From Acidobacteriota bacterium (GTDB lineage: Bacteria > Acidobacteriota > JAAYUB01): a stretch of 64,000 bases of DNA. Below are positions 1 through 64,000 of the stretch, one piece after another. The DNA is taken from positions 1 through 64,000 of the forward strand of contig JAAYUB010000104.1 in assembly GCA_012517875.1 (NCBI GenBank), in the 5' to 3' direction. Made by a program: the position numbers and the translations under genes. Positions within the stretch are counted from its first letter, which is position 1, and every line of letters begins with the position of its first letter. The notes beneath the pieces were generated by a model. The model did no database searches, was not told the origin of the DNA, and saw nothing but the letters and a program-made list of their open reading frames with translations.

Positions 1-491
1 GCTGCATGGGCTGGAGCCAGGGCGGCTACATCTCGGCGTTCCGCACCACATCCTCGGACCGCTTCGCCGCCATCTCGGTGGGCGCCGGCATCTCCAACTG
101 GGCGACCTACTACTACAACACCGACATCACGCCGTTCACCATCAACTATCTTGGTGACGATCCGGTGGACGACCCGGAAATCTACCGCCTCACCTCGCCC
201 ATGAGCTACATCAGGGAGGCGAAGACGCCCACCCTGATCCAGCACGGCGAGAACGACCGGCGCGTTCCCATCCCCAACGCCTATGAGCTGCGGCAGGGTC
301 TCGAGGATCGGCGCGTGCCCGTGGAGATGGTGGTGTACAAGGGCTTCGGCCACGGCATCGGCAAGCCGCGGGCGTCGCGCGCCGTCATGCGCCACAATCT
401 TGAATGGTTCGGCCACTATTTATGGAGCGATCCCAAACCCGACTTCACCATGCCCGATGTGCCCAAAGCCGACAAGAAGGAAGAGAAGTAA
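1..491 (+). CDS. S9-family serine peptidase (prolyl oligopeptidase/acylaminoacyl-peptidase type), C-terminal part only
   Basis: The gene enters from the left edge; only the last part of the alpha/beta-hydrolase catalytic domain is visible, about 162 residues. Numbering from the Met codon at 6, the nucleophile elbow reads GWSQGG with Ser4, the acid follows in HGENDRRVP (Asp84) and the base is in GFGHG (His116). All three triad positions are therefore present in family order and spacing. These enzymes cleave short peptides, often after export; whether this one is exported cannot be judged because the N-terminus is outside the window. The tail is Lys/Glu-rich. A GC-rich hairpin follows the stop codon. 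Family call is confident, substrate unknown. Confidence 0.9.
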   Translation, partial: CMGWSQGGYISAFRTTSSDRFAAISVGAGISNWATYYYNTDITPFTINYLGDDPVDDPEIYRLTSPMSYIREAKTPTLIQHGENDRRVPIPNAYELRQGLEDRRVPVEMVVYKGFGHGIGKPRASRAVMRHNLEWFGHYLWSDPKPDFTMPDVPKADKKEEK

Positions 492-492
492 G

Positions 493-525
493 CCGCGCCC
501 GGCGGCCCGCGCTCGCCGGGCGCGG
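493..525 (+). terminator. Putative terminator hairpin after the S9 peptidase gene
   Basis: Bases 493-503 are the perfect inverse complement of 515-525 (11 bp, all G/C) with an 11-base loop, two bases after the stop codon. The following bases (ctgtctcattc) form only a weak T-rich tract, so efficiency is uncertain. Confidence 0.5.
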
Positions 526-664
526 GCCGCTGTCTCATTCATCCTCCGCACGAGCAAGTTCGGCCGGTTTAGCCTGTCGAGTCATTCATCAAACAGAGCC
601 GAAACAGACGGCGCGATCGTCACCCGGGCCGCAGCAAGAACCTGCGGCGTCGCCTGTGATTCTC

Positions 665-693
665 TTGACACCGGGGTCCCGATTCGATACGTT
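665..693 (+). promoter_or_regulatory. Candidate promoter for the ankyrin-repeat gene
   Basis: TTGACA at 665-670 is a perfect -35 box, with a weak TACGTT at 688-693 after a 17-base spacer. It lies about 50 bases before the ankyrin gene. The rest of the 252-base spacer between the two genes shows only the hairpin above. Confidence 0.4.
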
Positions 694-743
694 TGCACCA
701 ATCTGTAGTTTTCAAACGTTCGGCAATATTTGGGGAGCGGTGA

Positions 744-3700
744 GTGATGGGGAACAAATCCGTCTGGATGTCCGTCCTGTTATGGACTGTGGCCGTGGCG
801 CCCCTGATGGGGAGCGGCGGGGAGTCCAGGAACCGGCCGCTCGACGAGCGGCGCCTGCAGGCGCGGGCGGTGGTGGAAACCGGCTTCCACCGGTATGAGG
901 GCGACGACCTGGAGGAGGCCATTCGGAAGGGCGATGCGGATCGGGTCTCGGCGTATCTCGATGCCGGCTGGGGGCCGGACCAGCCCCTCGACCTGACCGG
1001 CAAGCGGCCGCTGCACCAGGCGGCTGAATACGGCCAGGCCGCCATCGTCCGGTTGTTGCTGGCGCGGGGCGCCGACCCCAACGCGCCTGACAAACAGGGG
1101 GCCACGCCCCTGGACCGCGCGGCCCGTGCCGGAATAACCGAAGTGGTCACGCTGATGCTGGACGGAGGCGCAGTCATCCAGGGTGCCGGCCGGAGCGCCC
1201 TCTTTTCGACTCTCAGCGGGGAGAACTGCGCCGCGACCATCCGCCTGCTCTTAGCGCGTGGAGCCGATCCGGGACAATGCAACGCAGACGGTCTGACGCC
1301 GCTGATGGAGGCGGCGCGGTGGAACCGGGCCGAAGCCCTGGCGACGCTGCTGGAAAAAACGGATCCGGCCATGCTGGCCCGGCGGGACAAGCACGGGCAG
1401 ACCGCGCTCGGCTACACGCTGTCCAGCGACGTTAAGCAGCTGCCGGCCACGCGCCTGCTGCTGGCGGCCGGCGCCGATCCCGTCGCGCCGGGCGGCAAGG
1501 TGACCGATCTGGAACGGGCCTGGCAGAACCGCAGCCCCGCCGGCCCCGACCTGGAGGCGGCGGTACTTCGGCGCGATCCGCTCGCGGCGGGCGCGCTCCT
1601 CGGGCCGGCCATCCGGCACGACCGGATGGGTTTCGCCGCGGCGCTGCTGGCCGCGGGCGTGCCCGCCGACGGGCTGGATCGGAAAACCCGGCTGTTCCTG
1701 GCCGCCGCCACGGGCGACGCGGTCATGCTGGCCGCCGCGTCCGACCAGGAGCTCCTGGGGACCAAAGGTCTCCAAGACGAGACGCTGCTGGGCCGGGCGG
1801 CGCGCCACGCCCAGCCCGCCACGGTCCGGGTGGCGCTCGCGGCGCTGAAGCGACAGCGGGCCACGTGGCCGACCCCGCCCAAACCACCGTGGGGCTGTCG
1901 GGAGATGCTGGACGCGGCCGAAGGCGGCGACGCCGTGGTGGTGCAGAACCTCCTGGCGGCCGGGGCCGACCCCAACACCCGGGATTTTCAGGGTTACCGT
2001 CCGCTGCACCGGGCCGCGCGCGGCGGCCACCACGCGGCGGCCACCCTCCTGCTGGCCCACGGGGCCGATCCGAACGCCGCCAACAACTGGGGGGAGACGC
2101 CCCTGGTGACGGCAGCCGAGACCGGCAGCGCGGGCGTCGTCCGGGCACTGTTGGCCGCCAAGGCCGATATCAACGGCCGATCGTTCCGCAACGTGACACC
2201 CCTGCTGGCGGCCGTGCAGTCCGGCCGACCGGACGTCGCCCGGTTGCTGGTAGCGGCCGGGGCCAATCCCTATCTGGTTTCGGACCACGACAACAGCTGT
2301 GCGGCGCTGGTCGCCGCCGCCAGCGGCGATCCGGAGTTGATGGATGCGGTTGCACCGGCTTGCACGGAAACAATGTTCCAAGCGGTGACGGAAGACGATC
2401 GCGATGCCGGCGCCCACTTCGCCCGCCGGCTGTTGTACCAGGCCATCGGAGACGGACGGACAGACGTGGTCAGGTCCCTGCTCCGGGTCGGGGTGCAACC
2501 CGATATCGGCAGCGGCAGCTTCTCCCGGCCGCCGCTGGCCGAGGCGGCGGCACTTCGGAAAGTCGAGATACTGGAGGTGCTGATCAAGGCCGGCTTCGAT
2601 GCCAATGAAAACTACCGTGGCTGGACTGTCCTGATCACTGCCGTGATCCATCCCGCCTGCTGGGAAAAGACCGCCATCTGGGGCGATGTGCCGGACGACC
2701 ATCCGTCGTTCGACCGGCTCCCGCCGGATCCGGAAGCCCGCCTGGTGATCGAACTCCTCGTGGCGGCGGGTGCGGATCCCAACGCCCGCAACGAGGCGGG
2801 ACAGACGCCCCTCATGATCGCCGCCGCCCAGGGTGGGCCGGAGGCGGTCACGGCTTTGGCGGCCGCCGGCGCCCGGTTGGAAGACGAAGGCGGCGAGGGC
2901 GGTTCAGGCAGTAACCGCGCGCTGAACTTCGCCGCCGCGGAAGGCAACGTCGCGGCGGCGGCGGCGCTCCTCGACGCCGGCGCCTCCCCCGACGGCGGCC
3001 AGACCCCGCCACTGTGGACAGCCTGTTACACCGCCAATTGGGAAATCGCCCGGCTGCTGCTCGGCCGCGGCGCCAAACCCGACGCCGGTCCGGCAGACAG
3101 TTTCCGGACGCCGCTCATGGAAGCCGCCTGCCGGGGCAATGTGGAGATCGTGCAGGCCCTGCTCGACGCCGGGGCCGATCCGCGGCTGGCCAGGGCAGGG
3201 GGAATAGCCTTGGAGATTGCCGCGCGGGCGGGTCATCGGGAGGTGGCCCGGCGCATCTACCATGTTCAGTACGCCCAGGTGCCGGAGCTCACCCCGCTTC
3301 CGGACCCGCTCGGCGATGAGCTGTACGACTGGCTCGCGTGGGAGAGCGCCCCCTATTGGGGGTATTATTCGGAATCCGCAGCTGCCGAAACCGAAACGGA
3401 CAGCGGAAAGGAGGCGGGAGCCCAGGATGAGCGCGGGGCGGACGAGCGGATCCACTCCAACCTGGAGCAGTATCTGCTGGACAGTGTCCGCGTGGGCGAG
3501 GCGGCGCCGGTGGCTGCGGCCATCCGCGCCCAGCACCTGCGTCAGATGGGGCAATTCGCGGAAGACCTCATGCTCGAGGCCGCCCGGTACGGGGAGCATG
3601 AGATCCTGCGAATGATCCTGGCGGCCCAGGCGCCCGCCCGCAAACGGGTAGCCGAGATCCTGGCCGCGCAGGCGGCCGAAAGGCGGCGGGAATCCGGGAC

Positions 3701-5024
3701 GCCGGCGGCTCTGGCGGCTGAACGGGACGAAAAAACCGACAGGCCGAGAGAAGAAGGGTTTGATCCCGAGGCGTCGGTCCGGCAACGGTTGAATGACTTT
3801 GGCCGAGCCGCTCTGGCCGCGGCCATCCGGCGGGACGATCCGCCAGCGGTGGACATGCTGCTGCAGGCCGGGGTGAATGTTCGACGGCCTTACCCCATCA
3901 ATCTGACGCCGCTTCATCTGGCCGCCGACAAGGGGCCGGCGGTGGTCCGACTGCTGTTGGACCACGGAGCGGCGGCGGACGCCCGGACCGTCCACGTGTA
4001 CGGTCAAGCGCTGGATGAATTGGAAACCGGGGGCATGAGATCCTTGGGTATGGGATCCTATGATTTCCGGTTTTGCGGCGAGGAGGAGACCGGTCCGGGA
4101 CCCAGAGCCGTACCCGGTGACGTCACCGCGCTGTTCCTGGCCCTGCGGTCGGGCCGGGCGGACACGGTGGAGCAGCTCATCCGGGCCGGGCGGCGGGAGC
4201 CGCCGCTGGAGGAACTGACCGCGCCGGATCACGCAGAGGGGAGCCGGCCGCTGCTCCATAACGCGGCGGGACGGGGCGACATCCCGCGCCTGCGCCTGCT
4301 CCTGGCCTTCGGCGCCGATCCGAACCTGCCGGACAAAGACGGACGAACGGCTCTCATGGCCGCTGCCGAAAACGGTTTCGTGGGGGCGACGCTGGCATTG
4401 CTCGCCGCCGGGGCTGATCCGTCTCGGAGCGACCCGACGGGGCGGACCGCCTGGCACTGCGCAGCCGTCGGTGACTTCGTGGCCGTCATCCGGGAACTCG
4501 CCGCCGCCGGCGCGCGCCCACCGAAGGCGGACACCGCGCCCGTGATGCTGGACTACCTCCTGCGCCAGCGGGAGGATTCCGAGCCGTACCGAGTCAAACA
4601 GGAAGTGATGGCTGCCCTGCTGCTGGCGGGCGCCGACGTCAACGCGGCGGACGCGGGGGGACGAACGCTCCTGGCCTGGGCATGCATCCGGGGGTGGGGG
4701 GATGTGGCGGCACTATTGCTGGATTTCGACGCCGACCCGAACCAGGCCGATACGACGGGCCGGACGCCCCTCCATCATGCCATCGCCGATGACGAGGGCC
4801 GGCCGGTGTTCGAGCGCCGATGGGAGCTCATCGACCTGCTGGTGAAACGGGGCGCCGACGTCCGCCGGGTGGACAAATCCGGCTGCTCACCCCTGGACTG
4901 GGCCAACACACTGCGCAACCGGCGGCTCATCAACGTGCTCTTCCAGGAGGAGATCTTCCCCAACCATCTGCTGGAGGGCCGGTACTTCGGATTGTCCTCC
5001 TCAAACCCGGTCTATCGGCACTGA
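744..5024 (+). CDS. Very large exported ankyrin-repeat protein (1426 aa)
   Basis: The protein opens with a short polar stretch, a hydrophobic segment (about residues 6-23) and a likely signal-peptide cleavage region, so export is predicted. From about residue 50 to residue 1390 it is almost entirely ankyrin repeats, recognisable by repeated G-TPLH/L-AA--G---VV--LL-AGADPN blocks; I estimate more than 25. An acidic, repeat-poor insert rich in Glu/Asp lies near residues 885-935. A short non-repeat tail rich in aromatic residues ends the protein. Ankyrin solenoids bind other proteins; no catalytic domain is visible. The start is GTG at 744 or ATG at 747, with GGGGAG at 732-737. It is a single-gene unit with its own promoter. 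Function and partner are unknown. Confidence 0.88.
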   Translation: MMGNKSVWMSVLLWTVAVAPLMGSGGESRNRPLDERRLQARAVVETGFHRYEGDDLEEAIRKGDADRVSAYLDAGWGPDQPLDLTGKRPLHQAAEYGQAAIVRLLLARGADPNAPDKQGATPLDRAARAGITEVVTLMLDGGAVIQGAGRSALFSTLSGENCAATIRLLLARGADPGQCNADGLTPLMEAARWNRAEALATLLEKTDPAMLARRDKHGQTALGYTLSSDVKQLPATRLLLAAGADPVAPGGKVTDLERAWQNRSPAGPDLEAAVLRRDPLAAGALLGPAIRHDRMGFAAALLAAGVPADGLDRKTRLFLAAATGDAVMLAAASDQELLGTKGLQDETLLGRAARHAQPATVRVALAALKRQRATWPTPPKPPWGCREMLDAAEGGDAVVVQNLLAAGADPNTRDFQGYRPLHRAARGGHHAAATLLLAHGADPNAANNWGETPLVTAAETGSAGVVRALLAAKADINGRSFRNVTPLLAAVQSGRPDVARLLVAAGANPYLVSDHDNSCAALVAAASGDPELMDAVAPACTETMFQAVTEDDRDAGAHFARRLLYQAIGDGRTDVVRSLLRVGVQPDIGSGSFSRPPLAEAAALRKVEILEVLIKAGFDANENYRGWTVLITAVIHPACWEKTAIWGDVPDDHPSFDRLPPDPEARLVIELLVAAGADPNARNEAGQTPLMIAAAQGGPEAVTALAAAGARLEDEGGEGGSGSNRALNFAAAEGNVAAAAALLDAGASPDGGQTPPLWTACYTANWEIARLLLGRGAKPDAGPADSFRTPLMEAACRGNVEIVQALLDAGADPRLARAGGIALEIAARAGHREVARRIYHVQYAQVPELTPLPDPLGDELYDWLAWESAPYWGYYSESAAAETETDSGKEAGAQDERGADERIHSNLEQYLLDSVRVGEAAPVAAAIRAQHLRQMGQFAEDLMLEAARYGEHEILRMILAAQAPARKRVAEILAAQAAERRRESGTPAALAAERDEKTDRPREEGFDPEASVRQRLNDFGRAALAAAIRRDDPPAVDMLLQAGVNVRRPYPINLTPLHLAADKGPAVVRLLLDHGAAADARTVHVYGQALDELETGGMRSLGMGSYDFRFCGEEETGPGPRAVPGDVTALFLALRSGRADTVEQLIRAGRREPPLEELTAPDHAEGSRPLLHNAAGRGDIPRLRLLLAFGADPNLPDKDGRTALMAAAENGFVGATLALLAAGADPSRSDPTGRTAWHCAAVGDFVAVIRELAAAGARPPKADTAPVMLDYLLRQREDSEPYRVKQEVMAALLLAGADVNAADAGGRTLLAWACIRGWGDVAALLLDFDADPNQADTTGRTPLHHAIADDEGRPVFERRWELIDLLVKRGADVRRVDKSGCSPLDWANTLRNRRLINVLFQEEIFPNHLLEGRYFGLSSSNPVYRH

Positions 5025-5070
5025 CGGGGTGGCGGCGGGCGGCATGGCCGTCGGCCGCGTGGCTGCGGCT

Positions 5071-5079
5071 TGGTATAAT
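5071..5079 (+). promoter_or_regulatory. Extended -10 promoter for the DUF169 / Fe-S protein pair
   Basis: TGGTATAAT at 5071-5079 is a perfect extended -10 element, 41 bases before the DUF169 start. No good -35 box lies at the usual distance, as is common for extended -10 promoters. Confidence 0.55.
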
Positions 5080-5120
5080 GGAGCCTGCAACGTTAAACCC
5101 AGACAAGAGGAGTCGCCCTG

Positions 5121-5885
5121 ATGGATGCCGACCTGCGTGACCGCTTCTCCGGCCTCTGGACCAGATTTTTTCCCGGCGTCGAGTTGCCCGTGGGGTTTTT
5201 CTACACCGACGATCCGGAGTTGGGCCAACCGCCCCCAATTCCCACCGGGCATCGCTGCCTGATCGCCGATCTGGCCCGCGCCCGCCGCGGACAGTCCCTC
5301 CGACTCGATCCGACGGTGCTCGGCTGCAGCGGCGGGCGTCGCTACCTCGGCTTCGGCGGGGAACTGATGCCTGGCTTCGAGTATTTTCTCTCCTGCGGCA
5401 TCACCGGCAAACTGGAAGGCGAGCGGTACAAAAAGACGCCGGAGCTGGTGAAGGAACACCTGAAACACCAGCCGCCGTTCACCGCACCCGGCCGCTACAT
5501 CGTGTTCCGGCGGTGGGACCGGCTGACGGCGGATGATGCGCCGGTGGCGGTGATCTTCTTCGCCCCCTCCGATGTGCTGGCCGGATTGTTCACTCTGGCC
5601 AACTATGACGAGACCGAGCCTAACGGTGTGATTGCCCCGTTCGGCGCCGGCTGTGCGTCGATCGTGGACTACCCCCATCGCGAGGCGCAGTCGTCCCGCC
5701 CCCGGGCGGTGCTGGGCATGTTCGACGTGTCTGCGCGGCCGTGCGTCGGGGCCGGTGAGCTGACCTTCACCGTACCGTGGCCCAAGTTCGTCCGGATGGT
5801 GGACAACATGCTGGACAGCTTCCTGATCACCCCGTCCTGGGCCAAGGTGCGAAACAGGCTGCGGCGGACGAAGGGGAAATCGTAA
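5121..5885 (+). CDS. DUF169 (COG2043) family protein
   Basis: This 254-residue soluble protein has the features I associate with DUF169: an N-terminal PVGFFYTDD stretch, a Cys-containing segment LGCSGGRRYLGFGG (about residues 67-80), the motif VIFFAPSDVLAGLF near the middle, GAGCASIVDYP, and a C-terminal PWPKFVRMVDNM. No signal peptide or membrane segment is present. The biochemical role of the family is not established; members occur in anaerobes and are often near redox genes. Start ATG at 5121 has an AAGAGGAG ribosome-binding site. It is followed 61 bases later by a multi-cluster Fe-S protein on the same strand, so the two probably share a transcript and may work together. Family call fairly sure, function unknown. 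Confidence 0.78.
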   Translation: MDADLRDRFSGLWTRFFPGVELPVGFFYTDDPELGQPPPIPTGHRCLIADLARARRGQSLRLDPTVLGCSGGRRYLGFGGELMPGFEYFLSCGITGKLEGERYKKTPELVKEHLKHQPPFTAPGRYIVFRRWDRLTADDAPVAVIFFAPSDVLAGLFTLANYDETEPNGVIAPFGAGCASIVDYPHREAQSSRPRAVLGMFDVSARPCVGAGELTFTVPWPKFVRMVDNMLDSFLITPSWAKVRNRLRRTKGKS

Positions 5886-5946
5886 GTCGTCGATACGCTG
5901 GTGGCGAGATCCGTATCTCCGTCCGGTATGCAAGGGGACATTCGTC

Positions 5947-7224
5947 ATGGCCCATGCCACGGCCCGCGAGGCCTACCGCCGACTGACTGATCGGCTCAAC
6001 CGATTCCCTCAGGGCGCGCCGCCTGGGGACCTGCTGTTCCGGATTCTGGCGCTGCTCTTCACCCCGCGGGAGGCGGAGCTGGTGGCCCGGCTGCCGCTGC
6101 GGCCGTTCACGGCCCGGCGCGCCGCGCGCGCCTGGCGCATCTCCGAGGCGGATGCCCGGCGGATCCTGGAAGAGTTGGCGGACCGCAGCCTCCTCCTCGA
6201 CGTGGACCACAACGGCGAGAGCCGCTACGTCCTGCCGCCACCCATGGCGGGCTTCTTCGAATTTTCGCTCATGCGGGTGCGACCGAACCTCGACCAGAAG
6301 CTGCTGGCGGAGTTGTTCTACCAGTACCTCAATGTGGAAGAGGCGTTCATCCGCGCGTTGTTTTGCGAAGGGGAGACCCAACTGGGTCGGGTGTTTGTTA
6401 GCGAACCCGCCCTGTCGGCGGAGAACGCCCTGCATGTGCTGGACTACGAACGGGCCAGCCACATCGTTCGCACCGCCTCGGCCATTGGCATCGGCCGGTG
6501 CTACTGTCGCCACAAGATGGAGCACGTGGGCCGGGCCTGCAATGCGCCCCAGGACATCTGCATGACCTTCAACGGCCCGGCCAAATCGTTGAATCGCCGC
6601 GGGGTCACCCGGCCGGTCACAGTGTCGGAAGGCCTGGCGCTGTTGGAACAGGCCCGTGAGCGGAACCTTGTCCAGTTTGGTGAAAACGTCATGGAGCGTG
6701 CCGGCTTCATCTGCAACTGCTGCGGCTGCTGCTGCGAGGCGATGATCGCCGCGCGGCGGTTCGCGGTGCTGCGGCCGGTGCACACGACCAACTTTTTGCC
6801 GGCGGTGGACGCCGCATGCTGTACCGGCTGCGGGCGCTGCGTGGACGCCTGTCCCGTGGCGGCCATGGTCCTGGCGGCATCTGGCGAGCCCGGCGGTCCG
6901 CGCCGCCGGGCGCGCGTGGACGAGTCCCGCTGCCTGGGGTGCGGTGTCTGCGTACAAAGTTGCACCGGCGGGGCCATCCGCCTGGTGTCGCGGCCGGAGC
7001 GGGTGATCACGCCGGTGGACGGAGTGCACCGTGTGGTGGTGATGGCCATCGAGCGGGGCAAGTTGCAAAACCTGATTTTCGACCGCCAGACGCTCTGGAG
7101 CCATCGCGCCATGGCCGCTGTCCTGGGTGCGATCTTGCGCCTGCCGCCGCTGCAACAGGCATTGGCGCGGAACCAGCTCCGCTCCCGCTATCTTGACCAG
7201 CTCTTGAGCCGCCACAAGCTCTGA
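5947..7224 (+). CDS. Multi-cluster 4Fe-4S protein with winged-helix-like N-terminus
   Basis: The 425-residue product begins with a helix-rich region resembling a winged helix (about 40-95; ARAWRISEADARRILEELADRSLL). A first cysteine group (C185, C187, C198, C205) is followed by a dense group (C256, C258, C259, C261-C263). A classical two-cluster ferredoxin module follows, with CxxCxxCxxxC at 292-302 and again at 329-339. No membrane segments or signal peptide are seen, so it is probably cytoplasmic. It could carry electrons for the DUF169 partner encoded just upstream, or sense redox state through the N-terminal domain; both ideas are inference. ATG at 5947 is preceded by AAGGGGA. The ferredoxin part is certain; overall function is unknown. 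Confidence 0.8.
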   Translation: MAHATAREAYRRLTDRLNRFPQGAPPGDLLFRILALLFTPREAELVARLPLRPFTARRAARAWRISEADARRILEELADRSLLLDVDHNGESRYVLPPPMAGFFEFSLMRVRPNLDQKLLAELFYQYLNVEEAFIRALFCEGETQLGRVFVSEPALSAENALHVLDYERASHIVRTASAIGIGRCYCRHKMEHVGRACNAPQDICMTFNGPAKSLNRRGVTRPVTVSEGLALLEQARERNLVQFGENVMERAGFICNCCGCCCEAMIAARRFAVLRPVHTTNFLPAVDAACCTGCGRCVDACPVAAMVLAASGEPGGPRRRARVDESRCLGCGVCVQSCTGGAIRLVSRPERVITPVDGVHRVVVMAIERGKLQNLIFDRQTLWSHRAMAAVLGAILRLPPLQQALARNQLRSRYLDQLLSRHKL

Positions 7225-7271
7225 CGCCGGGATGATCGGTAATAGGGATACGTCTGGAAACTAACATTTTC

Positions 7272-7301
7272 TTGGCATATATGTTATGCTAACAGTACAT
7301 T
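7272..7301 (+). promoter_or_regulatory. Candidate promoter of the OmpA-family gene
   Basis: TTGGCA at 7272-7277 and TACATT at 7296-7301 are separated by 18 bases, in a locally AT-rich segment. This would give a leader of about 105 bases before the ATG at 7415. The leader has no obvious strong hairpin. Confidence 0.35.
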
Positions 7302-7414
7302 CCGGGCGTGTTTGGTGTTTTATGAAACGAAGTCCCTCCTGGCAGCATCATTTCAATAATGTCAAAGAATACACTTTCCGTCATACCTTTATTCACAATC
7401 TATCTGGAGGAGCG

Positions 7415-8518
7415 ATGAGACGCATGCGTTGGATCGGCTTGATGCTGGCTCTGCTGGCGCTCACCCTCACAGCGTCTGCTCAGGTGAAGGACAAGCGCGT
7501 GGAGCTGTCCCCGTACATCGGCGGCATCTTCTACGACGGTGACCTGAACCTGAAAGACAACCTGTTGTTCGGTTTCCGGGTCGGCTACAACTTCAATCCG
7601 CGGTTCGGGCTTGAAGGCGGCGCCGACTTCTCGTTCCCGGGTGTGGATGATACGAACCTCTACCCGCTCGAAGAGGCGACGTTTGGCATCCCGGCTATGA
7701 GCACCAACAACATGTTCTACCACGTGGACGGGTTGATTTACCTCTTCCCTGAGTCCCGGTTCAACCCGTTTTTCGTGGCGGGATTGGGCGGGGCGCGCTA
7801 TGCTCCCGACCGGGGAGACACCCTGAATAAATTCCTCACCAACTTCGGCTTCGGGGCCAAGTACTGGATGAGCGATCGGGTGGCGCTTCGGTTTGATTTC
7901 CGGGATCTGGTGTCACTCGATGAAGCCCGGCACAACCTGGCGGCTCAAGCGGGCCTGGCCATCGCCATCGGCGAGAAGGCGGTGCCGCCGCCGCCACCAC
8001 CGCCGCCGGCACCGGTAGTGGAGCAGCCGAGACCGGAACCGCCGCCGCCGCCGCCACCGCCGCCGCCACCGCCGCCGCCGGCACCGAAGCCGGAACCGAA
8101 GCCGGAGCCGAAACCGGAACCGAAACCGGAACCGCCGCCACCGCCGCCGGCGCCGAAACCCATCGTGCTGGAAGACGTGCACTTCGCGTTCGACAAGGCG
8201 ACGCTCACCGATGAAGCCAAGGCGATCCTCTTCCGGAACATTGCCACGTTGAAGGAAAACCCGGGCATCAGGGTGACCGTGGAAGGCCACACCTGCGCGC
8301 ACGGGTCGCCCCAGTACAACATGCGTCTGGGCGAACGGCGTGCTCAGGCCGTCAAGGAATTCCTGGTTCGCGAAGGCGGCATTGATGAGTCCCGCATGAC
8401 CACGATTTCCTACGGCGAAACCCGCTTGGCCATGCCGGAAACACCGACGGCGGCCAACGTGAATTCACCCGAGTGCAACGCCAACCGGCGCGTTCATTTC
8501 GAAATCGTCGTTCAGTGA
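7415..8518 (+). CDS. OmpA-family outer-membrane protein: beta-barrel, Pro-rich linker, peptidoglycan-binding domain
   Basis: The 367-residue precursor starts with a clear signal peptide (residues 1-22, ending A-S-A). An N-terminal region typical of eight-stranded OmpA barrels follows (VELSPYIGG, then GFRVGYNF and FVAGLGGARY). Next comes a linker of Pro runs and KPEPKPEP repeats, and then an OmpA C-terminal domain from about residue 255 (VHFAFDKATLT, YNMRLGERRA, SYGE, NRRVHFEI). It should anchor the outer membrane to peptidoglycan. The usual GHTD motif reads GHTC here: Cys294 replaces the Asp that contacts diaminopimelate in E. coli OmpA. A second Cys (354) lies just before NRRV. ATG at 7415 was chosen over longer forms because GGAGG lies at 7406-7410 and the signal peptide starts there. 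A strong terminator follows. Confidence 0.9.
   Translation: MRRMRWIGLMLALLALTLTASAQVKDKRVELSPYIGGIFYDGDLNLKDNLLFGFRVGYNFNPRFGLEGGADFSFPGVDDTNLYPLEEATFGIPAMSTNNMFYHVDGLIYLFPESRFNPFFVAGLGGARYAPDRGDTLNKFLTNFGFGAKYWMSDRVALRFDFRDLVSLDEARHNLAAQAGLAIAIGEKAVPPPPPPPPAPVVEQPRPEPPPPPPPPPPPPPPAPKPEPKPEPKPEPKPEPPPPPPAPKPIVLEDVHFAFDKATLTDEAKAILFRNIATLKENPGIRVTVEGHTCAHGSPQYNMRLGERRAQAVKEFLVREGGIDESRMTTISYGETRLAMPETPTAANVNSPECNANRRVHFEIVVQ
7981..8158. repeat. Low-complexity CCG / CCGGAA coding repeat (Pro-rich linker)
   Basis: This tract inside the OmpA-family gene consists of ccg/cca runs and alternating ccggaaccgaag-type units. It encodes long polyproline and KPEP repeats. Such tracts are prone to length change by slippage, so linker length may vary between strains. 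Confidence 0.8.
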
Positions 8519-8526
8519 CAGTTCCC

Positions 8527-8560
8527 GCGGGGCAGGGTGATCCCCCTGCCCCGCGTTTGT
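8527..8560 (+). terminator. Intrinsic terminator of the OmpA-family gene
   Basis: Bases 8527-8537 pair perfectly with 8544-8554 (11 bp, loop of 6) and are followed by gtttgttt. The hairpin sits 9 bases after the stop codon at 8518. Its presence argues that the next gene starts after it, at 8575, rather than inside the OmpA gene. Confidence 0.8.
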
Positions 8561-8574
8561 TTCCAGGATTTTTC

Positions 8575-10365
8575 GTGGCCTTGCGACGGACGCTCTGCCG
8601 AATAGGCCTCGTCGGGTTGATGGCCGGTCTGGCCGTATCCGCTGATCCGCGATATTTCCCCGCTCATGCCGCCGCGCAATCACCGGAAGGCAATGCCGAC
8701 CGGGTCGTTTTACTCTCCCCTCCGCCGGAAGTGACGGACGGGGAAGCGGTCTGGCGTGATTGCACCGCCGTCACGTTCAATCCGTGCGGCCTGCCGGTGT
8801 TGCCGTTCCTGAAGCTGGCGTGCGCCGACCTGGATGGCGACGCCCGGACCGACCTCATCGCCGGCGGCAAGGACGGCCGTCTGACACTGTTTCGAAGCAC
8901 CGACGGCAACGCCTGGCAGGCGGACGCCGACTATTTCGCCGGTGTGGGGGAAGGGGCGTTCGCGGCGCCGGCGCTGGGCGATCTCGACGGGGACGGCACC
9001 GTCGAGTTGATTGTGGGCACCGGGGGCTTTTCGTCACGCTCCGGCCAGGTGCTGGTCTATGCCAACGCCGGCACACCAGCGGCGCCGCGCTGGGAGCGCT
9101 GGCCCGACCCGGTGATCGATGTGGGCGACGACGCGGCGCCGGCGGCGGTGGATTACAATTTCGACGGCCATTGCGACTTGATCGTCGGCAATTCGACGGG
9201 TCACCTGACCATGTTGGCAAACGATGGTCGGGGGCGCCTGGCGCCTGAGGCGCTGCCGCTGGCGCTCCGGCGTTCCTTCGGTATGTACGCCACGCCCGGC
9301 GCATTCCGGTTGGACCAGGTGGTGTTGCTGGCGGTGGGGTCATCCATGGGGAAGATCGCGTACTTCCAGTTGAAGCGGGGCGCCCGCGGCCTGTCGGTGC
9401 AGCCATTCGCCGTCACGCACCCGCGCCGGGATTTTTATGCGCCGCTGTTTGTGTCGTTGCGCCAACCCGACCGGCTGGATCTCCTGCTGGCGGACGGCGA
9501 CGGCGGCGTCCAGTACTTCGAACAGAAAGCGCCGGGCGTCTGGGCGTGGACGCGCAACCTGCAGCTGTTCCAGAACCGGCTGCTCCCGGGACCGGTGTGC
9601 GCGCCGACGCGCAGCCGTGCGGGCGGTCGTCTCCGGCTCGTGGTGGGCAACATGGACGGTGAGGTCCGCGCCTACGAGGCGCGGACGGAGGCCGGCAACC
9701 CGCCCTGGCAGGAATGGGCCTCGTATTTCCTCGGCGTCAAGGTGAGCGGCTTTGCCCGGGCCGTCCTCACCGAATGGGAAGGAAAGGAAGTGGTCCTGGT
9801 GGGCCAGGGGAACGGGGTTGTGGCCGCCTGGCGGAACACCGGCACCGCGAAGACCGCCCGCTGGGTGGCTTGGCCGGCCTTCACCGCCGGCGTCCGGGTC
9901 AAGGGGCACAGTGCGCCATGCCTGTTCGACCTCGACGGCGACAGGCGCGAGGAGTTGATCGTCGGCGCCGCCGATGGCCGCCTGGCGGTGTACCGCTCCC
10001 AGTCGCCGCGTGGCGGTCCGCCGTGGGAGGCCGCATCGGACTGCCTGGGACAAATCCGCGTCGGCGGCTATGCAGTGCCGTCCTTCGTGCGCGTCGCCGC
10101 CGCCGTCTGGCTGTTCGTGGGGCAGCAAGACGGTCGAATCCGGCTGTTTGTCGCCCCGGCCGGCGAGGCGGCCGCGGGGGGATTCAAGGAAGCCGTCATG
10201 CCCGAGCACGTGCGGGTCAAGGGCTTCGCCTCACCCTGGGCGGAGGCCGGCGCCGGCGGCGAAGTGGATCTCTATGTGGGCGACTATGACGGCAACCTGC
10301 GCCATTTCCAGCACGGGATTCGAGCGCCGGAGACAAGGAGACCGCCCGATGCCCACGTGGATTGA
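8575..10365 (+). CDS. Exported FG-GAP / VCBS-repeat beta-propeller protein
   Basis: The product (596 residues from the GTG at 8575) has a signal peptide (RRTLCRIGLVGLMAGLAVSA). It then has repeated FG-GAP units with calcium-loop sequences such as DLDGDARTDLIAGG, DLDGDGTVELIVGT, DYNFDGHCDLIVGN and DLDGDRREELIVGA, spaced as propeller blades across the whole length. Such proteins are usually extracellular or periplasmic and bind ligands or other proteins; no enzyme domain is visible. The reading frame is open further upstream, but that would overlap the OmpA gene and its terminator. GTG at 8575 has AGGA at 8565-8568 and begins a good signal peptide. The last 17 bases overlap the next gene, suggesting translational coupling. 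Ligand unknown. Confidence 0.82.
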   Translation: MALRRTLCRIGLVGLMAGLAVSADPRYFPAHAAAQSPEGNADRVVLLSPPPEVTDGEAVWRDCTAVTFNPCGLPVLPFLKLACADLDGDARTDLIAGGKDGRLTLFRSTDGNAWQADADYFAGVGEGAFAAPALGDLDGDGTVELIVGTGGFSSRSGQVLVYANAGTPAAPRWERWPDPVIDVGDDAAPAAVDYNFDGHCDLIVGNSTGHLTMLANDGRGRLAPEALPLALRRSFGMYATPGAFRLDQVVLLAVGSSMGKIAYFQLKRGARGLSVQPFAVTHPRRDFYAPLFVSLRQPDRLDLLLADGDGGVQYFEQKAPGVWAWTRNLQLFQNRLLPGPVCAPTRSRAGGRLRLVVGNMDGEVRAYEARTEAGNPPWQEWASYFLGVKVSGFARAVLTEWEGKEVVLVGQGNGVVAAWRNTGTAKTARWVAWPAFTAGVRVKGHSAPCLFDLDGDRREELIVGAADGRLAVYRSQSPRGGPPWEAASDCLGQIRVGGYAVPSFVRVAAAVWLFVGQQDGRIRLFVAPAGEAAAGGFKEAVMPEHVRVKGFASPWAEAGAGGEVDLYVGDYDGNLRHFQHGIRAPETRRPPDAHVD

Positions 10366-10936
10366 CTACCGCGCGCTGTGGCGGGCTGACTTCGCCGTGA
10401 TCGCGTTCCTCATGGCGACCGCGCTGCTGATTCTGCTGGTGGGCTGGCCGGCTCCGCCACCCCGCTGGCTGGCAGCGCTGGATCTCGTGTTGCTGTTCAC
10501 CGCATTTGACGCCCTGGGCTACAAGTGGGTCCTGCGTTGGGGGTATCGGATCAACCGGATCCGGGACGCCCGCGAGCTGACCTACCTGGAGGCCGGCGCC
10601 GCGCAGCCGCTCCATCCCTGGTTCCAGCAGGCCACCGCCGCCTATCGGATCGTCCAGCACGGGATATTCATCCCCATCGGCCTGCTGGCCGCGGTGGCGT
10701 TCGGCTGGCGTCCGGTGGCGGCGTTTCTGCTCGTCTGGGTCACCGGGGGATGCGACCTGATGTTCTACGCCCTGGTGCGCCAGCGGATGTCGCGTGAGTT
10801 CCCGTGGCTCACCGGGTGGCTCTGGATTTTTCCCTTCGGTTTCCTGTGGCGGCTTCTGCGCCGGCCGCTCCCGCTGGCGGCGGTGACAGCCAACGCCGCG
10901 CTGGGTCTTGCCGCCGCCGCGCTGGTCCTGTTTTGA
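10349..10936 (+). CDS. Integral membrane protein of unknown function (195 aa)
   Basis: The protein has about five hydrophobic segments: residues 15-34, 38-55, 103-125, 127-142 and 175-195, with a Trp/Phe-rich stretch near 155-168. It resembles no family I can name; it has no catalytic motif and no signal peptide beyond its first membrane segment. The start ATG at 10349 is preceded by AAGGAG at 10335-10340 and lies inside the 3' end of the propeller-protein gene (17-base overlap). The two are probably co-translated, and this could be a membrane partner for the exported propeller. That role is inference from arrangement only. Confidence 0.6.
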   Translation: MPTWIDYRALWRADFAVIAFLMATALLILLVGWPAPPPRWLAALDLVLLFTAFDALGYKWVLRWGYRINRIRDARELTYLEAGAAQPLHPWFQQATAAYRIVQHGIFIPIGLLAAVAFGWRPVAAFLLVWVTGGCDLMFYALVRQRMSREFPWLTGWLWIFPFGFLWRLLRRPLPLAAVTANAALGLAAAALVLF

Positions 10937-11192
10937 AACTTGGAATCTCGTGTTGAAACGGTTGCGGCGGCAACGCTGAAACCGCTGGAGAAGGCCGGGC
11001 GAATTCAGTCCGCCCGGTCTCGAGCGCGAAGCGCCAGAGGCCGCCGCCGAGGGGATCATCCGCGCGGACAAAGTCATTGATGCCGCGAACCCCGATCATC
11101 GTCATGCCAATGCCGGGCTGCCGTCATTCGGCCATTTCAGGCTCGGTGAACACCACCATTGATCTCGGCCACTTCCCCGGTGTGAAAATGGA
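10937..11192. other. Non-coding spacer before the aldolase-family gene
   Basis: I find no convincing gene here. A 7-bp hairpin (10995-11001 with 11011-11017, loop of 9) lies about 60 bases after the membrane-protein stop and could be a weak terminator, but it has no T-tract. The open frames on both strands lack ribosome-binding sites and recognisable protein motifs. Confidence 0.5.
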
Positions 11193-11221
11193 TTGCAGCC
11201 GACCGGCAGTCCGAATACACT
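11193..11221 (+). promoter_or_regulatory. Candidate promoter of the aldolase-family gene
   Basis: TTGCAG at 11193-11198 and TACACT at 11216-11221 are separated by exactly 17 bases. The predicted leader to the ATG at 11344 is about 115 bases. Confidence 0.45.
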
Positions 11222-11343
11222 GGGGGCAACGGCAACCCACACGGCAGCATACCCACGGGGGGAGCCGATTGCTCGGCCGGCCACGGTCGAATGCCGGTGG
11301 CGGGGCAGGGTGGTGTTCCGGCCTGGATTTGGAGGTCTGTAGC

Positions 11344-12747
11344 ATGCTCTTCAACCAGATCGAGGATTTCCAGGAGGTGCTGCGCGGCGTCCTGGAATAC
11401 GACCGACGGGGTGTCCGCAAGGTGCTTGACGAGCCCGCGCTGCGCGAGCGGCTGATCGAGCCGCTGGTCTTCAACGCGGTGTTTCATCCGGATGTCGAGA
11501 TCAAAGGCCACTGCCGGTTCGCCATCCGCACCGCGGCCGACCGTCTGGGGATCTACCCGGCGTCGCTGTTTGATCTGTACGCCCTCAAAGGCAGAGGCAA
11601 ACATCTCCTGTTCACCGTGCCGGCCGTCAACATCCGGGGGATGGCATTCGACACTGCCCGGGCCGTCTTCCAGACCATGTGCCGACACAAAGCCGGTGCG
11701 GTGATTTTCGAAATCGCCCGATCCGAGATCAACTACACCCTACAGTGGCCGGCGGAGTACTCGACGGTCATCCAGGCGGCGGCCATTCGGGAAGGTTATC
11801 GCGGACCGCTGTTCCTGCAAGGCGATCACTTCCAGGTGAAGGCAAAGATTTTCCGGGACGATCCGGAGATCGAAACTGCAGCCATCAAGCTGCTGATCCG
11901 CGACGCCATCGCCTCCGGCTTCTTCAACATCGACATCGACACCTCGACGCTGGTGGACCTGCGCCTGAGCACTTTGGCCGAGCAGCAGAACCTGAACGCC
12001 GATCTGACGGCGACCTTCACGGCTTACATCCGGGAACTGGAGCCGCTCAACACCACCATCAGCGTCGGTGGCGAAATCGGCGAAGTCGGCGGGCGGAACA
12101 GCACGTGCGAGGAACTCGACGCCTTCATGACCGGGTACTGCGACGCCCTGGCCAAGATCGACCGGAGCCTCAAGGGCCTGAGCAAAATCAGTGTTCAGAC
12201 CGGCACCACCCACGGCGGCGTGCCGTTGCCGGACGGCCAGGTGGCCCGGGTCTCGCTCGATTTCGGCACGCTGGAGAAACTCAGCCGCCGGGCACGCGAA
12301 ACGTACGGCCTGGCCGGCGCCGTGCAGCACGGCGCATCGACACTGCCCATGGAGCTGTTCCATCGCTTCCCCGAGAGCGGCACAGCGGAGATCCATCTGG
12401 CCACCGGGTTTCAGAATCTGATCTTCGACCACCCCTTGCTGCCGCAGGAGCTGCGGGCGGAGATCTATGATTATCTGCGGACAAAGCTGGCCGCCCAACG
12501 CAAGGAAGGCCAAACGGACGAGCAGTTCATCTACAAGGTCCGGAAGCAGGCGTTCGGGCCTTTCAAGCGGCAGTTCTGGACCCTGCCCGAAGAGATCCGG
12601 ACGGCCATCCGCGACGATCTGCAGAGCCGGTTCGCCATGATCTTCGAGAAGCTGGGTGTCTTTCACACCCGGCATGTTGTGGAGGAATGCACGATCCCGG
12701 CCGACTACCAGCCCACGCTGGACCGGGAATGGGATATGCTGAAATGA
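11344..12747 (+). CDS. Class II fructose-bisphosphate aldolase-family protein (long form, 467 aa)
   Basis: The protein carries the zinc-aldolase signature in order. QGDHFQ (Asp161 catalytic, His162 metal) is followed by SVGGEIGEVGG (Glu244), then QTGTTHGG (His290 metal) and GAVQHGAST (His329). Class II aldolases cleave ketose bisphosphates into dihydroxyacetone phosphate and an aldehyde. At 467 residues it is longer than the usual 280-350. It has an N-terminal extension of about 90 residues and a C-terminal helical region (YKVRKQAFGPFKRQFW), as in a divergent aldolase-like subfamily, so the substrate may not be fructose bisphosphate. ATG at 11344 has GGAGGT at 11331-11336; an upstream in-frame extension lacks one. 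It is transcribed alone and converges on the minus-strand genes downstream. Confidence 0.8.
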   Translation: MLFNQIEDFQEVLRGVLEYDRRGVRKVLDEPALRERLIEPLVFNAVFHPDVEIKGHCRFAIRTAADRLGIYPASLFDLYALKGRGKHLLFTVPAVNIRGMAFDTARAVFQTMCRHKAGAVIFEIARSEINYTLQWPAEYSTVIQAAAIREGYRGPLFLQGDHFQVKAKIFRDDPEIETAAIKLLIRDAIASGFFNIDIDTSTLVDLRLSTLAEQQNLNADLTATFTAYIRELEPLNTTISVGGEIGEVGGRNSTCEELDAFMTGYCDALAKIDRSLKGLSKISVQTGTTHGGVPLPDGQVARVSLDFGTLEKLSRRARETYGLAGAVQHGASTLPMELFHRFPESGTAEIHLATGFQNLIFDHPLLPQELRAEIYDYLRTKLAAQRKEGQTDEQFIYKVRKQAFGPFKRQFWTLPEEIRTAIRDDLQSRFAMIFEKLGVFHTRHVVEECTIPADYQPTLDREWDMLK

Positions 12748-12783
12748 AGAGATGCGTACCCGTCGCCGCTGCCGGCCCGTCCG

Positions 12784-13377
12784 TCACTTGAAGGTGCCGT
12801 GCACATCGGGCAAGGTCAGCCAGGCCGTGATCGCCCGGTGCATGATGACGGCATCCACCTGCGGGGACTGCTGGATTTTCACCAGGTAACGGTTCTTGAA
12901 CAGCAGGCGGATCCGGGTCTGCTCCTCCGCAAAATCCTGCACCAGGTAGCCGGTGCCATACGGCAGGTCGAGGACCGTGATGCGATCGGCCGGGGCATTG
13001 GAGCGGTCGAATTCAAATTCGTTGTAATGCATGGGGGAATGCAGGGTGTCGATGACCTCGAATTCAGCCTCGCAGCTGTGGTCGGAGGACACATAATCCG
13101 CCCGGGCATAGCTGATCTGGAGGTGGGCGATCTGCCGCCGTCCGTACTCCTTCTCAGCCAGGAGATGAAGCTCCTGCCAGCGAACAGGAATCAGGCGAGC
13201 CAACACCAGCGGATCCGTCAGTCGCTCCGTGTCGGCGGGCGAGGCGGCTCCGATCACCAGCAGCACCAGCACCATCCAGCCGGCCAACCGGTTACGGTTA
13301 GACGCAACAGAACCGCGGTGTGACGAAGGCTCAACGGAAGACACGCGATATGTCGGCGCGGTGCGCATGGGATTCAC
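12784..13377 (-). CDS. Exported/membrane-anchored protein of unknown function
   Basis: This 197-residue protein has one hydrophobic segment (about residues 34-50, GWMVLVLLVIGAASPA) after a basic stretch. It is therefore probably exported, or anchored by an uncleaved N-terminus. The rest is mixed alpha/beta, with no motif I recognise, and contains VLDLPYGTGYLVQDF and RIRLLFKNRYLVKI. The start is GTG at 13377 or ATG at 13368; neither has a strong ribosome-binding site, and an internal ATG at 13275 would begin directly at the hydrophobic segment. It lies 33 bases downstream of the large redox fusion gene and may be the last gene of that operon. Function unknown. Confidence 0.55.
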   Translation of the reverse strand: MNPMRTAPTYRVSSVEPSSHRGSVASNRNRLAGWMVLVLLVIGAASPADTERLTDPLVLARLIPVRWQELHLLAEKEYGRRQIAHLQISYARADYVSSDHSCEAEFEVIDTLHSPMHYNEFEFDRSNAPADRITVLDLPYGTGYLVQDFAEEQTRIRLLFKNRYLVKIQQSPQVDAVIMHRAITAWLTLPDVHGTFK

Positions 13378-13410
13378 CGAATCTGAATGTACGCCCCGGT
13401 GGGGATTGTG

Positions 13411-16400
13411 TCAATCCCGGACGATACCCAGTTCGCGCAGACGGTTCTGCCACCGCCGAACCATGGCGTCGATGCCGTTCGGGAAGCTCTCGGGCCACGG
13501 CTGCGACCCGGGATCCAAGACGAACAGGTGCCCATCCGTCCGGACCTGTGCCAGCACCGCCCCGCGAATGTCGAGTCGGGCGAGCGCGATGCCTCTGAAC
13601 GTCGGCGTGGCGGCTTGCATTTCATCCCAGAGGGCGACCGGGTCGGCGGGACCGAAATCGGCGTCCCACAGATGAGCAAGGTCTTGCAGGATCTGGATGC
13701 CGGACTTGCCGGACAGCGGCGTCATGGCGGCACGAATTTTTTGAATCCGCCGTTCGGCGTTGATTACCGTGCCCGAAGTCTCGGCAAACGAGGCGGCGGG
13801 CAGGACCACATCAGCCGACTCCGCTGTGGGAGTGAGGAACAGATCCTGGACCATGAGAAAATCCAGTCCCCGGAGCAGCGTCTGCGACTGGGTCGATGCG
13901 GCGCCGCCGGCGGGATCGGCGCCGAACACCAGAGCGGCCCGGATGCCGCCGGATTTCAGCGCGGCGGACAGCTGCCGATGGTCCAGGCCGGGTTCGGCGG
14001 GAAGCCCGCGCTTCCACACCTGCTGGATCCGTTCACGCGCCGTGAGGCTGTCGGCGGGCTGCCAGCCGGGAAGGAAGGCGGGATGACACCCCATCTCCAA
14101 CACGCCCCGGCTGTTGCAGCGGCTCACCATGGGTAGCAGGGCGATCCGGTAATTGTGGCTGTTGAGCAGAACAGCCAGGTTGTGGATGTGCGCGTTCGCG
14201 TCGGCGCTGATCTCCTCTGGATCGAACACGAGCACCGGTCGTTTGGCCAGCAGGAGATCGAGAATCGCCTGGATGTCAGCTTCGGCCAGGCCGGCCTGTT
14301 GCAGGTCGCTTTGGGCGGGCGGCGCAGCCAGCTCCCGGCTCAGCGCCGCCAGCGCCGGCTGGCTGCCAGGGACACCCAGCCGGCTGAATGCTCCGGCCAG
14401 AAGCGCCCGGGTGCAGACGGCTGTTTGGTCGACCGGCAGGGGAATCCAGCGGTGGGCCCGGCCGGCCAGAAACGTCTTGTCGGGGTGCAAGTAGAACACC
14501 CGGCTTCGACCGTTTTGGGCGATCCGCTGGAGTTTGAAGTCCAGAATCGGATATTTCTCCAGCGGGTTGAGGCCGAGCACGACGATTGCGTCGGCCCGCG
14601 TCAACCCTTCGAAATCGGTCGTCGGCTGGCTGGCGGCGAGCTCGGCGGCCCCGGCGTGGGGAGTGACGCCGGCCTCGTAGACGTTGGCGGTCTGCCAGAC
14701 GCTCCGGGACAGTTTCTGGATGAGGTACGCCTCCTCGTTGGTCAGCCGGGCGCCGGCCATGACCGAGAGGGCACGGGGTCCGTGAGCAGACAGCACGGCG
14801 GCAAGCCGGTCGTGGATGACCGCGTAGGCTTCGTCCCACGTCGCCTCGACTAAACGGTTGTCGCGTCTGACCAGCGGCCGGATCAGCCGGTCGGACGAGT
14901 TGATGGCGCGGAATCCAAACCGGCCGCTACGGCACAGGTTGCCGCCGTCATTGACCGGCGCAGCCCGGTTCGAGAGCACCCGGACTACGCGGCCCCCAAC
15001 GGCTTCCAGGAGAATACCGCAGCCGACGCTGCAATAATTGCAGACCGATTCCACCTGCGGCAGCTTGAAGGGGCCTGGTTTGGGCGCGTCGGGCTGGACG
15101 GTGATGGCCCCGGTGGGACATGTGTCGGCGCACTGTCCGCACGAGATGCAAGTGGTCTCCAGCAACGGTTTTTCCAGAGCGGGCTGGATCTTGGCATCGA
15201 AGCCGCGTTTGACGAAGCCAAGCGCCGCGGCGCCCACCACTTCGTCGCAGATTCGGACGCAGCGCCCGCACAGGATGCATTTGTTCAGATCAAGACGCAG
15301 GAACGGATGATGCTCGTCGGGCAGCTGGTGCTGGAATTCGCCGGAAAACGCCCGCTGGGTCACCTGCCAGTCGGTGCAGTGACGCTGCAGATCACATTCG
15401 AAAAACGCATTGCACCCGCATTCTAGGCAACGCTGCACTTCTTCGGCCGCCTGGTCGGGTGTGTAGCCCAGTTCCACTTCGAGGAAGCCTTTGATCCGCT
15501 CGTCGACCGGCATCGAGGGAATGACCTGTCGCGGAGTCCGGGACTTGACATACAAATCTTCGGCGACGAGCTCCGGCTTGAGATTTTCCTTCTTGCTGAG
15601 AAACGGCTTCTGAAGCCGGGGGATCACATGGCCCGTCAGGAACTGATGGATGGCCCCGGCGGCCTTCTTGCCCGCGGCGATGGCCTCAATGGCCGTCGCG
15701 GGCCCGGTGATCATGTCGCCGCCGGCGAAGATGCCGGGGACGCTTGTGGTCATGGCCTCGGGATCGACCTCCAGCGTGCCCCAGCGGGTCGTCTTGATCT
15801 CCTTGAGCAGGCGGGATGATTCGATGTAGTCGGTTTCGGCCTGCTGTCCGATGGCCTCAAGGATCCAGTCGGTCTCGATGTCGAACTCGGAACCTTCGAT
15901 GGGAACGGGGCGACGGCGACCGCTGGCGTCGGGTTCGCCCAGTTGCATGCGGATGCAGGTCATTCGGGTGATCCGGCCCTGGTCGTCCTGATGGATGTGC
16001 GTCGGATTGGCCAGGAGCTCCAGGCGGACGCCTTCGTGTTCCATTTCCTCGATTTCCAGATGATGGGCGGGCATCTCCGAGCGGCTGCGGCGATAGACCA
16101 ACGTGACGGAATCCGCGCCGAGGCGGAGCGACGTCCGGGCGGCGTCCACGGCGGTGTTGCCGCCGCCCACCACGACCACTCGGCCGGAGATGGAGTCGAT
16201 TTCGCCGTTGTTGGCTTTTTCCAGGAAGCCGATCCCGGACAGAACTCCTTGCGCATCTTCACCCGGAATGTTCATCAGGGTGGACCGCCAGGCGCCCACC
16301 CCCAGGAAGACGGCTTCGTATCCCTGGTCGAACAGCGTTTCAAGCTGGAAGTCGCGTCCCAGCCGCTTGCCGCTCTCCAGCTCGACGCCCAACTGGAGGA

Positions 16401-17157
16401 TCGATTCGATTTCATAATCCAGAACATCCTCGGGGAGGCGATATTCCGGTATGCCGTAGCGGAGCCAGCCGCCGGCCTTGGGCTGCGACTCGAACACCAC
16501 CACCTGGTGGCCTTCGAGCGCGAGGTAGTAGGCGGCTGTCAGGCCGGCGGGTCCGCCGCCCACGACGGCGATGCGCCGCCCCGACGGCGGCTTGCGCGGC
16601 GGGGTGAAGGGATGGCGGCCGGCGCGGTCCAGGTCGGCGGCGTACCGCTTGAGATAATCCACCCCCACCGGTTCGTCGGTGAGGTTGCGGCGACACTTGC
16701 CCTCGCAGGGCCGGGTGCAGATACGCCCGCAGACGGACGGGAAGGGATTGGTTTCCTTGATCAGGGCCACCGCTTCGGAATATCGGCCCATCGCCACCAG
16801 CGCGATGTAGCCCTGGATGTCGACGCTGGCCGGGCAGGTCAGCTGGCAGGGGCCCAGGCAGTCGGCGAAGTGGTTCGACACGATGAGCTCGAGAGCCGTT
16901 TTACGCGCCTGACGCAGCTCAGGGGTGTCGGTTTTGACCACCATCTGGTCCGTGACCTTGGTGGCGCAGCTGGGCACATACCCCCGGGCGCCGGCCACCT
17001 CCACCACGCAGACGAAACAGGACGAGAACGGCGCCAGCCGCGGATCGTGGCACAGCGTGGGGATGGCGATACCCAGCGACTGGGCGACTTCCAGAATGGT
17101 CAATGCGCTGTCGGCCAGCACTTCCCTGCCGTCGATGGTCACTTTAACCTGGGCCAT
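13411..17157 (-). CDS. Four-part redox fusion: NuoG-type [2Fe-2S] / GltD-type NAD(P)H-FAD oxidoreductase / 2x[4Fe-4S] / molybdopterin-oxidoreductase domain
   Basis: The 1248-residue protein reads as several modules. Residues 1-80 are a plant-type ferredoxin (C36, C47, C50, C64). Next is a His/Cys cluster (H96, C100, C104, C108) and a GltD-like N-terminal cluster (C143, C147, C151, C155). An FAD site follows (GGGPAG, 200-205), then a second dinucleotide site (GGGN, 331-334) followed by YRRSRSEMP, typical of NADPH-using GltD proteins. Two ferredoxin clusters (CILCGRCVRIC, CISCGQCADTC) precede a formate-dehydrogenase/NuoG-like domain starting at CNYCSVGC. The Sec/Cys that binds Mo or W in formate dehydrogenases is missing: Pro precedes the conserved His (GVTPHAG). 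The domain is thus probably structural, as in NuoG and perhaps Geobacter SfrA. ATG at 17157 has GGAGTG. It is co-transcribed with NuoF- and NuoE-like genes. Confidence 0.85.
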   Translation of the reverse strand: MAQVKVTIDGREVLADSALTILEVAQSLGIAIPTLCHDPRLAPFSSCFVCVVEVAGARGYVPSCATKVTDQMVVKTDTPELRQARKTALELIVSNHFADCLGPCQLTCPASVDIQGYIALVAMGRYSEAVALIKETNPFPSVCGRICTRPCEGKCRRNLTDEPVGVDYLKRYAADLDRAGRHPFTPPRKPPSGRRIAVVGGGPAGLTAAYYLALEGHQVVVFESQPKAGGWLRYGIPEYRLPEDVLDYEIESILQLGVELESGKRLGRDFQLETLFDQGYEAVFLGVGAWRSTLMNIPGEDAQGVLSGIGFLEKANNGEIDSISGRVVVVGGGNTAVDAARTSLRLGADSVTLVYRRSRSEMPAHHLEIEEMEHEGVRLELLANPTHIHQDDQGRITRMTCIRMQLGEPDASGRRRPVPIEGSEFDIETDWILEAIGQQAETDYIESSRLLKEIKTTRWGTLEVDPEAMTTSVPGIFAGGDMITGPATAIEAIAAGKKAAGAIHQFLTGHVIPRLQKPFLSKKENLKPELVAEDLYVKSRTPRQVIPSMPVDERIKGFLEVELGYTPDQAAEEVQRCLECGCNAFFECDLQRHCTDWQVTQRAFSGEFQHQLPDEHHPFLRLDLNKCILCGRCVRICDEVVGAAALGFVKRGFDAKIQPALEKPLLETTCISCGQCADTCPTGAITVQPDAPKPGPFKLPQVESVCNYCSVGCGILLEAVGGRVVRVLSNRAAPVNDGGNLCRSGRFGFRAINSSDRLIRPLVRRDNRLVEATWDEAYAVIHDRLAAVLSAHGPRALSVMAGARLTNEEAYLIQKLSRSVWQTANVYEAGVTPHAGAAELAASQPTTDFEGLTRADAIVVLGLNPLEKYPILDFKLQRIAQNGRSRVFYLHPDKTFLAGRAHRWIPLPVDQTAVCTRALLAGAFSRLGVPGSQPALAALSRELAAPPAQSDLQQAGLAEADIQAILDLLLAKRPVLVFDPEEISADANAHIHNLAVLLNSHNYRIALLPMVSRCNSRGVLEMGCHPAFLPGWQPADSLTARERIQQVWKRGLPAEPGLDHRQLSAALKSGGIRAALVFGADPAGGAASTQSQTLLRGLDFLMVQDLFLTPTAESADVVLPAASFAETSGTVINAERRIQKIRAAMTPLSGKSGIQILQDLAHLWDADFGPADPVALWDEMQAATPTFRGIALARLDIRGAVLAQVRTDGHLFVLDPGSQPWPESFPNGIDAMVRRWQNRLRELGIVRD

Positions 17158-17198
17158 GAAACACTCCTTCGAATGTGGATCCGGAGCGCCGGCGGCGC

Positions 17199-19001
17199 TC
17201 AATCCGCCAGCACGGCGGCGAAATTGCAGCGGCGCAGGCATTCGCCGCAGCGGATGCAGGTGGCCTGGTCGATCACGTGCACCTGTTTCCGTTCACCGCT
17301 GATGCAATGGACCGGGCAGTTCTTCGCGCACACGGTGCAGCCGGTGCATTTGTCGGCGATGATGCTGTAGGTCAGGAGCTTCTTGCAGCGGTGCGCCGGG
17401 CACTTCTTGTCGTTGATGTGGGCTTCGTACTCATGGCGGAAGTACTTCAGGGTGGTCAGGACAGGATTCGGGGCGGTCTGCCCGAGGCCGCACAGCGAAC
17501 CTTTCTTGATTTTTTCTGACAGCTCTTCCAGTGTCGGGATGTCTTCCGGGCGACCGTTGCCCTCGGTGATCCGGGTCAGGATCTCCAGCATCCGCTTGGT
17601 GCCCAGGCGGCAGAACGTGCATTTGCCGCACGATTCCTTCTGGGTGAAATTGAGGAAGAACCGGGCCACATCCACCATGCAGGTGGTCTCGTCCATGACC
17701 ACCATGCCGCCGGAGCCCATGATGGCTCCGGTCTGGGTGACCGACTCGTAATCCACCGGTGTGTCGATCAGGGCGGCCGGAATGCAGCCGCCGGACGGCC
17801 CGCCCATCTGGACGGCCTTGAATGCCTTGCCGCCCTGGATGCCGCCGCCCACCTCATAGATGATCTCGCGGAGCGTGATGCCCATGGGTACTTCGATCAG
17901 TCCGCCCCGGACGATCTTGCCGGCCAGGGCGAACACCTTGGTCCCGCGGCTCTTGCCCACACCCATCTCGGCGAACTTGTCGGCGCCGTTCAGGATGATC
18001 CACGGCACGTTGCCAAAGGTTTCCACGTTGTTGATGGAGGTGGGGTGGGCCCACAAGCCGGCGGTGGTGGGGAACGGCGGGCGCAGGCGGGGCATGCCCC
18101 GCTGCCCCTCGATGGAGGCGATCAGAGCGGTCTCCTCGCCGCAGACAAAGGCGCCGGCGCCTTCCTTGACCTTGATATCGAAGGAAAACGCGCTGCCTAA
18201 AATCCCCTCGCCGAGGAACCCGTTCCGACGGGCCACCTCGATGGCCAGCTTGAGGCGCTTGACCGCGAGCGGATACTCGGCCCGGCAGTAGATGTAGCCG
18301 AAGCGGGCGCCGATGGCGTAACCGGCGATCAGCATGCCCTCCAGAATGTTGTGGGGGTCGCCTTCGAGGACGCTGCGATCCATGAAGGCGCCCGGATCCC
18401 CCTCGTCTCCGTTGCAGACCACGTACTTGATCTCATCCCGGCTCTGGCGGGCGAATTTCCACTTGATCCCGGTGGGAAATCCGGCGCCCCCGCGACCGCG
18501 CAGGCCGGATTGGGTGATCGTTTCGATCACCTGTTCGGGAGTCATTTCCTGGAGCACTTTGGCCAGGGCGGCGTATCCGCCGCGGGCCTGATATTCGGCC
18601 AGTGATTCGGGGTTGTTCACACCGCAATGGCGGAGCACGATCCGCTTCTGCTTGGCGAAGAACGCATCCTCGCTGCCGGGCAACTCGTCACTCTTGACCA
18701 GCCATTCCGGGATCACCCGGCTGGCCAGCACATGCTCATCGAGGATGCGGGGCAGACGGTCCGGGGTCACATCGCCGTAGATGAATGAACCGCGCTTGGG
18801 ATCCCGGATCTCGACCAGGACTTCGCGGAAGCACATCCCGATGCAGCCGGTCTCGTCGATGTCCACGTCCAGGTTGCGTTTGGACACTTCCTTGACCAGC
18901 GCCTCGTGCACTTTCTTGCCGCCGGCGGCGATGCCGCAGCTGCCCAGGCCCACGACGATTTTAGGCCGGGTGAGAACATTCGGCTGTAGCGGGTGAGACA
19001 A
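17199..19001 (-). CDS. NuoF/HydB-like NADH-binding flavo-Fe-S subunit (600 aa)
   Basis: The domain order is a thioredoxin-like [2Fe-2S] domain (about 1-110; GSCGIAAGG, TGCIGMCFREV), then the NuoF core with FMN and NADH sites (GLRGRGGAGFPTG near 160; GDEGDPGAFMDRS near 190; FVCGEETALIASIEG). The NuoF [4Fe-4S] site is SCGKCTFCR...CGLGQ. Two C-terminal ferredoxin clusters (CTGCTVCAKNC, CIRCGECLRRC) end the protein. This is the architecture of NADH-linked subunits of electron-bifurcating hydrogenases and related complexes (HydB type), not of standard complex I NuoF. It should oxidise or reduce NAD(H) and pass electrons to the fusion subunit encoded next. The start is TTG at 19001 with GGAGGTG just upstream. 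A 41-base gap separates it from the fusion gene. Confidence 0.9.
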   Translation of the reverse strand: MSHPLQPNVLTRPKIVVGLGSCGIAAGGKKVHEALVKEVSKRNLDVDIDETGCIGMCFREVLVEIRDPKRGSFIYGDVTPDRLPRILDEHVLASRVIPEWLVKSDELPGSEDAFFAKQKRIVLRHCGVNNPESLAEYQARGGYAALAKVLQEMTPEQVIETITQSGLRGRGGAGFPTGIKWKFARQSRDEIKYVVCNGDEGDPGAFMDRSVLEGDPHNILEGMLIAGYAIGARFGYIYCRAEYPLAVKRLKLAIEVARRNGFLGEGILGSAFSFDIKVKEGAGAFVCGEETALIASIEGQRGMPRLRPPFPTTAGLWAHPTSINNVETFGNVPWIILNGADKFAEMGVGKSRGTKVFALAGKIVRGGLIEVPMGITLREIIYEVGGGIQGGKAFKAVQMGGPSGGCIPAALIDTPVDYESVTQTGAIMGSGGMVVMDETTCMVDVARFFLNFTQKESCGKCTFCRLGTKRMLEILTRITEGNGRPEDIPTLEELSEKIKKGSLCGLGQTAPNPVLTTLKYFRHEYEAHINDKKCPAHRCKKLLTYSIIADKCTGCTVCAKNCPVHCISGERKQVHVIDQATCIRCGECLRRCNFAAVLAD

Positions 19002-19030
19002 CGCACACCTCCAAAATTCGCCGGTTGGGA

Positions 19031-19531
19031 TCAGGATTCCATCCGGTATTCCTTGACGATCTTGCGCACGGTCTTCTCATCAAGCCGTCCGAAGGTCTCC
19101 TCGTCAATCATCATCACGGGCGCCAGCGAGCAGCAGCCGAGGCAGGCGACCGTCTCCAGGGTGAACAGGCCGTCGCCGGTGGTGTCGCCGGGCGCGACAT
19201 CCAGCGTTTGCGTCATGGCGTCGGTGATCCGCTCGGCTCCGGCGACGTGGCAGGCCGTGCCACAGCACACCCGGACGATGTGCTTGCCCACAGGTCGAAG
19301 GCGGAACTGAGCATAAAACGTAGCCACGCCGTAGATCTGGGCGAGGGGCACACCGGTGGATGTGGCAATCTCCTCGAGCGCGGCGGTGGGCAGATAGCCG
19401 TACGCGTCCTGCGTCTCCTGCAGCACGGGGATCAGAATGCCCTTTTCACCCTTGTACTTGCGAAGGATTGCCTGCACGGGGTTCACGTCGAATTCCACCG
19501 GGAGGGTTGATTGCGGGGTGTCCGTTGCCAT
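19031..19531 (-). CDS. NuoE/HydC-like thioredoxin-fold [2Fe-2S] subunit
   Basis: This 166-residue protein has the NuoE pattern: an N-terminal helical bundle (ILIPVLQETQDAYGYLP) followed by a thioredoxin-like domain. The four cluster cysteines are in CCGTACHVAG and, about 40 residues later, CLGCCSLAPV. It is expected to hold one [2Fe-2S] cluster next to the FMN of the NuoF-like subunit. ATG at 19531 (MATDTPQ) was chosen because GGAG lies six bases upstream; an earlier in-frame ATG lacks this. It is the first gene of the operon NuoE-like / NuoF-like / fusion, and the only one with a recognisable promoter, 39 bases upstream. Confidence 0.9.
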   Translation of the reverse strand: MATDTPQSTLPVEFDVNPVQAILRKYKGEKGILIPVLQETQDAYGYLPTAALEEIATSTGVPLAQIYGVATFYAQFRLRPVGKHIVRVCCGTACHVAGAERITDAMTQTLDVAPGDTTGDGLFTLETVACLGCCSLAPVMMIDEETFGRLDEKTVRKIVKEYRMES

Positions 19532-19569
19532 GCGCGGCTCCATATAAAACAGGGTTTTAAAACTGAACA

Positions 19570-19598
19570 ACTATAGCAACGAACCGGTTAACTTTCAA
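19570..19598 (-). promoter_or_regulatory. Strong promoter of the NuoE/NuoF/fusion operon
   Basis: On the minus strand TTGAAA (19598-19593) and TATAGT (19575-19570) are separated by 17 bases; each box matches the consensus at five of six positions. The predicted start is about 30 bases before the NuoE-like ATG. With the opposite promoter at 19675, this fills the 321-base divergent spacer. Confidence 0.65.
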
Positions 19599-19674
19599 CC
19601 AGAAGGTGGGCTCCGGGTGTCCGGCAGCCCGGTTTTGGACACCGGGTGGTCGGCTCGATATTGAATGACGGGTG

Positions 19675-19703
19675 TTGATCCACGGCGGAACTTCTCGTAC
19701 AAT
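19675..19703 (+). promoter_or_regulatory. Promoter of the duplicated zinc-ribbon gene
   Basis: TTGATC at 19675-19680 and TACAAT at 19698-19703 are 17 bases apart. The leader to the ATG at 19853 would be about 145 bases. I see no clear riboswitch or leader gene in it. Confidence 0.5.
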
Positions 19704-19852
19704 TTTGGAGCAATCGATCCGCTCTGATGATTGTCTCCGGCGCGGCCGATCACTCGGGCGCCGACGGCAACGTCTGAATGTGAGCGGCTGTCTGGATCAA
19801 GGCCGACGTTCCAGAACGACCGGCGGCCATCTGGAGCCGGTGGAGGTAGGTG

Positions 19853-20704
19853 ATGGCGCCCGACGACAACTCGCGGCACGCGCCGCATCCGGCGGTGTTC
19901 AAGACAGGCTCATATCTCAAGTGTCACTGTCCCCATTGCGGCCAGTCGTTGATCAGCGAGGACTGGATCCTGCTGGATGTGATCAACCAGGCCAAAGAGC
20001 GCGGCGTACTGAGGCTCAGCCCCTATCTCAATTTTTTCGACTCATCCAGCACCATCCAGCTGACCGAATGGCAGGAAGTCCAGGACCTGAGCTGCCCCCA
20101 TTGCCGCCATACGCTGAAGGAGCCGGACGCCCAGTGCGCCAGCTGCCGCTCCCGCGTCGGCCGGCTGCAGATCAGGGAGGGGACGGACGCGTTCAACTTC
20201 CTGTTCTGCCTGCGCAAGAACTGCCGCTGGCACGGCCTGAGCGAAGAGGCCAAGGGGAGAATCATCCTGGAGGCATCCGGATTCGAGGAACCAAAGGATC
20301 ACAAGGAATTCATCAAGTCGGGGACCAAGCTGCAGCTGTTCTGCCCCCTCTGCAAGTCCGGATTGGTGCAGGGCGACGACCTGGTGGTCCACGTGCATGA
20401 CCGTCAGGGGCGGCTCAGCGTCATGAAACTGAGCCCGTACCTGAACGTGTTCACCAGCGAATGCTCTCTCTTCCTCCCGGCCGGTGAGGAAGTGACCAAC
20501 ATGATTTGCCCGCATTGCAACCGGAGCCTGTGGCTCGACAACAAACACTGCGAGGCCTGCGGCGCCCGGGCGGCCAAGTTTCTGGTCAAAGCATTCGTGC
20601 TCGATGTGGATTTCTATGTCTGCATGCGCTTGAAGTGCCACTGGCACGGGCTGGGTCCCAAGGACCGCCAGCGCATCATCCTCGACGAAAGTCTGGAGTG
20701 GTAG
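19853..20704 (+). CDS. Internally duplicated zinc-ribbon protein of unknown function
   Basis: The 283-residue protein consists of two similar halves. Each starts with a CPxC zinc knuckle (CHCPHCGQSL; FCPLCKSGL), continues through LSPYLN and a loop with S-S, then a second knuckle pair (CPHCRHTL...CASC; CPHCNRSL...CEAC), and ends in a CxxxxCxWHGL segment (CLRKNCRWHGL; CMRLKCHWHGL) and RIIL. Eight cysteines per half would bind at least two zinc ions. No signal peptide or membrane segment is present. ATG at 19853 is preceded by GGAGGT at 19842-19847; a GTG three bases earlier is less likely. It stands alone between two divergent or convergent units. I do not recognise the family; DNA, RNA or protein binding are all possible. 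Confidence 0.75.
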   Translation: MAPDDNSRHAPHPAVFKTGSYLKCHCPHCGQSLISEDWILLDVINQAKERGVLRLSPYLNFFDSSSTIQLTEWQEVQDLSCPHCRHTLKEPDAQCASCRSRVGRLQIREGTDAFNFLFCLRKNCRWHGLSEEAKGRIILEASGFEEPKDHKEFIKSGTKLQLFCPLCKSGLVQGDDLVVHVHDRQGRLSVMKLSPYLNVFTSECSLFLPAGEEVTNMICPHCNRSLWLDNKHCEACGARAAKFLVKAFVLDVDFYVCMRLKCHWHGLGPKDRQRIILDESLEW

Positions 20705-20782
20705 GGGGCTGCCGGGCGAGGGGCCGGCGGGCCGGAGTGGATGTTTGCGACCGCGCCGGCGGGAGTGGGTCCATAGAGACAA

Positions 20783-20813
20783 CCCGGGCCGGCGGTGCGA
20801 CCGCCGGCCCGGG
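20783..20813 (-). terminator. Terminator hairpin between convergent genes
   Basis: Bases 20783-20796 pair perfectly with 20800-20813 (14 bp, loop of 3). Read on the minus strand it is followed by TTGTCTCT, so it mainly serves the DUF4412-like gene ending at 20821. It may also stop read-through from the plus-strand gene ending at 20704. Confidence 0.7.
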
Positions 20814-20820
20814 CCGGAGT

Positions 20821-21543
20821 TTACTGCCGCTGCATCAGTTTCTGGAAATCCAGCTGTTCCTGTTTGAAGTTGGCCGGCGGATTGAACTTGTCGGCCGGGA
20901 TCGAGGCGTTCGCATCGAAATTGACCAGCTTGGTGACGGAGCGGGTCTTGGTCCCCATGACCTCGCCGGTCATCTCCTGCTCCACCGCGTAGAGGTTGCC
21001 CAAGGAGCGCATTTTTTCCATCATCTGCTTGATGGCCGGGCTGTAGGCGACCATCTCGGCGGACATGGCGTAGTACTTGTCGTAGGGCATGCGGATGTCG
21101 CCGGTGCACCACATCCGGATGGTGAAGTTCATGAATCCCTTCAGGGTCATCACGACCTCTTCGCAGTTGTAGGCGCCCACCTGCTGGCGTTTGCCGGTCT
21201 TCTGAATGTCGGTGGTGAACTGGAAGGCGGCCATCATCTGCTGCATCTCCGGGGGGAACTTGAGCGGCAGATCGGAAACCTGGTAGGACTTGCCCTGGGT
21301 GTTGATGAAGTAGATCTTCTTCTGGTCGAGTCGGACGATCACCGACATGCCGTCGGAATTTTCGGAAGCCATCCGGTCATCGGCCAGGAAGATCTTCTGG
21401 ACGGTTTCACGCGCCGGCTGGGTTTTGCCCATCACCGTGACGGGGTCGGACTTGACCACCTGCTCCAGGTACACACCGGCCATGGCGAACGGCACCAGCA
21501 CCAGCACGCCCAGAAGCGTCAGCAAACGGACCGTTGTTTTCAT
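20821..21543 (-). CDS. Exported DUF4412-like protein
   Basis: The 240-residue precursor has a clear signal peptide (LLTLLGVLVLVPFAMA, cleaved near residue 22). A beta-rich domain follows in which a bound or measured state is implied by YLEQVVKSD near the start, IVRLDQKKIYFINTQGKSY in the middle and a paired-cysteine region (YNCEEVV, MWCTGD). This pattern resembles DUF4412 and lipoprotein-carrier-like proteins of the periplasm, but there is no lipobox. The C-terminus is Gln/Lys-rich. ATG has GGAGG five bases upstream. It lies downstream of the M16 peptidase pair, but a candidate promoter and 115-base gap suggest separate transcription. Function unknown. Confidence 0.65.
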   Translation of the reverse strand: MKTTVRLLTLLGVLVLVPFAMAGVYLEQVVKSDPVTVMGKTQPARETVQKIFLADDRMASENSDGMSVIVRLDQKKIYFINTQGKSYQVSDLPLKFPPEMQQMMAAFQFTTDIQKTGKRQQVGAYNCEEVVMTLKGFMNFTIRMWCTGDIRMPYDKYYAMSAEMVAYSPAIKQMMEKMRSLGNLYAVEQEMTGEVMGTKTRSVTKLVNFDANASIPADKFNPPANFKQEQLDFQKLMQRQ

Positions 21544-21610
21544 TGTTCCTCCAATGGGATCGAATGTTCGTTGATCACAGGGTTGGCATTGTCATGCGGT
21601 CACTCAATCT

Positions 21611-21639
21611 ATCAGACTCGCACTGTATTTTCCAGTCAA
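21611..21639 (-). promoter_or_regulatory. Candidate promoter of the DUF4412-like gene
   Basis: Minus-strand TTGACT (21639-21634) and TCTGAT (21616-21611) are 17 bases apart, between the M16 gene end and this gene. Confidence 0.35.
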
Positions 21640-21658
21640 AACGGGGGCCGCCGGCGAT

Positions 21659-22966
21659 TCATTCCACCCGGACCCAGGCAAACAGGTCCGGCCGGAAATA
21701 CGTTTGGCGGACGCGGCGCAGGTCGTCCAGGCTCACCGCTCCGAGCCGGTCCAGTCGTTGCCGGTAGTAATCGGGCGGTCGCCCCTGGAACATCCCCAGT
21801 GCCATGAAATAAGAGCGGTTCAGGGCGGGAAAGTTTCGCATCAGGATCTGACCCTTGAGCCGGTTGATCGTCTTTTCCAGTTGGCGGAGCGTGATCTCGG
21901 CCCGGGCGAACCGGTCCATCTGCTCGCGGATTCCGGCGGTGGCGCCGTCCAGGTTCGCCTGCCGGGTGCCCATGGACACCGTCACCGTTGCCAGCCGGCC
22001 ACTGTCGGCGGCGCCGAGACCGGCGCCCACGCTGTAGGCGAGACCCTGACGCTCGCGCAGCTCGAACGCGAGCTGTTCGGAGAACATGGCTACCAGGACC
22101 TCCAGTGCCGGCCAGTCGGCTGCAGCCACCGGGAAGGCGTGGCCCGCCCAGAGGTAGCCCTGCCGGGATTTGAGCGCCAGCGTTCGCTGCTGGCCGGCGG
22201 CGGAAGCCGGCGTTGCCGCGGCGGCGGACGTGGGCTCGGCCGGGCGGCAGCAGGCCAGGAGCGCGGCCACTTCGTCCATGGTTTCGGCCGCCGGGCGATT
22301 CGTGGACACGGTCCAGATCATGTTGGCGGCGCTGAAATAGGTGGGCCAGAAGGCGCGGACATCCTCGATGGTGATGGCGCCTGTTGACGCGCGGGCGCCG
22401 TAGATGGAACGGCTCATCCAGGGCGAGTCAAACAGGAGACCGTACAGTTGCTCCTGGCCGACGGCGCGGGGGTCTTTTTCCCGCCGACCCTGCACCTCAA
22501 GCAGGGCCGCCTGCGCCCGCTGGAGATTCTCCGCATCGAGGCGCGGCTCGAACAGGATCTCGGCCAGCAGGCGGAGGCCTTCCTGGCGGTAGGTGTCGAT
22601 CACCTGGAAGCGGACCCAGGAGTAGTCCGGCACGGAGTAGTAATCATCGAAAGGGATCATGGGGCTGTCCACGGTCTTGAGCTGCGCGCCGATCGCGTTG
22701 AGCGCCAGCGTCATCTCGGAACGGCTGCGCCGCGCGCTCCCTTCCCCGAGGAAGCGGTGGGCGAGGTCCACCAACCCCTCCCGGCCCGGGGGTTCCGCCG
22801 CGGAGCGGTTACGCAACAGGACATGGACGGCAAAGATCCGGGATGCGCCCGATCCCGCCACGGCGACACGGGCACCGCAGGGCAGAGTGCGCTCCAGCGG
22901 AGCTTCGGCGCGGAGAGCGCCCGCCAGCAGGACCAGGCAACAGAGGGCTGTGAGTCGTACGTTCAC
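21659..22966 (-). CDS. M16-family peptidase-like protein, non-catalytic partner subunit
   Basis: This 435-residue protein has a signal peptide (CCLVLLAGALRAEA) and the two-lobed M16 fold. The zinc motif HxxEH is missing: the corresponding place reads GLVDLAHRFLGEG. The C-terminal substrate-binding signature RERQGLAYSVGAGL is intact. This is the usual split of bacterial M16 pairs, where one chain holds zinc and the other supplies the Arg/Tyr pair. It follows the catalytic subunit gene after a 12-base gap, so the two are certainly co-transcribed and very likely form a periplasmic heterodimer that degrades unfolded peptides. Start ATG at 22966 has AAGGAG nearby. Confidence 0.85.
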   Translation of the reverse strand: MNVRLTALCCLVLLAGALRAEAPLERTLPCGARVAVAGSGASRIFAVHVLLRNRSAAEPPGREGLVDLAHRFLGEGSARRSRSEMTLALNAIGAQLKTVDSPMIPFDDYYSVPDYSWVRFQVIDTYRQEGLRLLAEILFEPRLDAENLQRAQAALLEVQGRREKDPRAVGQEQLYGLLFDSPWMSRSIYGARASTGAITIEDVRAFWPTYFSAANMIWTVSTNRPAAETMDEVAALLACCRPAEPTSAAAATPASAAGQQRTLALKSRQGYLWAGHAFPVAAADWPALEVLVAMFSEQLAFELRERQGLAYSVGAGLGAADSGRLATVTVSMGTRQANLDGATAGIREQMDRFARAEITLRQLEKTINRLKGQILMRNFPALNRSYFMALGMFQGRPPDYYRQRLDRLGAVSLDDLRRVRQTYFRPDLFAWVRVE

Positions 22967-22978
22967 CTTGAGCTCCTT

Positions 22979-24346
22979 TCAGCGGGGCATGCCGGCGCCG
23001 GGGGGCATCATTGGGGCAGGTGACTTGGCGGCGGGTTTAGCGGCCAGCACAGTGATGATGGGATTCGGGTGTCCGAGAAGCCGGGCGGTTTCGGTTCGGA
23101 CCGCCGTCGCGTCGAACCGGACCAGGGGCGCGATCGCCCGGTCGCCGAAATAGTCCGGGTACCGGGCCGGATCGGCCAGCGCCAGGATCTGCCCTTTCCA
23201 CATCCCCACGTAGTGGATATTCTCCATGTCGTAGATCTCACTGACCGTTTCCTGGGTGATGTAGGCGCGCACCACCGGTTCCGGCAGGTGATCCAGCGGC
23301 AGGGCACGCAGCTTGTCCGCCAACGCCCGCGCCCGCTCGGGGGAGACGGGACCGGGTCCGGGCAGCTCCAGGGTGATCTGATACAGGGAGTAATCCCGGT
23401 TGGTCAGCGTCTCGCCCTGAAAGCCCTTGACTGCGCCCGCGCGCACCAGCGCCGCCAGTGGGGACATCTCTTCGTCCTCGAGCCAGCGGCGGACCAGTCG
23501 AAACACGGTCCAGGCCGGCTCCGTCAACGCCGGGGCGGAGAGCGTGACCACCACCTGGCTGGCCGCACCGTCCACGTCGAATGCGGCGAACCGGTCTGGG
23601 CCGAACAGAGCGGGCATCGCCGGTCCGCCCGGCAGTTCGCCGCGAGGAAGCGCGCCCAGTTCGCGCTCCACATGGTCGAGAGCGGTCGGTATGTCCACGT
23701 CGCCCACGAGGAGCAGCACCGCGTTGTTGGGCACGTAGTACGATCGGTAATAACGCAGGATCTGCTCGCGCGACATCGTGGCGATGGACGCCTCGGTCCC
23801 CAGGGCGGGAAGCGCGTAGGGTGAGCCCGCGAAGACATGACCCGCCAGGGCGCGCTCCGCGGCGTAACGCGGGCTGGTCCGGTCGCGGGCCAGCTCCTCA
23901 AGGACGATGCCGCGTTCCTTCTCCAGCTTCTCCGGCGGGAGGATCGAGTGGAACACCATGTCGACCTGGAGATTCAGCATTTTCGGGAAGTGCTCCCGGG
24001 GTGCGAGCATCATGTAGCAGGTGTAATCGTCCCGGGTGAAGGCGTTGTGGTAGGCGCCCATCAGGTCGGCCTCCTCGTAGATCTGCTCCTGGGTCCGGGT
24101 GGCCGTGCCGTTGAACAGCAGATGCTCCAGCATGTGGGAGATACCGCTGGACGACATGCCCTCGCCGCGGAGGCCGGTCTTCACCACCACGAACGAAGCG
24201 ATGGCCGGATTGGTGTTGTCGGTGAGGATCACTACTTCCAACCCATTGGCCAGGCGGCGGCATACCGGCTCGGCCGCTGCGGCGAACGTCCAGGCGGCGG
24301 CCAGGCAGACCGGTAACAGCAGGAGCCGAAGTTTCGGGGTATTCAT
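22979..24346 (-). CDS. M16-family zinc peptidase, catalytic subunit
   Basis: The 455-residue precursor has a signal peptide (LRLLLLPVCLAAAWTFAAAA, cut near residue 25). The inverted zinc motif is HMLEH (His71, Glu74, His75), and the third ligand lies in ERGIVLEELARD about 75 residues later. The rest matches the M16 N-terminal and C-terminal domains (YVPNNAVLLLVGDVD). It should be the active half of a periplasmic pitrilysin-like peptidase, paired with the product of the next gene. ATG at 24346 was chosen because GGAGGT lies seven bases upstream and the signal peptide begins there; the frame is open further upstream but runs over murJ. A promoter is visible 28-56 bases upstream. Confidence 0.9.
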   Translation of the reverse strand: MNTPKLRLLLLPVCLAAAWTFAAAAEPVCRRLANGLEVVILTDNTNPAIASFVVVKTGLRGEGMSSSGISHMLEHLLFNGTATRTQEQIYEEADLMGAYHNAFTRDDYTCYMMLAPREHFPKMLNLQVDMVFHSILPPEKLEKERGIVLEELARDRTSPRYAAERALAGHVFAGSPYALPALGTEASIATMSREQILRYYRSYYVPNNAVLLLVGDVDIPTALDHVERELGALPRGELPGGPAMPALFGPDRFAAFDVDGAASQVVVTLSAPALTEPAWTVFRLVRRWLEDEEMSPLAALVRAGAVKGFQGETLTNRDYSLYQITLELPGPGPVSPERARALADKLRALPLDHLPEPVVRAYITQETVSEIYDMENIHYVGMWKGQILALADPARYPDYFGDRAIAPLVRFDATAVRTETARLLGHPNPIITVLAAKPAAKSPAPMMPPGAGMPR

Positions 24347-24373
24347 GCGGAGCACCTCCGGGTGGCTGCGATG

Positions 24374-24402
24374 ATTGTACCGGATCTCCCCGGCTGTTTC
24401 CA
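24374..24402 (-). promoter_or_regulatory. Promoter of the M16 peptidase pair
   Basis: Minus-strand TGGAAA (24402-24397) and TACAAT (24379-24374) are 17 bases apart in the 67-base gap after murJ. Confidence 0.45.
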
Positions 24403-24413
24403 GCACCGGCCGG

Positions 24414-25955
24414 CTAGCGCGGGGAAGCGGCGGGCCGGCCGAGGCGCCGGAGCCAGCCGGCCGCCTCGCGGATTTCCGGTGCGCCCAGCGCGGCGGCAAC
24501 GGCTGTGTATGCGACCAGACCGGCCAAAGCGGCCGTTCCGGCCGCCAGGTACGGGTTCGCTCCGGCGAGGCGGTCAGCCGCGAGCAGTCCAGCGCCGATC
24601 CCGGCGGCGGTTGCGGGGACCAGCCGGGCGAAGAAGTAAGCATAGCCGTCGGCGGCGCCCGGGAAGCGGCGCCGCAGCAGTAGGATCAGCGCCACGACAT
24701 AGACCGACACCGCCAGCGAGCTGACGCACGCCAGGCCGGTGGGCCCCCAGCGACCGCCGGCCCAGACATAGAACGGATAGGCCAGCGGGACGATTGCAGT
24801 ACCCAGGATCGAGGGCACCCAGGTGTTGCCCAGCGCGTAGAAGCCGCGGGCGACGACGGTCTGGGCGGCCCAGGCCCACAGCCCCAGGGAGAAGCAGCCC
24901 AGGGCGACGCCGATGGCGGCGTGCTGGTCCGGTGCGATCCGGCCGCCGTACACGAGCATGGAGATCCCGCGGCCGGCACCTGTGAGCACCACCTGGGCGG
25001 CGAACGCCAGCACCAGCATCCGGCGGACGGCGCCGGCCAGCGTCGTGTAGGCCTGCGCACCCTCGCCGTGGGCGATCAGCCGGGTCAGGGTGGGGAAGGC
25101 GGCCACGCCGGTGGCCAGGCCGAACACGCCCATGGGGACGTACATCAACTGCTTGCCGTACTGGAGGGTGGAGACGGCGCCCGAACCGATGAGGGAGCCG
25201 AGGCGGCGCAGGATCCAGTCGTCCACCGCGACGATGGACCAGGCGATCATGATGGGGATCGATCGAACCAGATACGTCTTCAGATCGGGATGGTTCAGGC
25301 GCAGAATCGGCCGCCAGTCGAAGCGCTGGCGGAGGCAGCCGGCCAGCGGTAGGGCGAACGGTCCGATGGCGCTCCCCACCAGCACACCCCACGCGAATCC
25401 GTATCCGCCGGCGGCGGGGCCGCCGATGAGGCCGCCGGCAATGACGGCGGCGGTGTAACACAACGGGGCCAGGGCGGGGAGAAGGTGGCGGTCACGGGCC
25501 TGCAGCACCGCTGACAACAGGCCGCCCACCAGGTGGAATGCCTGGGCCGGCAGCATGATGCGGGTCAGGCGGACCAGGTCGGCCTGCTGGACGGCATCGA
25601 AGCCCGGCGCCACCAGCGGGACCAGTCGGGGCGCGGCCACCCAAAGGGCGGGGAGCAGGATCGCCAAGAGCAGCAGGATGAAATTGGCCGTCACGCTGAA
25701 TGCTTCCCATGCCCGGCCTTCCTCGCCGCGCTCCAGGTACCCGTTGAAGATGGGGATGAAGACGATGGACAGGGCGCCGCCCGCCAGGAGGTAGTGAAAA
25801 AAGTCGGGCAGGGTGAAGGCGGTGAAGTAAACGTCGGCCGCCGCCCCACCGCCCAGCACCCGTCCGATGACGGCTTCTCGCACCAGCCCGATCAACCGCG
25901 AGAGCAGGATGGAACCGCCCCAGATCATGGACGCGATGGCGATGCGGCGGGACAA
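24414..25955 (-). CDS. murJ: Lipid II flippase MurJ
   Basis: The 513-residue protein is a polytopic membrane protein of the MOP superfamily with about 14 membrane segments. It opens with the MurJ signature (SRLIGLVREAVIGRVLG, then AADVYFTAFTLPDFFHYLLAGGALS), which contains the conserved Arg residues of the central cavity. MurJ moves the lipid-linked peptidoglycan precursor from the cytoplasmic to the periplasmic face of the inner membrane. The start is TTG at 25955 with GGAGGG five bases upstream; the next Met is nine residues in. It is divergent from lpxD and shares with it an AT-rich spacer holding a palindrome. Length and motifs are normal for the family. Confidence 0.93.
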   Translation of the reverse strand: MSRRIAIASMIWGGSILLSRLIGLVREAVIGRVLGGGAAADVYFTAFTLPDFFHYLLAGGALSIVFIPIFNGYLERGEEGRAWEAFSVTANFILLLLAILLPALWVAAPRLVPLVAPGFDAVQQADLVRLTRIMLPAQAFHLVGGLLSAVLQARDRHLLPALAPLCYTAAVIAGGLIGGPAAGGYGFAWGVLVGSAIGPFALPLAGCLRQRFDWRPILRLNHPDLKTYLVRSIPIMIAWSIVAVDDWILRRLGSLIGSGAVSTLQYGKQLMYVPMGVFGLATGVAAFPTLTRLIAHGEGAQAYTTLAGAVRRMLVLAFAAQVVLTGAGRGISMLVYGGRIAPDQHAAIGVALGCFSLGLWAWAAQTVVARGFYALGNTWVPSILGTAIVPLAYPFYVWAGGRWGPTGLACVSSLAVSVYVVALILLLRRRFPGAADGYAYFFARLVPATAAGIGAGLLAADRLAGANPYLAAGTAALAGLVAYTAVAAALGAPEIREAAGWLRRLGRPAASPR

Positions 25956-26033
25956 TCAGCCCTCCTTCGACGAGGCGGCGGCGGCCGGGCAGGCAGCGTG
26001 TTTTTGCTGGATAACTCTTGTTTTGACAGGCAT

Positions 26034-26070
26034 TTAACTTGACACTCGTAAGGTATTATAATACCATAAT
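26034..26070. promoter_or_regulatory. Divergent murJ/lpxD control region with perfect 14-bp palindrome
   Basis: GGTATTATAATACC at 26052-26065 is a perfect palindrome that contains TATAAT on both strands. For lpxD, TTAACT (26034-26039) lies 17 bases before TATAAT (26057-26062). For murJ, a weak GTGGCA (26084-26079) lies 18 bases before the minus-strand TATAAT. The palindrome could simply reflect face-to-face -10 boxes or could bind a dimeric regulator. Confidence 0.5.
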
Positions 26071-26161
26071 TTGGAAGATGCCACCATATTTGCCCGCACC
26101 GAGCCGGTGTGGGCGCAGACGATGCACGCGGCGGGCGGCGCAGGCCGCCGGGAGTGACAGC

Positions 26162-27190
26162 ATGAAAGTCAAGGACATTGCCGCTCGGGTGAACTGCCCG
26201 TATACCGGCGACGGTGAGACGGAGATCCGTGCCGTCCGAAGCGTCGAGCGGGCCGGTCCTGGCGAGATCACCTTCGTGATGGACCGCAAGCACCAGAAGA
26301 TCATGGCCGGCTCCAAAGCATCAGCCTTCATCGTGGCCGAAGATTTTCCGGCAGTGGAGGCTCCCACCATCCGCTCCCGGTTTCCGAACCACACCTTTGC
26401 GCTGGTCCAGGAGCTGTTCTACCAGCAGCCGCTGCCCAAAGGACCGCTGGTTCACCCGTCGGCAGTTGTGGCGCCGGACGCCGTCGTCGGCCCGGACTGC
26501 TACGTCGGCCCGCACGTGGTCATCGAGTCCGGTTGCCGCCTGGGCCGGAACGTGCGGATCCTGGCCAACACCACGCTCTACCCCGGGGTGAGCGTGGGCG
26601 ATGACACCCTCATCCATTCCAACTGCGTCGTTCGGGAATACTGCCAGCTGGGCTGCCGGGTGATCCTCCAAAACGGGGTGGTCATCGGGGCCGACGGCTT
26701 CGGCTTCGCGCAGACCGCCGAGGGCGGCTACCACAAGATCCCGCAGGCGGGGCGCGTCATCGTCGAGGATGATGTGGAGATCCAGGCCCATACTTGCGTG
26801 GACCGCGGCACGCTCGACGACACCCGCATCGGCCGGGGCACCAAGCTGGACAACCTGATCCAGGTGGGCCACGGCAGCACCATCGGCGAGAACTGCGTGT
26901 TCGCCGGCCAGGTGGGCCTGGCAGGCACCACGACGGTGGGCAACAACGTCAAGGTGGGCGGCCAGGTGGGGATGGCGGGGCACTGCATCGTCGGCGACAA
27001 CGCCGTCATCGAAGCCGGCAGCGCCGTCATCACCGACGTGGAGAAGGGCGCCGTGGTTGTAGGCGTTCCGGCCACCGACCACAAACTGTACAAGCGGTGC
27101 ACCCTCGCGTTCTTCAAACTACCGGAACTGATGAACCGGGTGCGCGAGCTGGAGAAGGAAATCGAACGGATGAAGCATGGGCATGAATGA
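26162..27190 (+). CDS. lpxD: UDP-3-O-acylglucosamine N-acyltransferase LpxD
   Basis: The 342-residue protein has an N-terminal uridine-binding domain (residues 1-100, DIAARVNCPYTGDG, SFxN-like RFPNHTFAL). A left-handed parallel beta-helix of hexapeptide repeats follows, and then a short C-terminal helix (MNRVRELEKEIERM). The catalytic His is in NLIQVGHGSTIG, equivalent to His239 of E. coli LpxD. It transfers a hydroxyacyl chain to the 2-amino group of UDP-3-O-acyl-glucosamine, the third step of lipid A synthesis. ATG at 26162 has GGGAG just upstream; an earlier frame opening at 26039 overlaps the promoter. The 3' end overlaps the next gene by 14 bases. Confidence 0.95.
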   Translation: MKVKDIAARVNCPYTGDGETEIRAVRSVERAGPGEITFVMDRKHQKIMAGSKASAFIVAEDFPAVEAPTIRSRFPNHTFALVQELFYQQPLPKGPLVHPSAVVAPDAVVGPDCYVGPHVVIESGCRLGRNVRILANTTLYPGVSVGDDTLIHSNCVVREYCQLGCRVILQNGVVIGADGFGFAQTAEGGYHKIPQAGRVIVEDDVEIQAHTCVDRGTLDDTRIGRGTKLDNLIQVGHGSTIGENCVFAGQVGLAGTTTVGNNVKVGGQVGMAGHCIVGDNAVIEAGSAVITDVEKGAVVVGVPATDHKLYKRCTLAFFKLPELMNRVRELEKEIERMKHGHE

Positions 27191-28823
27191 CGCGACGGCC
27201 TTTTCGACGCCACACATCCTGGATGCACTGCAGCGCGTCCACCGGCAGCGCCTTTCCGGAGAGCTGTCGTTCCCGTACGGCGACGGGTTATGCACACTGA
27301 CCGTTGCCGAGGGCGACATCGTCGCCCTGGACACGGTTACCGCCCGCGAGCGGCTGGTCCCCTTCCTGAAGGAGCGGGGCGCCGATCCGACGGATCTTCT
27401 CACCGGGGCCACCAATACGGTCAGCCTGGGGCGGATCGAACAGCTCCGCGCGCTGATCGCCGAATACATCGGCCGTCTGGTCAACGAACTGGCCAATCCG
27501 AAGCTGGCTGTACTGATCAACTTCAAGCCCAGCGTCACCGGCAGCCCGGACCGCGTCCGGCACAAGATCGCCAGTCTCCTGCTCCAGCTCTACGACCAGT
27601 GGCTCGACGGCGGCGTCATCGAAGCGCTGTTGCCCGACCGCCAGGTGCGGGTGCGAGTGGCACCCGACGCGATGAGTCGCATCCGGGGTCTGCCCCTGAC
27701 CACCCGACAGGGCTTCCTGTTCAGCCGCCTGCACGACGGTCTGACTGTTGATGAGCTGGTGCGCTCTGGCGGGCTGCAAGAGGAAGAGGTCCTGCGCGCA
27801 TTGCTGGCTCTGGATTTCATGGAGGTGATCACTCTCAAGCCAGGGGATGAATCCGGGCCGAAGGCTGTCCGGAACGAACCGCCGCTGGCCCGCCCCGCGG
27901 CGCCCCGGGCCGCGCCGCAACCGGCGCCGGCCACGGCCGTGCCGCGTCCGGCCCCCCGAGCCACACCACCGCCACAACGAGCCGCCACACTGCCGGCCGC
28001 CAATGCGACGGCCCCATCGTCCGAAACCGTTCCACCCGAGCTGATGGCCGAGTTGGAGGACCTGTTTATCCTGGCCCAGAACGGCAACCACTATGAATTG
28101 CTCGGAGTGGACTATCGCGCCGAGACCGACGAGATCAAGAAGAGCTACGTGGAACTCACCAAGCGCTTTCATCCCGACCATTTCAACCGATTCAACAACC
28201 CGGCGCTCCAGGCGCGGGTGGACGCGCTGTTCGCCCAGATCACCGAGGCGGCCGAAACGCTGAAGGACCCGGCGCGCCGCGCCAATTACAACGAAAAGTA
28301 TGAGCTGGACAAGACAATGCTCAAACCCCAGAGCATTCCCGCCCGGGCGGGACCGGAGAAGGAGAACACCAAGTTATACGCTTACGAAGACCGCGAACAC
28401 ACCGCCAAGCAGCACTACACCCACGGCAAGGAGGCCTTCAAGGCCCAGAAGTTCTACGACGCCACCGAGCATTTTCGGCAGGCGGTGCGGATCTTGCCGG
28501 ACGTGGCGGAGTACCAGTTCTGGCTGGGCCGGACCCTGTCGCTGAATCCCCAACGACACAAGGAAGCAGAGGAGCGCCTGCTCAAGGCGCAGGAGATGAA
28601 ACCCGACCGGATCGAGATCCTTCTTGAGTTGGCGCGGTTCTACAACAAGATCAAGCTTCATATCCGCGCCCAGAAGTTCTACCAGCGGGTGTACGAGCTC
28701 AAACCCGACAACGAGGAGGCCCGGCAGGCCCTCGGGATCAAGAAAGAGCGCGGGCCTATCACCTTCAAGGGTCTGCTGAAGATGGACCTGAGGAATTTCC
28801 TGAAATCAGACGACGAGAAATAG
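27177..28823 (+). CDS. PATAN/DUF4388-like, J-domain and TPR protein
   Basis: This 548-residue cytoplasmic protein has three parts. Residues 1-180 look like a DUF4388 (PATAN) domain (HILDALQRVHRQRLSGELSF, then AEGDIVALD). A Pro/Ala-rich linker spans about 235-285. A J-domain follows at about 300-365 (YELLGVDYRAETDEIKKSYVELTKRFHPDHF) with the HPD motif needed to stimulate Hsp70, and then three or more TPR repeats to the end (YDATEHFRQAVRILPD; KAEEMKPDRIEILLELARF-like). It could be a specialised DnaK co-chaperone or a scaffold in signalling. The start at 27177 (or ATG 27183) overlaps lpxD, so it is translationally coupled to it. Its 3' end overlaps the convergent Fic-like gene by 18 bases. Partner unknown. 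Confidence 0.8.
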   Translation: MGMNDATAFSTPHILDALQRVHRQRLSGELSFPYGDGLCTLTVAEGDIVALDTVTARERLVPFLKERGADPTDLLTGATNTVSLGRIEQLRALIAEYIGRLVNELANPKLAVLINFKPSVTGSPDRVRHKIASLLLQLYDQWLDGGVIEALLPDRQVRVRVAPDAMSRIRGLPLTTRQGFLFSRLHDGLTVDELVRSGGLQEEEVLRALLALDFMEVITLKPGDESGPKAVRNEPPLARPAAPRAAPQPAPATAVPRPAPRATPPPQRAATLPAANATAPSSETVPPELMAELEDLFILAQNGNHYELLGVDYRAETDEIKKSYVELTKRFHPDHFNRFNNPALQARVDALFAQITEAAETLKDPARRANYNEKYELDKTMLKPQSIPARAGPEKENTKLYAYEDREHTAKQHYTHGKEAFKAQKFYDATEHFRQAVRILPDVAEYQFWLGRTLSLNPQRHKEAEERLLKAQEMKPDRIEILLELARFYNKIKLHIRAQKFYQRVYELKPDNEEARQALGIKKERGPITFKGLLKMDLRNFLKSDDEK

Positions 28824-29492
28824 CGCCGCGAAGGCTGCCTCGACCCGTGCGCGGTACAGAAACGCCAGCGGCCGGGTGTCGTACGCCAGGCCGGCCTGCA
28901 GGGCCTGTAGCCAGCGGAGGGCGTCATCCGGCTGCAGGAGGGGCGGGGGGCAGCCGGCGGCCAGCAGGGGAAACCACGCCGTCACCCGGACCAGGTGAAA
29001 CAGGCCGGCGGGGAAGGGTGCGAGATCGGTCAGCCGCACCGAAATCAGCACGCTCTGGGCCACGGGGTGCAGCATGGCCACGGCGGGGGCGGCGAGCCAC
29101 TCCAGCGTGGCGGCGAGATCGCCGGCCAGCCGGGCCGGGTCGGCGGCCAGGCCCGGTGCGGGGAATCCGGTGTGCGTGCCGCTCCGCCAGGGGTGACCGT
29201 CGTTCCACGCGCTGGACAGGTCGGCAAGATCCGCCAGCTGCAACGTGCCGCGTTCCAGGCAGTGAAAGAGAATATCCACGGAGCGAGCCAGGGCGCTTGC
29301 GATGTCGGCCGGAGGGCGGTCCGCGGCAGGCGCCAGCGGCGCCAGTCCAGCTTCGGCGGGGAGAATGACTTGGCGCGTGAATGACCGGAGCAATTCCCGG
29401 CGGCGCTCCGGCGCCGGGAATTGCTCGAGCAGCCGGGCGCTTGCGGCGTCGACGGCGGCGAAGTCGGCCAGGGTGCGGTCCCGGGGTTCCAT
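28806..29492 (-). CDS. Degenerate Fic-fold protein (probably no AMP-transferase activity)
   Basis: The 228-residue product has no signal peptide. Its second half aligns by eye to the Fic core. The region LHPVAQSVLISVRLTDLAPF matches the helix leading into the Fic loop, and the loop itself (HPFxxGNGRxxR in active enzymes) reads APFPAGLFHLVR. The catalytic His is Ala, and the Asn-Gly-Arg part is lost, while PF, the first Gly and the last Arg keep their spacing. LLAAGCPPPLL then matches the usual LLLxAGYPP strand. If the fold call is right, this is a pseudoenzyme. The -10 box upstream ends seven bases before the ATG, so the message may be leaderless. The gene follows an amidase-like gene by 80 bases. 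Confidence 0.6.
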   Translation of the reverse strand: MEPRDRTLADFAAVDAASARLLEQFPAPERRRELLRSFTRQVILPAEAGLAPLAPAADRPPADIASALARSVDILFHCLERGTLQLADLADLSSAWNDGHPWRSGTHTGFPAPGLAADPARLAGDLAATLEWLAAPAVAMLHPVAQSVLISVRLTDLAPFPAGLFHLVRVTAWFPLLAAGCPPPLLQPDDALRWLQALQAGLAYDTRPLAFLYRARVEAAFAALFLVV

Positions 29493-29498
29493 GGAGGC

Positions 29499-29527
29499 AT
29501 TGTAACCGGCGGCGGCTCCGGCCGCAA
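29499..29527 (-). promoter_or_regulatory. Possible leaderless promoter of the Fic-like gene
   Basis: Minus-strand TTGCGG (29527-29522) and TACAAT (29504-29499) are 17 bases apart. Transcription would begin at or within one or two bases of the ATG at 29492, and no ribosome-binding site is present. Confidence 0.35.
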
Positions 29528-29572
29528 CGGTCCGCTGGCCGGGCCGGCCGGCCGGCGCGCCGGCGCCTCAAA

Positions 29573-30331
29573 TCAACCGTCGGCGCCGGCGGGGAACACG
29601 ATGAAATCCTGTCGTCGGTAGCCGCGGTACCGACGGAGCACGGCGTCGCCGTCGCGGCTGCCGCTGTCGTTGGTGTTTCCCTCGATGCTCTCGAACCAGT
29701 CGGCGGCCGCGGCGGTGACGATGCCGGCGTGTGCCCAATCGCCGGGCGCCCGGCGCGTGAGGAATACGCTGCCGGCCGGGATGGCGGCGCGGTCGGCGAT
29801 CCGCACGCCGGCGACCAAGAGGCCTGTGGCGGACCCCTCGGCGGCCAGCACGTCGCACGAGCAGGTGTAGCGCAACGGCGCGGACACGGCCAGGCACTCC
29901 GCCGCCTGGCGGATGACAAAGCTGACGAACGCCGCGCACCACGGCCAGCGGTCGCCCTGGCGGCCGCGGGTGTAGAGGCGCACCCAGGGGCCCCGGTTCC
30001 GGCCGCCCGCCTCGCGGGGCCGTGCCGCCAGGTGCCGCTGGGCTACCGCCGCCACCAGCGCGCGGAACGACCGGCCCGCCGGTGCGATGGGCCGGAGCGC
30101 CCCGGTCATGGGGGCGACCAGGGCGGCGAAGGTGCGCGGATCGGCCGCGCCGCTCACCGGCAGACCGGCGCCGGCCTGGAAGCCGCGCACCGCCGTCTCG
30201 GTGGCCGGTCCGAAGCCGCCGTCCACGCGGAGGCTCCAGCCGTTGAGGCAGAGCCATTCCTGGATCCGGCGCACGTCCGCTCCGCGGTGGCCGCGGCGCA
30301 GCACGGGCGGCGGCTGCAATTCTTTTTCCAT
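29573..30331 (-). CDS. Peptidoglycan-binding plus CHAP/NlpC-like amidase protein
   Basis: The 252-residue protein starts with a PG_binding_1 domain (about 10-70; HRGADVRRIQEWLCLNGW, VDGGFGPATETAVRGFQ). A cysteine-amidase-like domain follows, with candidate nucleophile in WCAAFVSFVIR, His in DWAHAGIVT and an acidic residue in FESIEGNTN. This suggests cleavage of peptidoglycan peptide bonds. No signal peptide is visible from the ATG at 30331, which has GGAG upstream; a longer frame adds no signal either. Proteins of this make-up without a signal are found as phage endolysins, cell-wall recycling enzymes and type VI effectors. No phage gene is nearby, and vgrG is 29 kb away. Domain calls are fair; role is open. 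Confidence 0.7.
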   Translation of the reverse strand: MEKELQPPPVLRRGHRGADVRRIQEWLCLNGWSLRVDGGFGPATETAVRGFQAGAGLPVSGAADPRTFAALVAPMTGALRPIAPAGRSFRALVAAVAQRHLAARPREAGGRNRGPWVRLYTRGRQGDRWPWCAAFVSFVIRQAAECLAVSAPLRYTCSCDVLAAEGSATGLLVAGVRIADRAAIPAGSVFLTRRAPGDWAHAGIVTAAAADWFESIEGNTNDSGSRDGDAVLRRYRGYRRQDFIVFPAGADG

Positions 30332-30525
30332 GGACGATCTCCGGCGGGAGGTGTGAGCCATTTCAGCACAAACGCTGCGAAAACACCACCCGCCAATCAC
30401 CGTTCCCGCAGACAGGCGGAGAGGAAGCGGGAATCCGATTCGGCGGGTTTGGGGTATACTATCGGCTATCCCTGGCCGGTGCGCGCCATGGCCGCCAGTC
30501 GGGAGGACACCTGAGGGAGGATGCC

Positions 30526-30933
30526 ATGACCATCAACAATCTCCAGCCGGTGGTTGTGCCGCCGGCCGAGACGGCGGCCCAGCCGGTGAAGCGGGCCCGC
30601 GGCGCGCGGATGGCCGTGCTCATCGGCCCGGCCCAGGACGCGCCCCGGTTTGTCACCCGCCGCTTTCTCTTCGAGCCGGGCGGGCGCATCCCGCGCCATC
30701 GCCATCCCGACATCGAGCACGAGCAGGTGGTGGTCCGGGGCGAAATGGTGCTTGGCTTCGACGGCGGCGAGCGGACGGTGCGGGCAGGTGACGCCGTCTA
30801 CATCCCCGCCGGTGCCGCCCACTGGTACGAGAATCGTGGCCCGGAGCCGGTGGAGTTCCTCTGCATTATCCCCCGCACCGCCGACTACGCCACGGAGTGG
30901 CTGGAGGACCCGCCGCCTGGCGCGGCGGAGTAG
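30526..30933 (+). CDS. Single-domain cupin protein
   Basis: This 135-residue soluble protein is a small beta-barrel cupin. Motif 1 is visible as RHRHPDIEHEQVVVRGEM (His, His and Glu ligands, residues about 58-72) and motif 2 as GDAVYIPAGAAHWYEN (His ligand near 104). It should bind one divalent metal. Small cupins of this type serve as isomerases, dioxygenases or ligand-binding proteins, and the sequence does not say which. GGGAGG lies five bases before the ATG. It is a lone gene between divergent and convergent neighbours, with a terminator-like hairpin after it. Confidence 0.85.
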   Translation: MTINNLQPVVVPPAETAAQPVKRARGARMAVLIGPAQDAPRFVTRRFLFEPGGRIPRHRHPDIEHEQVVVRGEMVLGFDGGERTVRAGDAVYIPAGAAHWYENRGPEPVEFLCIIPRTADYATEWLEDPPPGAAE

Positions 30934-30960
30934 CTCCCCGATTGGTCGGCGCAGGCAAAT

Positions 30961-30990
30961 AGCCCCCCGGCCGGTCTTGGCGGGAGGGCT
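30961..30990. terminator. Imperfect hairpin between cupin gene and module remnant
   Basis: A 12-bp stem with one mismatch spans 30961-30990, 27 bases after the cupin stop. On the minus strand it is followed by ATTTGCC. It may serve both converging units. Confidence 0.4.
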
Positions 30991-31018
30991 GGTAATCCCA
31001 CCGGGAGAAGGGTTGTTG

Positions 31019-31399
31019 TTAGCAGTTGACGTTGGCCTGGGATGCGTTCTTGTCGGTGATGCTGGAGTTGGCGCCGGAATCGAAATTGCGGAAATACCCC
31101 CTTTCCGGATCCTGCTGCGAGTCATGGTACACCGACAGGGCATCGCGGACGCCCCGCTCGCCGCTCAGAACGAATGAGTCGTCGGGCCGCCGGGTGATGG
31201 TGGCGATACCCGCATACTCGCCCGCGCCCTTGCCGGAGAGCACCCAGTAGATGAACGCCCCGGTGGTCGTGTTGCGGCAGAGTTTCGCCAGGCCGGCGTC
31301 GCCGACATACACGGCGTCAAACATCTCCGGCACATCGAGCACCGCGGTGATCCGGTCGGTCCGGAGCTCTACGTGGTTCGGGATGCCGTCGGTGTCGAC
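31019..31399 (-). pseudogene. 3' remnant of a gene carrying the shared C-terminal module
   Basis: In the frame read on the minus strand this piece encodes DTDGIPNHVELRTDRITAV, FDAVYVGDAGLAKLC, then WVLSGKGAGEYAGIATI, ending in ANVNC. It matches the C-terminal end of the two genes at 32865 and 34814 (FDLIFVDDYGRSKLC, HVLTGTGAGEY, ending NPDSCD), including the position of both cysteines. It also matches the Asp-rich stretch before the module in the 34814 gene (DQDGDFMLDGVEL). There is no start codon or signal peptide. Its upstream end runs out of frame into the 3' end of the glycosyltransferase gene, so it appears to be what is left of a third family member after a deletion. Confidence 0.6.
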
Positions 31400-32682
31400 G
31401 GCGCGGCGCCGAACACGGCGTCCTCGATGAGGTACGTGCCCATCCACGGCGCGTTCTTGAAGCCGTCCCAGGCGGCCTCGGCGAATTTGCCCGACTCCAG
31501 CACGTAGAACAGCCAGTCGTCCAGGTACTCCAGCCCCTCCTGCGGGAAGCCGGAACCGATGTTCTGGAGCCAGCGCTGGTTCTCCACCTCGTGGGCGCCC
31601 ACCGGCGGGCTGGTGATCACCGGCAGGCCCAGCGCGGTGTAGAAGGTGAGTTCCGACGGCTTGGTCCAGATGATGTCGGTGTCGTGGAGGGCGGCGTCCA
31701 TCTTCTCGAAATAGCCGAACTTGTCGGGCGCGAACACGACGTCGACGCCGTTGGCGATCCCCAGCCGCTCCAACTCCTGCATGAAGAAGGTGTACACCTC
31801 CATCCGGATCCCCGCCACGAGGAACACCCGCACTTCGCCTCGTTCGATCCGCCCGCGCAGCGCCTCCACGAGCTGGATGCCGATCTCCCGCTGGGCGCCG
31901 GCGCCGCCCACGAGGTACATGAGGGTGAGGGGCCGGCCCGACTCCTCCGTGATGTTGTCGATCCCGAGGTCTGCAGCCATCAGCGGCAGGTACTTTTGCC
32001 TGAATTTCAGCTTCGGGTCCAGGTTGGGGATGCGCCGGGCCAGGTCGCGCTTCAGTACGGGGCCCTCCTTGCCGCCCACCAGCGAGTCGGGGAGGGGGAA
32101 GCCCGTCTGGATGATGCGCTCGGGCGGCACGCCGTACTGGATGAGGCGGGTCCGGGCGTGGCGCGACGGGGCCAGGTAGGTGATCCGCGACTCCCTGGGC
32201 TTGGGGGGAACCCAGACCCGGTTGATGTCGGTGTCGGTGACCACGCAGAACACCCGCTCCAGACCGTGGTGGTCGGCGGCCAGCGCGGGGATGAAGTGGG
32301 TGGTCAGGATGGGCAGGTCCTTGAGGCGGATGTAGTCGACGAGGCTCTTGCACAGGCCGCCCCGGATCTTGCGGTGGAGGAACAGCGCCGTGGTGGTGGG
32401 CTTGGACAGGTCGCGGAACGGGAAGAACGGTGAGATCCGCTGGAAGCGGTCGTAGGCGTCGAAGAGCAGGTGCAGGGGGAAGGGGGCGTTGCGCAGTCGC
32501 GAGACGAACTCGTAGCCGCTGCGGGCGCGCTCCCAGTAGCGGTGCTCGTTGGGCGCGATGATCTGGTCGTTGTTGGCGGTCAGGATCCGCTCCTCGGCGA
32601 TGGGCTGGAACGGGAAGGCGGCCCGCTGGTGCCCGTAGCCCATGTCCACCGAGATGACCCACGCCTTGCGCTCTTCGGTCAT
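31369..32682 (-). CDS. GT28/MGDG-synthase-like glycosyltransferase
   Basis: The 437-residue cytoplasmic protein has a GT-B layout. An N-terminal domain opens with VISVDMGYGHQRAA, the acceptor-site loop of monogalactosyldiacylglycerol synthase-like enzymes. The C-terminal donor domain has LTLMYLVGGAGAQREIG near 270 and the sugar-nucleotide motif TKPSELTFYTALGLPVITSPPVGAHEVEN near 360-390. It probably transfers a sugar to a lipid or other hydrophobic acceptor. ATG at 32682 with GGAGG six bases upstream was preferred over an extended frame. The last residues (FGAAPSTPTASRTT) read as filler across the junction with the module remnant, so the native C-terminus may have been altered by that event. 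Confidence 0.8.
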   Translation of the reverse strand: MTEERKAWVISVDMGYGHQRAAFPFQPIAEERILTANNDQIIAPNEHRYWERARSGYEFVSRLRNAPFPLHLLFDAYDRFQRISPFFPFRDLSKPTTTALFLHRKIRGGLCKSLVDYIRLKDLPILTTHFIPALAADHHGLERVFCVVTDTDINRVWVPPKPRESRITYLAPSRHARTRLIQYGVPPERIIQTGFPLPDSLVGGKEGPVLKRDLARRIPNLDPKLKFRQKYLPLMAADLGIDNITEESGRPLTLMYLVGGAGAQREIGIQLVEALRGRIERGEVRVFLVAGIRMEVYTFFMQELERLGIANGVDVVFAPDKFGYFEKMDAALHDTDIIWTKPSELTFYTALGLPVITSPPVGAHEVENQRWLQNIGSGFPQEGLEYLDDWLFYVLESGKFAEAAWDGFKNAPWMGTYLIEDAVFGAAPSTPTASRTT

Positions 32683-32808
32683 GTGCGGCCTCCGCGAGAA
32701 GGTGCATGCTGCGACAGGGGATTGTCCGCTCACAGGTTAAGCCATCCGGCGGGGTGATGCAACCGGAAATCGGTGGGACTGGCCGGAACACGCCCGCGCC
32801 CGTTGGAT

Positions 32809-32835
32809 AAAAAAGGCCCGCGCGCGGCGCGGGCC
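32809..32835 (-). terminator. Intrinsic terminator of the kelch-protein gene
   Basis: Stem 32815-32823 with 32827-32835 (9 bp, all G/C, loop of 3) is followed on the minus strand by TTTTTT. It lies 30 bases after the stop and is part of the duplicated segment. Confidence 0.9.
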
Positions 32836-33165
32836 CTGGGGGTCGAACTGGATGCGGCGGTCGATCAGTCGCAGGAATCCGGATTGTCCGTGGTGATTCG
32901 GTCGTAGAGCACGGAGTTGATCCGCTTGGCGCCCCACTTGAGATAGCCGGTGGCCCGGTTGATGTTGGTGGCGTGGTTGACATAGACGAGCCACGGGTTG
33001 CCGTCCTGGTTGTAGAAGTAGTAGCCGTAGTTGTAGGCCTTAAAGACGCCCGTGCCGCTGTACTCGCCGGCGCCGGTGCCGGTGAGGACGTGGTAGACGT
33101 AGTCGCCGGTGTCGCTGTTGATGCACAGCTTGGAGCGGCCGTAGTCGTCCACAAAGATCAGGTCG
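32815..33165. repeat. Direct repeat copy 1 (module and terminator)
   Basis: This 351-base segment matches 34764-35114 without gaps; I count nine mismatches (about 97% identity). It covers the terminator stem, the 3' untranslated bases and the last 100 or so codons of the kelch-protein gene. Identity stops abruptly at the border with the unrelated upstream domain. Confidence 0.9.
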
Positions 33166-34625
33166 AACACGTCGCACACTTCGATCCGGCTGGCGGTGCC
33201 GGTGGGGCTGAAGCCTCCGGTCGAACCGCCCAGCTTGTAAATGGTGCCATCCAGCGCCACGGCACTGGTGCGGTAAACGGCCGGTGACGGGAACACCCCG
33301 CCGCTCGTCCAGGAAGCGGCGCCGGGTTGCCAGTAATAGGACTGATTGAGAACAGTCGCAAGATAATTGGTGACACCACCGGCCATCCACAACTGGGACT
33401 TGCCGCAGTTGACTTGGCAATAACCCATGCCCCACAGAGTGATGGGAATAGCCGGGACATCCGCGTTTTCAGCATTCCAGGAACCGGTGTTGAAATCGTA
33501 ACACTGCGTGCTGGTCAGTTCGACACTGGTGGATGTGATGCCCCCGGCCACGCAGAGCAGTTTGCGGTTGTCGCCGGGGCGCCGGAAGATGAAGGCGCTG
33601 TGAAAATCCCGGGCCGTGGTGAAGTTGGGCAGCGAGGCCAACCAGGCGTTCGTGGCGGGATTGTACACGTACACCGTGCTCAGGTTACCTCCGCCCGGGT
33701 TGGTGGCACCGCCGGTCATGTAGAGGATGCCGGTCTCCGGATCGGCCACCCAGGCCGGGGCCCAGATGCCGGCGGGCGGCGCCGGGGTCCCCGTGGGTGT
33801 CTCATGGGTCCAGACGTTGGTGGCCATGTTGTACGACCACAGGCCGGTGAATCCGACGGTGGTGGAGTCACCGTACATGTACACCTTGGAACCGTAGACC
33901 GCCCCGGATCGCGCGTAGTTGACGCCGAACGGCGGCGCGGAGCCGGCGACCGTGGACCAGGCGTCGGTGGCCGGATTGTAGACGCGCACGTTGGCGTTGC
34001 CGCCGTATCCGGTGATGGACCAGGCCAGACCGTTGTAGGCGGCCACCACGTTGTCCATGCGGCCGCTGTCGGGCTCGGTGGCGATCAGCTCCCACGCCGC
34101 CAGGGCCATCAGGCTCTGGATGTCGGTGGCCGCGGAGATTCCCAGCCCAAGGGCGAGGACCGAGGTGGAGATCGTCTGACCCGGCGGCAGCGCCGGATCA
34201 GCCACCACCGTCACATCGATGGCGGCCTCGTCCCAGGCGCCCAGGTAGACGGATTCGGGACCGGAAATGAAGCCCTGGGCGTCGTCGATGACGTACTCCA
34301 GCCGGACCAGGCCGGGGGCGCCCGTCCGGTTGGCCAGCTTCAGGGTCACGGTCTGGGGCAGGCCGGGGGTGCAGGCGGTGGACACCAGGGGCTGGTCGAA
34401 ACTGAGGCCGGTGGCCCGATCCGGCGCGGCCGTCTGGAGCGTCCGGGCTGTGGCCGGGGCCATCCGGAAGGGCTGGTCGGCGGTGCCGGTGGACACCCGC
34501 GGCTGGACGGATCGCAGATCGAGACCGCGGCGGCTGGCGTCCGCTCCCAGCGCGACACAGGTGGTCGCACCGATCAGGATCAGAGCCAAAAGCACGACAA
34601 ACGGCCTGATGTGTGAGTTAAACAT
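32865..34625 (-). CDS. Exported kelch-type propeller protein with shared C-terminal module
   Basis: The 586-residue precursor has a signal peptide (FVVLLALILIGATTCVALG). Next is an Ig-like or adhesion-type region (about 75-165; LVSTACTPGLPQTVTLKLANRTG). A kelch beta-propeller follows (about 175-480), with repeating units such as VRVYNPATDAWSTVAG, LWSYNMATNVWTHE, VYVYNPATNAWLASL and TIYKLGGSTGG. The last 95 or so residues (FDLIFVDDYGRSKLC to the end NPDSCD) form the module shared with the 34814 gene and the 31019 remnant; it is Tyr/Asn-rich with one Cys near its start and one at its end. Start ATG has AAGGAG six bases upstream. Probably extracellular or cell-surface; partner unknown. Confidence 0.82.
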   Translation of the reverse strand: MFNSHIRPFVVLLALILIGATTCVALGADASRRGLDLRSVQPRVSTGTADQPFRMAPATARTLQTAAPDRATGLSFDQPLVSTACTPGLPQTVTLKLANRTGAPGLVRLEYVIDDAQGFISGPESVYLGAWDEAAIDVTVVADPALPPGQTISTSVLALGLGISAATDIQSLMALAAWELIATEPDSGRMDNVVAAYNGLAWSITGYGGNANVRVYNPATDAWSTVAGSAPPFGVNYARSGAVYGSKVYMYGDSTTVGFTGLWSYNMATNVWTHETPTGTPAPPAGIWAPAWVADPETGILYMTGGATNPGGGNLSTVYVYNPATNAWLASLPNFTTARDFHSAFIFRRPGDNRKLLCVAGGITSTSVELTSTQCYDFNTGSWNAENADVPAIPITLWGMGYCQVNCGKSQLWMAGGVTNYLATVLNQSYYWQPGAASWTSGGVFPSPAVYRTSAVALDGTIYKLGGSTGGFSPTGTASRIEVCDVFDLIFVDDYGRSKLCINSDTGDYVYHVLTGTGAGEYSGTGVFKAYNYGYYFYNQDGNPWLVYVNHATNINRATGYLKWGAKRINSVLYDRITTDNPDSCD

Positions 34626-34762
34626 AGAGACTCCTTCTGCTAAAGATATATGAAGTCAAAGCTATGCTGATCTTGCCTCACACAGACGGGAATTGCAAGC
34701 GATTCCATGCCGTTACGGAGAGATTTCGGCAGGACGACCGGTGGTGCGGGAGCGAAAGAACA

Positions 34763-34785
34763 GGGCCCGCGCGCGGCGCGGGCCC
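34763..34785 (-). terminator. Terminator of the GATase-like/module gene
   Basis: Stem 34763-34772 with 34776-34785 (10 bp, loop of 3) is followed on the minus strand by TGTTCTTTCG. It is the second copy of the hairpin at 32815, with a less perfect T-tract. Confidence 0.75.
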
Positions 34786-35114
34786 TGGGGGTCGAACTGA
34801 ATGCGGCAGTCGATCAGTCGCAGGAATCCGGATTGTCCGTGGTGATTCGGTCGTAGAGCACGGAGTTGATCCGCTTGGCGCCCCACTTGAGATAGCCGGT
34901 GGCCCGGTTGATGTTGGTGGCGTGGTTGACGTAGACGAGCCACGGGTTGCCGTCCTGGTTGTAGAAGTAGTAGCCGTAGTTGTAGGCCTTGAAGACGCCG
35001 GTGCCGGCGTACTCGCCGGCGCCGGTGCCGGTGAGGACGTGGTAGACGTAGTCGCCGGTGTCGCTGTTGATGCACAGCTTGGAGCGGCCATAGTCGTCCA
35101 CGAAGATCAGGTCG
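34764..35114. repeat. Direct repeat copy 2 (module and terminator)
   Basis: This is the partner of 32815-33165, offset by exactly 1949 bases with no gaps. It covers the terminator and the module-coding 3' end of the gene at 34814. Confidence 0.9.
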
Positions 35115-35992
35115 TAACCGCCGCCCGTCAGGTAGGCGAGGGTGTTGATCCACAACTCCACACCGTCGAGCATGAAGTCACCGTCCTGATCGATGGCCAA
35201 AGGGGCGTCCATGAAGCCCCGCAAGATCGACCGGCCGTCATTGCCCAGGATCAGGGCGGCTGAGTATGAATCCGGGCTGGGCGTGTATCCGGCGAGAGCA
35301 TCAAAACCCGGCTGACACATCAGCATTTGGCCATAGATACCATAATAGACAGTAGCGAACGTGAGGAAGTCCGGCACGGATTTGGGATCGGTGAAGATCG
35401 GATGACTCGGATCCCACTGGTAGATTGGCATGGGTGAACCAAGGTTGGACCAAATATTAGCACCCATGTTGGTGATAAGTGAGGGAGCATTCCCCGCGCG
35501 CCAAGTGTGCACATACAGGATTCCGCCGCTGAGCAGGTAATTTTCAAGGGCGGTGAACGTGGATGGGGGCGGTCCGTTGTTGTCGTTGGCGAAGATGACG
35601 ATGTCCCACGCCTGGCTGGCGAGGGTTGTCTCGAACGCGGCGAAAGCCCCGTTGTAGATCGCCGTATAGGGCAGACCCCACCACTGCAGGGCCTGGTCCA
35701 GCAGGGTGTTCGGCGCCGGATTATACGGGTCGTCGGTGTAGACCAGGATGGACGGGGCGCCGGCCTTCAGAGTCGCAGGCCGCCACCGGTACCCGGCTTG
35801 AGGCGCCGTGGATTTTTCCACCGCGTTCTGCAGCCCCGCCGCCGGAGCACCCTTGAACAACCAGATCCCGGTTCCCCGGGTGAGGGCGGGCTTCAGTTCC
35901 AGCGGGCGATGCATGAAGTCCGCCGCCATCGCCGGGATGGCGAGGGCAAGGATGGCCACCCATGTGATCATCATGACTCGTACTTTTGACAT
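34814..35992 (-). CDS. Exported GATase1/DUF4350-like protein with shared C-terminal module
   Basis: The 392-residue precursor has a signal peptide (VMMITWVAILALAIPAMA). A domain of about 200 residues follows, with a Rossmann-like class I glutamine-amidotransferase fold flavour. ILVYTDDPYNPAPNTLLDQA is followed by WDIVIFANDNNGPP and LENYLLSGGILYVHTW. The usual catalytic Cys of amidotransferases is not evident, so it is more likely a binding domain. An Asp-rich DQDGDFMLDGVEL stretch leads into the C-terminal module (FDLIFVDDYGRSKLC-like to NPDSCD), nearly identical to that of the kelch protein. ATG has GGAG eight bases upstream. The propeller and this domain are unrelated, so only the tail was copied. 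Confidence 0.75.
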   Translation of the reverse strand: MSKVRVMMITWVAILALAIPAMAADFMHRPLELKPALTRGTGIWLFKGAPAAGLQNAVEKSTAPQAGYRWRPATLKAGAPSILVYTDDPYNPAPNTLLDQALQWWGLPYTAIYNGAFAAFETTLASQAWDIVIFANDNNGPPPSTFTALENYLLSGGILYVHTWRAGNAPSLITNMGANIWSNLGSPMPIYQWDPSHPIFTDPKSVPDFLTFATVYYGIYGQMLMCQPGFDALAGYTPSPDSYSAALILGNDGRSILRGFMDAPLAIDQDGDFMLDGVELWINTLAYLTGGGYDLIFVDDYGRSKLCINSDTGDYVYHVLTGTGAGEYAGTGVFKAYNYGYYFYNQDGNPWLVYVNHATNINRATGYLKWGAKRINSVLYDRITTDNPDSCD

Positions 35993-36027
35993 ATGATCAA
36001 CTCCAAATAGGATTTCAAGATGATTGT

Positions 36028-36055
36028 ATTATGGACGGCGGTTGCGGCAAGTCAA
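36028..36055 (-). promoter_or_regulatory. Promoter of the GATase-like/module gene
   Basis: Minus-strand TTGACT (36055-36050) and CATAAT (36033-36028) are 16 bases apart, in an AT-rich patch 36 bases before the start codon. Confidence 0.5.
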
Positions 36056-36145
36056 TCTATATTTGATCGTGTGGAAAAACCTGTGACAACCTGCCGGCCG
36101 TTCCGGTCGGGATCGTGGAGCTCGCGGTGGGATTTCGTCACGACC

Positions 36146-37426
36146 TCAGACCAGGGTTCCGGACGCCTGTCCGCGGGAGTCAATCGTGCGGATCCGGACG
36201 TCGACGGCGGTGTTGGGCGGGAGTGCCTCGGCGAGGGTCAGGGTGATGTAGTTCTCGGTGAGCGCCTGGCTGCCGGCGAACCGGCCGCCGCTCCGCAGGA
36301 CGAGGGCGGGGAGCGCGCGGCCGAGGCATGCCTCCAGGTGCCGCCGGCGTTTCTCCTGGCTTACGCCACGCAGGATGCGCGTTCGCCGGGCTGTTTCCCG
36401 TTCGGGCAGGCGGCCGCGCATGGCGGCGGCCGGCGTGCCGGGCCGCGGCGAGAAGGGGAACACGTGCAGGTAGGTCAGGGGCGACGCGGCGACGAGCGCC
36501 GTGGTTTCCTGGAACTCCGCCTCGGTCTCGCCCGGGAACCCCGCGATCACGTCGGCGCCCAGGGCGGCCAACGGCCGGAGCGCCGCCAGCCGCCGCACCA
36601 CCGCCAGGTACTGGTCCGGCGTGTACGGCCGGCCCATGCGCGCGAGCACCGCCGCCGACCCGCTCTGGAGGGGCACGTGGAAGTGGGGGGCCAGCCGCGG
36701 CTCGCGGCCGATGAGCGCCAGGAGCGCCGCGTCGAACTCCAGCGGCTCCACGGAGCTGAGGCGGACGCGGCCGATGGGCGTGTCGCGCAGCAGCCGCTCC
36801 AGCAGGTCGGTCAGTGAGGCGGGCGGCGTGAGCGTGTGCCCGTAGCGGCCCAGGTGAATCCCCGTGAGGATGATCTCGCGGGCGCCGGCCGCGGCCAACG
36901 CCGCGACGCGGGCCGTCACCGCATCGGGGGTCGCGCTGCGCTCGGCGCCCCGCACGGCGGGGACGATGCAGTAGGCGCATGCCGCGTCGCAGCCGTCCTG
37001 CACCTTGACCATGGGCCGGGTGTGCCCCCGCCACGCCACGGGGACATCCATCGCGGCGGCAGGAGCCGAGCCGGTGCCGCCGGGAACCGTGCGGCCCGCG
37101 GCCAGCGCTGCGACCAGCCGGGCCGGGTCGCCTGTGCCGGCCACAACGCTGACGCCGGGCAGCGCCGCGGCGTCCTGCGGGGCGCGCTCGGCGTAGCAGC
37201 CGGTGACCGCGAGCCGGGCCGACGGATGGGCGCGATGCAACCGCCGCACCGTCTGACGGAGGTCGGCGTCGCCACGATGGGTGACGGTGCAGGAGTTCAG
37301 GATGATGAGGTCGGCGGCGGCGGGGTCAGCCACGGCGACATGCCCGACGGCGGCCAGGGCGTCGGCCAGGCCGTCGCCGTCGGCCTGGTTGACGCGGCAG
37401 CCGAACGAATGCAGGTAGAAGCGCAT
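36146..37426 (-). CDS. mtaB: tRNA N6-threonylcarbamoyladenosine methylthiotransferase MtaB
   Basis: The 426-residue protein has the MiaB/RimO-family order. An N-terminal UPF0004 domain carries cluster cysteines in [21 protein letters not shown] and [10 protein letters not shown]. The radical-SAM core has [13 protein letters not shown]-terminal TRAM-like region ends the protein. The N-terminal FGCRVNQ form (rather than GCQMN) and the THRGD stretch point to the MtaB branch, which turns t6A37 into ms2t6A37 in tRNAs reading ANN codons. The C-terminal part is a little short for a full TRAM domain. Start ATG at 37426 has only a weak GAGG upstream. It follows purE by 29 bases and is probably co-transcribed with it. 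Confidence 0.88.
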
Positions 37427-37455
37427 CGCGGACGCCTCGGGAAAAAAGGGATGGC

Positions 37456-37974
37456 TCAGGCGCCTCCGCCGGAGCCGAGCTGCTCGCGGAGTTGGCGGGA
37501 CTGCTCCGCCACCGCGTCGGCCTGTTCGGCCTTGAAGCGGTCGAGGCGGGCCGCCAGCGCCGGGTCGGCCAAGGCGAGGACCTGGGCGGCGAACACGGCG
37601 GCGTTGCGCGCCCCGGCCTTGCCGACGGCCATGGCCGCCACCGGCACGCCCGGCGGCATCTGCACGGTGGCCAGCAGCGCGTCCATCCCTTGCAGGGGCG
37701 ACGAGTCGATGGGCACGCCCACCACGGGGAGCGTGGTGTGGGCGGCGACCACCCCGCCGAGGTGGGCGGCGGCGCCGGCGCCCACCACGATCACCCGCAG
37801 GCCCCGCTCTCGGGCGGTGGCGGCGTAGCGGGCGGTCTTGTCGGGCGAGCGGTGGGCCGAGGAGACGTCCACTTCGTAAGGGATCCCCAGCTTGGCCAGG
37901 GTGTCGAGGCAGCCCCGCATCACCTCGAGGTCCGACAGGCTCCCCATGAGCACGCCCACCACCGGTTGTTCCAT
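37456..37974 (-). CDS. purE: 5-(carboxyamino)imidazole ribonucleotide mutase PurE
   Basis: The 172-residue protein has the class I PurE signature: [13 protein letters not shown] at the N-terminus, the substrate loop SSAHRSPD near residue 42 and [24 protein letters not shown] in the middle. It converts N5-carboxyaminoimidazole ribonucleotide to 4-carboxy-AIR in purine synthesis. The stretch [23 protein letters not shown] is typical. ATG at 37974 was chosen because GGAGGT lies seven bases upstream; a GTG nine bases earlier would overlap that site. No purK is adjacent. purD is about 1.2 kb away on the same strand but in another unit. Confidence 0.93.
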
Positions 37975-38136
37975 CGCCTGCACCTCCGGACGGTTTCAGC
38001 GGGTATTTCACCACAAAGTTCTGCTCAACTCAACGGATTCGGCCGCAGCCCCGGACGGGCCGCGCCATCCCTCCCGCCGGATGGTGCATCAAACACTGAG
38101 TCCAGCCGCGCACCCACGATCCGTGACGGGCGGCAG

Positions 38137-38166
38137 TTGACACGATGCCGGATCGCGGGGCATGAT
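38137..38166 (+). promoter_or_regulatory. Candidate promoter of the SpoIIE-type phosphatase gene
   Basis: TTGACA at 38137-38142 and CATGAT at 38161-38166 are 18 bases apart. The leader to the ATG is about 50 bases. Confidence 0.45.
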
Positions 38167-38224
38167 GGGCCGTCGCTCCGGCCCGGCGGCGGCCGCGCGT
38201 TCAGACGGTCAACTGGGAGTCGCA

Positions 38225-39106
38225 ATGGCGAACATTCTGAAAGCGCCCGAACCCGTCCTGCAGTGCATGGACATGATCGGGGGCAATCATCTCGACAGCT
38301 ATCTCATCCGCACCCCCGGCCTCGACGTCTGGGTGGACAGCCGGCCTCACCAAACGGACGCCGGCGGCGACGTACACCTCCTGTCCGTGTGCGGCTCGGG
38401 CCGGGTCACCCGCATGGTCATGGCCGACGTGGCCGGTCACGGCGAGACCTCCCAGGAAACGGCCCGGATGCTGCGCCGCCTGGTCCGGGAGCACATCAAC
38501 TACCTGGACCAGTCCCGGCTCGTGCGCGACGTGAACCAGGCGTACAGCCGGCACGTCCATGTGGGGCGGTTCGCCACCATGCTGTTCATGACCTACTACG
38601 CCCCCACCGGCCACCTGATCGTCTGCAACGCCGGCCATCCGCGTCCCTTCCATTACAGCGGCCGGTTGGGGCGCTGGCGGCCGCTGGACCACGCCACCCC
38701 CGACACCGGTCCGTCGATCCGCGAGGAGAAGGGATCTTACGGCTTCCAGCGGGTGGCTAACCTGCCGTTGGGCATCATCCCGGACACCGAGTACATCCAG
38801 TTCGAGGTGCATCTGGATCCCGGTGACCTCGTCGTGGCCGCCACCGACGCCTTCATCGAGGCCCGGGGGCCCGAGGGCGACGAGTTGGGCGAACTCGGCC
38901 TGCTGGCGCTGCTGGGCGAACTGCAGGTGGGCGAGCCGGTGGCATTCGGCCCGGCGCTCCTGGCGGCGGTGGACCGCTTCCGTGCCGCCGCTCCGCCTCA
39001 AGACGACCAGACGCTGCTGGTGGCCCGGCGGACCTACGACCCTCCTCCCAAAGGGGGCTTCGCAATGATCGGTCGCCTGCTGAACCGTCTGTTGCGGCGC
39101 GCGTAA
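38225..39106 (+). CDS. SpoIIE/RsbU-type PP2C serine phosphatase
   Basis: The 293-residue protein has the metal and core motifs of bacterial PP2C phosphatases. TDAGGDVHLLSV is near residue 45, MADVAGHGE near 68, ATMLFMTYYAPTGHLIVCNAGHPRPF near 115-140, VVAATDAFIEAR near 205, and QDDQTLLVARR near the end. There is no sensor domain, so it is a stand-alone phosphatase. Such enzymes usually dephosphorylate anti-anti-sigma factors (STAS domain) in partner-switching systems, but no STAS or RsbW-like gene is in this window. The C-terminus ends in a short basic amphipathic stretch (MIGRLLNRLLRRA) that could touch a membrane. ATG at 38225 has GGGAG just upstream. Confidence 0.88.
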   Translation: MANILKAPEPVLQCMDMIGGNHLDSYLIRTPGLDVWVDSRPHQTDAGGDVHLLSVCGSGRVTRMVMADVAGHGETSQETARMLRRLVREHINYLDQSRLVRDVNQAYSRHVHVGRFATMLFMTYYAPTGHLIVCNAGHPRPFHYSGRLGRWRPLDHATPDTGPSIREEKGSYGFQRVANLPLGIIPDTEYIQFEVHLDPGDLVVAATDAFIEARGPEGDELGELGLLALLGELQVGEPVAFGPALLAAVDRFRAAAPPQDDQTLLVARRTYDPPPKGGFAMIGRLLNRLLRRA

Positions 39107-39149
39107 AGCGGCGCAAGTGGCGGTGAAAATCCGAAGCTTCTGAAATTCT

Positions 39150-40433
39150 TCAGCGGTATCGCCGCAGACCTTTCAGGGCGATGTCCCGGCGGTAGTGCAT
39201 CCCCTCAAAATAAATCTGGGACGCCGCCTCGTAGACGCACATCACCGCCGCATCCAGGTCGGCGCCGCGGGCGGTCACTCCCAGCACCCGGCCGCCGGCG
39301 GTCACGAAGCGGTCCCCCTCGCGCCGCGTGCCGGCGTGGAATATCGTCACGTGCGGCTGCTGGCCGGCGAGTTCCAACCCATGGATCGGCCGGCCTTTGG
39401 CGTACTCGCCCGGGTAGCCGCCCGAGGCCAGCACCACGCAGACCGCCGGCCACGGGTCCGTCTCCAGCCGGACGCGGTCCAGCCGGCCCTCGGCCAGCAG
39501 GTGGAGCGTCTCGGCCAGCGAGCCGCGCAGGCGGGGGAGCACCGCCTGGGTCTCGGGATCACCGAACCGCACGTTGAATTCCAGTACCCGGGGGCCGGCC
39601 GCGGTGAGCATGAGCCCGGCATAGAGCACCCCGCGGAAGGGATGACCCTCGACCGTCATGCCGCGGACCGTGGGGCGGATGACCGTGTCGAGGACGGCGT
39701 CGGCCAGACCCGGCGGCAGGATCCGGTCGTCGGAATAGGCGCCCATCCCGCCGGTGTTGGGGCCGCGGTCGTCGTCGAACACCCGCTTGTGGTCCTGGGC
39801 GGGGGGCAGCGGCACGACGTGCTCGCCGTCGGTCAGGGCCATGAACGAGGCCTCTTCGCCCTGGAGGAATTCCTCCACCACCACCCGGTCGCCGGCGGCG
39901 CCGAAGCAGCGCCGCTCCATCATCTCAGCCAGGGCGGCCTGCGCCGCGGACAGGTCGGCGGCGATCACCACGCCCTTGCCGGCGGCCAGCCCGTCGGCCT
40001 TGATGACCACGGGGAACTCGAACCGGCCCGATTCCAGGGAGCGGCGGGCGCCGGCGGCCCGGTCGTGCACCTCGTAGCGGGCGGTGGGGATGCCGTGGCG
40101 GGCCATGAAGTCCTTGGCGAAGATCTTGCTCCCCTCGAGCCGGGCGGCGGCGGCGCCGGGTCCGGCCACCGCCACGCCGGCCGCCGCCAGCCGGTCGGCC
40201 AGGCCCGCCACCAGCGGGGCCTCCGGCCCCACCACCACCAGGTCAAAACGTCCGTCGACGGCGAGGCGGACCAGCGCGTCCACGTCCGCGGCGTCCACCG
40301 CCGCCCGCGCGGCGGGCGGACACATGCCGTCGCTGCCGGGGGCGGCGGTCACCGCCGTCACCCCCGGGTCCTGCGCCAGGCGCCAAACAAGCGCATGCTC
40401 GCGACCGCCGCCGCCGATGACGAGGATGTTCAT
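39150..40433 (-). CDS. purD: Phosphoribosylamine-glycine ligase PurD
   Basis: The 427-residue protein is a full-length GARS enzyme. The N-domain opens with [19 protein letters not shown], then [14 protein letters not shown]. The ATP-grasp part contains [37 protein letters not shown] and [36 protein letters not shown] gives the metal site. The C-domain is complete. It joins glycine to phosphoribosylamine with ATP in purine synthesis. It lies 15 bases after the OPT transporter gene in a four-gene minus-strand unit, which is unusual company for a purine gene. Start ATG at 40433. Confidence 0.95.
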
Positions 40434-40448
40434 ACCGGTGGCCGACTC

Positions 40449-42512
40449 CTAGGCGGACGCTTTGGCCCGGCGGGAATCCCAGTATAGGAACCCGCACAGG
40501 CCGATGAACATGATCAGCGAGATCACCTGCCCCAGGATGTCGTTGCGCTCGCCCACCGCGAGGTCGATGTACGGGTGGAGGCCGGCCAGCACGACGAGCG
40601 CGCCCACCACGCCCATGATGGCGCCGCCGGCGATGAAGCCGCTCGCCAGCAGCGTGCCTTTCTGGACGCGGGCCTCGGAGACTTTTTCGTCCTTGCTGCT
40701 CTTGGCCACCCAGTGGGAGATCAGGCCGCCGACGAACAGCGGCGTGTTGATTTGGAGCGGCAGGTACATGCCGATGGCGAACGCCAGGGGCGGAATTTTC
40801 ATCATCTCGAGGAGGATGGCGAGCACGAGGCCGACCCCATAGAGCAGCCAGGTCACCGGCTGGTTGTCGAAGATGCCCGACAGGATGGTGGCGAACAGAT
40901 TGGCCTGCGGCGCGGGCACCACGTCGGTGTTCATGAAGCCGGAGATGAACTGGCCGGTGGCCGCATCAGGCCTGCCATAGGCAAAGTGGATGAGCAGCAC
41001 CGTCAGCACCACCCCCATGGCGGCGAACAGGGTGCCGATGACCTTCGACAGCTGCTGGTAACGCGGAGTAGAGCCGAGCCAATAGCCCGCCTTCAGATCG
41101 GTGACGAACCCGCCGCTCAGGGCCAGGGCGGTACAGACCACCGCGCCCATGACGATGGCGGCGAACTTGCCGAAGTCGCCCTGCAGGCCCACCGACACCA
41201 GGGCGGTGGAGCCGATGATCAGGGTGACCAAGGTCATGCCGGAGATGGGATTGTTGCCGGTCATGGCCGTGGCCAGCGCGGCCACGGTGGTGAACAGGAA
41301 CGAGAAGATGAACACGATCACGAGGCCGGTGAGCGAGATGGCTACGGCCTTACTCGCGGAGGCCGGGTCCTGGCTGATGAGGTAGAAGAAGAAGGCGCCC
41401 ACCGCGACGGTGCACACGGCGATGCCCATGAGCACGGTGCTCATCTTCAGATCGCGGTCGGTGCGCGCGGTGGCCGCGGCGTGGGTGTGGGGATGGAAGA
41501 TCTGCTGGAAGCCCAGCGAAAAGGCCTTGTAGATAGTGGGGAGCGACTTGATGATGCCGATGATCCCGGCGCCGGCCATGGCGCCCACGCCGATGCGCTG
41601 GGCGTAAAGACGGAACACGTCGCCCGCCGACATGCCGGGGATGAACTCGGGGAACCCGGGCAGCGGCGCCGGCGGGATGGCCAGGGCGCTGACGTGCTGG
41701 CCGAAGTGGTAGATCAGGGGCACCATGATCAACGTGGAGAAGAGGCCGCCGGCACAGATGATGGCCGAGTAGCGCAATCCCGTGATGAAACCGAGGCCGA
41801 CGATCAGGCTGACGGCGTTGATGCTCACTGTGGCCTTGGTTGTGGTGGCCAGGTGGCGCACGAAGGGGATGAACTGGAAGTTGATGATCTCAGACCAGGC
41901 CCGGACACTGGTGGCCAAAAAGTCGTAGACGCCGCCGATGCAGGCGGCGTAGACCAGGGTGCGGGCCTGCTCACCGCCCTTCTCGCCGGAGACGAACACC
42001 TCGTTGATCGCGGTGGCCTCCGGGAAGGGGAGTTTGCCGTGCATGTCGGCGACGAAATAGCGCCGCAGCGGGATCAGGAAGAGCAGCCCCAGGAAGGCGC
42101 CGAGCACCGAGACGATGTACATGGTCAGGACCATGGTCAGGGTGCCCGGCGCGACGTTCATGATGTACAGGGCCGGCAGGGTGAAGATGGAGCCGGCCAC
42201 AATCAGGCCGGACGCTCCGCCGATGCTCTGGATAATAACGTTCTCCAGGATGGTATTGCGGCGCTTGAACATTTGCGACAGGCCCACCGCCAGGATGCTG
42301 ATGGGAATGGCCGCCTCGAACACCTGCGCGACCTTGAGACCGGAATAGGTCGCGGCCACAGAGAAGAGCAAGGTCATGAGGATGCCCGTGATCACCACGC
42401 GGGCGGTGAACTCGGGCATGACGGCGTCGGCGGTCACGTACGGGACGTACTGCTCCCCGGGCTCCAGGGGACGGTAGGCGTTTTTGGCCAAGCTCCGGCT
42501 GGTGGGTTCCAT
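40449..42512 (-). CDS. OPT-family oligopeptide transporter
   Basis: The 687-residue polytopic protein has about 14-16 membrane segments and the OPT family layout. The N-terminal [20 protein letters not shown] is followed by [27 protein letters not shown]. Loop motifs include [26 protein letters not shown] and, towards the end, [20 protein letters not shown]. Bacterial members move small peptides, or metal-chelate complexes related to iron-siderophore uptake, with protons. The gene upstream encodes a metal/cobalamin-receptor-like protein, so a metal chelate is one possible cargo, but this is inference. GGAGG lies six bases before the ATG. Confidence 0.9.
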
Positions 42513-42530
42513 GAGGTTCCTCCGCGTCGG

Positions 42531-43358
42531 TTAAGTGTCGGTTGCGTGCTCCAGCATGAACTGGTGCAGGTCCATCAGGGTCGCCAGAGCGGTGGCGGTG
42601 TAGCCGCCGTACCAACTCAGCAATTCGCCCCGCACCAGAAAGACCTGATCGGTCGCGACGCGGAAGTCCGCCGCCACGACCGGAATCATCTCCTCGTCGA
42701 AAGGATAGGGCTCGGTGGGCAGCAGCACCCGCAGGTCGGGACCGCCGGGGACCAGCGCCGTTTCGAAGCGGATGTAGCGCTCCGGCGCCTCGTCCAGGAC
42801 GTTCTGGAAACCGCATTCCCGGAGCAGCGCGGCGATGTAGGTGTTGCGGTTGAACGTCATATACGGGTGCCGCCAGACGGGGCAGAGCACGGGGATGGGC
42901 ACCTGCCATGAGCGGCTGGCCCGCTCTCGGCAGGCGGCCAATATCTCCGCCTGCGCCGCAGCGATGTCGGAGATCCCGAAGACTGCACCCAGTTCGGCGA
43001 AGAGGCGCGCCACGTCGTCGAGACTGGTGGGCAGGACCGCCCACACCGGCACCCCCCGGTCGAGGAGGGCGCCGGCGTGCGCGGCCCGGTTTTCCTCCAT
43101 GTCCATGAACACCAGGTCCGGTTGGAGGGCCAGCACCCGCTCCACGTCCGGGTCCTTTGGGCCGCCGACGGCGGGAACGGTTGCGGCCAGTTCCAGCGGG
43201 CGCAGGCAGAAGACGGTGCGGCCCGCCATCCGATCGGCAAGGCCCAGGCCGGCCAGGGTGTGGCTCAGGCTGGGCACCAGCGAGACCACCCGACGGGGCG
43301 GGCGGTCAAACCGCCATTCCCGCCCGGCGGCGTCCGTGATGCGGACGGGCGCGGTCAT
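42531..43358 (-). CDS. Helical-backbone metal-receptor (BtuF/TroA-like) protein without signal peptide
   Basis: The 275-residue protein has the two-lobed fold of class III substrate-binding proteins. [23 protein letters not shown] at the N-terminus is followed by [22 protein letters not shown], the hallmark of cobalamin and siderophore receptors. Unlike most of this family it starts directly at the first lobe: no signal peptide or lipobox is seen from the ATG at 43358, which has GGGAG upstream. A further 20 in-frame codons upstream add no signal. It may therefore act in the cytoplasm or be exported another way. Its start overlaps the GT2 stop (ATGA), and the OPT transporter gene follows after 18 bases. 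Confidence 0.8.
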
Positions 43359-44086
43359 GCGCCGTCTCCCGCCGCCGGCCGCGGGGCGCGGGTGAACAGG
43401 TTGTACTTCAGGATGCACCAGAGGGCCCGGACTCCGTCCTTCCAGCCGATCTTCTTCCCCTCCTCGTAGGTCCGGCCGTAATAGGAAATGCCCACCTCGT
43501 AGATGCGGCAGCGCAGGCGAGCCAACTTGGCGGTGATTTCGATCTCGAAGCCGAAGCGGTCCTCCCGCAGCTCGAAGCGGTGGAGCAGCTCCCGGCGGAA
43601 CACCTTGTAGCAGGTCTCCACGTCGGTCAGGTTCAGGTTGGTCAACATGTTGGACCAGAGGGTGATGAAGCGGTTGCCCAGCATGTGCCAGAAATAGACC
43701 ACCCGGTGGGCGGAACCGCCCATGAACCGCGAGCCGTAGACGACGTCGGCCTTGCCGTCGAGAACGGGCTTGAGCAGGATGGCGTATTCCTCGGGGTCGT
43801 ACTCCAGATCGGCGTCCTGAACCAACACCCAGTCGCCGGTGGCGCGTCCGAAGCCGGTGCGCAGGGCCGCGCCCTTGCCGCGGTTCCGCTCATGGCGGAG
43901 GACCACGACGCCCGGCAGCTCCCGGGCCAGCTCGGCGGCGAGATCGCCCGAGCCGTCCTGCGAGCAGTCGTCAACCAGAATGATCTCTTTCTCGATCCCG
44001 GGCAGAGTCACCGCGTGAACGCGGCGCAGGATCTCGGCCAGGGTGTGCCGCTCATTGTAGAAAGGAATGACCACCGAGAGCTTCAT
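43355..44086 (-). CDS. GT2-family glycosyltransferase (dolichyl-phosphate-mannose synthase-like)
   Basis: The 243-residue soluble protein is a GT-A enzyme. [19 protein letters not shown] opens it, [12 protein letters not shown] gives the nucleotide-binding Asp pair, and [32 protein letters not shown] gives the DxD-like metal motif. VYGSRFMGG and a conserved acceptor region with [12 protein letters not shown] follow. It lacks the C-terminal membrane segments of GtrB-type members. It probably transfers a hexose to polyprenyl phosphate. ATG at 44086 is the likely start, with an extended -10 promoter about 30 bases upstream; an upstream in-frame ATG lies inside that promoter. It heads a unit with the metal-receptor, OPT and purD genes. 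Confidence 0.88.
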
Positions 44087-44115
44087 GTGCCGTCCGTCTG
44101 GGAAATTGAAGGCGT

Positions 44116-44124
44116 ATTGTACCA
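44116..44124 (-). promoter_or_regulatory. Extended -10 promoter of the GT2/receptor/OPT/purD unit
   Basis: Minus-strand TGGTACAAT (44124-44116) fits an extended -10 box. A TTGACG lies only eight bases upstream, too close to act as its -35. Start of transcription would be about 23 bases before the GT2 ATG. Confidence 0.45.
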
Positions 44125-44202
44125 TCTTTCGTCAAATCAGGCCTCTTTTTGTCGGTCGGCGGCGCGGGCGGGAAGACGCCCGCCCAACCGCCGAAAAGTC
44201 GG

Positions 44203-44231
44203 ATGACAAGCCCCGGATTTTCATGTAGAGT
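44203..44231 (+). promoter_or_regulatory. Candidate promoter of the EF-G gene
   Basis: ATGACA at 44203-44208 and TAGAGT at 44226-44231 are 17 bases apart, with a predicted leader of about 16 bases. Confidence 0.35.
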
Positions 44232-44253
44232 GTCCCTTTGTGCAGGTGACACC

Positions 44254-46302
44254 ATGGCCGCACGCAGCCAATTACTGAAAACACGCAACATCGGCATCAT
44301 CGCCCACATCGACGCCGGCAAGACGACGGTGACGGAGCGGATTCTGTACTACAGCGGCAAGATCCATCGCATCGGCGAGGTCCATGACGGCACCGCCACC
44401 ATGGACTGGATGGTCCAGGAGCAGCAGCGCGGCATCACCATCACGTCAGCGGTTACCAGTTTCCCCTGGGGCGACCACCAGATTCAGCTTATCGACACCC
44501 CGGGCCACGTGGATTTCACCATCGAGGTGGAACGCAGCCTACGGGTGCTGGACGGCGCGGTGGTGGTTTTCTGCGCGGTGGGGGGCGTGGAGCCTCAGTC
44601 CGAGACGGTCTGGCACCAGGCGGACAAGTACCACGTGCCGCGACTGGCTTTCGTCAACAAGCTGGACCGCGCCGGCGCCGACTTCTTCGGGGTAGTGGAT
44701 CAAATGCGCCACAAGCTGGCCGCCGTGCCGCTGCCGCTCCAGCTGCCCATCTTCCACGGCGACCGCCTCGAGGGCGTGGTGGACCTGGTTGAGAGCCGCG
44801 CTCTGGTCTGGAAAGACGAAGATCTCGGCGCCGAAGTGGTGGCGGAACCGGTGCCCGACGCCGTGGCGGCGGAGGTCGAACACCACCGCGAGCGTCTGGT
44901 GGAAATCCTGGCGGACCACGACGACACCATCGCCGAGCGCTTCCTCGACGGCGCCGAGGTGAACGCCGGCGAATTGCGGGCGGCCATCCGGCGCGCCACC
45001 CTGAACCTGCAGTTGGTGCCGGTGTTCTGCGGCGCCGCGCTGCGCAACAAGGGGATTCAGCCGCTGCTCGACGGCGTCTGCGCCTACCTTCCGTCACCGC
45101 TGGATATGCCGCCTATCCGGGGCCACGTGCCGGACACCGGCGCGCCGGCGGAGCGGCATCCTGACCCGGCGGAGCCTCTCTGCGCGTACGTGTTCAAGGT
45201 GATGATGGAAGAGGGTCGTCGCATGTGCTTCCTGCGCGTCTATTCCGGCCGGCTGCAGGTGGGGCAGGCGGCTTATAACGCCACGCAGAAACAGGCGGAG
45301 CGCGTGGCCCGGATCTTCCAGCTGCACTCCAATAAGCGGGCGCGGCTTGACGAGGCCGAGGCGGGCCATATCGTGGCGGTGATGGGGTTCAAACTCGCCG
45401 GCACCGGCGACACCCTCTGCGACGAGGAGCATCCCATCCTGCTGGTGCGCATCGACGCCTATGAGCCTGTGATCTCCATGGCGGTGGAGCCCCGGCGCAA
45501 CGCCGACCTCGAAAAACTCCAATTGATGCTCCGGAAATTCGCCGACGAGGATCCCACATTCCATGCCCACGATGATCCGGATACGGGCCAGACCATCATC
45601 TCCGGCATGGGCGAGCTGCATCTGGAGATCGTGACGGACCGCCTCCGCACCGAATATGGTCTGGAGGTGAATGTCGGCAAACCTCAGGTGGTGTACCGCG
45701 AGACCGTCTCGGCCGCGGCCGAAGGCGCCGCGGTCTTTGAGCACGAGATCGCCGGCCGCGACCACTACGCCGCCGTCACCCTGCGGGTGGAACCGCTGGC
45801 GCGGGGCTGCGGCAACCAATTCTCCAGCCAGGTACCCCGCGACAGCATCCTTGGTTTTGTGTACGAGGCGATCGAGACGGGCGTCCGCGAGGCTGCGTTC
45901 GGCGGGGTGCTGATGGGCTACCCCGTGGCGGATGTGGCCACCACGCTGCTGGCGCTGGAGCAGCGCGAGGGCCAGGCGTCGGACATCGCCTTCAAGGCCT
46001 GCACCATGAAGGCGTTCGCACTGGGGGTCCAGGCGGCCGGCCCGGTGCTCATGGAGCCCATCATGAACGCCGAGGTGCTGGTGCCGGAGGAGTTTCTGGG
46101 CGGCGTGGTGGGCGACCTGAGCGCCCGGCGGGGGAAGGTGCAGAAGATCACCCCTCGCAAGAACCTCGCCGTCGTCGACGCCCAGGTGCCGCTGTCCGGG
46201 ATGTTCGGATACTCCCGTGCGGTCCGCACCCTGAGCCAGGGCCGGGCCACCTTCACCATGCAGTTTTCCCATTTCGAAGTGATGACCGGCTCCGGCGCGT
46301 AA
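44254..46302 (+). CDS. fusA: Elongation factor G (probable second, EF-G2-like paralogue)
   Basis: The 682-residue GTPase has G1 AHIDAGKTT (17-25), the switch RGITITSA, G3 DTPGHVDF and G4 NKLDR. Domain II-V motifs of EF-G are also present ([48 protein letters not shown]). It moves tRNA-mRNA on the ribosome, or assists recycling. The G4 NKLDR instead of the usual NKMDR, and the absence of rpsL, rpsG and tuf neighbours, suggest the second EF-G paralogue found in many bacteria rather than the main copy in the str operon. That assignment is inference. ATG at 44254 is preceded by CAGGTG. The TerC-family gene follows after 33 bases. Confidence 0.88.
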
Positions 46303-46335
46303 GTCCACACGCCCCCGCCCGGGTCGAGGCGCACG

Positions 46336-47319
46336 ATGTCCCACGAAACAATCATGTGGCTGGTGTTCGGTGTGGCCGTGAGCGGCATGCTGGTCCTGGA
46401 TCTGGGCGTGTTCCACCGGCGGGCGCACAAGGTGTCCATTCGCGAAGCGCTGGTCTGGAGTGCGGTCTGGATTGCACTGGCCCTGGTGTTCGCGGTCGGG
46501 GTCTGGTTTGAGCTGGGGCGGGAGCGGGCGCTGGAGTTCCTCGCCGGGTATATCATCGAGAAGTCGCTCAGCGTCGATAACCTGTTTGTCTTCCTGGTGA
46601 TCTTCTCCTATTTCGGCGTGGCGCCGCGCTACCAGCACAAGGTGCTGTTCTGGGGCATCCTGTCTGCGCTGGTGTTCCGCGCGGCGTTCATCGCCGCCGG
46701 TGTCACCCTCATCCGCCAGTTCCACTGGGTGATCTATGTGTTCGGCGTGTTCCTCGTCTACAGCGGGGTGAAGCTCTTCTTTCAGAAAGGCCACGAGATT
46801 CACCCGGAACAGAACCCCATCCTCCGGCTGCTGCGCCGCTTCCGCCGACTGTTCCCCATCACCAAGCGCTACCTGGGGGGGCGCTTCCTGTTCCGGCGCC
46901 GCGGCGCCTGGGTGGGGACGCCGCTGCTGGTGGTGCTGATCATGATCGAGACCAGCGACATCGTCTTCGCTGTGGATTCGATCCCCGCCATCCTGGCCAT
47001 CACCACCGACCCGTTCGTGGTGTACACCTCCAACGTGTTCGCCATTCTGGGCTTGCGCGCCCTTTACTTTGCCTTGGCCGGCGTCATGGAGGTCTTCCAC
47101 TATCTGCACTACGGGCTGGCGTTCATCCTGGCGTTCGTCGGGGCGAAGATGCTGTTGGCCGACGTCTACAAGGTCCCGGTTCCCGTCGCCCTCGGCGTGG
47201 TCGCGGTCATCCTGGCGGGCTCCGTGGTCGTTTCCCTTCTCCGGCCTCCCTCCTCCTCCAAAGACCCCGAGCCGCCGGCTGCCCTGACCGGTGATCGGGT
47301 GACCTCCGCGAAGGAGTAG
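46336..47319 (+). CDS. TerC/Alx-family membrane protein (probable metal-ion exporter)
   Basis: The 327-residue protein has about nine membrane segments. It carries the TerC family signatures VLDLGVFHRRAHKVSIREAL at the N-terminus, GYIIEKSLSVDNLFVFLVIF near residue 75 and MIETSDIVFAVDSIPAILAI near 208, whose acidic residues in membrane helices probably bind metal. Members export manganese in several bacteria, or load it onto secreted proteins. The C-terminal 30 residues are a Pro/Ser-rich cytoplasmic tail. The gap from the EF-G gene is too short for a manganese riboswitch of the yybP-ykoY class, so regulation through that route is not seen here. Probably co-transcribed with EF-G. Confidence 0.9.
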   Translation: MSHETIMWLVFGVAVSGMLVLDLGVFHRRAHKVSIREALVWSAVWIALALVFAVGVWFELGRERALEFLAGYIIEKSLSVDNLFVFLVIFSYFGVAPRYQHKVLFWGILSALVFRAAFIAAGVTLIRQFHWVIYVFGVFLVYSGVKLFFQKGHEIHPEQNPILRLLRRFRRLFPITKRYLGGRFLFRRRGAWVGTPLLVVLIMIETSDIVFAVDSIPAILAITTDPFVVYTSNVFAILGLRALYFALAGVMEVFHYLHYGLAFILAFVGAKMLLADVYKVPVPVALGVVAVILAGSVVVSLLRPPSSSKDPEPPAALTGDRVTSAKE

Positions 47320-47416
47320 TGGCCCGCCGCCTGCAGTAACGCCGAGTTGGGCCCGATATCCAGAGACCGCGAGCATGCGGCTGCGGCGATATAAACTGAG
47401 CGGCGCCCCCGATCTG

Positions 47417-47425
47417 TGTTATAGT
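47417..47425 (+). promoter_or_regulatory. Extended -10 promoter of the osmolyte operon
   Basis: TGTTATAGT at 47417-47425 fits an extended -10 element, about 80 bases before the first glycosyltransferase start. There is no clear -35 box. The 186-base spacer has no other obvious feature. Confidence 0.5.
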
Positions 47426-47505
47426 GTCTTTGTAACCGAAACCGGAACCGCGATCACGCAAGCTATTTCACCGCCGCCTCCAACGACAACGCACAGGATC
47501 AAGCG

Positions 47506-48777
47506 ATGCAACGACTGGCCGCCGTGCTCAGAGAGGATGTCTGTCGCCAGATCGGAGAGATCGGCGAGGCCGATGTCCTGGTGGGCATTCCCAGCTTCAA
47601 CAACGCCCGCACCATCGGTCACGTGGTCCGGGCGGCGCAGGCCGGCCTCGGCAAGTACTTTTCGTCCTGCCGGGCCGTGTTGGTGAACTCGGACGGCGGT
47701 TCCACCGACGAGACCCTGGATGTGGTCCGCCAGGCGTCGGTGGATTTCGGCACGGTGCTCGTCCAGAACCAGGTGCAGCCCCTGCATAAGATCCTGACGC
47801 CGTATGTCGGATTGCCGGGCAAGGGAAGCGCGTTCCGGACCGTTTTCGAGATCGCCCGGGCGCTGAAGGTGAGGGCTTGCGCCGTCGTGGACTCGGACCT
47901 GCGCAGCATCACCCCCGAGTGGTTTGAGCTGCTGCTGCGGCCGGTGCTGGACAGCGGCTTTGATTACGTGGCGCCCTACTATCACCGGCACAAGTTCGAC
48001 GGCACCATCACCAACACCATCGTCTACCCGATGACCCGTGCCCTGTTCGGCAAGCAGATTCGCCAGCCCATCGGGGGCGATTTCGGCTTCTCGGGTCGCC
48101 TGTCCGAATTCTACGCCAACCAGGACGTCTGGGAAAGCGACGTGGCCCGGTACGGGATTGACATCTGGATGACCGGCACGGCCGTGGCCAAAGGGTTCCG
48201 TGTCTGTCAGTCGTTCCTGGGCGCCAAAATCCATGACCCGAAGGACCCGGGCGCGGATCTCAGCGCCATGCTGCACCAAGTGGTGGGGGCGCTCTTCAGC
48301 CTGATGGAAACGTACCGGTTGTCCTGGCAGTCGGTGGTCGGGTCCATGTCGGTGCCCACGTTCGGATTCGTTTATGCGGTGGGACTGGAGCCCGTGTCGG
48401 TCAACCTGGCCGGCATGCTGGACAAAATGCGCATGGGGGTTCGGGAACTCCGGGACGTTTACTGCCAGATCGTCTCGCCGGAAAGCATGGCCGGTCTCGT
48501 CGCGGCCGCCGACCTGAGCGACGAGCGGTTTGTCCTGCCCGACGAGGTCTGGGTGCGGCTCATTTACGATTTCGCCCTGGCCTGTCATCGGCGGACCATG
48601 AACCGGGAACACCTGATCAAATCGCTGACCCCGCTCTATCTGGGCAAAGTGGCCTCGTTCGTGATCGAGTGCCGGGACAGCGACGCCGCCGCGGTCGAGC
48701 AGCGTCTGGAAGCACTGTGCCAGGCGTTCGAGCGGGACAAGCCCTACCTGGTCTCCCGCTGGGAACCGCAGCACTGA
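47506..48777 (+). CDS. GT-A glycosyltransferase, glucosylglycerate/mannosylglucosylglycerate synthase-like
   Basis: The 423-residue soluble enzyme has an inverting/retaining GT-A core. VLVGIPSFNNARTIGHVV is at the start, LVNSDGGSTDET near 60, the conserved loop LPGKGSA at 103-109 and the metal motif DSD at 129-131. PIGGDFGFSG and YGIDIWMTGTAVAKGF follow near 185-225, then a long helical C-terminus. This pattern fits the single-step synthases that join a nucleotide sugar to glycerate or glucosylglycerate. The neighbours (phosphatase and GpgS-type synthase) support a solute pathway. Whether the product is glucosylglycerate or mannosylglucosylglycerate cannot be told from sequence by eye. It heads the operon; AGGA lies before the ATG. 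Confidence 0.75.
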   Translation: MQRLAAVLREDVCRQIGEIGEADVLVGIPSFNNARTIGHVVRAAQAGLGKYFSSCRAVLVNSDGGSTDETLDVVRQASVDFGTVLVQNQVQPLHKILTPYVGLPGKGSAFRTVFEIARALKVRACAVVDSDLRSITPEWFELLLRPVLDSGFDYVAPYYHRHKFDGTITNTIVYPMTRALFGKQIRQPIGGDFGFSGRLSEFYANQDVWESDVARYGIDIWMTGTAVAKGFRVCQSFLGAKIHDPKDPGADLSAMLHQVVGALFSLMETYRLSWQSVVGSMSVPTFGFVYAVGLEPVSVNLAGMLDKMRMGVRELRDVYCQIVSPESMAGLVAAADLSDERFVLPDEVWVRLIYDFALACHRRTMNREHLIKSLTPLYLGKVASFVIECRDSDAAAVEQRLEALCQAFERDKPYLVSRWEPQH

Positions 48778-48799
48778 TTCCACCGAGGAAGGTGCAGCC

Positions 48800-49501
48800 A
48801 TGAAAGAAATCTGGGAACGGATCATTGTGGAGCCGTTTGAGCGCTTCGTGGGCATGATCGCCTCGTTCCTGCCCAACCTTCTGGTGTCGCTGATCCTGAT
48901 CGTTGCGGGCATAATCTGCGGCTGGCTGACCAGGCAGGTGATCACCGGCCTGCTCCGGGTGGTGAAGGCGGACCGCTTTTTCAAGAAATCGGGCATGATG
49001 CAGGCACTGGAGCGGAGCGGGCTCAAGGACAGCCCGTCCCGGCTCATCGGCCAGTTGGCAGGCTGGCTGGTGGTGCTCGTCTTCACCGTGATCGCCCTAA
49101 CCGCCCTGAAGGTACCGGCGGTCGAAAATCTGCTCAGCCAGATGCTGCTGTACCTGCCCAATCTGTTTGTGGCCGTCGTGATCCTGATGATCGGCTTCAT
49201 TCTCGGCAACTTCCTGCAGCGGACCGTGCTGATCGCCGGTGTCAACGCCGGAGTGCGGCTGGCCCGGACGGCCAGCCGGTGCGTCCAATACGGCGTGTAT
49301 TTTTTCGCGACGGCGATGGCGTTGGAACAACTGGGCATCGGACGCGAGACGGTTCTCATCGCGTTTGCAATCGTGTTCGGGGGCGTGGTGCTGGCGCTGG
49401 CGCTGGCCTTCGGCCTGGGTGGGCGGGCCATCGCCCGGGAGTACCTGGAGCGGTTGATCAAAGGCGGAGATGAAGAGCCGGATGATTTCCATCATCTGTA
49501 G
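48800..49501 (+). CDS. MscS-related conserved-TM-helix channel protein (no cytoplasmic vestibule)
   Basis: The 233-residue protein has about five membrane segments: residues 20-45, 83-105, 112-135, 155-170 and 180-203. It has the glycine/alanine-rich helix AFAIVFGGVVLALALAFGLGG that is typical of the pore-lining helix in small mechanosensitive-channel relatives (TM_helix family, CmpX-like). The large beta/alpha cytoplasmic domain of MscS is missing; only a 25-residue acidic tail follows. It lies 22 bases after one osmolyte glycosyltransferase and upstream of the phosphatase gene. It may therefore release or sense the solute during osmotic change. That coupling is inferred from position. AAGGTG precedes the ATG. 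Confidence 0.78.
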   Translation: MKEIWERIIVEPFERFVGMIASFLPNLLVSLILIVAGIICGWLTRQVITGLLRVVKADRFFKKSGMMQALERSGLKDSPSRLIGQLAGWLVVLVFTVIALTALKVPAVENLLSQMLLYLPNLFVAVVILMIGFILGNFLQRTVLIAGVNAGVRLARTASRCVQYGVYFFATAMALEQLGIGRETVLIAFAIVFGGVVLALALAFGLGGRAIAREYLERLIKGGDEEPDDFHHL

Positions 49502-49569
49502 GCACGTCCCGTGCACCGGTTTGCGGTTCGATCGCCGGCGGGCCGAGGCGGGACCGATGAGGTGGGTGC

Positions 49570-50394
49570 ATGCATGATACCGCAACGCAGTGGGTGGTAT
49601 TCACCGATCTGGACGGAACACTGCTGGACAAGCAGACTTACTCCTGGTCCGCCGCGCGGAGCGGGCTCGAACTCCTGGCCGGCCGGAGCATCCCCCTGGT
49701 GTTGGTGACCAGCAAGACCCTGGCCGAGGTGGAACCCCTGCGGCGGGACATGCAGTTGAACGACCCGTTCATTGTGGAAAACGGGGCCGCCGTGTTCCTG
49801 CCGCCGGACGGCGGAGGGCCCGAAATGGCTGATCTGTCGGAGGTGGCCGGGTACCGCTGTCGGCTGTTCGGCCGGACGTACGCGGAAGCACGCCGATTTC
49901 TGGTCAGCCAGGCGGCGCGGCTGGGTGCGCGCGGATTCGGCGATATGACCATCGACGAGATCTCGGCCCGAACGGCGCTGCCGCCCGACGCGGCGGGCCG
50001 GGCGGCGGCACGGCTCTTCACCGAGCCGTGCGCGGTGGAACCGGGCCGGCTCGCCGAACTCGACGCAATCGCCCGCCGGGCCGGCTTCAGGATTCTGGAA
50101 GGCGGACGGTTTTGTCACGTCGTGGCTGCGGGGCAGGACAAGGGGACGGCCGTGCGGTGGCTGATCGCAGCTTACCAGCGGCGATGGCCCGGCCGGAAAA
50201 TCGGGACGGTGGGCATCGGAGACAGCCCCAACGACTTGGATTTTCTGTCAGTCGTGGATGTGCCGGTGCTCGTCCGGCGCCCTGACGGCACGCACCTCAG
50301 GGCTGACGGTCTGCCCCGGGCTCTGCTGGCGGCCGCGATCGGACCGGCGGGTTGGAACCTGGCGATCCACCAATTGCTCGGCGACCGCCGCTGA
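49570..50394 (+). CDS. Mannosyl-/glucosyl-3-phosphoglycerate phosphatase (HAD family)
   Basis: The 274-residue protein is a HAD-IIB phosphatase. FTDLDGTLLD (nucleophile Asp13, acid Asp15) is followed by VLVTSKTLAEVEPL (motif II), an inserted cap domain (about 85-195), and GIGDSPNDLDFL (motif IV) near 217. VENGAAVFLPPDGG and RFCHVVAAGQDKGTAV are characteristic of the mannosyl-3-phosphoglycerate phosphatase branch. It should remove phosphate from the glycosyl-3-phosphoglycerate made by the next gene's product, giving the free glycosylglycerate osmolyte. It lies between the channel gene and the synthase gene. Sugar identity (glucose or mannose) is uncertain; the adjacent GpgS-like synthase favours glucose. 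Confidence 0.85.
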   Translation: MHDTATQWVVFTDLDGTLLDKQTYSWSAARSGLELLAGRSIPLVLVTSKTLAEVEPLRRDMQLNDPFIVENGAAVFLPPDGGGPEMADLSEVAGYRCRLFGRTYAEARRFLVSQAARLGARGFGDMTIDEISARTALPPDAAGRAAARLFTEPCAVEPGRLAELDAIARRAGFRILEGGRFCHVVAAGQDKGTAVRWLIAAYQRRWPGRKIGTVGIGDSPNDLDFLSVVDVPVLVRRPDGTHLRADGLPRALLAAAIGPAGWNLAIHQLLGDRR

Positions 50395-50463
50395 GGCTGC
50401 GGAAATGCCGTCGTTCCGGCACGGCGTCGCAGCCGGGCGAAAAGCGACAAACGGGAGTATGCC

Positions 50464-51672
50464 ATGAGTGATTTCTTTCAGAACGGAGTCATCACTACCC
50501 TGCCCATCCTGGGAGACCATCCGGTCGAGGAAATGGAAGCGGAGCTCCGGAGCCATGCCGTGACCAGCAAGATCGCACTCCTGCTGCCTGCACTGGTCAC
50601 CGAGTTCGAAGGGCCGGCGATGAAAAAGATCCTAAAACAGCTGCAGGGCGTCGACTATCTGCACCAGGTCGTCGTGTCGCTGGACCGAGCTGAACGGGCG
50701 CAGTTCGTTGACATTCGGGACTACCTGCGACGGCGACTGCCGACGGTGCAGGTGGTTTGGCACGACGGCCCCCGGATGCAGGCGATCTATCAGCGGTTGC
50801 GACGCGAGGATTTTCCGGTGGACATGCCCGGCAAGGGGCTGTCCGTGTGGATGACCTTGGGATATATTCTGGCGCAAGGAGATGTGGACGGGATCGCGCT
50901 GCACGACTGTGACATCACCAACTACGACCGGAACCTGCTCGCGCGCCTTGTCTATCCGCTGATGAGCCGCCGCGCGGATTTCGAATTCTGCAAGGGCTAT
51001 TATGCCCGGGTGAACGGGCGTCTCTACGGCCGCGCCACCCGCTTGTTTTTCACGCCGATCATCCGGTCGCTGAAGCGCACGGTGGGCCGCCTGCTCTATC
51101 TGGAATATCTCGACAGCTTTCGTTATCCCCTGGCGGGTGAGTTCGCGATCCACTCCCATCTGGCCGAATCCATCCGGATCGCCCCGGACTGGGGCTTGGA
51201 GATCTCCACCCTCGGGGAGGTCTACCACAACACCTCGCTCAAGCGCATCTGCCAGGTGGAGCTGATGGACAGCTACTGCCATAAACACCAGGCCATCGAC
51301 ATCCGCAAACCCGGCACGGGCCTGGTCCGGATGGTCATGGACATCTCCCTGTCCCTGTTCCGGATCCTGACTCAGGACGGGGTTGTCTTGTCGGATGCCC
51401 ACTTTCGTTCCCTCCAGACCAGTTACCTGCGCGAAGCCCGCGAGGCGGTGGACAAGTACAGCGCCCTGGCCGCCATCAACCGACTGGAGTATGACCGGCA
51501 CGCCGAGATCTCGGCGGTGGAGGCCTTCCAGAAGGGTTTCCGGCTGGCCGTCGAGCGATTCCGGGAGGACCCGGTGGGCACGCCCATGATTCCGGCGTGG
51601 ACCCGCATCCGCTCGGCGATTCCGGATCTGTCGGCCGAGCTGCTGGACGCGGTATGGGCCGACAACGCCTGA
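50464..51672 (+). CDS. gpgS: Glucosyl-3-phosphoglycerate synthase (GpgS-type, GT81-like)
   Basis: The 402-residue soluble GT-A enzyme has a sugar-nucleotide motif LPALVTEFEGPAM near 41, VVVSLDRA near 69, the loop MPGKGLSVWM at 121-130 and the metal motif HDCDITNYDR (Asp148, Asp150). The acceptor region PLAGEFAIHSHLA and WGLEISTLGEVY follow. This fits GpgS, which joins glucose from a nucleotide sugar to 3-phosphoglycerate. Together with the phosphatase encoded 69 bases upstream it forms the two-step route to glucosylglycerate, a compatible solute. GGGAG lies just before the ATG. It is the last gene of the operon; the rpmE promoter begins 20 bases later. Confidence 0.85.
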   Translation: MSDFFQNGVITTLPILGDHPVEEMEAELRSHAVTSKIALLLPALVTEFEGPAMKKILKQLQGVDYLHQVVVSLDRAERAQFVDIRDYLRRRLPTVQVVWHDGPRMQAIYQRLRREDFPVDMPGKGLSVWMTLGYILAQGDVDGIALHDCDITNYDRNLLARLVYPLMSRRADFEFCKGYYARVNGRLYGRATRLFFTPIIRSLKRTVGRLLYLEYLDSFRYPLAGEFAIHSHLAESIRIAPDWGLEISTLGEVYHNTSLKRICQVELMDSYCHKHQAIDIRKPGTGLVRMVMDISLSLFRILTQDGVVLSDAHFRSLQTSYLREAREAVDKYSALAAINRLEYDRHAEISAVEAFQKGFRLAVERFREDPVGTPMIPAWTRIRSAIPDLSAELLDAVWADNA

Positions 51673-51691
51673 TCCGACTGGCAAAAAGTGC

Positions 51692-51720
51692 TTGCATTCG
51701 GCATGAGGCTGTTGTATAAA
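51692..51720 (+). promoter_or_regulatory. Promoter of rpmE
   Basis: TTGCAT at 51692-51697 and TATAAA at 51715-51720 are separated by 17 bases, giving a leader of about 50 bases before rpmE. The leader ends in a purine-rich CGGAG before the ATG. Confidence 0.55.
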
Positions 51721-51777
51721 CTTCCGCTTGCGCGCATTGGGCGCGGCCGTGGAATCAGTCGGTCAGACGGAGCGAAC

Positions 51778-52002
51778 ATGAAAGAAAACATTCATCCCAA
51801 GTACGAGAAGGCCCAGGTCACCTGCGCCTGCGGCAACACCTTCGAGACCCGGTCCACCAAACCGGAAATCCGGCTGGAGATCTGCTCGAAGTGCCACCCG
51901 TTTTTCACCGGCCGCCAGAAGCTGGTGGATACCGCCGGCCGCGTGGAGCGCTTCACCCGCCGTTACACCAAGAAGGGAAGCACGGAAAGCAGCGAACAGT
52001 AG
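51778..52002 (+). CDS. rpmE: Ribosomal protein bL31 (zinc-binding form)
   Basis: The 74-residue protein begins MKENIHPKY, typical of bL31, and has the zinc-ribbon pair CACG (about 17-20) and [10 protein letters not shown] (about 38-47), so it is the C-plus, zinc-containing type. It then has [14 protein letters not shown], the conserved C-terminal strand. It sits on the 50S subunit at the bridge to the 30S head. ATG at 51778 is clear from family length; a longer in-frame opening overlaps the promoter. A strong terminator follows after 20 bases, before the DUF1385 gene of the usual rpmE-DUF1385-prfA-prmC set. Confidence 0.95.
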
Positions 52003-52021
52003 CCGGATTCTTCAGATACCC

Positions 52022-52062
52022 AAAGGGTTGCCCGGGCGACAGGCCGTCGGGCAACCCTTTTT
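52022..52062 (+). terminator. Intrinsic terminator after rpmE
   Basis: Bases 52022-52034 pair perfectly with 52048-52060 (13 bp, loop of 13), ending in ttttt then atttactc. It may allow partial read-through into the translation block downstream. Confidence 0.85.
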
Positions 52063-52086
52063 ATTTACTCGGGAGGGTCAACGGTC

Positions 52087-53088
52087 ATGTCGGAGTGTCG
52101 CCGGAAGCTGGAGACGGATATTCTGGTGGGCGGCCAGGCGGTGCTGGAGGGGGTCATGATGCGCACGCCCAACACCATCGCCGTCGCGGTGCGTCGCCCT
52201 GACGGGGAGATCGTGGTCAAGCGCGAACCGGCGCCCAAATGGACCGACAAGGCGCGGGTCCTGAAATGGCCGCTGGTCCGCGGCACCGCCATTTTGTTGC
52301 AGTCTCTCGTCATCGGCATCAAGGCGCTCAACTTCTCGGCCGAGGTGGCCATGGCCGAGTCGGCCGAGGGCGACGGGCAGCGGAAGAAGAAGCATGACGG
52401 CCCCGAGGGCGGCAGCCGCTGGATACTTGTCGGGACGCTGGTGTTTTCGCTGGCGGCCGGCATCGCCCTGTTTGTGTTGGTGCCGTACTGGCTAAGCGCC
52501 CTGATCACCGCGTGGGTCTACCCGGCGGCGTCCACCGGCGCGGCGGTGCACTCGCACTGGCTGTTCTTCAACCTCGTGGACGGCGTCATCCGGGTCATCT
52601 TTTTCCTGGGTTACATCCTGCTCATCTCCCGGATGAAGGACATCCACCGCGTCTTCCAGTACCACGGTGCCGAGCACAAGGTGGTGCACCTCTGGGAGGC
52701 CAGGCAGCCGCTCACCGTTGAGCACGCCCGCACCCACTCCACGCTGCACCCCCGCTGCGGCACCAGTTTTCTCCTGTTCGTGATGGTGATCAGCATCCTG
52801 GTGTTTACGGTGTTCAAGTTCGACTGGTGGGTGTTCAAGGTGCTGTCGCGGGTGTTCCTGCTGCCGCTCATCGCCGGGATCTCCTACGAGCTCATCCGGC
52901 TGTCGGCCCGCTTCCCGCGAAATCCAGTCCTCAAGGCGATCATGGCGCCGGGTCTGGCGCTCCAGCGGATCACCACTCAACCTCCCGACGACGCCATGCT
53001 GGAGGTGTCGCTGCGGGCGCTGCAGGAGGGCTTGGAGCTGGAAGCACGGCTCAAGGGGGCGGCGGCGGAACCGGCCGCGGTCGCCTGA
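52087..53088 (+). CDS. DUF1385 membrane protein
   Basis: The 333-residue protein carries the DUF1385 signatures. GGQAVLEGVMMRTP is near the N-terminus, FQYHGAEHKVVH near residue 200 and ARTHSTLHPRCGTSFLL near 218. Four to five membrane segments lie at about 115-137, 160-180, 222-245 and 250-270. The conserved His/Glu/Cys set suggests metal binding or an enzymatic role, but the family has no established function. Its place between rpmE and prfA is widespread in bacteria, so it is a stable neighbour rather than a recent arrival. GGGAGG precedes the ATG. A Lys/Arg-rich loop (GQRKKKHDG) precedes the first membrane helix. Confidence 0.9.
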   Translation: MSECRRKLETDILVGGQAVLEGVMMRTPNTIAVAVRRPDGEIVVKREPAPKWTDKARVLKWPLVRGTAILLQSLVIGIKALNFSAEVAMAESAEGDGQRKKKHDGPEGGSRWILVGTLVFSLAAGIALFVLVPYWLSALITAWVYPAASTGAAVHSHWLFFNLVDGVIRVIFFLGYILLISRMKDIHRVFQYHGAEHKVVHLWEARQPLTVEHARTHSTLHPRCGTSFLLFVMVISILVFTVFKFDWWVFKVLSRVFLLPLIAGISYELIRLSARFPRNPVLKAIMAPGLALQRITTQPPDDAMLEVSLRALQEGLELEARLKGAAAEPAAVA

Positions 53089-53103
53089 CGCGGGAGTCCT
53101 ATC

Positions 53104-54180
53104 ATGTTCAGGAAACTGGAAGAAATCGAACATCAATACATGGAGCTGCAGCGGCTGCTGGAGGATCCGGCGGTCACGGCCAACCATCTGGAATATCAGA
53201 AGCACGCCAAAGCCCAGCGGGCCATCGCCGACATCGTCAAGGCGTACCGGGCCTGGAAGGAAATGACCCGGAGTCGGACCGAGGCGGAGCAGATGGCCGC
53301 GACTGAAACGGACAGCGAGCTGCGGGAGATGGCGGCCGCGGAGGCGGCCGAACTGGCCGAGCGGCTCGCCCAAGCCGAGGCAGAGCTCAAGGTGCTGCTC
53401 CTGCCCAAGGATCCCAACGACGAAAAGAACGTCATTCTCGAGATCCGCGCGGGCACCGGCGGCGAGGAGGCCGCCCTGTTCGCCGCCGACCTGTTCCGGA
53501 TGTACAGCCGCTACGCCGAGCGCCACCGCTGGCGAATGGCCGTGGTCAGCGAGAACGCCACCGGCATCGGCGGCTACAAAGAAGTCATTTTGAACATCGA
53601 AGGGGATCGGGTGTACAGCCGGCTCAAGTACGAAAGCGGCGTCCACCGCGTCCAGAGGGTGCCGGCCACCGAGGCCAGCGGCCGGGTCCATACCTCGGCG
53701 GTGACGGTGGCTGTCCTGCCCGAGGCGGATGAGGTGGAAATCCAGGTCGACCCGAAAGACATCCGCGTGGACACGTTCTGCTCCTCCGGCCCCGGCGGCC
53801 AGTCGGTCAACACTACCTACTCCGCCGTCCGCCTCACCCACATGCCCACCGGACTGGTGGTGAGCTGCCAGGACGAGAAGAGCCAGATCAAGAACAAGGC
53901 CCGGGCCATGAAGGTGCTCCTGGCGCGGCTGTATGAGGCAGAGCGCGAAAAGCGGGACCGGGAAATATCCGCCGCCCGCCGCTCCCAGGTAGGCTCCGGC
54001 GACCGGAGCGAGAAGATCCGCACCTACAACTTTCCCCAGAACCGGCTCACCGACCACCGCATCGGCCTGACGCTGCACCAGCTGGATCTGATCATCGACG
54101 GGGATCTGGACGGGGTGCTCGACGCGCTCGTCGCCCACTTCGAAGCCGAGAAGCTGAAGCAATCGGCGACGGTGTTATAA
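53104..54180 (+). CDS. prfA: Peptide chain release factor 1
   Basis: The 358-residue protein has the class I release factor domains: an N-terminal helical domain (1-105), the tRNA-mimicking domain with [20 protein letters not shown] (RF1 branch) and the catalytic GGQ in [17 protein letters not shown] near residue 230. It then has [14 protein letters not shown] and [15 protein letters not shown]. It reads UAA and UAG stop codons and releases the finished protein. The GGQ glutamine should be methylated by PrmC, encoded 28 bases downstream. GGGAG precedes the ATG. Length is normal. Confidence 0.96.
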
Positions 54181-54208
54181 GGACGCCCGCCTCCCCGGCG
54201 CCGTCCGT

Positions 54209-55093
54209 GTGTCCGACATGCAGAACGCCGATACCCGATATTCCACCGTTGCCGCGATTCGACGGGATGCGACCCGTCGCCTGCGGGCCGCCGGCCGGCC
54301 CGAGGCGGCGCGGGACGCCGACGTGCTGCTGGCCTGGGTGCTGGGGCGCGAGCGGACGGATCTCCTCGCCCATCCGGAGGCGATCGTACCGGCCGAGGCG
54401 GCCGCGGCGATTGCCGTGGCGGTGGATCGGCGCGCGGCCGCGGAGCCGGTCCAGTACATCACCGGCGAGCGGGACTTCTGGCGTGACACGTTTCGAGTAA
54501 CCCGGGCGGTTCTGATTCCCCGACCGGAAACTGAGTTGCTCGTGGAAAAGGGCGCCGACGCACTGAGGACAATCCAGGCGCCGTCCATTTTGGATCTGGC
54601 CACGGGGAGCGGCTGCGTCGGCTTAAGTCTGTTGCGGGAGCTGCCCCGGGCCCGGTTGGTCGCGACGGACCGGTCGCCGGCGGCTCTCGAGGTCGCCCGC
54701 GGCAACGCCGACCGTCTCGGCGTGGCTGCGCGCGCCGCGTTCGTCTGCGGCGACGGATTGACGTTTCTGCGAGCCGGATCGGCGGGCGAGTTTCACCTGA
54801 TTGTGGCCAATCCGCCATATGTCTCCCGGGGCGACCTGGAACTCCTGCCGGCGGAGGTGCGAGACTGGGAGCCCCGGCTGGCTCTGGACGGCGGGACGGA
54901 CGGTCTCGACTGTTACCGGGCATGGGTGCCGCCGGCCCTGGCGCTGCTCCTCCCGGGCGGCCGCCTGCTCATGGAATTCGGTTATGGGCAGTGGCCGGCG
55001 CTGTCAGCATTGCTGGCGTCGATGGGGTGCGACGCCGCCATGTTTCCCGACCTGGCGGGGATCCCGAGGGTGTTTCAGATCGGGCGTGGTTGA
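54209..55093 (+). CDS. prmC: Release-factor glutamine methyltransferase PrmC (HemK)
   Basis: The 294-residue protein has the short N-terminal helical substrate-binding domain (about 1-80, with RRLRAAGRPEAARDADVLLAWVLGRERTDLL). A class I methyltransferase fold follows. The SAM-binding loop reads ILDLATGSGCVGLSLL near 118-135, and the catalytic NPPYVSRGDL is near 197. It methylates the GGQ glutamine of release factors. The start is GTG at 54209 or ATG at 54218; both follow a GC-rich spacer with no strong ribosome-binding site. It ends the rpmE-DUF1385-prfA-prmC block and converges on a minus-strand gene 33 bases away. Confidence 0.94.
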   Translation: MSDMQNADTRYSTVAAIRRDATRRLRAAGRPEAARDADVLLAWVLGRERTDLLAHPEAIVPAEAAAAIAVAVDRRAAAEPVQYITGERDFWRDTFRVTRAVLIPRPETELLVEKGADALRTIQAPSILDLATGSGCVGLSLLRELPRARLVATDRSPAALEVARGNADRLGVAARAAFVCGDGLTFLRAGSAGEFHLIVANPPYVSRGDLELLPAEVRDWEPRLALDGGTDGLDCYRAWVPPALALLLPGGRLLMEFGYGQWPALSALLASMGCDAAMFPDLAGIPRVFQIGRG

Positions 55094-55126
55094 CCCGGCG
55101 ATTCGGGTGGCCGGCGGCGGAGTCGT

Positions 55127-55543
55127 TTACCCGGCGTCATTGAAACCGGGGAAGAGGCGTCGAATGTCAGGTTGCATCAGGGTGATCATCGCCCAGATGC
55201 CGAACGGGATGCCTAGCACCAGGCACGGCGAACCCAGACAGGGGATGAGTGAGAGCATGGCGGCGCCCATGGCCCAGGCGTAAGACCGTGCCCGCTGCAT
55301 CTGCAGCGCCCCAAAGCAGATGACGGCGTCAAACACCAGGCTGATGACAGGGAGGACCAGGCCGAGCGACAGGGTGTCCCACGGGGTGAAGGAAGAATGG
55401 GGCACATGCTCCAGCCCGGGAAGGAATTGCCCGAACGTCGGGCGGATCAACAGGTTCGAAATGACCATGAAAATGTCGAAGCCGGCATCCAGCCCGGCCG
55501 CGACGATCATGCTCACCGCCGGGCCGACGAGACGTTGACGCAT
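55127..55543 (-). CDS. Small membrane protein of unknown function
   Basis: The 138-residue protein has about four hydrophobic segments, at residues 7-30, 50-72, 75-100 and 100-118. LIPCLGSPCLVLGIPFGIWAMITL near the end is a hairpin of two short helices with two cysteines. There is no catalytic motif, and I do not recognise the family. ATG has GGAGGT five bases upstream, a good signal that the gene is real. It lies 135 bases downstream of the toroid-protein gene on the same strand. A GC-rich 8-bp hairpin (55569-55576 with 55590-55597) sits in that gap, without a T-tract. Confidence 0.65.
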   Translation of the reverse strand: MRQRLVGPAVSMIVAAGLDAGFDIFMVISNLLIRPTFGQFLPGLEHVPHSSFTPWDTLSLGLVLPVISLVFDAVICFGALQMQRARSYAWAMGAAMLSLIPCLGSPCLVLGIPFGIWAMITLMQPDIRRLFPGFNDAG

Positions 55544-55678
55544 CAGGCACCTCCAATCACTGGCAGTACGGCCGACCTGTCGGGTTCCCGTCGGCCGTCG
55601 GGTTGATCATTGTGTTTGTCCCAAGGCCGGGCGATCTCATGTGATGGTGGCGCGGCCGGTGTTCTGACCGCATGCCAG

Positions 55679-57310
55679 TCAGCTGAGTGGTACGTTCATC
55701 CGCCGGATGAACACGCGGGTGTCACCGGCGGCCGATTCCGGCTGCTCCGCGGCGGGTGCCGGCGGGATCAAGTCGTCGGGGATGAAACCGCCGGCGCTGG
55801 CCACGTGGCGCAAGGAGTGGTCGGTCGCACGGGCCATGTTGGCGGTCTCCCGGCGTGGAGCGGTAACCGTGTCGCGGATGTCGGCGGCGTCCCCGTCAAG
55901 TCGAACGTCCCGCCGGAAACGGATGCCGGCGGACACCCGCTTGAAGATGAGCGCCTGTTTCAGCCGTGGGATCAGCCGCCGTCCCAGGACGAACGCGGCC
56001 AACCGGAGCACGGTGTGACGGAGTGGAGATGAGACGCGCCAGCGGTGGACGGTCATGGCGCCCTCGACGGACACGGCCGCCGCACCGTCGGCGCCGGCCG
56101 CCAGTTGAATCCGGTAGCCGGGATCCTGCCAGTGGGTGACCGCCACGCGGCCGCCGGGTCGCGGTAGGCGCCAGCCGTGATCGGCGTCCCGGATCCCGTC
56201 GGGACCGTACCGGCAGACGACACCGCCCTTGCGGGCGGCGACGTAGACCGACGCACGACCAGGGACGTGACGGATCAGCACGCCTGCTTCGGGCAGCACG
56301 TAATCGCCGCCGGTCTGGCAGGGGAGGAGCGCCGCGGCGGCGGGAACAGCGTCCAGATGGGCCAGGCTGCGCGCGCAGGATGCGTACACATAATGGCACA
56401 GGTAGCGGTCGTCGGTCCGGGCAAGAGGGTGCGCCGCCGTGTCCGCCCGTTGGAACAGGGCGCGGACGACGGCGGCGGCCAGCGGATTGTGCGCCGCGGC
56501 GCGCACGAGTCCGTAAGGCAGGATGTAATCGGTGTTCCGGGAATTGACCGCCGGCGGCGTCTCGCCGGACACCGCGATCAGTGTGGCGATATAGGCCGCG
56601 CCGCGGTCCAGGGCGTCGCGAAAACGGAGCTCGCCGGTCGCCTCGAAGAGGTCCCAGAGGCAGTCCAGCGTCACCGAGAGGTATCCCGTGTCAGCGCCGC
56701 CGTACTCGGGAAACCAGCCTTCGGCGGACTGCCGGGCCAGGAATCGGTCCAGCCGCGCCATCAACCGATCGGCATCCAGGCGGATGCCCGGCAGACGGCG
56801 GGCCAGCGCCAGCGCGGCCAGGGCGGCGGCTTCCTGGTTGAGCGCTTCCGTTTCCGTGTGGCGGATCAGCCACCGGGCCGCTTTCTGGATTGCGGCGACG
56901 ATGCGGACATCCGGGTCGGTCAGGCCGCGTGAGCGCAGCACGAGCAGCGCCGCTCGGAGGCTGAAGGCGGTGGGCGGGAACCCGTGCTCGCCGGGATAGT
57001 ACTCGTTGAACGAGCCGTCGCCGAGCTGCTGGGCGGCCCAGAACCGCAAGGCGCCATCCACCCAGCGGATGGCCAGGGGATGGCCCCGCAGCGGATTGTC
57101 GGGCGCCTCCGGCCGGCGGAGACACTCGATCACCACCATCCCCTGCTGCAGGATGGCCGACGCAAAGTCCCGGATCTTGTAGTGCCAGTAATCCCGATCG
57201 AAGCAGCCGAACGTTGGGGAGTCGGCGTCTCGATCCAACTGGCCCAACAAACGGGGCAGGGCATGGATGACCCGCATCCGGATCGATTGCGGCGAGGGGT
57301 CGTGATTCAT
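55679..57310 (-). CDS. Alpha/alpha-toroid protein (terpenoid-cyclase/heparinase-like fold), role unknown
   Basis: The 543-residue soluble protein has a long helical N-terminal half. Repeating units of the (alpha/alpha)6 toroid type are visible (VDGALRFWAAQQLGDGSFNEYYPGE; ARWLIRHTETEALNQEAAALAALALA; DRFLARQSAEGWFPEYGGADTGYLSVTLDCLWDLFEAT). A beta-rich C-terminal half of about 200 residues follows. This combination recalls heparinase II/III-like polysaccharide lyases, though no catalytic Tyr/His pair can be assigned by eye and there is no signal peptide. ATG at 57310 lies 11 bases after the stop of a membrane glycosyltransferase gene, so the two are co-transcribed and may act on the same glycan. 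Confidence in fold moderate, in function low. Confidence 0.62.
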   Translation of the reverse strand: MNHDPSPQSIRMRVIHALPRLLGQLDRDADSPTFGCFDRDYWHYKIRDFASAILQQGMVVIECLRRPEAPDNPLRGHPLAIRWVDGALRFWAAQQLGDGSFNEYYPGEHGFPPTAFSLRAALLVLRSRGLTDPDVRIVAAIQKAARWLIRHTETEALNQEAAALAALALARRLPGIRLDADRLMARLDRFLARQSAEGWFPEYGGADTGYLSVTLDCLWDLFEATGELRFRDALDRGAAYIATLIAVSGETPPAVNSRNTDYILPYGLVRAAAHNPLAAAVVRALFQRADTAAHPLARTDDRYLCHYVYASCARSLAHLDAVPAAAALLPCQTGGDYVLPEAGVLIRHVPGRASVYVAARKGGVVCRYGPDGIRDADHGWRLPRPGGRVAVTHWQDPGYRIQLAAGADGAAAVSVEGAMTVHRWRVSSPLRHTVLRLAAFVLGRRLIPRLKQALIFKRVSAGIRFRRDVRLDGDAADIRDTVTAPRRETANMARATDHSLRHVASAGGFIPDDLIPPAPAAEQPESAAGDTRVFIRRMNVPLS

Positions 57311-57321
57311 GGTACTCGCCT

Positions 57322-58791
57322 TCACCGGACCGGACGGAGGGCGGACGCCGACCGGTCGGCGGTTGGGCCGGTTGGTCGCTGTTGATTCGATAGATCCGCG
57401 CGGGAGCAGAAGCGGGCCGCCACGGAAGCCACCAGCACCACGAGCAGCATCTCGTGGGGCGAGCGATACCGGTAAACGTTGCACTGGCTCAGGAAATGAA
57501 CGATGGGAAAAAAGGCGAAAAAGATCACGATCACCTGCTCGAGAGGATTCCAATTGCGCCACCCGATCCGGTACAGGCCTGTCGCCGCCAGCGCCATGTA
57601 TGCCAGATACCACGGAATGAGCAACAGCCGGGTGGGACGCAGGTAATCCGGGTTAAACACCCAGTAGGCGAAGATCCGCCGGGCCGTCAGCCAAACGTAG
57701 GTGAGCGGCTGGTCCCGAACGAAATCGAAGAAGCGCCGCCAGCAGAGCCGGGCATACTCCGTTTCGCCCAAGTTGAGGATCAACAATCGCTCGGTCTGGT
57801 TCTCGTATGGAAAGTTGGCATACAGCGACCGGTGCGGATTGGCAGGCACCGTCGGGTTGTTGCCCAGCCAGAACTGCATGGACAATCCAGTGCCGAACAG
57901 CACCGGGCGCTGAAAATTGATCGACGCGAAAACGATCCAGGGACTCCAGCTGAGGCAGGCGGCCAGCGCCACCGTGGCCACGTAATGCCACCACACGGGG
58001 GATCGCCCGGCGGACGCCGCCGGCGCATCGCGGCGCAGTCGGAGCATCATCCAGATGTGGTAGGCGACGAAAAAGAACAGTGTCTTGGGCATGGTCAGGA
58101 CGGCCAGCGCCGATCCGGCGGCGTGGACCGCCAGGTGGACGAAGCGGCGGCCGCGCAGGTACGCCAGGCTCGCAAACAGCGACAAGCTGAGAAAGAGGAG
58201 GAACAGGATCTCGCCGCGCATGTCCTGGGTGCCGAACCAGGACAGCGGATAAGTGATCAAGAGCACCAATCCGAGGCCGCCCGCACGGGGACCGAGTGTC
58301 GTCGTGAGCGTCCGATGAAGCAGAAACACGGCCAGGGTCATAAAACCGCACTGGAGTGCCAGCAAGAGGAACATGGATACCGGGCTGTATGGGCCGAACA
58401 GCGCGAACACTGCCGCCCAGACCAGGACAATGGGCGGTGTCACGTAGGCGGTGGGGGGGATGGGCGGATGGTTCACCACGACCGCGGGCGGGACGGTCGC
58501 GGGGCGGCTGTCCGTTGGCGACGCCGGGATCGCTGGCGGCACGTCCCCTGGCAGGATGACAAAGGGGGATCCGTAGCCGTAACCCAGCGCGACGTTTCGG
58601 GCGATCCGGCCCACCTCGAAGCCCAGTTGCCAGGTGTCCGGGTTCTGCCACGGTTGGTAAATGGCGATCACGGCCAGCTGGGCGAAAAAGAATAGCAGCA
58701 GCACCAGCGCCACGAGGCGCGGCCGTTCGGACAGCCGGGCGAGGGGCTGGAGCAGTCGATCACAGCTGGTGTGCAGGGAACGGCTGAGCAT
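57322..58791 (-). CDS. Polytopic membrane glycosyltransferase (GT39/ArnT-like)
   Basis: The 489-residue protein has about ten to eleven membrane segments. A first helix at 28-48 is followed by a periplasmic loop holding an acidic site (YQPWQNPDTWQLGFEVGRIARN), in the place where GT-C enzymes have their catalytic Asp, and then YGYGSPF. A second conserved loop YVTPPIVLVWAAVFALFGPYS and a late loop LSQCNVYRYRSPHEMLLV follow, as in dolichyl-phosphate-mannose mannosyltransferase and ArnT relatives. It probably moves a sugar from a polyprenyl carrier onto a target on the periplasmic side. Its start region has no strong ribosome-binding site. It heads a unit with the toroid protein. Confidence 0.75.
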   Translation of the reverse strand: MLSRSLHTSCDRLLQPLARLSERPRLVALVLLLFFFAQLAVIAIYQPWQNPDTWQLGFEVGRIARNVALGYGYGSPFVILPGDVPPAIPASPTDSRPATVPPAVVVNHPPIPPTAYVTPPIVLVWAAVFALFGPYSPVSMFLLLALQCGFMTLAVFLLHRTLTTTLGPRAGGLGLVLLITYPLSWFGTQDMRGEILFLLFLSLSLFASLAYLRGRRFVHLAVHAAGSALAVLTMPKTLFFFVAYHIWMMLRLRRDAPAASAGRSPVWWHYVATVALAACLSWSPWIVFASINFQRPVLFGTGLSMQFWLGNNPTVPANPHRSLYANFPYENQTERLLILNLGETEYARLCWRRFFDFVRDQPLTYVWLTARRIFAYWVFNPDYLRPTRLLLIPWYLAYMALAATGLYRIGWRNWNPLEQVIVIFFAFFPIVHFLSQCNVYRYRSPHEMLLVVLVASVAARFCSRADLSNQQRPTGPTADRSASALRPVR

Positions 58792-58904
58792 CGGGAAGAT
58801 ATTCTAACATACTCTGCGAAGCTGGCATTGAGGCCGGAGCAAAAGACCGCCGGCGGATCTGGGGCAAACGGACTGTCGGTCTGTTGAGGGGACCCATTAT
58901 CAAA

Positions 58905-58933
58905 TTGACTGACCGGCTGGTTCTTCATACACT
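58905..58933 (+). promoter_or_regulatory. Promoter of vgrG
   Basis: TTGACT at 58905-58910 and TACACT at 58928-58933 are 17 bases apart, followed by GA. The same hexamers, spacing and trailing GA precede the DUF2169 gene at 61774-61802. The leader to the vgrG ATG is about 78 bases. Confidence 0.6.
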
Positions 58934-59017
58934 GAATCGGAGATTCAGCTCATCAGTCGCCAGGCCGCCAACGGCCGATGGGCGATGTTCAAGAATCCTG
59001 CTTTCAGGGAGACAGCC

Positions 59018-61339
59018 ATGTTGGATATCACAGGCAAGCGGTTTGCATTCGTTTCGACTGTGCTGCCGGCGGAAACGTTCACGGTGGTGCGGTTCCGCGG
59101 TGAGGAAGGGCTGTCGCGGTGCTACCGGTTCGAGCTGGAGCTGGTGGCGGAGGATGCGTCTCTCGACCTGGCGGCGGTGCTGGCGGCACCGGTGGCGTTC
59201 ACCATCCTGAGGGCCGAAGGAGATATTCCGTTTCACGGTGTTCTGGCCGGATTCGAACAACTCCACCAGATGGATAATTATGTCTTTTATCGGGCGGTTC
59301 TGGTGCCGAAACTGTGGTGGCTGGGGCTGACGCACCACAACCAGGTGTTCCTGAACCAGACCGTGCCCCAAATCCTGGCCGCCTGCCTCAAGGACGGCGG
59401 GCTCTCCAGCCTGGACTTCGATCTGCGGCTGCAGCGCGACTATCCGGCCTGGGAGTACGTCTGCCAGTATCGGGAGAGCCATTTGGCGTTCGTGTCGCGC
59501 TGGATGGAGCGGGAGGGGATCTATTACTACTTCGAGCAGGGCGCGGACGGGGAGAAGGTGATCCTGACGGACACGAAGGTGGCGCACGGGCCGCTCCCCG
59601 ACGGAGAAACACTACACTATTCCACTCCGTCGGGGCTGCAGCACTTCCATCGCGAGGAGATTCTGTTCGAACTTCGTTGCCTGCAGCAAACGCTGCCCAG
59701 GCGCGTGGTTCTGAAAGACTACAACTACGAGACGCCGTCGCTGGAACTGAGCGGCCAGGCGGATGTCTCGACCAAGGGCCGGGGTGAGGTGTACTTGTAC
59801 GGGGAGCATTTCCGCAACCCGGCGGAAGGGGCGCGGCTGGCGGCGGTGCGGGCGGAGGAGTTGCTGTGCCGGGAGCGGGTGTTCACCGGCAGCAGCACGG
59901 TGCCGTACCTGCGGCCGGGGTACACGTTTCGGGTGCCGGACCACTACCGGGCGGACTTCAACGGGACGTACCTGACGACGGGGCTGACGCACGAGGGGAG
60001 CCAGGCGGCCTACCTGCTGGCGGGGCTGGGCGGGGAGCTGACGCCGGGGGAGCGGGAGCCGTACTACCGGAACACGTTCACGGCAATGGCGGCGGGGGTG
60101 CAGTACCGGCCGGAGCGGGTGACGGCGAAGGCGCGGCTGTACGGGACGCTGAACGCGAAGGTGGACGGGGCGGGGAGCGGGCAGTATGCGGAGCTGGACG
60201 GGCAGGGGCGGTACAAGGTGGTGCTGCCGTTCGACGTGTCGGGGCGGAAGGACGGGAAGGCGTCGGCGTGGGTGCGGATGATGCAGCCGTATGCGGGGGC
60301 GGGGCACGGGATGCACTTTCCGCTGCATAAGGGGACGGAGGTGTTGCTGACGTTCATCGACGGGGATCCGGACCGGCCGGTGATTGCGGGGGCGGTGCCG
60401 AACGCGGAGACGCCGAGCGTGGTGAAGGACGCGAACCAGACGATGGCGACGATCCAGACAGGGGGGAAGAACAAGATTGCGATCGAGGACAAGGCGGGGA
60501 GCGAGCGGATCCTGATGCACGTGCCGAACCAGGGGTCGTTCATCCGGATCGGGATACCCAACGATCCGCCGCCGGGGGGCGGGCCGCCGGAGCCGCCGAC
60601 GACGCCGTCGCCCACCACGGCGACCACGCCGCCGCCGCACGATGAGGAGCTGAGCAAGAAGGTGAGCGAGCTGGAGCAGGAGATCAAGGGGATCAAGGCG
60701 GAGACTGAAGGAGATCTGGAGTTCAAGTGCCACAACAAGAAGGAGTCGATCTCGGGCAACTCGTTCACCATGGTGATCGGGGCGGAGGAGAGCATCTACC
60801 TGGGCAACTACACCCATATCAAGTTCATCTCCGCGATTGACGTGACGGTCGGCCTCAGCCTGGAATTCAAAATGGCCTGGGCGTGGGCGTTCAACGTGGA
60901 GGGGCACGGGCGCTTCGCCCCGCAGAAGCGGGAGTTCGCCCTGGACGTGAGCCACATGCATTTGAAGAAAGTGGACCTGGAAGGCGATATCACCCACCTG
61001 CGGGGAGCCCAGCAAACCCTGACCGGCGAGGTGGCCCAGTTGGCCGGCCAGACGTCCATCCTGGCTGGAACCACCGAGCGATTGGCGGGCAAGACGTCCC
61101 AACTGGCTGGGAGCGTGTCGATGCTCGCGGCGGTGACCGACGACATCAAGGGCAGTGTCACCACCATACAGGGGGAACAGGCGCAGATGCTCGGCAACGA
61201 CCTACGCTCCATCGCGGTGAGGACTACCACGATCGGCGACGAAACGAACCTGATCGGCGTCGGCCTCAACACGGTGGCCGAGAAAACCGACCTGCACGCG
61301 GAGAACACGGTCCTGTCAGGATTGCAGATGTTGATTTGA
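59018..61339 (+). CDS. vgrG: Type VI secretion spike protein VgrG (TssI)
   Basis: The 773-residue protein has the VgrG core. The gp27-like region (about 1-370) has the signature YPAWEYVCQYRESHLAFVSRWMEREGIYYYFEQ near 145-175. The gp5-like OB-fold and base of the needle follow (about 390-480; GQYAELDGQGRYKVVLPFD, HFPLHKGTEVLLTFIDGDPDRPVIAGAVPN). A Pro/Thr linker and a C-terminal extension of about 260 residues come next. The last 125 residues carry short repeats of the type QLAGQTSILAGTTERLAGKT, likely a beta-helical or coiled needle. It should tip the Hcp tube of a type VI system and carry effectors. ATG at 59018 has AGGGAG upstream. Codon use in the middle third differs sharply from both ends. 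Confidence 0.92.
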   Translation: MLDITGKRFAFVSTVLPAETFTVVRFRGEEGLSRCYRFELELVAEDASLDLAAVLAAPVAFTILRAEGDIPFHGVLAGFEQLHQMDNYVFYRAVLVPKLWWLGLTHHNQVFLNQTVPQILAACLKDGGLSSLDFDLRLQRDYPAWEYVCQYRESHLAFVSRWMEREGIYYYFEQGADGEKVILTDTKVAHGPLPDGETLHYSTPSGLQHFHREEILFELRCLQQTLPRRVVLKDYNYETPSLELSGQADVSTKGRGEVYLYGEHFRNPAEGARLAAVRAEELLCRERVFTGSSTVPYLRPGYTFRVPDHYRADFNGTYLTTGLTHEGSQAAYLLAGLGGELTPGEREPYYRNTFTAMAAGVQYRPERVTAKARLYGTLNAKVDGAGSGQYAELDGQGRYKVVLPFDVSGRKDGKASAWVRMMQPYAGAGHGMHFPLHKGTEVLLTFIDGDPDRPVIAGAVPNAETPSVVKDANQTMATIQTGGKNKIAIEDKAGSERILMHVPNQGSFIRIGIPNDPPPGGGPPEPPTTPSPTTATTPPPHDEELSKKVSELEQEIKGIKAETEGDLEFKCHNKKESISGNSFTMVIGAEESIYLGNYTHIKFISAIDVTVGLSLEFKMAWAWAFNVEGHGRFAPQKREFALDVSHMHLKKVDLEGDITHLRGAQQTLTGEVAQLAGQTSILAGTTERLAGKTSQLAGSVSMLAAVTDDIKGSVTTIQGEQAQMLGNDLRSIAVRTTTIGDETNLIGVGLNTVAEKTDLHAENTVLSGLQMLI

Positions 61340-61484
61340 GTGAAATCCCACCGGTCGACAATACGGTTTCTCGTTCCGCGAAATCCGTGCTGTCTGGTTT
61401 GACGAAGGCATCTGCCTAATCCGTGGGCAAGGTTCAGAAGGACCAGAGATTGCAAGAACGAGTGACGCCTGGCTACGAGGAGGT

Positions 61485-61757
61485 GTGTCAGTCCACACTC
61501 TTGCACTTCAGGAAGACGATTTCACTGCGTTTGAACAGACCAGACGGTTCAGTTTCATTTCGGGCACACTGCCAGTGGACACGTTCACGGTGCTCCGATT
61601 TCTGGGCGAGGCGGGGCCGTCGCGGTGCGAATGTTTCGCGGTGGAGCTGGCGGTCGATCCAGTCCACATGGAAATATCGACTGGCTTCTCCGCGCGAAGG
61701 ATTGTAGAGGAGCCGATACCGGATCCTGGTTGCCGATATCCGGCTGGTATTTGGTAA
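61485..61757 (+). pseudogene. Truncated second vgrG (N-terminal fragment)
   Basis: The stretch at about 61530-61680 encodes RRFSFISGTLPVDTFTVLRF followed by GEAGPSRCECFAVEL. It aligns without gaps to residues 6-45 or so of the VgrG encoded upstream (KRFAFVSTVLPAETFTVVRF, GEEGLSRCYRFELEL). Similarity stops after DPVH, and the frame ends at 61757. It can be read from a GTG at 61485 with a purine-rich GAGGAGG immediately upstream, but only the first 40 residues of a VgrG remain. The non-coding sequence on both sides (61340-61484 and 61758-61961) has no other gene that I can support. Confidence 0.7.
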
Positions 61758-61773
61758 AACCTTCACCCAGTCA

Positions 61774-61802
61774 TTGACTTGACCTCTAATCATTTCTACA
61801 CT
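61774..61802 (+). promoter_or_regulatory. Promoter of the DUF2169 gene
   Basis: TTGACT at 61774-61779 and TACACT at 61797-61802 are 17 bases apart, followed by GA, in an AT-rich patch (61770-61820). It repeats the vgrG promoter design. The leader to the ATG at 61962 is about 155 bases. Confidence 0.55.
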
Positions 61803-61961
61803 GAGCATATTGTATTTTTATCCGAAGAGACCTCTTTAGACTGTGGGCATCGACCGGTTCTGTGCTGGGCGAGAAGTGGAGGATGAGGCCGAATGACAGA
61901 AACATTTTTCGGTTTCGCTCCGAGCCGAAAGCTGCAAAGATCTGTCGAAGATGAGTAGCAA

Positions 61962-64000
61962 ATGAAAGTATACAAGCCCAACGAACTGTCGCTCTTCATC
62001 AAGCCGTTTGGCCTGCGGAACCGGCTGTACATGGCCTACACGCTGATGGTCTATTTTGACCTCACCGCGCCCGACAGCCTCCTCACCGAGCAGGAGCTAT
62101 GGCGGACGGTGCCGGCGCAGCTCGGCCCCATGCCTGTCGTGGACACGGGCATGGCCAAGCCGCGCGGCGAATTCCTTGTGGCCGGATCGTGTTTCGCCCC
62201 GCGGGGACAGCGCTGGCCGGCGGCGCCCGTGAGTGTCCGCGTCGGCGCCCTGGCTAAGACACTGAATGTTTTCGGCGATCGGTATTGGGCGCGCGGCGCC
62301 GGCGGTCTGGCCACCATCACCGACCCGGAGCCCTTCGCCGAGATGCCCCTGACCTGGGATCGCGCCTTCGGCGGCCCGGGTTTCGAAAAAAACCCAGCGG
62401 GCAAAGGGATTGCAGCGGCACGCGGCGCCGACGGCCGGGAGCAGGTGCCGCTCCCCAACCTGGAACTGCCCGGCCGGCTGGTGGGCTCACCCGCCGACCG
62501 GCCCGATCCAGCCGGCTTCGGGCCACTGGACTTCATGAGCCCGGTGCGCCAGAAGAAGTCGGGCACCTACGACGACAAGTGGCTGAAGGAGCGGTGGCCC
62601 TACTTTCCCGACGACATGAACTACGAGTATTTCAACGCCGCCTCCGAGGACCAGTACTTCCCGGGTTTCCTGACCGGTGCCGAGACCATTGAGATCCGCC
62701 ACATGCATCCCGATTACCCGGTGCTCACCTCACGGCTGCCGCAGTGCCGTGTCCGTTGCTTCGTCACTCGCCAGAAGGACTTGAAATCGCGAGCTGTGGA
62801 AGATCTCCTGTTCGAGGAAATAGCCACCCGCATCGACACGGTGTGGCTGTTTCCCAACATCCTGCGGGGCCTGGTGCTCCACCGCGGCACCGGCGAGATC
62901 CTGGACGAGGAGTACATGGACGTCCAGCGGATCTTCCTCGCGGTGGAAAAAGGCGATGCGCCGGCCAAGACCATCGAAGCGTACCGCGACGAACAATTGC
63001 GCACCGCCGACCGGGCGGTGACCATCGACATGGCGCCGCTCCAGGCCGCCCAGGCCAAGATCGCTAAGGTGCTCCGCAAGGCCAGGCGCCTGCCTAAGGA
63101 AGTGGAGGAGATCAAGAAGCGGGCGACGGGCCGGAGCCCCGTCATGCCCCGCACGCCAGCGGACATGCAGGGAATGAGCCGCGAGATCATCGCCGGCGGC
63201 GAGGCGGTGCTGAACCAGCTCGAGGCGCTGGCCCGGGACATGCATGCCAAGTATGGGCACCTCGTGGCCATCGACCTGGAGCAGTTCGACCGGTGGCGGG
63301 AACGAATCAAGGGGATGTCCCAGAAGGTGGACGACTCGGTGGCCAAGCTGGAAAAGGCCCAGCAGGAGGCCGCCGACGCGAAGAAACAGATGGGCGAGGT
63401 GCTGAAGGATCACGTCCCGCCTGAACACCTGGAAAAGACCGGCATCGATCCCGACAACCTGCTGGCGCCGCCCCCTGTGAATCCGTGGCACGACCGCGGT
63501 TTCCCGCGGGTGGTGGCCTGGCGGCGCCGGCTCGAACAGGACCGGCAGGCCCAGAAGGCCCTGGCCGACCTGGGATTCGAGGCGGACACCATCCGTCGAG
63601 CTTGGCTCGGCGTCAATTCTGACGATCAATCAGACAAACCATCCCTGTGGGGCTTGCGGAAACCGGGCGCCGCCGACGCTCCGCCGGTGGACCTGCCCGC
63701 CGGCCTGATCCTGCCCCGCTTTCAGGACGCGGTGCTGGTGCGCATCGCCATCCGACCCGGTAATGCCGACGCCTGGCCGGCGGCGCCGGAGCGGGTCGTG
63801 ATCGGATCCGACGAGACCCCGCTCTTCATGCCGGCCCCGCCCGGCGAAGGGCCGGCGCCGGTGGCGGTGCGGGTGGCCGACGAACTGCAGGCGCTCCTGG
63901 TGGAGCAGGAGGCCGGCGACGCCGTCTCGGTGATCGCCCTGCCGGATCCGTCCGCCGATCCGGGACCCGAAGCCGCGCAGGCGCTGAAGGCGACGCCCGT
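61962..64000 (+). CDS. DUF2169-domain protein, type VI secretion accessory (runs off window end)
   Basis: At least 679 residues are visible and the gene continues past the window. The N-terminal 330 residues match DUF2169 (KPFGLRNRLYMAYTLMVYFDL; MAKPRGEFLVAGSCFAPRGQ; VFGDRYWARG; MPLTWDRAFGGPGFEKNP; YFNAASEDQYFPGFL). DUF2169 proteins are encoded next to vgrG in many type VI loci and are thought to help load or connect effectors to the spike. A Lys/Glu-rich helical, probably coiled-coil part follows (about 365-490), and then a region with LPAGLILPRFQDAVLVRIAI that may begin an effector or adaptor domain. No signal peptide is present. ATG at 61962 is the likely start, but its ribosome-binding site is weak. 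Confidence 0.85.
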   Translation, partial: MKVYKPNELSLFIKPFGLRNRLYMAYTLMVYFDLTAPDSLLTEQELWRTVPAQLGPMPVVDTGMAKPRGEFLVAGSCFAPRGQRWPAAPVSVRVGALAKTLNVFGDRYWARGAGGLATITDPEPFAEMPLTWDRAFGGPGFEKNPAGKGIAAARGADGREQVPLPNLELPGRLVGSPADRPDPAGFGPLDFMSPVRQKKSGTYDDKWLKERWPYFPDDMNYEYFNAASEDQYFPGFLTGAETIEIRHMHPDYPVLTSRLPQCRVRCFVTRQKDLKSRAVEDLLFEEIATRIDTVWLFPNILRGLVLHRGTGEILDEEYMDVQRIFLAVEKGDAPAKTIEAYRDEQLRTADRAVTIDMAPLQAAQAKIAKVLRKARRLPKEVEEIKKRATGRSPVMPRTPADMQGMSREIIAGGEAVLNQLEALARDMHAKYGHLVAIDLEQFDRWRERIKGMSQKVDDSVAKLEKAQQEAADAKKQMGEVLKDHVPPEHLEKTGIDPDNLLAPPPVNPWHDRGFPRVVAWRRRLEQDRQAQKALADLGFEADTIRRAWLGVNSDDQSDKPSLWGLRKPGAADAPPVDLPAGLILPRFQDAVLVRIAIRPGNADAWPAAPERVVIGSDETPLFMPAPPGEGPAPVAVRVADELQALLVEQEAGDAVSVIALPDPSADPGPEAAQALKATP

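Follow-up and report, generated by a model that had tools for sequence, protein, structure and literature searches.

In Acidobacteriota, exported proteins with unrelated N-terminal parts share a C-terminal tail that is portable at the DNA level. Judged by sequence comparison, this tail is an unnamed domain of about 100 residues without a Pfam, NCBIfam or PDB sequence match. Tentatively, and with slightly less than an even chance of being right, it would act after Sec export as an autonomous C-terminal domain for sorting or anchoring in this phylum, and would have spread as a 3′ cassette. The surface placement of proteins is poorly known in Acidobacteriota, abundant soil bacteria that are difficult to cultivate. 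In at least 19 genera, a profile of the domain marks proteins that are candidates for a surface or extracellular location, and it gives a tag with which the machinery could be traced. The cassette is a clear case of a 3′ domain and stop codon spliced onto unrelated exported genes, with boundaries that are legible in the DNA, and in one genus it includes a terminator hairpin. The window (the whole stretch of DNA that was analysed, 64,000 nucleotides of one contig) contains two complete tail genes, with the following features:

34814-35992, minus strand: exported alpha/beta (GATase-like) protein of 392 aa, with signal peptide, alpha/beta domain, Asp-rich linker and tail (open reading frame, predicted strand-helix pattern)
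34817-35119, minus strand: C-terminal module, copy 1, with Cys16 and Cys100 (alignment, structure prediction)
34764-35114, minus strand: 3′ cassette, copy 1, consisting of tail, stop codon and 3′ sequence (matched to 32815-33165)
34761-34787, minus strand: GC-rich terminator-like hairpin at the end of cassette 1 (hairpin scan)
32865-34625, minus strand: exported kelch-propeller protein of 586 aa, with signal peptide, kelch repeats and tail (open reading frame, Pfam)
32868-33170, minus strand: C-terminal module, copy 2 (near-identical to copy 1)
32815-33165, minus strand: 3′ cassette, copy 2, consisting of tail, stop codon and 3′ sequence (DNA alignment to cassette copy 1)
32813-32837, minus strand: GC-rich terminator-like hairpin, followed by a T run, at the end of cassette 2 (hairpin scan)

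The two genes are neighbours, each encodes a clear signal peptide, and at the ends of their reading frames (34814-35992 and 32865-34625, both on the minus strand) the tails read ...DLIFVDDYGRSKLC...PDSCD. The initial annotation of this DNA had claimed nearly the same tail for a kelch and a GATase-like protein that each carry a signal peptide, and this is borne out by 99% identity across 99 residues, with 2 differences in the 100-residue tails. The same annotation had put a Cys at the very C-terminus, which is correct for a third copy described below, where the Cys is final, and incorrect for the two full copies, where it is penultimate (SCD). Similarly, the richness in Tyr and Asn that it described is a property of the subfamily found in the window and not of the family consensus in an alignment of 40 tails. 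Pfam confirms the kelch repeats of the 586-aa protein. For the 392-aa protein it gives DUF4159 alone, at a sub-threshold E of 0.17; an alternating strand-helix pattern and a 'GGxL' stretch would fit the label 'GATase-like', and a full-length model of this protein (pLDDT 44) was too poor for use.

The two cassettes are 97% identical in DNA (342 of 351 nt) from within the first tail codons, where the shared sequence opens at window positions 33165 and 35114, through the stop codon to about 50 nt beyond it, with the hairpin last. On the minus strand of the 4.0-Mb genome this hairpin has only two occurrences, namely those of the window cassettes. Between the two tails there are 8 differences in 303 sites, compared with 17–27 for any pair formed with a sister genome, which makes the copying recent. 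The idea that the tails of a genome are being homogenised all the time was weighed and rejected, since the three tails of the congeneric genome G001 differ among themselves at 19–28 sites. These site counts support one recent copying event and do not support continuous conversion.

Next to these two genes, the window contains the third copy of the tail and a further gene, as follows:

31019-31324, minus strand: C-terminal module, copy 3, a divergent remnant that lacks both a signal peptide and an N-terminal domain (profile match, congener alignment)
31386-31422, minus strand: junction of a deletion of about 959 bp, with the DUF6938 gene joined out of frame to copy 3 (the two G002 alignment blocks overlap here)
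31369-32733, minus strand: DUF6938-type protein of 454 aa, its C-terminus changed by the deletion, a neighbour outside the module (Pfam, neighbourhood, congener alignment)

The third copy ('FDAVYVGDAGLAKLC...ANVNC') is a member of the family (E 2.8e-9, 33% identity), and its description as a gene remnant next door in the initial annotation agrees with what is found in congeners. In the congeneric genome G002 the gene order is a GATase-tail gene, the DUF6938 gene and a second GATase-tail gene whose signal peptide is intact. The window aligns to G002 in two blocks (95% and 83%) that are offset by 959 bp and overlap at the junction, which shows copy 3 to be the remnant of a deletion. The deletion took the end of the DUF6938 gene together with most of the second tail gene, leaving the tail out of frame. 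An intact counterpart of the gene is kept in both congeners, G001 and G002.

The locus also varies in other respects. The DUF6938-type gene, which has weak matches to UDP-GlcNAc 2-epimerase and MGDG-synthase-like proteins, is flanked by tail genes in each of the three congeneric genomes, and its 3′ end is altered only in the window genome. The number of kelch-tail genes in the locus also differs: G002 has none between the GATase-tail and DUF6938 genes, the window genome has one and G001 has two. Within the kelch-tail genes, the repeats at about codons 350–450 form a hypervariable stretch between orthologs (L099 and L162 compared with window positions 31000-36000).

Cassettes of this type are not limited to the window. 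In G001, G005 and G020, gene pairs with different N-terminal parts have tail DNA that is 85–98% identical, where the identity sets in within 0–6 nt of the beginning of the tail and in many cases extends 46–60 nt past the stop codon, and the boundary recurs in three genera in all (the window genus, which includes G001, and the genera of G005 and G020). As an example, two neighbouring genes of G005 (L073, 2534-3520 and 4138-5307, reverse strand) show a core-swap arrangement; they are 80% identical in the upstream and signal-peptide region and 97% identical in the tail cassette, and their middle domains are wholly different. One could imagine that the tail is a lineage-specific feature of paralogs, such as an integral last blade or an extension of duplicated genes, with no portability, and in the window genus most tail copies (6 in the window genome, 9 in G001 and 7 in G002, some of the congener copies being partial at contig ends) do belong to paralogs of one GATase-like architecture. 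This explanation has next to no probability, being contradicted by the unrelated partners in 19 genera and by gene pairs whose N-terminal parts are unrelated and whose DNA identity is restricted to the tail cassette.

The named relatives of the tail are Acidobacteriota MAGs. A profile built from the tails of the genus had matches in at least 16 of 396 sampled Acidobacteriota genomes, and its iteration with 40 diverse tails (profile A4) had matches in at least 25 of the 396 genomes and at least 19 of 210 genera, all of these being lower bounds since 12 candidates per genome were scored. In the A4 search of these genomes, copies per tail genome often numbered at least 5–12. The distribution is patchy across the 396 genomes, with the tail in multiple copies in some and absent from their relatives; many copies in tail genomes and none in relatives is the pattern of a tag with its cargo. 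Relatives of the window tail were not found in viral contigs, a scan for which the wide alignment was too divergent, and plasmids searched with two different tails gave zero matches. The initial annotation had not recognised the tail as a named domain, and indeed there is no model for it in Pfam (40 tails, E≤1) or in NCBIfam. A PDB sequence search with the tail returned nothing credible, and a search of the literature for an Acidobacteriota C-terminal sorting domain found nothing relevant.

The position of the tail is nearly invariant. Among strong tails with a closed 3′ end (E≤1e-6, n=105), 103 lie at most 13 residues from the protein end and 81 at most 3, and the tail is present as a single copy in 106 of 107 proteins, with one protein having more than one match. 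The partners are of at least 10 unrelated types. In 32 representative tail proteins, the Pfam domains, which never overlap the tail, include propellers and BNR repeats (kelch, RCC1, DUF5122, Vps10/BNR), enzymes and a lectin (subtilase, C10 peptidase, L-type lectin), FG-GAP and HYR repeats, PKD arrays, ice-binding domains and CBM96. Many unrelated N-terminal domains carrying the tail, all with signal peptides, are what the initial annotation had named as support from a profile search, and the search does find many such domains, with the tail nearly always at the extreme C-terminus and on signal-peptide proteins. It had also allowed for an integral last blade confined to kelch-type proteins, an idea that does not survive the presence of the tail on RCC1, subtilase, C10 peptidase and other proteins; identity as a kelch propeller blade was rejected on the many non-kelch partners and on the tail's own predicted eight-strand fold. 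With a simple scorer, a signal peptide was called in 84 of 95 tail ORFs with a closed 5′ end compared with 32 of 121 background ORFs, a loose background with permissive start choice. On inspection, 2 of the 11 misses clearly do have a signal peptide; other misses are frameshifted or truncated ORFs, or ORFs whose start is unclear. Several tail proteins contain a lipobox and are putative lipoproteins.

A tail that is single, always last, carried by unrelated exported proteins and multi-copy in a patchy set of genomes has the signature expected of a sorting or anchoring domain. The partners themselves are typically extracellular and often polymer-active or adhesive (lectin, CBM96, subtilase, C10 peptidase, PKD arrays), which would also suit an accessory domain that binds glycan, peptide or a surface polymer and so adheres or concentrates extracellular enzymes and propellers in the manner of a CBM. 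Such modules are commonly N-terminal, internal or in tandem, whereas the tail is nearly always single and terminal, and overall a binding role of this kind is unlikely. The predicted fold bears on the same question. Structure prediction, which had been proposed as a check, gave a confident eight-strand meander (AF2 with 11 sequences; pLDDT 89.4, pTM 0.79), a quality reached by 2 of 5 models with the other 3 near pLDDT 71. Using this model, Foldseek returned zero matches at E≤0.001. The best partial matches, obtained with a model from 11 sequences, are lipocalin-like barrels (TM 0.49–0.61, E 0.1–0.6), including phenolic acid decarboxylase (TM 0.49–0.55) and a MoaF-like viral protein (TM 0.53), and the assignment of the fold is tentative. 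This weak resemblance would be compatible with binding, yet the conserved residues of the tail, which are mainly at strand, turn, Asp and Cys positions (D8, D9, G22, G39, D90, C100), show no evident binding-site signature.

Cys16 is present in 57 of 105 aligned tails and is accompanied by Cys100 in all 57; the two co-occur as a disulfide pair would, and they are probably bonded. A divergent subfamily has Cys at positions 5, 29, 98 and 100, often with 27 and 86 added (27/86) and sometimes with 48 together with 65 or 69. In the predicted meander, positions 5 and 16 and the C-terminus would lie at the same end, so that the geometry would be retained if the partner Cys moved from strand 2 to strand 1. 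It is conceivable that the tail is simply a disulfide-closed C-terminal cap against unfolding and carboxy-terminal proteolysis that works without a recognition partner, as Cys16 always comes with the terminal Cys, further Cys sets co-occur in the divergent subfamily, and the domain is always last, on lipoproteins too. However, seven of the 105 aligned tails have zero Cys at the profile positions, and a generic stabiliser would be less likely to show many copies in some genomes versus none in their relatives, which makes a pure cap quite improbable.

If the tail is a sorting or anchoring domain, the protein would first be exported by Sec, and once in the periplasm the tail would fold up as a small beta meander or barrel of eight strands, closed in most members probably by a disulfide from Cys16 in strand 2 to the Cys that follows strand 8. 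A partner would recognise the tail in this folded form, and this recognition would place or hold the unrelated cargo at the cell surface or outside the cell. New cargo would be recruited when the 3′ cassette, with its tail, stop codon and 3′ hairpin, is copied onto other exported genes. In the gene neighbourhoods of 13 loci, a candidate partner gene common to the loci was not found, and the only common elements were response regulators and the synteny of one genus. Other observations also count against sorting or anchoring: the searches for known machinery given below (no Por_Secre_tail in the tail genomes, no SprA match in a run without a positive-control match, exosortase in only 7 of 25 tail genomes), tails borne by lipoproteins, which need no further anchor, and a few members without both Cys. 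In a more specific form, Acidobacteriota would have a hitherto undescribed outer-membrane system for secretion or anchoring, with a machine of its own that recognises the tail as the tag of its cargo, and the tail would spread between genes by a 3′ cassette with its own terminator; this version is rather doubtful.

Several known systems invite comparison. With lipocalin and calycin-like barrels (phenolic acid decarboxylase, MoaF-like) the predicted fold of the tail would share an eight-strand antiparallel meander at TM 0.49–0.61, but there is no sequence similarity and those barrels are not obligate C-terminal add-ons. With the PEP-CTERM/exosortase, GlyGly-CTERM/rhombosortase and MYXO-CTERM/myxosortase systems (PMC1569441, PMC3237569, PMC11980579) it shares a C-terminal homology region across unrelated exported proteins of one genome. 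Those tags consist of a short motif plus a transmembrane segment and are cut by an intramembrane protease. In contrast, the tail is predicted to be a soluble all-beta domain of about 100 residues without a hydrophobic helix, and identity as a PEP-CTERM-type tag was rejected, because neither the alignments nor the all-beta prediction show a short motif, transmembrane helix and basic tail. An exosortase is present in 7 of 25 tail genomes, whereas PEP-CTERM-type tags would call for a cognate exosortase in each. In G000, a single exosortase (EpsH family) gene (G000:C119:25433-26170), kept in both congeners, may serve a separate PEP-CTERM-type system.

Identity with the type IX tail of Bacteroidota (Por_Secre_tail, PF18962) was ruled out by sequence. 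PF18962 had zero matches to 40 tails at E≤1, the NCBIfam search gave no type IX CTD (PF18962/TIGR04183), and Por_Secre_tail was found in 0 of 25 tail genomes with a control that matched in Bacteroides ihuae. A search for the type IX translocon (SprA/Sov) matched 0 of 396 genomes, in a run without any positive-control match. The tail differs from the type IX CTD in its predicted eight-strand meander, its Cys pair and its phylum. What the two have in common is a folded beta domain, of about 75–100 residues in type IX, that occurs in many copies per genome and stands last on proteins that have a signal peptide and whose N-terminal domains are unrelated. By analogy, the tail may be functionally like the type IX CTDs while not being homologous to them.

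Follow-up and report, generated by a model that had tools for sequence, protein, structure and literature searches.

It has long been asked how synthesis and release of solutes are kept in step in bacteria. In Petrotoga, Rhodopirellula and Persephonella, the pathways to mannosylglucosylglycerate and glucosylglucosylglycerate use GpgS, GpgP and a further glycosyltransferase (GT), and we know of no channel partner or pseudoenzyme form for the GTs of these pathways. Enzyme-fold regulatory subunits of channels are represented by the Kv beta subunits, and CmpX is presumably a relative of the small channel described below. A pathway of the diglycosylglycerate type is reported for R. baltica (PMC3694870), and PMC2581804 gives the roles of the catalytic and acceptor residues of MgS (K76, D100, D102, T139, I138, D192 and H217). 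No GT-channel pairing was found in the literature searched, which included PMC11009771, PMC7641640 and PMC2581804 but not most subscription papers, among them the original Ggs and MGG enzyme papers.

The four-gene cluster and its enzymes

The window (the whole stretch of 64,000 nucleotides analysed, from contig JAAYUB010000104.1 of an Acidobacteriota bacterium) contains four closely spaced ORFs, all on the + strand. The ORF check hence agrees with the initial annotation, which had described four genes in close order:

47506..48777, + strand: GT1, 423 aa; GT-A glycosyltransferase of MgS fold (GT78-like) with a C-terminal helical domain
48800..49501, + strand: channel, 233 aa; small MscS-like protein with five predicted TM helices, without beta/vestibule domain
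49469..49498, + strand: channel tail, codons of residues 224-233 (the last ten); low-confidence in the model; terminus F-H-H-L; proposed docking tail
49570..50394, + strand: phosphatase, 274 aa; HAD, mannosyl/glucosyl-3-phosphoglycerate phosphatase family (MpgP/GpgP-like)
50464..51672, + strand: GpgS-like GT, 402 aa; glucosyl-3-phosphoglycerate synthase-like, GpgS_Meth type

The intergenic gaps are, from 5' to 3', 22, 68 and 69 bp. An earlier start at 47417 had to be discarded, as it is out of frame with many stops; the first start codon in the GT1 frame is the ATG at 47506. GT1 and the GpgS-like GT each occur in one copy in this genome. The Rfam scan gave no match, and the promoter/terminator scan was unremarkable, with no promoter-like site on the + strand.

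The phosphatase belongs to the MPGP family (TIGR01486, 213.7 bits against a cut-off of 164.75). The last gene matched NF040724 (GpgS_Meth) over its full length with 305 bits against a cut-off of 700, and by this cut-off rule it counts as a relative and not as an equivalog. The view that the locus is an osmolyte cluster was supported. Judging from their families, GpgS and the phosphatase would make glucosylglycerate, and the cluster would combine synthesis of a glucosylglycerate-type compatible solute with a two-protein module of GT1 and channel.

GT1 had been described as resembling a single-step synthase, and both profile and fold comparison point the same way. The window protein scored 28.7 bits with PF21969 (MGS_GT; cut-off 27) and 49 bits with NF010496 (GpgS), far below its cut-off of 262, and its best solved relative by profile was MgS of Rhodothermus marinus (1.3e-6). 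Structure models were built for GT1 and the channel, each as a single protein; that of GT1 (pLDDT 90) agreed with MgS in fold, including the C-terminal helical domain, and matched it over the full length (TM 0.68/0.75; with 2y4k_A, 0.69/0.76 over 408 columns). Residues K106, D129, D131, T169, D219 and H243 of GT1 correspond to K76, D100, D102, T139, D192 and H217 of MgS, and these six catalytic and acceptor positions were invariant or at least 90% conserved in 47 sequences; T169 and I168 are invariant equivalents of T139 and I138. MgS was nearest in profile and fold, with no clustering with cell-wall or lipid enzymes, and a GT of the latter kind was ruled out because, among solved structures, GT1 is closest to MgS and GpgS. 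The plasmid collection gave a single distant match, and the control genomes with matches included no Aquificota.

The channel and its linkage to GT1

PF05552, the conserved TM helix family, matched the channel twice (57.1 bits, cut-off 22). The MscS beta domain and vestibule were sought with PF00924 and PF21082, neither of which matched; the model is all-helical, and comparisons with MscS gave weak matches (best E 0.23 and best E 0.005). This fits the initial description of an MscS-type channel lacking the vestibule.

Of 80 named loci, drawn from several phyla, 74 have the channel as the next gene downstream of GT1; phyla beyond Acidobacteriota and Nitrospirota were sampled through the best 80 loci only. 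In Acidobacteriota this was the case for 58 of 119 GT1 places (58 of 106 GT1-bearing genomes), and in Nitrospirota for 106 of 109 near-full GT1 places. The counts in these two phyla exclude adjacency by chance, and the channel proved to be linked to solute genes elsewhere too, the opposite of what would have spoken against the initial proposal. In Acidobacteriota, Nitrospirota and other bacteria, GT and channel are passed on as a pair. The wider islands are rich in osmolyte and ion-flux genes (TreT/TreZ, TreY, OtsAB, GlgC, MscS, KefC and a Na/Ca exchanger).

Channels of the GT1-linked set end in a short motif, hydrophobic-x-His-hydrophobic. Of the 124 channels in the set, 116 have the His-hydrophobic terminus and 8 lack it; it was also found in 45 of 48 Nitrospirota channels, as compared with 0 of 35 unlinked channel homologues and 3 of 358 other neighbours. 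Two tail-bearing channels (at L282 and L283) have no adjacent GT1. Alternatively, the tail may characterise a subfamily of channels for reasons unrelated to docking.

GT1 copies that have lost catalytic residues

Among 110 Acidobacteriota GT1 ORFs, 37 are catalytically dead, with 1-6 of 10 catalytic positions left. All 37 adjoin a channel, and none of the 53 ORFs without an adjacent channel is dead (Fisher 5e-15, with kinship ignored). The neighbouring channels keep their tail, as seen in the 36 that were read. Of the 20 divergent Nitrospirota copies retrieved, 18 are dead, all with a channel, and the two active ones both lack it; taken alone these copies give no significant association (Fisher p 0.53), because nearly all copies in this phylum have a channel. 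Dead copies are confined to few clades, indicating 2-3 independent events and at least two losses of catalysis. GpgS is still present in two Nitrospirota genomes whose only GT1 copy is dead, and likewise in one Acidobacteriota genome (G348).

Assembly errors or decaying pseudogenes could be dismissed, since no stop interrupts the reading frames of one dead group (f9), several copies come from genomes assembled in one or a few contigs, and pairwise dN/dS stays low (mostly 0.1-0.2 for close pairs, dS being saturated between most species). It was also considered whether, in genomes lacking GpgS, the f9 GT1 is a further synthase of the one-step type; its lost catalytic residues ruled this out. The intact ORFs and purifying selection would also be expected if these copies were GTs of changed mechanism instead of pseudoenzymes; we regard this as very improbable, given that most Acidobacteriota cases combine changes in the DxD motif, in the metal-binding His and in the PGKG lysine, and that no sugar-transferase family was recognised in the four dead proteins scanned.

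Between active and inactive channel-linked relatives, conservation lies in the C-terminal helical domain of GT1 (about 297-420). In 99% of 659 dead pairs, as against 0-1% of active pairs, this domain was more conserved than the N-domain; in dead GT1, as far as sequences tell, constraint has shifted away from the catalytic domain and towards the C-terminal one. In the mirror-tree comparison, the channel co-diverged only slightly more closely with the C-domain (partial r 0.56) than it did with the N-domain (0.46).

These observations bear on the joint regulation of synthesis and release put forward by the initial annotation. The pairing itself stood, but not joint regulation as its sole meaning, since the GT partner of the channel is often dead but under selection in two phyla; dead partners, tail motif and GpgS fusion (see below) lie outside that idea. 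Co-regulation of synthesis and release genes in one operon, with no physical contact, would suit islands holding many osmolyte and ion-flux genes, but it does not account for the tail motif, for dead partners being kept or for the shift of constraint, and we consider it unlikely. We are equally sceptical of the reverse direction, in which the channel would act as an osmosensor, recruit the GT to the membrane as its anchor and control osmolyte synthesis. It fits linkage and tail equally well, and active GT1 does occur with GpgS; however, 37 Acidobacteriota and 18 Nitrospirota partners that have lost catalytic residues keep channel and tail, and these should have no activity left for the channel to control. 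Lineages with a dead enzyme but a kept pair thus provide a natural control separating catalysis from partnership.

Proposed role of GT1 and comparison with known systems

With regard to the enzyme step, three Nitrospirota genomes encode GpgS::GT1 fusions, each with the channel directly downstream, in which the GpgS part scored 412-417 bits (NF010496, cut-off 262). Since GT1 is here fused to a bona fide GpgS, active GT1 probably belongs to the glucosylglycerate pathway, as a GT-A enzyme of MgS fold working alongside GpgS. Active GT1 occurs in genomes that have GpgS in 64 of 73 cases, and co-occurrence and fusion fit consecutive steps better than the alternative routes to one solute previously suggested. 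We infer from this that active GT1 most likely adds a second sugar to (phospho)glucosylglycerate, which makes it a candidate second GT of diglycosylglycerate osmolytes; transfer to free glycerate appears less likely. The latter would apply if active GT1 were a one-step, Ggs-like glucosylglycerate synthase using ADP-glucose and glycerate. The full-length match to MgS, itself a one-step enzyme, and the invariant equivalents of its catalytic and acceptor residues are in keeping with this, as is GlgC (ADP-glucose pyrophosphorylase) one gene upstream in 14 loci; Persephonella marina reportedly has one-step and two-step routes side by side. Such an enzyme would, however, be redundant with GpgS/GpgP, at odds with the tight co-occurrence and the fusion, and we find it rather doubtful.

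Pairing, tail and inactive but selected partners suggest that GT1 also serves as a functional component of the channel. The reading we prefer, at a probability of roughly 0.55, is that GT1 docks on the channel tail as a regulatory subunit and that active forms also act in the osmolyte pathway. The C-terminal helical domain would probably bind the tail (hydrophobic-x-His-hydrophobic-COOH) independently of catalysis, and GT1 would gate, as a cytoplasmic regulatory subunit, a channel with no cytoplasmic vestibule of its own. In several lineages catalysis would have been lost and the role of channel partner alone would remain; the dead descendant may still sense solute. We see an even chance that this amounts to a widespread complex, in which an osmolyte GT or its dead descendant, docked on a four-residue tail, controls a vestibule-less MscS-like channel. 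One peptide and two proteins would suffice to put the hypothesis to the test.

Compared with known systems, GT1 resembles MgS (Rhodothermus marinus, GT78; PDB 2BO4, 2Y4J-M) in profile, full-length fold and catalytic residues, but shares 17-18% identity with it and is tied to GpgS and a channel. With mycobacterial GpgS (GT81) it has the GT-A core in common, the match covering this core only (about 274 alignment columns); the second GT of the window matches GpgS_Meth over its full length. The mannosylglucosylglycerate/glucosylglucosylglycerate pathways likewise combine GpgS, GpgP and a further GT. The channel resembles MscS/CmpX-type channels in its MscS-like pore-helix region and in the helix repeat of PF05552, but has neither the beta domain nor the vestibule of MscS, and its terminal h-x-H-h tail is absent from unlinked homologues. 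The Kv beta subunits, in which an enzyme fold is co-opted to regulate a channel, would work alike without being homologous; the GT1-channel pair differs in being bacterial, in its glycosyltransferase fold and in its osmolyte context.

The window cluster and its conservation

All four genes that the initial annotation had placed in close order are present as ORFs on the + strand of the window, which is contig C104 of a 4.0 Mb genome assembled in 182 contigs. The cluster start it gave (47417) is out of frame, and the ORF of the first glycosyltransferase (GT1) begins at 47506.

Genes of the window cluster and the gene directly upstream
46336-47319, same strand as GT1: TerC-family membrane protein gene, about 190 bp before GT1
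47506-48777, +: GT1
48800-49501, +: channel, five predicted TM helices
49570-50394, +: phosphatase, passing TIGR01486
50464-51672, +: GpgS-like synthase, a full-length relative of GpgS_Meth

Downstream lie a DUF1385 gene (PF07136) and what we take to be rpmE, prfA and prmC. The channel matches PF05552 twice and its structural matches to MscS are weak; family scan and structure model revealed neither a beta nor a vestibule domain in it, in agreement with its earlier description as vestibule-less.

The expectation that the channel would be linked elsewhere also held. Named genomes were scanned and the best 80 of 224 relatives compared: in 74 the gene immediately after GT1 encodes the channel. 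The 80 loci belong to records of Acidobacteriota, Nitrospirota, Desulfobacterota-type, Zixibacteria, Eisenbacteria and Aminicenantes; the nearest named relatives among them are Acidobacteriota MAGs (GT1 95-96% identical). L098 and L109 carry the channel at another place in the cluster, the sequence after GT1 stops at just 2 bp in L080 and 207 bp in L110, and no channel was found at the last two of the 80 loci (L084, L099). In two genome sets whose phylum labels were inferred from how the centre-locus records are titled, GT1 occurs in 106 of 396 Acidobacteriota genomes, with the channel at most 500 bp after it in 58 of the 106, and in 92 of 198 Nitrospirota genomes, where 106 of 109 near-full copies have the channel after them.

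Loss of catalysis and the channel tail

Ten catalytic positions were scored in 110 aligned Acidobacteriota GT1 ORFs (119 places minus 9 fragments). All ten are kept in 73 ("active"), and only one to six in 37 ("dead"). The channel adjoins every one of the 37 dead ORFs, and none of the 53 ORFs lacking an adjacent channel is dead. The genome has no GpgS match for 36 of the 37 dead ORFs and does have GpgS for 64 of the 73 active ones. One family, f9, holds 31 of the 37, several of its genomes being in one or few contigs. As a test in a second phylum, the 20 most divergent Nitrospirota copies were fetched: 18 are dead (4-6 of 10 positions), each with a channel downstream, and the channel is missing beside the two that are intact. 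Thirty further Nitrospirota copies have 10/10 positions and the channel.

Close dead pairs mostly give dN/dS values of 0.1-0.2, indicating that the dead proteins are under selection. The constraint is inverted between the two forms: the N-domain is more conserved in 99-100% of active pairs, whereas the C-domain is more conserved in 99% of 659 dead pairs. Channel-linked forms group together on strongly supported branches, apart from unlinked active forms. Judged from these quick trees with long branches, catalysis was lost at least twice within the channel-linked group; a branch at 84% unites the majority of dead forms from the two phyla, suggesting two to three loss events. Together, L130 (genome G348) and L023 (G175) capture a recent loss of GT1 catalysis beside an active sister of the same family, with GpgS still there, which makes the two well suited to side-by-side experiments.

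Although the channel model has low confidence over its last ten residues, D228 and H232 are almost invariant. A His-hydrophobic end is found in 116 of 124 channels overall, 113 with the fuller h-x-H-h form (hydrophobic-x-His-hydrophobic): 61/68 named linked channels, 14/15 and 2/2 active-linked Acidobacteriota channels, 36/36 dead-linked channels, and 3/3 lying apart from GT1 within the locus or outside the adjacency rule. The Nitrospirota figure is 45/48 (one place counted twice). This end is absent from all the unlinked homologues compared (20 Acidobacteriota, 15 Nitrospirota) and from 355 of 358 other conserved neighbour proteins. Linkers ahead of the motif vary in length and sequence, as a short docking motif would predict. 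The L282 and L283 channels keep the tail with no adjacent GT1, GT1 being elsewhere in both genomes. A possible variant, N/D-P-L replacing x-H-L, ends the channels of L043, L052, L057, L063 and L064, five loci whose records are Deltaproteobacteria-type or proteobacterial.

We have high confidence in anatomy, linkage, dead partners and tail. That the pair, the tail and the C-domain outlast catalysis is best explained by a GT protein that would act on the channel independently of catalysis. Since the channel lacks the vestibule carried by other MscS channels, a docked cytoplasmic GT protein might plausibly substitute for it. The reverse direction, in which the channel exists to control the enzyme, is less favoured: a dead enzyme would leave it nothing to control, yet pair, tail and C-domain persist. 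From the sequence patterns, we put the probability of a physical complex with regulation running from GT to channel at about 0.55.

Osmolyte genes and the pathway of GT1

Trehalose, ADP-glucose or GpgS/phosphatase genes, one or more per locus, occur in the flanks of 69 of the 80 loci from named genomes, and in 14 of the 80 the gene directly upstream of GT1 encodes ADP-glucose pyrophosphorylase. Among L039-L111 an osmoadaptation island recurs around the pair (e.g. L044, L047, L051, L055, L089), containing M23 peptidase, MscS, DUF5752, TreT-like GT, OtsAB or TreY/TreZ, a KefC-type antiporter and a Na/Ca exchanger. DUF5752 (PF19027), for which we know of no role, frequently adjoins the TreT-like gene. 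In the f9 loci examined, a TreS gene precedes dead GT1 and channel, and most of these loci also have maltokinase. A second GH13-like gene there looks like GlgE, an identity for which NCBIfam gave no confirmation.

Pseudo-GT locus and GpgS::GT1 fusions
L112, 16542-11099, - strand: f9 pseudo-GT and channel, preceded by TreS/maltokinase and another GH13-like gene (similar: L114, L116, L117)
L263, 1828-4272: GpgS::GT1 fusion ORF, Nitrospirota
L264, 1831-4266: GpgS::GT1 fusion ORF, Nitrospirota
L265, 2959-5397, - strand: GpgS::GT1 fusion ORF, Nitrospirota

The fusion ORFs (812-815 aa) join an N-terminal mycobacterial-type GpgS (412-417 bits against a cut-off of 262) to a C-terminal GT1, with the channel directly downstream; the other GpgS type was not found in these three genomes. 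Each fusion is a ready enzyme for assay by itself. Window-type GpgS occurs in 68 of 76 Nitrospirota GT1 genomes compared, and a separate search adds two (G407, G408); the remaining six are the three with a fusion and three with dead GT1 only (G523, G555, G591). In a search of 45 named genomes, chosen mainly where no full GpgS gene lies close to GT1, 38 proved to have GpgS somewhere.

The fusions and this co-occurrence provide good evidence that active GT1 works in the same pathway as GpgS. A one-step route redundant with GpgS would suit the acceptor residues of GT1, which resemble those for free glycerate, but is less favoured given the co-occurrence and the three fusions. Consecutive action, with GT1 probably adding a second sugar, is thus the favoured reading of these gene patterns over redundancy and a one-step product. 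Counting against it, two Nitrospirota genomes with dead GT1 only (G549, G554) keep GpgS, as does G348.

GT1 compared with MgS and GpgS

The annotation of GT1 as single-step-synthase-like is supported by comparison with characterised enzymes. Window GT1 narrowly passes the PF21969 cut-off, and a profile of 47 relatives matches Rhodothermus marinus mannosylglycerate synthase (MgS) first (1.3e-6) and GpgS second (1e-3). Residues described for MgS include K76, D100, D102, D192, H217 and M229, with acceptor contacts T139/I138 (PMC2581804). Profile alignment places these at K106, D129, D131, D219, H243 and M255 and at T169/I168 of GT1, all invariant or at least 90% conserved. At the position of a GpgS serine that is proposed to keep mannose out, GT1 has glycine, as does MgS. 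The AlphaFold model of GT1 (pLDDT 90) aligns with MgS along its full length (TM 0.68/0.75), whereas only the core aligns with GpgS.
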